IMG/VR virus record: IMGVR_UViG_3300017759_000064
Span: 1 to 25,314 of that record
Source of the DNA: a virus
Reading direction: 5' to 3' (one strand)
DNA: 25,314 bases
In this document: in pieces, positions 1 through 25,314 of the stretch
How the letters are laid out: every line of letters starts with the position of its first letter
Numbering within the stretch: position 1 is the first letter of the stretch
The notes under the pieces: model-generated
What the model was told of the DNA's origin: nothing
What the model saw: only the letters and a program-made list of their open reading frames with translations
Databases searched by the model: none
Translations under genes and position numbers: made by a program

Positions 1-2
1 GA

Positions 3-2219
3 GGAAGCATTATAGAGCCTATAAAAATCAATACGATTAAAAGGCTTAATAAAGCAAAAAAGTGGAAATACGGCTATAATAAAGAGCACGACGTTATCGT
101 TATAAGTAAAACGGGAATGATTGGTGAGATATATGAGATACAAAATCTTAAAATAGCTTTACCAAAACAAAAAAATATATATAAATTTGAAAATAACAAG
201 TGGGGTAGGTTTGAATATCCAAAACCTTTAGAAAAAATTAAAAGTGTTTTAGATTTTAAACAATATCCACAAGAATTTAAAGAAAAGTGGTATGATTACA
301 TCGATAATGAGTTCACCCGTAGGGAAGAAGGTTTTTGGTTTTATAACAAAGACATTCCTACTTACATTAGTGGTACTCATTACATGTACTTGCAGTGGTC
401 TAAGATTGACGTCGGGGCCCCAGAGTTTAGGGAGTCAAATAGATTATTCTTTATTTTCTGGGAAGCTTGTAAGGCAGATCCACGATCCTATGGGATGTGT
501 TACCTTAAGAACAGGCGTTCCGGGTTTTCTTTCATGGCCTCAGGAGAGGTGGTTAACTTGGCAACCATATCAAGTGACAGTAGGTATGGTATATTATCCA
601 AGTCCGGTGCTGATGCAAAGAAGATGTTCACAGATAAGGTGGTACCCATATCAGTTAATTATCCCTTCTTTTTCAAACCGACCCAGGACGGAATGGACCG
701 TCCAAAGACCGAACTTGCCTACCGTGTCCCCGCAACCAAATACACCCGTCGTAAACTTACCGCCGCCCCCACCGCCGCCGACGAAACCTTGGAGGATCTC
801 AAGGGACTTGACACCACCATCGACTGGAAGAATACCGGTGACAATGCCTACGATGGGGAGAAACTCAAACTCCTCGTACATGATGAATCGGGGAAGTGGG
901 AAAAGCCCAACAACATCCTCAACAACTGGAGGGTCACGAAGACCACATTAAGGTTAGGTAGTAGGGTTATTGGAAAATGTATGATGGGTTCAACAAGTAA
1001 CTCATCAGATAAAGGTGGTGATAATTTTAAAAAATTATATAATGACTCAGATGTTACAAAAAGAAACCGCAATGGACAGACTCGCTCAGGACTCTATTCT
1101 TTGTTCATTCCTATGGAATGGAATTTCGAAGGATTCATTGATTCTTATGGAATACCTGTATTCGAAACACCGAAAAAAGAAATTAAGGATTTCCACGGAT
1201 CAATTATTGATGTTGGAGTTATTAGCCACTGGGAAAATGAAGTTGAAGGGTTAAAAGGCGACCAGGATGCGTTAAACGAATTTTATAGACAATTTCCTAG
1301 AACTGAAGAACATGCCTTTAGAGACGAAACAAAAAATAGTATATTTAATCTAGCAAAAATTTACGAGCAAATTGATTACAATGATGAAGTCGCAAATCTG
1401 TCACAAGTTACCATCGGCAGTTTTACGTGGAAAAATGGAATTAAAGACACAAAAGTCCAGTTTACGCCAAATCCTAACGGAAGGTTTAAAGTCAGCTGGG
1501 TTCCGAGTGTAAAATTACAAAATAATATTATAATTAAAAACGGTATAAAATATCCAGGTAATGAGCATATGGGTGCTTTTGGATGTGATAGTTATGATAT
1601 ATCAGGAACAACGGATGGTCAAGGGTCTAAAGGCGCTTTACACGGTTTAACTAAATTTAGCATGGAAAATGCACCTGCTAATATGTTTTTTCTTGAATAT
1701 ATAGCTAGGCCACAAACGGCAGAAATGTTTTTTGAAGATGTATTAATGTCTTTAATATTTTATGGTATGCCAATATTAGCGGAAAATAATAAACCAAGAT
1801 TATTATATTATTTAAAAAGAAGAGGTTATAGAGGCTATTCAATGAATAGGCCTGATAAAGCAAGAAATAAATTATCTGTAACAGAAAAAGAAATAGGCGG
1901 AATACCTAACTCTAGTGAGGATATAAGGCAGGCTCATGCTGCCGCAATTGAAACATATATTAATGATTACGTTGGTATTATTAATGATGGTGAATACGGA
2001 ACATTGTATTTTAATAGAACATTAAACGATTGGGCTAAATTTGATATAAATAAAAGAACAAAGTTTGATGCTGCTATAAGCTCAGGTTTAGCAATTATGG
2101 CATGTAATAAAAATAAGTATAGACCTAATGCTGAACGAATAAAACAAAAAGTTAATATTACTTTAAACAAATACGAAAATAAAGGAACTACATCAAAAAT
2201 TATAAGAAATTATGGCTGA
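3..2219 (+). CDS. terL: Terminase large subunit, 5' end outside the window
   Basis: This is the DNA-packaging motor: an ATPase that drives genome translocation through the portal and a nuclease that cuts concatemers. Residue numbers count from the ATG at 117. A deviant Walker A lies at about 131-138 (KNRRSGFS), Walker B at 251-259 (KLLVHDESG, Asp-Glu pair) and a coupling motif at 289-295 (MMGSTSN). The RNase H-like nuclease has acidic residues at D491 (GCDSYD), E556 (AENN) and D651 (FDAA). The frame has no stop from base 3 to 117, and the extra 38 residues, which include KKWKYGYNKEHD and VIVISKTG, read like normal terminase N-terminal sequence. The true start is therefore upstream of base 1, because no ATG, GTG or TTG occurs in this frame in 3-116. 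It ends in TGA inside the portal start (ATGGCTGA), suggesting translational coupling. Bases about 380-960 are anomalously GC-rich (separate entry). The product is certain; the exact start is not visible. Confidence 0.95.
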   Translation, partial: GSIIEPIKINTIKRLNKAKKWKYGYNKEHDVIVISKTGMIGEIYEIQNLKIALPKQKNIYKFENNKWGRFEYPKPLEKIKSVLDFKQYPQEFKEKWYDYIDNEFTRREEGFWFYNKDIPTYISGTHYMYLQWSKIDVGAPEFRESNRLFFIFWEACKADPRSYGMCYLKNRRSGFSFMASGEVVNLATISSDSRYGILSKSGADAKKMFTDKVVPISVNYPFFFKPTQDGMDRPKTELAYRVPATKYTRRKLTAAPTAADETLEDLKGLDTTIDWKNTGDNAYDGEKLKLLVHDESGKWEKPNNILNNWRVTKTTLRLGSRVIGKCMMGSTSNSSDKGGDNFKKLYNDSDVTKRNRNGQTRSGLYSLFIPMEWNFEGFIDSYGIPVFETPKKEIKDFHGSIIDVGVISHWENEVEGLKGDQDALNEFYRQFPRTEEHAFRDETKNSIFNLAKIYEQIDYNDEVANLSQVTIGSFTWKNGIKDTKVQFTPNPNGRFKVSWVPSVKLQNNIIIKNGIKYPGNEHMGAFGCDSYDISGTTDGQGSKGALHGLTKFSMENAPANMFFLEYIARPQTAEMFFEDVLMSLIFYGMPILAENNKPRLLYYLKRRGYRGYSMNRPDKARNKLSVTEKEIGGIPNSSEDIRQAHAAAIETYINDYVGIINDGEYGTLYFNRTLNDWAKFDINKRTKFDAAISSGLAIMACNKNKYRPNAERIKQKVNITLNKYENKGTTSKIIRNYG
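380..960. other. GC-rich, codon-shifted island inside the terminase ATPase domain
   Basis: By hand count, bases 661-960 are about 53% GC, peaking near 67% at 721-780. Flanking terminase sequence is about 25% GC (15/60 at 181-240, 14/60 at 1741-1800). Inside the island arginine is often CGT and Ala/Thr/Pro codons end in C, whereas AGA and A/T-ending codons dominate elsewhere. The reading frame is intact and the ATPase motifs are normal, so it is coding sequence of different composition and not an insertion. The composition also opens spurious long frames on both strands. Transfer by recombination from a higher-GC relative, or an assembly chimera, are the two obvious explanations. Confidence 0.8.
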
Positions 2220-4638
2220 ATCAGTTATGAAAGATTACTTTCCAAGTCAAGCTGCCAATGATGATAAAAAATTGTCAATGGAGTATGGCTTAGAGGTTGC
2301 AAAAGCTATAGAAAATGAATGGTTTAAAAAATCATCTGGTGTTAACAGATATTTACAAAATCAAAATAATTTTCATAAATTAAGACTGTACGCACGAGGC
2401 GAGCAAAGTATACAAAAATATAAAGATGAATTGTCTATTAATGGGGATTTGTCATATCTTAATTTAGATTGGAAGCCGGTTCCTATAATACCTAAATTTG
2501 TTGACATAGTTGTAAATGGTATTGCAGAAAGAACTTACGATATAAAAGCATTTGCGCAAGACCCTAACGGGGTTAATCAAAGAACTGCTTATATGCAAAG
2601 GATATTAGTTGACATGCAAACAAAGCAAGCTACTGACTTTATTCAACAAAATTTTGGTATTTCTTTACAATCTATGTCTAATCAAGACATGCCTGAAAAC
2701 AATGAGGAGTTACAACTCCACATGCAATTAAACTACAAGCAAGCTGTTGAAATAGCAGAAGAGCAAGCAATTACTACTATTTTTAATTTAAACAATTATG
2801 AATTAACTAAGAAAAGATTTTATTATGATTTAGCCGTCTTGGGAATAGGGTGTGTTAAAAATACATTTAGTAATTCAGAAGGAATTAAAATAGAATATGT
2901 AGACCCTGCTAATTTAGTATATTCGCACACAGAATCTCCGTATTTTGAAGATGTATATTATATTGGGGAAATGAAAAAAGTTACTTTAGTAGACTTGAAA
3001 AAAGAGTTCCCTAATTTAATGGATGAAGATTTACAGGGATTAATAAAAAATGGTGGTGGTAGTTATAATTTATATAATAGGCATACAAGTGGTTCTAATA
3101 AAACAGACAACAATTCAGTAGAGGTTTTATATTTTAATTATAAAACTTATATGAATGAAGTATATAAAGTAAAAGAAACTGCAACTGGTGCTGAAAAAAT
3201 TATTAGAAAGTCTGATGCATTTAATCCTCCTCCAAACGCCAAGGGATTAAGATTTGAGCGTATTGCAAAAAATGTAGAGGTTTTATATGAAGGTGTATAT
3301 ATACCTGGTGCTAAAAAACTTTTAAAATGGGGTATTGCCGAAAATATGTTGCGTGAAAAAAGCGATGTAAATAAAGTTAAGCTTAATTACTCTATAGTTG
3401 CCCCTAGAATATATAATGGTAAAATAGAATCATTAGTAGGCAGAATAACAAGTTTTGCGGATATGATTCAATTAACCCATTTAAAAATACAACAAATACT
3501 TTCAAGGATGGTTCCTGATGGTGTTTATGTTGACGCCGATGGTTTAGCTGAAGTTGATTTAGGTAATGGTAGTAATTATAACCCTCAAGAGGCATTAAAT
3601 ATGTTCTTTCAAACAGGTAGTATAATAGGTAGATCGTTTACATCTGACGGCGAAATGAACCCTGGTAAGATACCAATTCAAGAAATAAATAATTCAGCAG
3701 GTACTGGTAAATTAGCCGCTTTAATTAGCACTTATAATTATTATATGCAAATGATTAGGGATGCTACGGGATTAAATGAAGCAAGAGACGCTAGCTCGCC
3801 GGATAAAAATGCTTTAGTTGGTATACAAAAACTTGCTGCTGCAAATAGTAATACAGCAACTAGGCATATATTGCAAAGTGGATTATTTTTAACAACTGAG
3901 ACTGCTGAAAAAATATCTTTAAGAATATCAGATGTTTTAGAGTATTCACCTACTGCAAAAGCTTTTGTTCAAGCAATAGGGTCACACAATGTTGCAACAC
4001 TAGAGGAAATGTCCGAGTTACATTTGCATGATTTTGGTATATTTTTAGAATTAGAACCAGATGAAGAAGAAAAGCAATTACTAGAAAATAATATACAAGT
4101 TGCTATTGCGCAAAATAACATACACCTTGAAGATGCTATTGACATTAGAATGATAAAGAATGTTAAATTGGCGAATCAATTGCTTAAGCTTAGGAGAAAA
4201 AAGAAAATGCAGGAAGACATGCAAAAAAATCAAGCAAATATTCAAGCGCAGGCGCAGGCAAATGCCCAAGCACAGCAAGTAGCAGCGCAAGCAGAGGTCC
4301 AAAAACAACAAGCTTTAACCCAAAGTAAGATACAGTTAGAACAAGCTAAGGGCCAACTTGATATGCAAAAACTACAAGCAGAAGCAGTATTGAAAAAAGA
4401 ATTAATGCATTTAGAGTTCCAAATGAATATGCAGTTACATGGGGCTAAAAATAATGTTGAAAAAGAAAAAGTAAAAGAAAAAGAAGATCGTAAAGACGAA
4501 CGAACAAAAATACAAGCTAGCCAACAAAGCGAGCTTATAAATCAACGTAAAAATAATTTACCACCAAAAAGTTTTGAATCTGGAGGTAATGATATTTTAA
4601 GTGGTGATTTTGACTTAGGTGCATTTGATCCTAAGTAA
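2212..4638 (+). CDS. Portal protein
   Basis: The portal is the dodecameric ring at the unique capsid vertex through which DNA enters and leaves. The 808-residue length, its place directly after the terminase with an 8-base overlap, and the overall sequence style fit the long P22/crAss-like portal class. The core is about residues 1-660. The C-terminal 150 residues (about 660-776) are rich in Gln, Ala, Lys and Glu with long helical heptad-like stretches, matching the helical barrel or tail that long portals project into the capsid. Residues about 777-808 are Gly/Asp-rich and probably flexible. No Shine-Dalgarno precedes the ATG, so coupling to terminase translation is likely. I assign it from context and family resemblance, since portals lack catalytic motifs. 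Confidence 0.92.
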   Translation: MAESVMKDYFPSQAANDDKKLSMEYGLEVAKAIENEWFKKSSGVNRYLQNQNNFHKLRLYARGEQSIQKYKDELSINGDLSYLNLDWKPVPIIPKFVDIVVNGIAERTYDIKAFAQDPNGVNQRTAYMQRILVDMQTKQATDFIQQNFGISLQSMSNQDMPENNEELQLHMQLNYKQAVEIAEEQAITTIFNLNNYELTKKRFYYDLAVLGIGCVKNTFSNSEGIKIEYVDPANLVYSHTESPYFEDVYYIGEMKKVTLVDLKKEFPNLMDEDLQGLIKNGGGSYNLYNRHTSGSNKTDNNSVEVLYFNYKTYMNEVYKVKETATGAEKIIRKSDAFNPPPNAKGLRFERIAKNVEVLYEGVYIPGAKKLLKWGIAENMLREKSDVNKVKLNYSIVAPRIYNGKIESLVGRITSFADMIQLTHLKIQQILSRMVPDGVYVDADGLAEVDLGNGSNYNPQEALNMFFQTGSIIGRSFTSDGEMNPGKIPIQEINNSAGTGKLAALISTYNYYMQMIRDATGLNEARDASSPDKNALVGIQKLAAANSNTATRHILQSGLFLTTETAEKISLRISDVLEYSPTAKAFVQAIGSHNVATLEEMSELHLHDFGIFLELEPDEEEKQLLENNIQVAIAQNNIHLEDAIDIRMIKNVKLANQLLKLRRKKKMQEDMQKNQANIQAQAQANAQAQQVAAQAEVQKQQALTQSKIQLEQAKGQLDMQKLQAEAVLKKELMHLEFQMNMQLHGAKNNVEKEKVKEKEDRKDERTKIQASQQSELINQRKNNLPPKSFESGGNDILSGDFDLGAFDPK

Positions 4639-4671
4639 TATATAAATTGTATAATCATATAATATTTTATT

Positions 4672-5886
4672 ATGGCTGAAGAAATTAAAGCAAAAGCTGT
4701 AGAGACTGAAGAAAAGTCTATACAAGAAAAAGAACAAGAATTACAAAAAAACTCTGGGTTTGATGAAGAATCCGGCATGTACAAAGTAGATTTAACACAA
4801 CCCCCAGCTCAAGAGCAAGAGGAAACAACAGAAGAACCAGTGCAGGAAAAGCCTAGTGAAGAAGTTGTGGAAGAAGTTGTTGAGGAAAAACCTGAGGAAA
4901 CAAAGGGAGAAGAGGTTGAAGAAGAAACAATACTTGAAGAAATTACAAATGAAGAAAATACAACTGACGATACAGGAGTGGTGGGATGGAATGAAGCTAC
5001 CGATGCCACACCGCAACAAGAAGAAGTATTATCGCAAGCTGAAACACAAGAACAAGTAGATTATCCTGAAAATATTCAAGAACTAGTTAAGTTTATGAAT
5101 GATACAGGTGGTACTCTTGAAGATTACGTGGCATTAAATAAGGATTACGATAAGTTTGAGCAAATGGATTTACTCCATGAGTATTATACTCAAACAAAAC
5201 CTCATTTAACTGCTGACGAAGTTGTGTTTTTAATTGATGATAAATTTTCATTTGATAAAGAAATTGACGACCCAAAAGAGGTTAAAAGAAAAGAATTATC
5301 TTTTAAAGAAGAAGTTGCGCAAGCAAAAAATCATTTAAATCAATTAAAGGATAGTTATTATAAAGAAATTAAAGGTGGCTCAAGGTTAACGCCTGAAGCT
5401 AAAAAAGCTATGGATTTTTTCAATAGATATACTGAAGAAACCGAAGCTACTCAAAAAATAACACAATCTCAAAGAGATGTGTTTAACAATAAAACCAATT
5501 CGCTTTTTAACGATAAGTTCAAAGGTTTTGAATATAATGTAGGAGAAAAGAGATTTAGGTTTAATGTGAAGAATGTAAATGAGGTTAGAGAGCACCAGAG
5601 CGACATCAGTAACTTTACTAAGAAGTTCTTGGATAAAGAAAATAAGATGGCAGATGCTCCTGGGTATCACAAAGCTTTATTTACCGCGATGAATTCCGAC
5701 GCTATTGCTCAACACTTTTATGAGCAGGGAAAATCAGATGCTATTAAAGAATCTGTTAAAACTGCAAAAAACATTAATATGAACCCACGGTCAGCGCACC
5801 AAGAGGTTGAAGTTGGTGGAATGAAAGCAAGAGTTATTAGTGGAGATGATTTGTCAGGAATTAAACTAAAATTAAAAAACTATTAA
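4672..5886 (+). CDS. Probable capsid scaffolding / head assembly protein
   Basis: This is a 404-residue protein between portal and major capsid, the usual position of a scaffold. Residues about 1-125 are extremely acidic and low in complexity, with runs of Glu, Val, Pro and Thr (for example VVEEVVEEKPEE near residue 65). Residues about 135-330 are mixed charged and mostly helical in character, including KEEVAQAKNHLNQLKDSYYK. The C-terminal segment ends in a Lys-rich stretch, a common capsid-binding feature of scaffolds. No protease active site is recognised in it or elsewhere in the window. The leader is pure A/T (4639-4671). An alternative is a minor capsid-interior protein; the scaffold role is inferred from composition and position. 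Confidence 0.6.
   Translation: MAEEIKAKAVETEEKSIQEKEQELQKNSGFDEESGMYKVDLTQPPAQEQEETTEEPVQEKPSEEVVEEVVEEKPEETKGEEVEEETILEEITNEENTTDDTGVVGWNEATDATPQQEEVLSQAETQEQVDYPENIQELVKFMNDTGGTLEDYVALNKDYDKFEQMDLLHEYYTQTKPHLTADEVVFLIDDKFSFDKEIDDPKEVKRKELSFKEEVAQAKNHLNQLKDSYYKEIKGGSRLTPEAKKAMDFFNRYTEETEATQKITQSQRDVFNNKTNSLFNDKFKGFEYNVGEKRFRFNVKNVNEVREHQSDISNFTKKFLDKENKMADAPGYHKALFTAMNSDAIAQHFYEQGKSDAIKESVKTAKNINMNPRSAHQEVEVGGMKARVISGDDLSGIKLKLKNY
4801..4960 (+). repeat. Low-complexity Glu/Val/Pro-coding tract in the scaffold-like gene
   Basis: The tract consists mostly of gaa, gag and gtt codons with short imperfect duplications, such as gaagaagttgt occurring twice at about 4858-4884. It encodes the acidic disordered N-terminus. 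Repeat slippage would make its length variable between relatives. Confidence 0.55.
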
Positions 5887-5899
5887 AAATTAAAACAAA

Positions 5900-7333
5900 A
5901 TGGCAAACAATAATGTTTCATTTGCTGGCCCGGTGGCCGGCAGTATAGTTACTCCTGCAGCACAGAAAATGACGCTACAGAGCAACTATTTGAATTTTCA
6001 TACAGGTGGTGTAAACTGGGCACAACAGTATTTACCTGAACTGTATGCTCAAGAAGTTGAAAGATATGGTAACAGATCTGTTTCTTCATTCTTGAGAATG
6101 GTAGGTGCTGAAATGCCTATGGCCTCTGATCAAGTTATTTGGTCTGAGCAGGGTAGATTACACCTAGCTTATAATGGTCAAATTAATCCAGTTAATGGAT
6201 TGGTTGACACTATTACAGGAATTGACTCTGGCGCAACGGAGGCTCATGCAATCAGAAAAGGAGCTACGGTTGTAGCTGTTGTTGGTGGTGTTGTATTTAA
6301 AGCTTTTGTTAAAGTCGGTGTTGAATCTTTTACTGATAGATTAACAATTGTACCTTACGGTGCAGAAAATGTTAATGACTTATCTGGTATTGCAGACACT
6401 GATAACCAAGTTATTAAATTCTTTGTTTATGGTTCTGAATTTAACAAAGGTACTGACAGCATGACTGAATCTGTAGAGCCAACTTTCAAATCTTTCACTA
6501 ACAAGCCAATGATTATCAAAGATCACTTTGAAATTTCTGGTTCTGATACTGCTCAAATTGGGTGGGTTGAAGTAAGTGGAGAAGCTGGACAAGCTGGTTA
6601 CTTATGGTACATGAAAGCTGAAGGAGATACTAGAGTAAGATATGAAGACTATTTAGAAATGACAATGATTGAAGCAGAAAAATCTGCAGCTGGCGCTGAC
6701 GCGGTAGTTCCAGATGGATCTGAAGGTTTATTATCTGCAATTGCAAACAGAGGTATAGTAGCAACAAATCAATTTGATGCTGCAACTACTGCTGGTGATA
6801 AACTTGCTGAGTTTGATTTATTATTAAAAGAATTAGACAAGCAAGGTTCAATTGAAGAGAATATGTTATTCTTAGATAGAGACGCTAATCTTTACATCGA
6901 CGATTTACTTGCGGGATTAAACCCACATGTAACTGGTGGTGTTAATTACGGTGTATTTGAAAACTCTGCTGATATGGCGCTTAATTTAGGTTTTACTGGA
7001 TTTAGAAGAGGTTCTTATGACTTTTACAAAACTGACTGGAAATATCTTAATGATGCTTCTACAAGAGGTTTAGTAGGTGGATTAAAAGGACTTTTAGTAC
7101 CTGCTGGTACATCTTCAGTTTATGACCAACAATTAGGTAAAAACGTTAGAAGACCTTTCTTACACGTAAGATATAGAGCTTCTGAAATGGATGATAGAAG
7201 AATGAAATCTTGGATTACTGGATCAGTTGGTGGAGCCAACTCATCAGGTATTGACAAAATGGAGATTCACTATCTTTCTGAAAGATGTTTAGTAACGCAA
7301 GCTGCTAACAACTTTATCAGATTTGACTCTTAA
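5900..7333 (+). CDS. Major capsid protein
   Basis: This is the 477-residue shell protein, presumably of HK97 fold, which forms the icosahedral head. Residues about 30-95 carry wording I recognise from crAss-like and related marine podovirus capsid proteins: NYLNFHTGGVNWAQQYLPEL, then EVERYGNR, then SDQVIWSEQGRLHLAYN. The C-terminal third (about 400-477) includes RRPFLHVRYRASEMDDRRMKS and ends in NNFIRFDS. It lies directly after the scaffold-like gene and is followed by a strong hairpin, which fits a highly expressed gene. The ATG at 5900 is preceded by an A-rich leader without a Shine-Dalgarno. Compared with neighbours it uses somewhat more C-ending codons, as expected for the most abundant product. 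Identification rests on sequence resemblance and gene order. Confidence 0.93.
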   Translation: MANNNVSFAGPVAGSIVTPAAQKMTLQSNYLNFHTGGVNWAQQYLPELYAQEVERYGNRSVSSFLRMVGAEMPMASDQVIWSEQGRLHLAYNGQINPVNGLVDTITGIDSGATEAHAIRKGATVVAVVGGVVFKAFVKVGVESFTDRLTIVPYGAENVNDLSGIADTDNQVIKFFVYGSEFNKGTDSMTESVEPTFKSFTNKPMIIKDHFEISGSDTAQIGWVEVSGEAGQAGYLWYMKAEGDTRVRYEDYLEMTMIEAEKSAAGADAVVPDGSEGLLSAIANRGIVATNQFDAATTAGDKLAEFDLLLKELDKQGSIEENMLFLDRDANLYIDDLLAGLNPHVTGGVNYGVFENSADMALNLGFTGFRRGSYDFYKTDWKYLNDASTRGLVGGLKGLLVPAGTSSVYDQQLGKNVRRPFLHVRYRASEMDDRRMKSWITGSVGGANSSGIDKMEIHYLSERCLVTQAANNFIRFDS

Positions 7334-7342
7334 CAATTAATT

Positions 7343-7376
7343 TAAAGGAATGGGTGCTTCGGCACCCTGCCCTTTA
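7343..7376 (+). terminator. Hairpin with C(UUCG)G tetraloop after the capsid gene
   Basis: An inner stem GGGTGC (7352-7357) and GCACCC (7362-7367) closes a UUCG tetraloop (7358-7361), the extra-stable C(UUCG)G arrangement. An outer stem TAAAGG (7343-7348) pairs with CCTTTA (7371-7376) across a 3x3 internal loop. The following sequence (attataacttttatt) is T-rich but has no perfect T-run. It begins 9 bases after the capsid stop. It may be a partial terminator or a 3' RNA-stability element that keeps capsid mRNA abundant. Confidence 0.75.
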
Positions 7377-7400
7377 TTATAACTTTTATTATATTATATT

Positions 7401-8189
7401 ATGGAAAAAACAAAAAAAGTGCAGCCTGTTGAAAAGGTTGTCCAAAAACCTGTAGAGGTTAAAAAAGAAATTAAAAAAGAATACAAAGACAAAGTGTATG
7501 AATTAAATTTGAACAATACACCTATTGTATATGTATTAAAAAGCAGAGGTCTTTTTTGGTTTGATGAAGAGCTTGGTTATGAAAGAGAAATGAAATATTG
7601 TGAAAATCAAAAAACAATATTTGTTGATGAAATGAAAGGGCCAGAAAGATTAAGTCATGTTATTTTTAGAGATGGACAATTATTTGTCCCTAAAGAAAAG
7701 CAAACATTACAAAAATTTTTAGATTTACACCCTTGGAATGGGCAAAAATTTAAAGAACATAATCCTGTGGTAATTGCAGAAAATGATATGCAATATCTTG
7801 AAGCTGAAATTCAAGCATTAAATACAGCGCAATCGCTTGATGTTGATAGATTAGAGGCTATATTAAGATCAGAGTACGGAAATAAGGTGTCTGAGATGAG
7901 TTCTAAGGAGATTAAAAGAGATGGGTTACTATTTGCTAGGCAAAATCCTTATTTGTTCTTAGAATTAGCAAATGATGAAAACATAAATATTAGAAATGTT
8001 GGAATCAAAGCTGTAGAAGCTAATATTATAAAGCTATCAAATGACCAAAGAACATTTATGTGGGGTACAAATGATAGAAAGCTTATGACAGTTCCATTTG
8101 ATGAAAATCCATATTCTGCTTTAGCACAATACTTTAAAACCGATGAAGGTGTTGAGGTATATCAAACTATTGAGAAAAAACTAAAGTAA
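7401..8189 (+). CDS. Conserved-looking virion-block protein of unknown function
   Basis: This 262-residue protein is not one I can assign to a named family. Residues 1-30 are a Lys/Val/Glu-rich, probably disordered leader. Residues about 33-115 look like a small mixed alpha/beta domain with aromatic residues (LFWFDEELGYEREMKYCENQ and LDLHPWNG). Residues about 130-215 are helical, and the C-terminus has a well-ordered segment (MWGTNDRKLMTVPF then NPYSALAQYFKTDEG). No signal peptide, membrane helix or catalytic motif was seen. It lies between major capsid and the connector candidates, flanked by hairpins on both sides, so head completion, capsid decoration or connector assembly are the plausible roles. 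The ATG at 7401 follows an A/T-only leader. Confidence 0.75.
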   Translation: MEKTKKVQPVEKVVQKPVEVKKEIKKEYKDKVYELNLNNTPIVYVLKSRGLFWFDEELGYEREMKYCENQKTIFVDEMKGPERLSHVIFRDGQLFVPKEKQTLQKFLDLHPWNGQKFKEHNPVVIAENDMQYLEAEIQALNTAQSLDVDRLEAILRSEYGNKVSEMSSKEIKRDGLLFARQNPYLFLELANDENINIRNVGIKAVEANIIKLSNDQRTFMWGTNDRKLMTVPFDENPYSALAQYFKTDEGVEVYQTIEKKLK

Positions 8190-8197
8190 ACAAAATG

Positions 8198-8230
8198 TAG
8201 GTTAGGCCTGCTTTTGTGGGCCTTAACCTA
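8198..8230 (+). terminator. Intergenic hairpin before the first ring-type gene
   Basis: The arms TAGGTTAGGCC (8198-8208) and GGCC-T-TAACCTA (8219-8230) pair over 11 bp with one bulged T (8223) and a 10-base loop. The + strand continues with an A-run rather than a T-run (taataaaaaaataatgg), so it is not a canonical intrinsic terminator in the direction of transcription. It may be an RNA processing or stability element. It separates two genes that would otherwise be contiguous. Confidence 0.6.
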
Positions 8231-8243
8231 TAATAAAAAAATA

Positions 8244-8933
8244 ATGGCAGTAAACGTAAACACAGTATACCAAAGAGTATTAGCTATAACAAATAAAGAG
8301 CAGCGAGGATATTTAACACCTCAGGAATTTAATACATTTGCAAATCAAGCACAGTTAGATATACTTGAACAATACTTTTATGATTTAAATCAATTTGGTA
8401 GAGTTCCAGGTAATCAAACAGAATATGCTGACATGTTAGAAATACTTGAAGAAAAAATAAGTATGTTTGAAAAAACTGCACAAACTGTTTCAAGCGGAAC
8501 AACTTTACCAGCAGATGTGTATCGCTTAGGAACTGTTATGACAAACTGCCCAAGTTGCAGAGAAGCTGAACAAATAAGTCAAAAAGAATGGCTTTACATT
8601 AAATCTTCACCAATAGCTTCACCCACAAACGAATTCCCTGTATATATAAGAAATAATGCTGGCATAAAAGTGTACGGCACAGATAATACACAAATAACAA
8701 GTGGTGTATATGCTAATTATATTAAAGAGCCAACAAGTGTTGCTTGGGCTGCTAATAATACAACTGGCTTATATGATTCAGCATCATCTGTTAACTTTGA
8801 ATTGCATGAATCAGAAGAAACAGAATTAGTAATTAAAATATTAGCATTAGCTGGAATGGCATTAAAAGATAACTCTGTATATGCAATGGCTAGTGGAGAA
8901 GACACTAAAAATACTCAACAAGAAAAATCATAA
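8244..8933 (+). CDS. Head-to-tail connector / ring protein candidate
   Basis: This is a 229-residue protein starting at the ATG at 8244. An in-frame ATG at 8214 would add 10 residues but lies inside the loop of the preceding hairpin, so I prefer 8244 (MAVNVNTVYQRVLAITNKEQ). The N-terminal 60 residues (GYLTPQEFNTFANQAQLDIL then EQYFYDLNQF) resemble a helical protein frequently found beside tail-tubular genes in marine podoviruses, and its place after the capsid block fits an adaptor or ring subunit docking under the portal. Residues about 75-110 hold CPSC (Cys-Pro-Ser-Cys), a lone CxxC pair without a second pair, so a zinc site is unproven. It is followed after 3 bases by the next gene, implying co-translation. 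Function is inferred from position and resemblance. Confidence 0.6.
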   Translation: MAVNVNTVYQRVLAITNKEQRGYLTPQEFNTFANQAQLDILEQYFYDLNQFGRVPGNQTEYADMLEILEEKISMFEKTAQTVSSGTTLPADVYRLGTVMTNCPSCREAEQISQKEWLYIKSSPIASPTNEFPVYIRNNAGIKVYGTDNTQITSGVYANYIKEPTSVAWAANNTTGLYDSASSVNFELHESEETELVIKILALAGMALKDNSVYAMASGEDTKNTQQEKS

Positions 8934-8936
8934 TAA

Positions 8937-10034
8937 ATGGCATTTATAAATCAAACACATTATCAGTATTATACGCCAGGTCAAAAGTTTACAGCAACTG
9001 CAAACCAAACTCAGTTTTTATTAACTTTAGACCCACTACCAACGGCAGAATCAAAATTTATTGTTTTTATTAATGGGGTTGAAGTTGATGATAATTTATA
9101 TACATATTCTCAATCTGGAGGTAATGCCGGTAAAGTAATATTTTCTTCTGGTAGAACAGCAGGTGACATTGTTGAAGTTAAATTAACAAACCCTATTATT
9201 GCTGGTAATTATAGATATATATCTTTAACAGATATAGTTGCTAATTTTATGGTTTCTTATGTTGGTAAAGATAAAATAATTCCTAGAGTGAAAAGAACAG
9301 ATGTTTTATTTCACGCTAAAAGAGGTATTCAGGAATTTAGTTATGATATAACTAAAGTTGAAAAAATACAAGAAATTGAAGTTCCAGATAGTTTGGCAAT
9401 GGTTATGCCGCAAGACTATGTGGATTATGTTCAAATATCTAGAGTAGATAGTGTTGGTTATGAGCACAATATATACCCAGCAAGACACACTTCTATACCT
9501 AGTCAATCAATAGCACAAGATGGTGATTATGAATATTTATTTGATGACGATGATACATTATTAACACAAGTTCCAACAACACAAACTAGATTTAAAGATG
9601 TTACAGTAACAGCTGTAGATGATTCATTAGATAATGTGAATACAACCAATGAAAGACATGATGAATTTGGTAGAAGATTTGGTATAAACCCAGAGTTAGC
9701 TTCTAAAAATGGTAATTTTATAATTGATGAAATAAATGGTAAAATACATTTTAGTGCTGATTTAGTTGGGAAAGTTATAACTTTAAAATATATATCTGAT
9801 GGGATGGGTACTGACGCTGAAATGCGTATACCTAAATTAGCAGAAGAAGCAATATATAAGCATATTGTTTATTCAATTGTTAGTTCAAGAATAAACTTTC
9901 CTGAATACGTTATAGCAAGATATAAAAGAGATAGATTTGCCGCAATGAGAACAGCTAAATTACGTTTAGCTAATCTTAATCCACGTGAGCTTTCACAAGT
10001 AATGAGAAATAAATCCAAAGTAATAAAACACTAA
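8937..10034 (+). CDS. Tail-tubular / ring protein with an N-terminal beta domain
   Basis: This 365-residue protein has two apparent parts. Residues about 8-86 read as a small beta-sandwich domain of the kind seen at the front of phage fibre and adhesin proteins (FTATANQTQFLLTL, then FIVFINGVEVDDNLYTY, then GDIVEVKL). From about residue 95 (SLTDIVANFM, then KIIPRVKRTDVLFHAKRGIQ) it resembles the tail-tubular A or ring proteins of crAss-like and marine podoviruses, including PQDYVDYVQISRVD near 158. The C-terminal 80 residues are basic and helical (FAAMRTAKLRLANLNPRELS). It would sit below the portal-adaptor ring as part of the short tail. It lies 3 bases from each neighbour, which suggests tight translational coupling with the ring candidate before it and the stabilization protein after it. 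Confidence 0.65.
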   Translation: MAFINQTHYQYYTPGQKFTATANQTQFLLTLDPLPTAESKFIVFINGVEVDDNLYTYSQSGGNAGKVIFSSGRTAGDIVEVKLTNPIIAGNYRYISLTDIVANFMVSYVGKDKIIPRVKRTDVLFHAKRGIQEFSYDITKVEKIQEIEVPDSLAMVMPQDYVDYVQISRVDSVGYEHNIYPARHTSIPSQSIAQDGDYEYLFDDDDTLLTQVPTTQTRFKDVTVTAVDDSLDNVNTTNERHDEFGRRFGINPELASKNGNFIIDEINGKIHFSADLVGKVITLKYISDGMGTDAEMRIPKLAEEAIYKHIVYSIVSSRINFPEYVIARYKRDRFAAMRTAKLRLANLNPRELSQVMRNKSKVIKH

Positions 10035-10037
10035 AGT

Positions 10038-13000
10038 ATGCCAGAAATTAAAAATGCTTTTATTAAAGGTAAAATGAATAAAGACCTTGATGAAAGATTA
10101 ATTCCTAATGGTGAATATAGAGACGCATTAAATGTTGATGTTGATTTTTCTGAAGGAAGCAGTGTAGGTGCTTTAAAAAATATATTAGGTACTACACAGC
10201 GAGATTCTATAACCTTGTCTTCAGCTAAATGTATAGGTAGCGTTAAAGATACTGAAAACAGTAAAATATATTGGTTTATAACATCTTCTGCAAAAGATTT
10301 AATAACCGAATGGAATTATGCTTCAAATACTTATGATACAATAATAGTTGATAGCGGAAGTGTATTAAATTTTAACACTGCTAATTTAATAACTGGCGCA
10401 AATGTTATTGATGGTATATTATTTTTTACAGATAATTTAAATGAACCTAGGCAAGTTGATATTGAATATTGGAGAGGGCAAACTTCTGGTTCATCGGGAA
10501 CCAGCTCAGGATTAAGCGCGGAAAGAATTACTGTTATTAGAAAATCTCCATTAGCGGCACCAACATTAGAAATGAGCAGTTCATCAAGAGGCGGTAATGG
10601 TACAGCGGGCAACACAGCTATATTTGTAGACGCTAATTTAAGTACTGAATCTACTAGTGCTGGGAATTTAGGCACACCTAGAGATTCTGGGTATCAAATT
10701 TCTTCATCTCAAGGGGGTATTAGTAAGTTTAAAGTATCTGGGGGAACAGCAACTGATCCTAATTACCAAGCTAATGATGTTATTATATTAACACACAAAT
10801 TTACAGAATCTGATGATACTGTAAAAACAATTAAAGTTAGAATAAAATTAGCTGGCAATTATTCACAACAAGGGGGTGGTAATGCTGGTGTTTTTTCAAA
10901 TGCTGAAATATTAACTATATCTGAAAAAGTTCCTCGAGAAGCGGCTTTATGGACATGCACACTAGAAGAAGATGAGCCTCTATTTAAAGAAAAGTTTCCT
11001 AGATTTGCTTATAGATATAAATACAACAATGGACAATACTCGTGTTTTTCTCCATTTACAAATGCCGCATTTTTACCAGACCCAACAGTAGGTGCTGGTA
11101 CTGGTGTGGAATATGATGCAAAGTCTGGTGCTAATTTAGCAATGGTTAACAGCCTAAGGTCACTAAAACTAAAAGATTTAAATCACAATACTCATGCTGA
11201 CGTAGAAGAAATAGACATACTCTATAAAGATTCCGTAAGCTCAAACTGTTATTTAGTTGATACTATTAAAAAGAACTCTAGTAATGCTTTCCCAAGTCCT
11301 TTGGAATTTGAAGTAAAAGATGATCAAATATTTAAAACATTACCATCAAATCAATTATTAAGATTATTTGATAGCGTTCCTAAAAAAGCTAAGTCTCAAG
11401 AAATTACAGCAAATAGATTAATATATGGTAATTATACTGAAAACTTTAACTTAAAAGATTCTAATGGCCATAATGTAGAACCTGTATTTTCAGTAGGTAT
11501 ACACAATAGATATAACCCAACTGATTCTGGATATACTGATAATAGAAAACGAAGGCACTCAATAAAATCAAAAAGAAAATACCAGTTTGGTGTAGTATAC
11601 ATGGACGAGTATGGCAGACAGACCCCTGTATTAACAAGTAAAACAGGTGTTGTAAAAGTAGGGCAAGAAAGTGCTGGGTTTTTAAGTAGATTTAGAGCGA
11701 CAATAACCTCTAACCCACCAGTATTTGCAAAAACTTATAAATATTTTATAAAAGAAATTTCCTCAACAACACATAATTTTATAGGAGATAGTTTTTATAA
11801 AGACAAAGAAGGGTTTTTATATGTTGCAGTTCCTTCAGCCGATATTAATAAAGTTGATGTTGACGACACTATAGTTCTTAAAAAGAAAAGAGGAAATGAT
11901 ATTTCAAATATTACAGAAGAATTTAAAGTATTAGATAAATACACAACTCCACCGCCATTTTTAGCTAAACCTTTGAAAGAAACATATGTGCCGGATATAT
12001 TTGTTTTTAGTAAAAACTTTGAACAAGATAAAGACCAGCACCTTTTAAAACCAGGGAGCACACCTGTTCCAGGAAGAAATAGAATAACTATTAGCGCAAT
12101 GTTTAAGTTCCAGGACACCAATATTCAAACTGGTAGTGAAATAGAATCGGACACTGCGGATGGTGTTAGTGTTCAGGCTTATGCAAAATTAAATCCAGGC
12201 GCTAAGGTAAAATTTATAACAGGTTCTGGTGAAACGGATGTATATACTATTGCAAATAAAGAACTAGACTTGGCAGATGATAATGATTTTGAATTACATT
12301 TTACTCAAGAATTTGGAGATGATGTAAAAATTCTTTATGATGATTATAATAGAGACAAACTAGTTAACACTGGTAGCGGCGCCGACATAACATATGGGGC
12401 AACACTTGTCGGGGGAGACCATACGGAAGATGGCGACACGAATACCTATGCGGGAGGTGTTAAAATGGTCGTGGTGGAGCATGTAGATGAAAGTGGTAAA
12501 GAAGAGTATCAGGGGAAATTTTTTATAAAAATAAGAAATAATACTAACTTATTAGCAGAATTAAAAGGCGAAGAAGATATAAACAATCTACAAGTATTAA
12601 GTACAATATCTTTGGATGGGGACCAAGCTGATGACGACCCAAGGCAATTTCATATGTACGGTGGCGGAAAAGCTAATACTGATTCATCTGTAACAAGATT
12701 AGGTGTTGCTGGGGCATTAAGCCCAACTGCTGGTGGTTTTGATGGTAGTCAAAATCATTTAGTATCAGGCCAATCAGGATATGGGGCAGGCCAATCTTAC
12801 AATCCTTCAGTTGGATTTATTAATAATACAGAGTTAGATAAGGGCTATCATTTTTGTATAAGGACTGATGGAAAATTTTCAAGAAGAGCATCAAAATTTG
12901 CCACATTACCTCTTGTAACAGGTTTGGAAAAAGCTCCTTCAAATAAAAATAATTATAATAGCGATACAGATGTGTACTTAAGATTTGACAGATCTAGGGG

Positions 13001-14756
13001 CCAAGTTATTGCTGGGCAAGCTGCCGATAATAATTTATATAAAATAGAAAGGGTATATAAATATCTTGAAAGAGGTGGCGGGGGTAATTTCAATGATGGT
13101 GATGCTGTTTATTTAATAAAATTAGATAAACAATTAGCGCAAAATTTAATTTTTAATGGTGCTAAAGAGTCTTCAAGCACTAATAATATAATGCAAATAT
13201 CAGTCCTTGAGTTTAAAGAAAAAGAAAATCTAGTAGGCGTACCTGAACCACCTATATTTGAAGTATTACCAAAAGATGATACGGATATTGATATATATTA
13301 TGAAACTCAAGAAGTTTTTATAATAGCATCTGACGGGACAAATAATCATGGTAATGTTAATACATTATCTTATTATAATTGTTTTGCTTTTGACAATGGT
13401 GTAGAGTCTTTGGCAATTAGAGATAACTTTAATTCTCCAGCCGTGGGTAAGGGTGTTAGGGTTTCAACCATATTTGAAGATAAACCATATATTGAAGAAA
13501 CATTAAAAAACAATTTAATATTTTCTCAAATATACAATGGTAAAAACGCTTTAAATAGACTTAATCAATTTATAATTGCAGAAGATATTACAAAAGAATT
13601 AAATCCCGATTATGGTAGTATACAATTATTACATACTAGATATAATGATATAATCGCATATTGTGAAAATAAAGTTGTAAAAATATTAACAAATAAAGAC
13701 GCATTATTTAATGCTGATGGCAGCACTAACGTAACATCTAACAAAGCGGTTTTAGGCCAAGCAAACCCTTACAATTCAAACTTTGGTATTGGTACAAACC
13801 CTGAAAGCTTTGATGAATTCTTATTTAGAAGTTATTTTGTTGACGCTAAAAGCGGTGCAGTTGTAAGGCATTCAATGGATGGAATGGAGGCAATATCTGA
13901 TTACGGTATGAAGGATTATTTTAGAGATAATTTAAACTTACAATCAGGATATATATACGGTTCTTATGATGTTGTTAAAAGCCAATATAATCTTTCTTTA
14001 CCCACAGGTGTTAATACCACGCTTTCTTTTTCAGAGTCAATTAATGGGTGGTGTAGTAGAAAATCTTATATAAATGAAGGTGGGGTTAGCATGCACAATA
14101 AGTATTTTACATTTAAAAGTGGACATATACATGAGCATCATGTTGGTGCTAGAAATACATTTTATGGGGCAGCAACTACTCCATTTGTAGAGTTTATATT
14201 TAATGAATCTCCTGCTAATATGAAAAACTTTAGGACTTTAAATTATGAAGGGGATAGTGGCTGGACTTGTTCCAGTATAGTTACAGACCAGCAAGATGGG
14301 GCTGTAGATTCATTTGTAAATAAAGAAAATAAATATTTTAACTACATAAGAGGTATAGGCGAAACTGCTTCCACAATTGATTTAAAAGCTTTAAATGTGC
14401 AAGGGATAGGGGTGTATAGCAATGTTTCAACAAATAGCAACCATGTGACATATACTTTTACTAATAATGTGCCACAAGATTTACAAGTTGGTGATACATT
14501 ATATTATGTACACCCAACTGGAAGTGTTGTTACAGCGCTTCAACTTGTAACAGCAGTTACGGCAACATCAGTAACAGCAAGATATTCATCAGCACCTCCA
14601 ACAAGCGGAGCTCCTTATTTTGTATTTTATGCAAAAAATGCAAAATGGCAAACAAGTGGGTTATTGGGTTATTATGCAACTGTTAAAATGCAAAATACAT
14701 CTACAGACTCTAAGGAGATTTATTCAGTAGGGAGCGAAGTTAGTATAAGTAGTTAA
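10038..14756 (+). CDS. Stabilization / tail muzzle protein (P22 gp10-like class)
   Basis: This 1572-residue virion protein is expected to close the connector and form the distal short tail. The N-terminus (IKGKMNKDLDERLIPNGEYR, residues about 9-29, then DALNVDVDFSEGSSVGALKN) is the typical opening of 'stabilization protein' annotations in crAss-like phages. A second hallmark, FPRFAYRYKYNNGQYSCFSP, is at about 320-338, and a third, SDYGMKDYFRDNL, at about 1287-1299 within a propeller-like C-terminal region (YCENKVVKILTNKDALFNAD is near 1210). It is more than three times the 472 residues of P22 gp10, with long Gly/Ser/Asn/Asp-rich stretches about 150-240 and 700-930 that look like inserted beta domains. 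Bases 12361-12480 (residues about 775-815) are about 53% GC, unlike the rest. The last 150 residues are beta-rich and could form a terminal knob. Confidence 0.8.
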   Translation: MPEIKNAFIKGKMNKDLDERLIPNGEYRDALNVDVDFSEGSSVGALKNILGTTQRDSITLSSAKCIGSVKDTENSKIYWFITSSAKDLITEWNYASNTYDTIIVDSGSVLNFNTANLITGANVIDGILFFTDNLNEPRQVDIEYWRGQTSGSSGTSSGLSAERITVIRKSPLAAPTLEMSSSSRGGNGTAGNTAIFVDANLSTESTSAGNLGTPRDSGYQISSSQGGISKFKVSGGTATDPNYQANDVIILTHKFTESDDTVKTIKVRIKLAGNYSQQGGGNAGVFSNAEILTISEKVPREAALWTCTLEEDEPLFKEKFPRFAYRYKYNNGQYSCFSPFTNAAFLPDPTVGAGTGVEYDAKSGANLAMVNSLRSLKLKDLNHNTHADVEEIDILYKDSVSSNCYLVDTIKKNSSNAFPSPLEFEVKDDQIFKTLPSNQLLRLFDSVPKKAKSQEITANRLIYGNYTENFNLKDSNGHNVEPVFSVGIHNRYNPTDSGYTDNRKRRHSIKSKRKYQFGVVYMDEYGRQTPVLTSKTGVVKVGQESAGFLSRFRATITSNPPVFAKTYKYFIKEISSTTHNFIGDSFYKDKEGFLYVAVPSADINKVDVDDTIVLKKKRGNDISNITEEFKVLDKYTTPPPFLAKPLKETYVPDIFVFSKNFEQDKDQHLLKPGSTPVPGRNRITISAMFKFQDTNIQTGSEIESDTADGVSVQAYAKLNPGAKVKFITGSGETDVYTIANKELDLADDNDFELHFTQEFGDDVKILYDDYNRDKLVNTGSGADITYGATLVGGDHTEDGDTNTYAGGVKMVVVEHVDESGKEEYQGKFFIKIRNNTNLLAELKGEEDINNLQVLSTISLDGDQADDDPRQFHMYGGGKANTDSSVTRLGVAGALSPTAGGFDGSQNHLVSGQSGYGAGQSYNPSVGFINNTELDKGYHFCIRTDGKFSRRASKFATLPLVTGLEKAPSNKNNYNSDTDVYLRFDRSRGQVIAGQAADNNLYKIERVYKYLERGGGGNFNDGDAVYLIKLDKQLAQNLIFNGAKESSSTNNIMQISVLEFKEKENLVGVPEPPIFEVLPKDDTDIDIYYETQEVFIIASDGTNNHGNVNTLSYYNCFAFDNGVESLAIRDNFNSPAVGKGVRVSTIFEDKPYIEETLKNNLIFSQIYNGKNALNRLNQFIIAEDITKELNPDYGSIQLLHTRYNDIIAYCENKVVKILTNKDALFNADGSTNVTSNKAVLGQANPYNSNFGIGTNPESFDEFLFRSYFVDAKSGAVVRHSMDGMEAISDYGMKDYFRDNLNLQSGYIYGSYDVVKSQYNLSLPTGVNTTLSFSESINGWCSRKSYINEGGVSMHNKYFTFKSGHIHEHHVGARNTFYGAATTPFVEFIFNESPANMKNFRTLNYEGDSGWTCSSIVTDQQDGAVDSFVNKENKYFNYIRGIGETASTIDLKALNVQGIGVYSNVSTNSNHVTYTFTNNVPQDLQVGDTLYYVHPTGSVVTALQLVTAVTATSVTARYSSAPPTSGAPYFVFYAKNAKWQTSGLLGYYATVKMQNTSTDSKEIYSVGSEVSISS

Positions 14757-14791
14757 TACGTAATAATAAATATATAAAAAAATAAATAATT

Positions 14792-15586
14792 ATGCCAAAC
14801 GGAAATAATAATCAATATCAAGGAATGCCTAATATTACAGGCGTTTTAGACCACTTCCAGCAGCAGACCGCTAATCCTAACGTAGGCGGTGGGGTAGGCG
14901 CTAATTTAGGGCAAAGTGTGGTGGCCGCTACAGGTATGGTGCTTGATTCCCTTAATCCATTAGCTGGCGCTGCAAAGGCTGTTGGTGGAGCTGTAAAGGC
15001 AGTTGGTAGCTTATTTGGTGGTGGTAAAAGAAGAAGAGAACAAAGAAGAGCTGAGCAAGAATTAGCTGGAAGAAAAGTTAATTATGAAAGTCTAGACACG
15101 TCTAATCCTTATAAAAATGTAACAAACCCTTATCAAAATTTAACGGTTAGTACACAGGCTGCTGATTTTGCAGCACAACAAACCGCGCAGGGCTCTGCAA
15201 ATATAATGAATAATTTAGCCGCTGCTGCAGGTGGGGGTGGTGTAGCCGCTTTAGCACAATCATTAGCTAATTCACAGGCGATGGCTGCTCAGCAAGCTTC
15301 TGCAGGTTTAGCTAAACAAGAACAAAGAAATGCAATGTTAGGAGCACAGGGTGAAAGTCAAAGACAAATGGCTGTTGCTGCTGGTGAAAGACAATCGCAA
15401 AAAATGGAATTTGAAAAACAAGGTACATTACTAGGTATGGCTCAACAAAGAAAAGCAGCTGCGGACCAAGCTAGAAAAGATGCAACTGACGCTTTAGTTA
15501 GTGGTATTACTGATATAGGTATGGGTGCGGCAATGGGTGGCTTAGGCAAGCAACCAGGTGGATTAAATCTATTCCCAGGTAAATAA
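14792..15586 (+). CDS. Small ejection / internal virion protein candidate
   Basis: This 264-residue protein is rich in Gly, Ala and Gln. Residues about 32-77 form a hydrophobic Gly/Ala segment (VVAATGMVLDSLNPLAGAAK is part of it) ending in a basic patch KRRREQRRAEQE at about 79-90. Residues about 150-225 are a Gln/Ala/Lys-rich helix, and residues about 230-250 form a second Gly-rich hydrophobic segment. This layout recalls small internal core proteins such as T7 gp14, which insert into the envelope during infection. It is the first of three consecutive genes (264, 479 and 2747 residues) after the tail genes, the order of the T7 gp14-gp15-gp16 and P22 gp7-gp20-gp16 ejection sets. No catalytic motif was seen. 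The role is inferred from composition and position. Confidence 0.6.
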   Translation: MPNGNNNQYQGMPNITGVLDHFQQQTANPNVGGGVGANLGQSVVAATGMVLDSLNPLAGAAKAVGGAVKAVGSLFGGGKRRREQRRAEQELAGRKVNYESLDTSNPYKNVTNPYQNLTVSTQAADFAAQQTAQGSANIMNNLAAAAGGGGVAALAQSLANSQAMAAQQASAGLAKQEQRNAMLGAQGESQRQMAVAAGERQSQKMEFEKQGTLLGMAQQRKAAADQARKDATDALVSGITDIGMGAAMGGLGKQPGGLNLFPGK

Positions 15587-15595
15587 ATAAAAAAC

Positions 15596-17035
15596 ATGGC
15601 AAATAAATTATTAATATTAGGAGCTGCAATGGCTCACAAAAATAAAAGCTACAATCTTAGTAGATCAATTGTTCCCGCTGTTGATGCTGGTGTAAAAACT
15701 ATTGTAGATGAACTAGAGGTTCAAAGGAAAAGAACTAATGAAGCTAGTCTCCTTACACAGCAATATCTTGACCAACTACCGGAAAATCCAGAAATAGACT
15801 TATTAGATGAAAATTTAGCGGGCATGTTTACTTCTGACCTAAATAATATAAGAAATAATATAGGTAGAATAAATATGGATAGATATAAAAACGCTTATAA
15901 ATATTCACCAGGAACAGAAGCCTATACAAACATGATGACAGAGCTAAAAACAAATGAAAAACTTTTGAAAAAAAGATTGAAAGAAGCTCAGGATATACAG
16001 ATGGCAAAAAGTAACTGGATTAATGAGCATGCTAATATTTCTGAAACATGGAAAGATTTTAACCCAGATAAATATATAGCTTTAACACAAATATTAAATA
16101 AAGAAAACCCTAATTATACAGCTAAAAGGGACTCAAAAGGTGAACTTATTTTAACCACTACCATACCTAGTGGAAAAACTGTTGATGTAAAAGTAAGTGA
16201 TTTAGATAATTGGGAAGAATATCCTCAGCCAGAAATAAATAAAATTAATGAATTTTATGAAATAGCTCAAAAAGCTGGAAAGCAAGGACTAGATATTCCA
16301 GCCGCCAGCGTTGGCCAGATGACAACTTATTTAAATAATTTTATAGGTGAAAATGAATATGCTGTTCTTTCGCTTATGTTTGATGACTTACCTATGGGTA
16401 GTAATGAAAATAAAATGGCTTTCTTTACAGAGCAGGAATTAATAAGTATGTTTGATGCAGATAAAGATGGAGCGGTGTCTCAAGAGGAAAAACAAAACTG
16501 GAGGCCACTTGATTTTAGAAATATGAAAAACAAGGTTGTAGATCGTATTATGAAAAGAATATGGGAAGAAAACAAAAAAGCCAGACCACCTAAAGCAACT
16601 TATTTTAATAACCCTGAAGATTCACAATCGGAAAACCTCCGAAAAGAAATGATGGCTAACAATACAACTAGATTAATTGCTTTATTAAATGATTCAAAAA
16701 ATTTAGGTATTAAAGAAATTATTAATAAAATTGCTGATAGTTCTTATTTAGCAGGTTCAATTGCTAAAGTAGAAGGAACATCTATTTTACCTGATGAAAA
16801 TTCAATATCGGGCATGGTTATTAAATCTTTTGATATTAAAAACGCAGTTGCACAATTTAAAAAGGATGGCAACGTTATACCATTGATTGAAAAATTAATG
16901 ACAAAATTAGGCCCAACAAAAAAAGATAGAAGTGCTGTTTACACTGATCTTTATTATTATAATCAATTAAGTGAAGATCACAAACTTAGACAAATATCAG
17001 AAAGCGGGGGATTAAATCCTAATAAATCAAACTAA
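15596..17035 (+). CDS. Mid-size ejection protein candidate with an EF-hand loop
   Basis: This 479-residue protein is largely helical and charged, with no signal peptide or clear membrane segment. A perfect EF-hand calcium loop occurs at residues 287-298 (DADKDGAVSQEE): Asp at loop positions 1, 3 and 5, Gly at 6, a hydrophobic residue at 8 and Glu at 12, with helical flanks (TEQELISMF before it and KQNWRPLDF after it). By position it is the middle member of the three-protein ejection-like set, comparable in place to T7 gp15. It lies 9 bases from both neighbours. Calcium could stabilise the protein in seawater or trigger a conformational change on entering the calcium-poor cytoplasm; that is speculation. 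Apart from the EF-hand I recognise no named family. Confidence 0.55.
   Translation: MANKLLILGAAMAHKNKSYNLSRSIVPAVDAGVKTIVDELEVQRKRTNEASLLTQQYLDQLPENPEIDLLDENLAGMFTSDLNNIRNNIGRINMDRYKNAYKYSPGTEAYTNMMTELKTNEKLLKKRLKEAQDIQMAKSNWINEHANISETWKDFNPDKYIALTQILNKENPNYTAKRDSKGELILTTTIPSGKTVDVKVSDLDNWEEYPQPEINKINEFYEIAQKAGKQGLDIPAASVGQMTTYLNNFIGENEYAVLSLMFDDLPMGSNENKMAFFTEQELISMFDADKDGAVSQEEKQNWRPLDFRNMKNKVVDRIMKRIWEENKKARPPKATYFNNPEDSQSENLRKEMMANNTTRLIALLNDSKNLGIKEIINKIADSSYLAGSIAKVEGTSILPDENSISGMVIKSFDIKNAVAQFKKDGNVIPLIEKLMTKLGPTKKDRSAVYTDLYYYNQLSEDHKLRQISESGGLNPNKSN
16454..16489 (+). other. EF-hand calcium-binding loop
   Basis: Twelve codons encode D287-A-D-K-D-G-A-V-S-Q-E-E298 in the 479-residue protein. 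All canonical ligand positions (1, 3, 5, 12), the invariant Gly at 6 and the hydrophobic residue at 8 are satisfied. I see only one loop; EF-hands usually pair, so binding may be weak or require dimerisation. Confidence 0.75.
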
Positions 17036-17044
17036 AAATAATAT

Positions 17045-20000
17045 ATGTCAAATATAAATCAACTATTGATAAAGGCATTATACAACGAATATGATCCCAA
17101 TGTAAACATTGATGATCAAGTAAGGTTTGTTAATGAAAATTATACTTCACAAGATAAATTTGTGGAAGACTTTTATAAAGAGTATGATACTGAATTAACA
17201 GATGATATTAAAAGATTTATAAGAATGAATTTTGGGGGGTTTGAAATAACAGCAGACCCCACAATTGATTTAGATGAATCTGGTTTGGAGCTAGAGCCAG
17301 AAACTGCTGATTGGGTGTCTCAGGGCAGTTTAAGTAAAAGCCAATGGAACACTATAGACAGAAAATTTGGAACTAGTGAAAATCCTAATTTTGATTATTT
17401 AACTTTACCTGTTTATAAACTTGCCCCAACAGGAGAAAATATTTTTGAAAAAGGAATGAATGTTGGTACGCATAACCAAGAAGTTGTGGCAACTGATAAA
17501 TTACAAGCATATGAAGATTTAGGACTTACTGAAGACCAAATAAAATATGAAATCCAAAAACAAAAAGATATTTTAATTGACCCTTATTCTGAAAAAGCAC
17601 AAGAATATTTTGTATCAGTTAACATTGATGGAGACGAAGAGGCTGACGCTATTAACAAATGGAAGTTAAATAACCCAGGGAGCGACTTAGAGCAAGAAGC
17701 TAAAAGACGTATATTGATGAACTTTAAAAGCATATATGCTAATAATTTAGTTGAGGGTAAATTAAATAAATGGTTTCTAGGTAAAGAAGAATTTTTCTCG
17801 TCAGGGTTTGACCAAAGCATGAAATACAAAGGGGAGGAACAAACCGGTAAAGAGCTACAATTTGATTTAATTAGCCAAAGTCTTGGTAATACGCCGTTTA
17901 CCTTTCTTCAAAAGTGGTCCGCTAAAAGAGGAGATAAAAAAAGAATGCTTTCAGAAAAGTCTATTATAAAATTAGATATTAAAGAGTTTACAGATTTTTC
18001 TGAAAAATATCAGGATGCTTTTAAAGATAATGAAAAATTAGGGCAAACAATATTAAATTACCAGAAAAAAACACAAGAAGAAGGTTTTGAATTCGATGCT
18101 GATCAGTATAGCGAAATGGAACAAAATTTAGCTGTATACAATGCAAATAGCAAGTATTTAGCTGGAATTGGTTCTAGACTACAGTTAACTGCAAAAGACA
18201 TGCGTATAGCAGATGTGGCGGGAAATATGTTAGGAAAGGATTATGATTTACTTAAAAAGAATCTTGCTTCTGTTGGTTTAGGATTTGGAGGATTTGGAAT
18301 GGGTGCACTGAGAGTATTATCTGGTACAGCAAATTTACTTCCTGGCATAGATTTTTCAGAAGCTATGGATAATCTTTCATTAGAATGGAGTAATTATTAT
18401 GCTGATGTTAAAAACTCATATGCGCCAGATATTTCATTTGAGGATAAAGGCGAAAACTTTGGGCAATGGTTTGCACAAGAAGTTTCAACACAAATTCCAG
18501 TTTTTACATTAATGATAGCTTCAGGCGGGCTTGCTGGTTTAGGTTTTAGAGGTCTTGCAGCAAGGGGTGTAATTGGTAAAAAAGTGTTAAAAGGCTCTAC
18601 AAATATTTTTGGCAAAAGCTTTACTAATATGGCATTAGTTCAAACAGCAGGGTCTGGTTCAGGTATAGGTTTTGCTTCTGGTGGAGAACAATATAATAGA
18701 ATGACTGTAGCGGAAATGCAGGATCCATTTTTAGAAACATCAGATGCCCATAAATTATTAATATCCGCTGGATATGGTGCGGCTGAGGGTGCATTTGGTA
18801 CAGCCCCTTCATATTTCTTTTTAAGAAATACTTATAAATCATTAATTAAAGCTAGTGGTAAAAAAGAATTAAGCTATAAATTGGGCATGAAACAGTTCTT
18901 TAAAGAATATGTTGCAACACCTATGCTAGCAGAATCTGTAAGTGAAGGATTAACCACAGTTACTCAAAATATTTTATTAGATAGACCCTTAATGGAAAAC
19001 GTAGACCATGCAATGTTTTCTGGGGCAATGTTTAGTCTTATTATGAATGCAGCCCCCGCTATAGGTGGAAGAATAATGTCTGATTTTTCTAATTTAGAAC
19101 AATCAACCGAATGGAAAAGAATAATTTCAGAAATTGATGCAATTACAAAAACTTTAAATAGAACAACAAAAGATAAAGATTTAATTAAACAATTAAATGA
19201 TCAATTATACGGTGCGGAATATTTTGGATTAGATGATAGCGGTAAAAAAGTTAAGAAAAGAAGTAAGGGGTTGATTCAAGAAAGAAATGAAATGATGAAT
19301 GATCTATGGAACAACATTCAACAAAATGTTGACGATAGAACTTTCAGGAGACATATGGAGGCTCAAACAAGAAAGCATGAAATCCAGGCTGAAATGCAAT
19401 TGTTAGTTGATAAAGAGGGGGAAGTTTTTATGAGCTCCCAGGGTAGAAAAAGAATGCAAAAGCTTAATAAAGAATTAGCAAGAATACAGAGTGGTATTGA
19501 TTTGTTCCAAGCACAAGGAGAATTTGGCAATGAATTTAATCTTTTAAAATCTACAGACCCTGATATTCATGAAGCATATGAAAAGAAAGCTAAAAAACAA
19601 TTACGACTTGACGGTATAAAAGACCCATCACCCTCTAAAGTTTTTGATGCGGCATCAAACCTTTATTTTGAAGAAACATTTGACGCAAACATAAAAAAGC
19701 TTGCTGCTAATAAAATATATAAACAACTCAAAAAAACAAATAATATTAAGGAATTGATGGTTTTTCAAAGCAACGAAGAAGCTATTCAATATTTAAATGA
19801 AAACCATAAAGAACAAGCTAATAAAAAGAACCGAAAAGGACTTGTGTTTAAAAATGGTAAATTTGTTAAGAAAACAGGCAGCATTGTTGATTCAATTAAA
19901 AATGGCGATTTAAGTGGATTTTACATAAATTCAACAGGGGTGCAGATGGTAATGAGAGAAAATGCTTTATTAAATCAAAAGCGAGGTACTGGGTTCCATG

Positions 20001-23000
20001 AATTGTCTCACGGTATAGTGGCGGAAATGGTCAAAAGCCTTGACCCTGAAAAAATGAATTTATTAGCAAGACAAATAATTTATCATTTAAAAGCAACAGA
20101 CCCAAAACTAGCTGCAAAAATGTTTTCAAAAGCAAGTTTAGCAAAAGCTGCTTATATGGGGAAAGACGGGGTGTTTACAAAATTACAAGCTGAAGAGGCT
20201 ATAGTGGCTTTTATGGAAGAAGTTGCAAATGGAAAAATTAAAGATAAGAGATTTATGGGATTAACAGCTGCCGCTCTTAAAAACGCTATAAAAGAAGGCG
20301 TGGATTTAGATATTAATTTTAAAGGCGCTAATGATGCTGTAGGTTTTTTATATGACATGGCTGTTAAAATACAGAAAGGTGAAATTGATTTTAAATTTAT
20401 AAAAGAAACCGAAGCCTCAATGCAATCACTGATTGGTAAAGCAGATAAGGCTGTAAAAGATTCTGATTTTGGAAAAGCTTCAGAAAATAAAACGGACTCT
20501 GAGCTTATACAAGACATTTATAACAACATTGGAGCAGAAGGCGCAAACCAAATTGCAAATAATAAATATATTAGAACGGTTATAAAAGAAATTTCTAGAA
20601 AATATTCACAAGTACCTGGATATGCAACCTATAGACAAGATTTTGAGCTAGCATTAGTTAATGACCCTATATATGGGGTGCTAGGTTCTTTGTTAACATA
20701 TGACGCAAAGAAAAATCCAGTACTAGCTTCTCATATTATAGCGAGGCTAAGACAAAGGAGTAAAACTATTGCGCAAGACATATTTCCACAGTTTTTTAGC
20801 GAAGACACAGATAATAGAACATATGAAGAAACTGAGCCCGAAATATTAGACCAAAGAGAGAGCCTTAGAATTTCACTAGGACTAACTCCGGATGTTGTAG
20901 ACAGGGTTAAGCAAGCTGTATTAAAAACGTTTGGGGGTAAATTACCTAATGTTACAAGCATGGAGTTTAGAAAAAAGCTTCAAGAATCTTTTAGAATATT
21001 CTTAAAGAAAACTATAGCAAAAGATGTATTAGGAAATCAAGACGCTTATAAAGCATTTTTAGAAAACAATTTTGAATTAATATATGGTGTATTATCGCAA
21101 GGTAATATAAATAAAAGATTTAAATCTTTTGCTGAACCTGTATTAGGAAAAGATGGTAAACAATTAAGAGAAAAAACAGCAGAGGGTAATAAGGTATTTA
21201 TTAAAAGAAAAATTACAGAGAAAGAGTTTGTAGATTATTTTTTAGGCGAAGACGTTGGTAGATCAACACAAGGGACAAGAAAAACAGCATTAGCAGAAGC
21301 TTTAGCTGAAGAGATTGCGTTTGATGCAACATTAACAGTGTTAAGAGATACTACACCTATAGATAAATCTGGAAATACTTTATTAGATAGAGTTGAACAA
21401 ATTATAGAAATTAATGGTGAACAATTTAGCGAAAACTATTTAGCTCAAGTTGCAAAAGAAATTGATAGAGCCACTGGTTTTAAATTTAGCGACTCAAGTG
21501 TTGGTATAACTGTATTAGACTTTGATGACACGGTTGCAGTTTCAAAAAGCAAGGTTATTGTTAATATGCCAGATAAAACTAAAAAAGAATTAACACCCGC
21601 TGAATTTGCAAAACAACATGATGCTTTAAAGAAAGAGGGCGCTGAGTTTGACTTTAGTCAGTTTAATAAAGTTATAGGTGGTGAAAAAGGACCTTTATTT
21701 GGTAGATTACAAAAAGCTGTAAATAAATTTGGTAATAAAAATGTATTTATATTAACAGCAAGACCTCAGGCAGCGGCGCCAGCAATCAAAGCATGGTTAA
21801 AATCACAAGGTATAGCATTATCGGAAAAGAATATAGTAGGGCTAGAAGATGGTTCACCCGAGGCAAAAGCTGATTGGATATTAAATAAAGCAAAAGAAGG
21901 GTTTAATAATTTTTATTTTGCTGATGATGTATTAGAAAATACGTATGCTGTTGAACAAGTTTTATCCCAGGTAGATGTTAAATATAGGGTTGATCAAGAT
22001 TTTGGAAAATTTAGCGAAACTAAATCTAACATGATAAAACTAATAGAATCATTTGATGGTGATTTAGGTACTTTTGTTGAATTTTTTAATGCTTTAGTAG
22101 AAGGGCAGAAAAAATATAAAGGTATAACCTCAAAATACATTAAAGACCGTAAGGGACAAGCTTTAGAATATTATGTAGCAATGGAAGTTAAAGGTATACT
22201 TGGGGATAGGGTTGAGATTGCTAATATGGATGCTTTAAAGGAATTAAAAACCGGAGACACAGGTATTGATATTAAATTTAAAATTGACGGTGAGAAAGAG
22301 TTTGGGATGGAAATTAAAAACAAATTTACCGATAGAGTTGGCTCAAAAACCGGGTATGAAGCAACAGGTGAATTATTAGGTCAAGATGCTTTAGTAAAAA
22401 TTAAAGACGCCCATGAGGTATTACTAAAAAGAGTTACAGATGTTCTTGATAAATTAAATATTGAATATTATATAGATAAAGATAATGACAATAAACTTTA
22501 TACTGAAAAATTTATTAATGGCAAAAAAATAGATATTTTATTAGCTGAAAACGGTGTTCTTTTTTCTGATCAACAATTTAATTTTGAACTTAAGGGATTA
22601 GAAACTGTTGCTAATATATATGCAGAAAAAGGCGGCAGCTATATAAGTTTTGATGATGTGGGTATATTTTCTTTAAAGTCTAACCCAATGATGATGGGGT
22701 CGAAAAAAACTTGGTATGGTGTTAGGACTGGAGGAGTAAGAAGCATAATAGGTTTAACCGATAAAAAGGGGAATATGTTCAATACAGGGGTACAACCAAC
22801 ACTTAAAACAGGGAAAGGCGGCAGCACGTTTTACAATAAGAAAAGTGGTAAAAATTTAATAGCTGATGATGTAAGAACATTTTTTGCAAGAAGTTTCTTT
22901 TATATACAAAAGTCAGATGGCACAAGAGCAAAGGCTTCGGATATAGACAACAGTATTGATGTAAATGAAGCATTTGGTAAAATGAGCGAAACCAATGTGA

Positions 23001-25288
23001 ATTTAGATAATGAATTAAATAATATAATTGAAAAAAGTACTAAAGCTCAAGGTAAAACTGTTAAAAATATTGTTCGCTATTCTGATACCAAGGCTAGATT
23101 AATGGGGAAAGATAAAGGCGGTGGAGGAATTATTTTTAAATTTACCGCAGATGATTTAAAAGGTTTTACTTATGAAATAATGAAGGGCATAAGAGGTAAA
23201 GAAGGGGATGCTGCAATCGCATTTTTTGACGAGCATTTGCATAGACCTTATGACGCTGCTTATCATGGTATGGCTGGAGAGCAAATGTATTTAATGGAAG
23301 GGCTTAAAGCTTTAAAGAAAAGAATGCCTGGTGTTCCAGCAAGAATGAATGATAAAATAGATGGTAGCGTATATACAAATGATATGGCGGTAAGAGTATA
23401 TCTATGGAAAAAACAAGGTATGGATATACCTGGTATTCCTAAAAAAGACGTTCAGGATTTAGTTAATCATGTTAAAAATGATTTAAGCCTACAAACATTT
23501 GCAGATGAATTACACGCACTACAAAAATCTGATGGTTACCCTGCTCCTACTGAATATTGGGAGGCAACAAATATAGAAATTGATTTATATGAAGCTTTAA
23601 ATTCAGTTAAAAGAAAAAAGCATCTTAAGCAATGGGAAGAAAATGTAGGTATTATATTCTCTCCAAAAAATTTAAGAAAAATAGAAGCTGTTTATGGTAG
23701 TGAATTTGTTAAAAATTTAAAAGACATGCTTGAAAGAATGCGTACTGGTAAAAATAGAAAAGTTTCTAATACACCAGGGGGCAAATTAGTACAAGATTAT
23801 CAAAACTGGATAAATGGTGCTACTGGTGTTATAATGTTCTATAATATGCGTTCAGCTATACTTCAAACAATATCTACTATAAACTATATGAATTGGCATG
23901 ATAATAACCCTTATAAAGCTGGAAAAGCATTTGCAAATCAACAACAATACTGGACAGATTGGTTAATGATTTTTAATTCCAATTATCTTCAAGTAAGAAG
24001 AGCCGGATTAAAATTAAATGTAACAGAAAGCGAGCTATCTGATATGGCTTCACGAAAAGGGATTAGAGGGGTTATAGGTTTATTATTAAAAAATGGATTT
24101 ACACCAACAAGAATAGCTGATAGTTTTGCAATATCAACAGGTGGAGCTACAATGTATCGTAACAGAGTAAATACATATTTAAAAAAGGGTATGAAACAAA
24201 AAGCCGCTGAGAACAAAGCTTTTGAAGATTTTATGAAAATCACAGAAGAATCTCAGCAGTCAAGTAGACCAGATAAAATATCTGCACAACAAGCAAGTGA
24301 TGCTGGGCGAATTATGCTTGCTTTTGCCAATACACCAATGCAGTATAACAGGTTAATAAAGCGAGCCGCACAAGATTTATATTATGGTAGAGGTGATTGG
24401 AAAACAAATATAAGTAAAATAGGGTATTATAGTACTGTACAAAACTTTATATTTAATGCTTTACAAAAAGGGCTATATGCTTTAGGATTTGGATTAGACG
24501 AGGATGACCCTGAAAAACAAGAAGCAAGAACTACTAAAGTTATGGAAGGAATGGCAGATAGTTTATTAAGTGGTTTAGGTACTCAAGGAAAATGGGCTTT
24601 AGTAGTTAAAGGGTTGATGCAAGATATAGCTAAAGAACGAATGGGTTATCATGAGACATATTGGGAAAACTTTTTACAATTATCTCCACCAATAGGAAGT
24701 AAAATCAAAAAATGGATTAGTTCTGAATATTTATTTGATAAGTATGAAGATAGTAAGCAGGCACGAGAGGTTTCTTTACGTAACCCATATCTTATGGCTT
24801 ATGCACAATATGCCTCAACTATATTTAATATACCTTTAGATAGAGCTTTAAGAAAAATTCACAACTTAGAATCTGTTATGGCAGATGATACAGAAGATTG
24901 GCAAAAGGCCGCATTATTTATGGGATGGAATGAGTGGGATGTTGGTATTGACGGGTATACAAGAACTAAATATGGTAAAACACCAGTCAAAACCGATGAG
25001 TATGTAAAAGAAAGAACTGAAACAAAAGAAGAGCATCAAAGAAAAATTGATTCTATTGTAGATTTAGGGTGGACAAGAATACCTTTATCAGGACCAAAAT
25101 CATTTGAACCAGAAGGTAAGCTTGGGGTAGACTATGTAAGATTGAAAAGAAAAATTGATGGGAAATGGCAATATTTTGTACCAAAAAAAGTGTTTGACAA
25201 AAAGTTTCCACCTCCAGCGCCTCCAACAGCAGAGGATTATATTAAAAAAGCTAGAGAGAGATTGAAAAAAAGAGGACTAACATTATAA
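17045..25288 (+). CDS. Giant multi-domain ejected ('polyvalent') virion protein
   Basis: This is a single intact frame of 2747 residues. In order, it contains an acidic N-terminal region (1-400); a Gly-rich hydrophobic region with several candidate membrane-inserting segments (about 402-434, 478-515 and 653-679); a coiled-coil-like stretch (about 776-830); a zincin motif H985-E-L-S-H989 with Glu residues at 1050-1051 and 1058-1059 as third-ligand candidates; a HAD phosphatase domain (D1492-F-D1494-D-T, T1571, K1608, D1627-D1628); a PD-(D/E)XK-like nuclease signature (E1708, D1742, E1756-I-K1758); and a long helical C-terminal module (about 2080-2690) whose wording (for example RIMLAFANTPMQYNRLIKRA) recurs in giant marine-phage virion proteins. 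It occupies the gp16-like place as last of the ejection set. Such multi-enzyme proteins are thought to be injected with the DNA to open the envelope and act on host targets. I saw no RNA polymerase or lytic transglycosylase signature. Enzyme activities are inferred from motifs only. Confidence 0.85.
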   Translation: MSNINQLLIKALYNEYDPNVNIDDQVRFVNENYTSQDKFVEDFYKEYDTELTDDIKRFIRMNFGGFEITADPTIDLDESGLELEPETADWVSQGSLSKSQWNTIDRKFGTSENPNFDYLTLPVYKLAPTGENIFEKGMNVGTHNQEVVATDKLQAYEDLGLTEDQIKYEIQKQKDILIDPYSEKAQEYFVSVNIDGDEEADAINKWKLNNPGSDLEQEAKRRILMNFKSIYANNLVEGKLNKWFLGKEEFFSSGFDQSMKYKGEEQTGKELQFDLISQSLGNTPFTFLQKWSAKRGDKKRMLSEKSIIKLDIKEFTDFSEKYQDAFKDNEKLGQTILNYQKKTQEEGFEFDADQYSEMEQNLAVYNANSKYLAGIGSRLQLTAKDMRIADVAGNMLGKDYDLLKKNLASVGLGFGGFGMGALRVLSGTANLLPGIDFSEAMDNLSLEWSNYYADVKNSYAPDISFEDKGENFGQWFAQEVSTQIPVFTLMIASGGLAGLGFRGLAARGVIGKKVLKGSTNIFGKSFTNMALVQTAGSGSGIGFASGGEQYNRMTVAEMQDPFLETSDAHKLLISAGYGAAEGAFGTAPSYFFLRNTYKSLIKASGKKELSYKLGMKQFFKEYVATPMLAESVSEGLTTVTQNILLDRPLMENVDHAMFSGAMFSLIMNAAPAIGGRIMSDFSNLEQSTEWKRIISEIDAITKTLNRTTKDKDLIKQLNDQLYGAEYFGLDDSGKKVKKRSKGLIQERNEMMNDLWNNIQQNVDDRTFRRHMEAQTRKHEIQAEMQLLVDKEGEVFMSSQGRKRMQKLNKELARIQSGIDLFQAQGEFGNEFNLLKSTDPDIHEAYEKKAKKQLRLDGIKDPSPSKVFDAASNLYFEETFDANIKKLAANKIYKQLKKTNNIKELMVFQSNEEAIQYLNENHKEQANKKNRKGLVFKNGKFVKKTGSIVDSIKNGDLSGFYINSTGVQMVMRENALLNQKRGTGFHELSHGIVAEMVKSLDPEKMNLLARQIIYHLKATDPKLAAKMFSKASLAKAAYMGKDGVFTKLQAEEAIVAFMEEVANGKIKDKRFMGLTAAALKNAIKEGVDLDINFKGANDAVGFLYDMAVKIQKGEIDFKFIKETEASMQSLIGKADKAVKDSDFGKASENKTDSELIQDIYNNIGAEGANQIANNKYIRTVIKEISRKYSQVPGYATYRQDFELALVNDPIYGVLGSLLTYDAKKNPVLASHIIARLRQRSKTIAQDIFPQFFSEDTDNRTYEETEPEILDQRESLRISLGLTPDVVDRVKQAVLKTFGGKLPNVTSMEFRKKLQESFRIFLKKTIAKDVLGNQDAYKAFLENNFELIYGVLSQGNINKRFKSFAEPVLGKDGKQLREKTAEGNKVFIKRKITEKEFVDYFLGEDVGRSTQGTRKTALAEALAEEIAFDATLTVLRDTTPIDKSGNTLLDRVEQIIEINGEQFSENYLAQVAKEIDRATGFKFSDSSVGITVLDFDDTVAVSKSKVIVNMPDKTKKELTPAEFAKQHDALKKEGAEFDFSQFNKVIGGEKGPLFGRLQKAVNKFGNKNVFILTARPQAAAPAIKAWLKSQGIALSEKNIVGLEDGSPEAKADWILNKAKEGFNNFYFADDVLENTYAVEQVLSQVDVKYRVDQDFGKFSETKSNMIKLIESFDGDLGTFVEFFNALVEGQKKYKGITSKYIKDRKGQALEYYVAMEVKGILGDRVEIANMDALKELKTGDTGIDIKFKIDGEKEFGMEIKNKFTDRVGSKTGYEATGELLGQDALVKIKDAHEVLLKRVTDVLDKLNIEYYIDKDNDNKLYTEKFINGKKIDILLAENGVLFSDQQFNFELKGLETVANIYAEKGGSYISFDDVGIFSLKSNPMMMGSKKTWYGVRTGGVRSIIGLTDKKGNMFNTGVQPTLKTGKGGSTFYNKKSGKNLIADDVRTFFARSFFYIQKSDGTRAKASDIDNSIDVNEAFGKMSETNVNLDNELNNIIEKSTKAQGKTVKNIVRYSDTKARLMGKDKGGGGIIFKFTADDLKGFTYEIMKGIRGKEGDAAIAFFDEHLHRPYDAAYHGMAGEQMYLMEGLKALKKRMPGVPARMNDKIDGSVYTNDMAVRVYLWKKQGMDIPGIPKKDVQDLVNHVKNDLSLQTFADELHALQKSDGYPAPTEYWEATNIEIDLYEALNSVKRKKHLKQWEENVGIIFSPKNLRKIEAVYGSEFVKNLKDMLERMRTGKNRKVSNTPGGKLVQDYQNWINGATGVIMFYNMRSAILQTISTINYMNWHDNNPYKAGKAFANQQQYWTDWLMIFNSNYLQVRRAGLKLNVTESELSDMASRKGIRGVIGLLLKNGFTPTRIADSFAISTGGATMYRNRVNTYLKKGMKQKAAENKAFEDFMKITEESQQSSRPDKISAQQASDAGRIMLAFANTPMQYNRLIKRAAQDLYYGRGDWKTNISKIGYYSTVQNFIFNALQKGLYALGFGLDEDDPEKQEARTTKVMEGMADSLLSGLGTQGKWALVVKGLMQDIAKERMGYHETYWENFLQLSPPIGSKIKKWISSEYLFDKYEDSKQAREVSLRNPYLMAYAQYASTIFNIPLDRALRKIHNLESVMADDTEDWQKAALFMGWNEWDVGIDGYTRTKYGKTPVKTDEYVKERTETKEEHQRKIDSIVDLGWTRIPLSGPKSFEPEGKLGVDYVRLKRKIDGKWQYFVPKKVFDKKFPPPAPPTAEDYIKKARERLKKRGLTL
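18249..19081 (+). other. Gly-rich hydrophobic, putative membrane-penetrating region of the giant protein
   Basis: Residues about 402-679 contain three Gly/Ala-rich apolar stretches (near LGFGGFGMGALRVL, VFTLMIASGGLAGLGF and AMFSGAMFSLIMNAAPAIGG), with further Gly/Ala/Glu segments such as SAGYGAAEGAFG between them. Similar glycine-zipper patterns occur in ejected proteins that form trans-envelope channels. None is a textbook secretion signal. Confidence 0.5.
19940..20230 (+). other. Zincin metallopeptidase motif in the giant protein
   Basis: The motif HELSH (H985, E986, H989; codons 19997-20011) is preceded by GTGF and followed by a helix. About 60-70 residues later EEAIVAFMEE (1050-1059) supplies plausible glutamate third ligands, the gluzincin-like pattern. 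Zincin-like peptidases are a recurring part of phage polyvalent proteins. The activity could be self-processing or cleavage of a host protein. Confidence 0.65.
21497..22002 (+). other. HAD-superfamily phosphatase domain in the giant protein
   Basis: All four HAD motifs are present in order and spacing: motif I LDFDDTVAV (nucleophile D1492, acid/base D1494, T1496), motif II ILTAR (T1571), motif III Lys K1608 in PEAKADW, and motif IV FADD (D1627, D1628). The insert between motifs I and II (about 70 residues) is a small cap or loop. The substrate is unknown; the placement beside a nuclease-like domain hints at nucleic-acid ends. Confidence 0.8.
22120..22335 (+). other. PD-(D/E)XK-type nuclease signature in the giant protein
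   Basis: The pattern is a helix with GQALEYYVAMEVKG (E1708), then GDTGIDIKF (D1738 or D1742), then a beta strand with MEIKNKF (E1756 and K1758). The order Glu helix, Asp, Glu-x-Lys with 13 residues between D1742 and E1756 is the restriction-endonuclease-like core. The domain probably continues to about residue 1860. Confidence 0.6.
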
Positions 25289-25298
25289 ATTATAAATT

Positions 25299-25314
25299 AT
25301 GGCTAAAGAATTCA
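25299..25314 (+). CDS. Start of next gene, cut by the window edge
   Basis: An ATG at 25299 begins MAKEF and runs off the right end. It lies 10 bases after the giant gene's TAA behind an A/T leader (attataaattataaatt), the same style as the other starts here (compare attatggctgaa at the portal and scaffold-like genes). Too short to identify. Confidence 0.5.

Follow-up and report, generated by a model that had tools for sequence, protein, structure and literature searches.

A single open frame in the window (the whole 25,314-base IMG/VR record analyzed here) encodes P0001, a giant protein of 2747 amino acids in which a zincin-like metallopeptidase is followed by a row of enzyme domains bounded by copies of a short, lineage-specific peptide. 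We propose, with a probability of about one half, that P0001 is a virion polyvalent polyprotein which is cut at these junction peptides, most likely by its own zincin. The recurrence of the junction peptides is a new observation, absent from the initial annotation.

The frame runs on the plus strand from an ATG at 17045 to 25288, and its full-length orthologues, encoded at loci L002, L003, L013 and L015, are each 56-58% identical to P0001, those of L002 and L003 being 96% identical to each other. Residues 380-880 (18182-19684) constitute a Gly-rich hydrophobic N-terminal module that is kept in the orthologues and has a weak link to Elemovirus gp18. Residues 1984-2747 (22994-25285) constitute a C-terminal module, with F.NTPMQY among its motifs, that is conserved in at least 113 viral ORFs. 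Five domains are placed between them: the zincin-like domain (residues 895-1140, 19727-20464), delimited by its invariant residues, the AF2 core and a profile; domain X (residues 1150-1478, 20492-21478), predicted to be helical by AF2, defined also by profile and assigned to no fold; a HAD-superfamily phosphatase domain (residues 1486-1652, 21500-22000); a PD-(D/E)XK-like nuclease domain (residues 1660-1838, 22022-22558), and domain Y (residues 1844-1978, 22574-22978), recognized by profile. The initial annotation had described the uninterrupted frame, its three motif sets and the two end modules, one hydrophobic and rich in Gly, the other conserved-looking; the frame was confirmed, every motif was found at its assigned residues, and both end modules proved to be real. 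As a whole, P0001 gave no usable match to Pfam, NCBIfam or PHROGs.

The zinc-binding motif of the metallopeptidase, HELSH, occupies residues 985-989 (19997-20011) and has E1051 downstream. The HAD set comprises DFDDT at 1492-1496 (D1492 and D1494), ILTAR with T1571, K1608, and D1627 and D1628 within FADD. E1708, D1742 and E1756-x-K1758 make up the nuclease-like set. In the four orthologues HE[LF][SA]H, E1051, all the HAD catalytic residues and E1708, E1756 and K1758 are invariant. When 40 sequences were aligned, HExxH and E1051 were present in all rows covering them, and D1492, D1494, T1571, K1608, D1627 and D1628 in all HAD-bearing rows. The E, E and K of the nuclease-like set are invariant in eight sequences from five lineages, in each of which an Asp lies shortly upstream of ExK (about 13-17 residues where counted). 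This conservation is far above chance. The zincin motif and the complete HAD set (1492-1628) of the initial annotation are hence both present and conserved, and the loss of catalytic residues in close homologues, named there as the outcome that would speak against it, was looked for and did not occur. A degenerate zincin, HAD or nuclease-like domain, non-catalytic and purely structural, would fit the virion-structural role of the flanking modules and the weak scores of the zincin and the nuclease in databases; nevertheless it is very improbable, since none of the aligned relatives departs from the catalytic residues, though the flanking sequence diverges to about 30%.

The AF2 model built with the 40 aligned sequences has a mean pLDDT of 74, and an earlier one built with five sequences had 48.5. 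In the HAD domain the values are about 79-96, mostly above 88, and the best Foldseek matches to it are the HAD effectors Ceg4 and Lem4 (6aok and 6cgk, probabilities 1.00 and 0.98), with E-values of only 0.03 and 0.17 for a query that was the whole multi-domain model; viral matches include phosphatase domains of PNKP. The domain also matched Pfam DUF2608 with E=1.3e-4 and 22.0 bits (cut-off 22.6), and three of 18 family members matched the PHROG polynucleotide kinase family. With motifs I-IV present (DxD, T, K, DD), the model and the structure search support a predicted HAD fold of the PNKP/Lem4-like kind. The zincin-like region was modelled as strands, the HExxH helix and a next helix bearing E1051, with a core pLDDT mostly of 65-91, and the nuclease-like region in the alpha-beta-beta-alpha-beta order (helix-strand-strand-helix-strand), with pLDDT mostly of 52-83. 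Foldseek on the whole multi-domain model listed neither a zincin nor a nuclease, profiles of named nuclease families did not match the nuclease-like domain, and PDB sequence profiles gave chance-level matches only. Of the three folds originally predicted, the HAD is backed by model and Foldseek, and the putative zincin and nuclease, unmatched by Foldseek, are supported by their invariant residues and predicted topology.

Conservation is uneven along the protein: the identity to P0002 amounts to 64-98% over X and HAD (about residues 1160-1655), to about 30% in the nuclease-like stretch and to about 70% in the C-terminal module. The L015 protein is closer to the window protein in its C-terminal half and to P0002 in its N-terminal half, a mosaic similarity from which we conclude that cassettes have been exchanged. 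The same protein (P0009) has an insert of about 130 residues inside its HAD, between motifs I and II (about residues 1471-1600); by eye it looked ART-like (TDIREAQEYAR...GFGGFKY), an assignment that was rejected as it found no Pfam support.

Beyond the orthologues, a DNA pattern for LDFDDTVA revealed in IMG/VR about 46 further giant ORFs with the same HAD, and nearly all of those reaching far enough upstream have HExxH about 930-1400 residues before it. A profile made from the five orthologous proteins detected both the HAD and the C-terminal module, lying next to each other, in almost all of these further HAD giants, so that the nuclease-like cassette is an addition in the window lineage. The pattern for the C-terminal module was found in at least 120 viral contigs, with HExxH upstream in 28 of the 31 complete ORFs bearing the module among the matches listed, and profile searches located the zincin in 55 further loci and domain X in 34. 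The nuclease-like domain, accompanied by domain Y, occurs without HAD in four other lineages, L155, L134, L109 and L184, where its E, E and K are kept. The order zincin, HAD, nuclease had been thought unusual; zincin followed by HAD proved to be standard in a large viral family, and the window lineage is set apart only by having a nuclease-like cassette after the HAD and ahead of the C-terminal module. The HAD giants outside that lineage (L023-L190) contain about 400-550 further residues, made up of other domains, between X and HAD, and some BFVD relatives are named cytidyltransferase-like or UDP-GlcNAc kinase.

No significant match was obtained by tblastn against isolated phages with P0001, its HAD, its domain X or the HAD plus C-terminal module of L026, and a search of genome contigs returned no relative. 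Pfam polyvalent, LPD and MPTase models matched none of the 18 family members at E<=0.01, and the polyvalent-associated models MPTase, LPD and ART, which are the usual sign of such proteins and not a strict requirement, had no Pfam match in P0001. The family thus appears, from these searches, to be covered by no isolated phage and no current Pfam model. The polyvalent reading of P0001 itself is supported by the presence of the zincin, HAD and PD-(D/E)XK-like sets in one frame with their residues conserved.

A KFSDS-like peptide recurs in the window lineage near residues 1145, 1481, 1656, 1840 and 1980. Junction 1 (residues 1143-1149, 20471-20491) is degenerate in P0001 (KASEN) and was located by alignment with the four orthologues, which have KYSDS, QFSDS or KFSDS, and by a minimum of model pLDDT. 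Junctions 2 (KFSDSS, residues 1480-1485, 21482-21499) and 3 (KFSET, residues 1655-1659, 22007-22021) are defined by motif, alignment and model, and junction 4 (LFSDQ, residues 1839-1843, 22559-22573) by motif and alignment. Junction 5 (KMSET, residues 1979-1983, 22979-22993), likewise defined by motif and alignment, corresponds in other giants to J2, which directly precedes the C-terminal module. Confidence in the 40-sequence model dips at residues 1122-1146, 1476-1484 and 1654-1659, the positions of junction motifs; in the first, five-sequence model no confidence minimum coincides with junction 4. The pattern [FYM]S[DE][ST] occurs 4-5 times per protein of the window lineage, as against 0.2-0.3 expected in shuffles, and nearly all copies lie downstream of the zincin and before the C-terminal module begins. 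RYSDT at residues 2011-2015, within that module, is not retained as a candidate cut site, since its motif is general to the module and FS/YS.AKA stands at the equivalent position in other giants. Junction versions of their own occur in the other giants, such as KFSKGL in L076, NTSEKM in L040 and SSLNLS in L046.

The peptides before and after HAD are more alike within a protein than between proteins (19.12 vs 15.95 in 25 clusters, a value reached in none of 20000 permutations; p=0.0008 in 14 strict clusters), in windows picked after the sequences had been inspected; six control segments gave null results (p 0.09-0.82). A pre-set J1 x J2 test with the same fixed windows on an independent set gave a weak result (p=0.025; strict clusters, p=0.12). 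In 42 clusters, which mix discovery and new loci, the J2 core of each protein recurs between 100 residues past the zincin and J2 (z=10, 0/20000 permutations), and no excess was seen in the region before the zincin (p=0.36) or within the C-terminal module (p=0.38). The copies peak at +100-200, +500-650 and +950-1100 from HExxH, with 15, 20 and 15 sites in the three zones and 3.9, 3.7 and 2.7 with foreign cores. When 19 complete giants were scored singly, roughly half were without clear excess of their own motif. Shuffles and foreign-motif controls rule out chance or low complexity as the source of the motifs. The junction copies differ in codons, including TCN versus AGY serines, and therefore selection seems to act on the peptide.

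P0001 could instead be an ordinary polyvalent protein that is never cut, its peptides being flexible linkers that mark cassette exchange and resemble one another through recombination or a shared linker style. Cassettes do change at the junctions, as illustrated by the L015 mosaic between window and P0002 types and by the four loci where the nuclease-like and Y cassette is found without HAD; besides, another zincin-bearing protein, the virion RNA polymerase of N4, is packaged in one piece (PMC5512222). We nonetheless consider this explanation unlikely: the codon differences among copies within one protein argue against recent DNA exchange, and the peptides of one protein vary together and are unlike those of other lineages, with no excess of them on the N-terminal side of the zincin. 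That same restriction to the region downstream of the in-chain zincin disfavours recognition of the peptides by another protein, be it a prohead protease of the phage or a scaffold or chaperone that acts as docking factor and loads the giant into the head. In giant phages several of the internal head proteins are indeed cut by prohead proteases at a motif that they have in common (PMC10052503), and GroEL/GroES genes are present in relatives of the window phage; but Pfam and PHROGs identified no prohead protease among the genes of the window, and we hold this possibility to be quite improbable.

Upstream of the giant ORF lie, in this order, the genes for the terminase and the portal, those for other structural proteins and those for small proteins of the ejection type. 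The TerL shares 62% identity with that of MW202828, 44% with those of Elemovirus phages of Flavobacterium and 32-38% with those of Cellulophaga and Tenacibaculum podoviruses, and the source phage belongs to a group related to podoviruses infecting Flavobacteria. The same gene order ends in a giant protein in MW202828 (3859 aa), Elemovirus (3694 aa) and phi38:1 (1691 aa), annotated as structural in the latter two, and Gundel_1 has a structural protein of 2482 aa directly upstream of its terminase. By this synteny with annotated structural proteins, P0001 is probably virion-borne. It may, as the initial annotation suggested, enter the host together with the DNA and act there before phage genes are switched on. 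Homologues of the window genes at 14792-15586 and 10038-14756 were found in 24 and 17 loci with distant giants, so the block of ejection-type genes is widely shared. The 479-aa protein encoded just upstream of the giant gene (15596-17035) contains a weak EF-hand-like stretch at residues 280-298, below the Pfam cut-off.

Taking into account that the junction peptides: (i) fall in predicted linkers; (ii) occur only downstream of the zincin; (iii) are alike within a protein, and (iv) differ between lineages, they behave like a set of processing sites, and a repeated candidate recognition peptide at domain boundaries is what a self-processing polyprotein would be expected to have. In the model that we propose, the N- and C-terminal modules would hold P0001 in the particle. 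Between them, the zincin-like metallopeptidase would be followed by exchangeable cassettes, namely domain X, the PNKP-like HAD phosphatase and the PD-(D/E)XK-like nuclease together with domain Y, each cassette being linked to the next by a copy of a single short peptide that is specific to the lineage and [KQ]FSDS-like in that of the window. The zincin would recognize this peptide and cut the chain there, during assembly or after entry, and the freed enzymes could then, at an early stage of infection, modify the ends of nucleic acids or attack the DNA of the host or of rivals. Cutting at the junction peptides we judge about an even chance, and cutting by the in-chain zincin somewhat less probable than cutting itself. 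More generally, and at slightly under even odds, a large and largely uncultured group of tailed phages may package true polyproteins, in which, as in the polyproteins of RNA viruses, an in-chain zincin would co-evolve with cut sites specific to each lineage, the cassettes being exchangeable yet released.

Zincin processing of polyvalent proteins was proposed from P1 DdrB by Iyer et al. 2017 (PMC5512222), and has so far been suggested without named cut sites. The present family gives concrete candidate sites that recur at domain boundaries and co-vary within each protein, in widespread giant viral proteins lying outside the isolated-phage collection and the domain libraries searched. If the model is true, it would explain the delivery of several separate enzymes to the host cell by a single virion protein, and the junction peptides would provide a simple means of locating domain borders, and new effectors, in the giant proteins of phages.

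The polyvalent proteins of phages and conjugative elements (PMC5512222) resemble P0001 in being very large, in combining unrelated enzymatic activities, in their zincin hub and in their proposed delivery with DNA; in contrast to P0001, no HAD phosphatase is mentioned for them in the main text of that article, where recurrent junction peptides are not described either. P1 DdrB and the N4 virion RNA polymerase share the in-chain zincin, the former being processed before packaging and the latter packaged uncut, and in the account given there a multi-site junction peptide like that of the P0001 family is reported for neither. The HAD domain has the fold and catalytic residues of polynucleotide kinase 3'-phosphatase and of Lem4/Ceg4-type phosphatases, although P0001 has no recognized kinase partner of the PNKP kind. 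With the PD-(D/E)XK superfamily the nuclease-like domain shares E...D...ExK and the predicted alpha-beta-beta-alpha-beta order, and it matches no named-family profile. Elemovirus gp18, the MW202828 protein, Cellulophaga phi38:1 gp101 and Gundel_1 gp074 are likewise giant, the first three occupying the corresponding position among their genes and gp074 lying directly before the terminase. Their middle domains differ, and a window-type HAD or nuclease-like cassette was not found in any of them; gp18 has a DUF3293 and gp074 a weak GNAT-like stretch. A zincin motif is nevertheless present in three of the four, HExxH being found in the giants of MW202828 (L006 741-12320, two), Elemovirus (L007 6852-17936) and Gundel_1 (L009 12181-19629) and not in phi38:1 gp101, and the C-terminal module of P0001 matches, distantly, the structural protein gp074 of Gundel_1 (E=8.8e-8).
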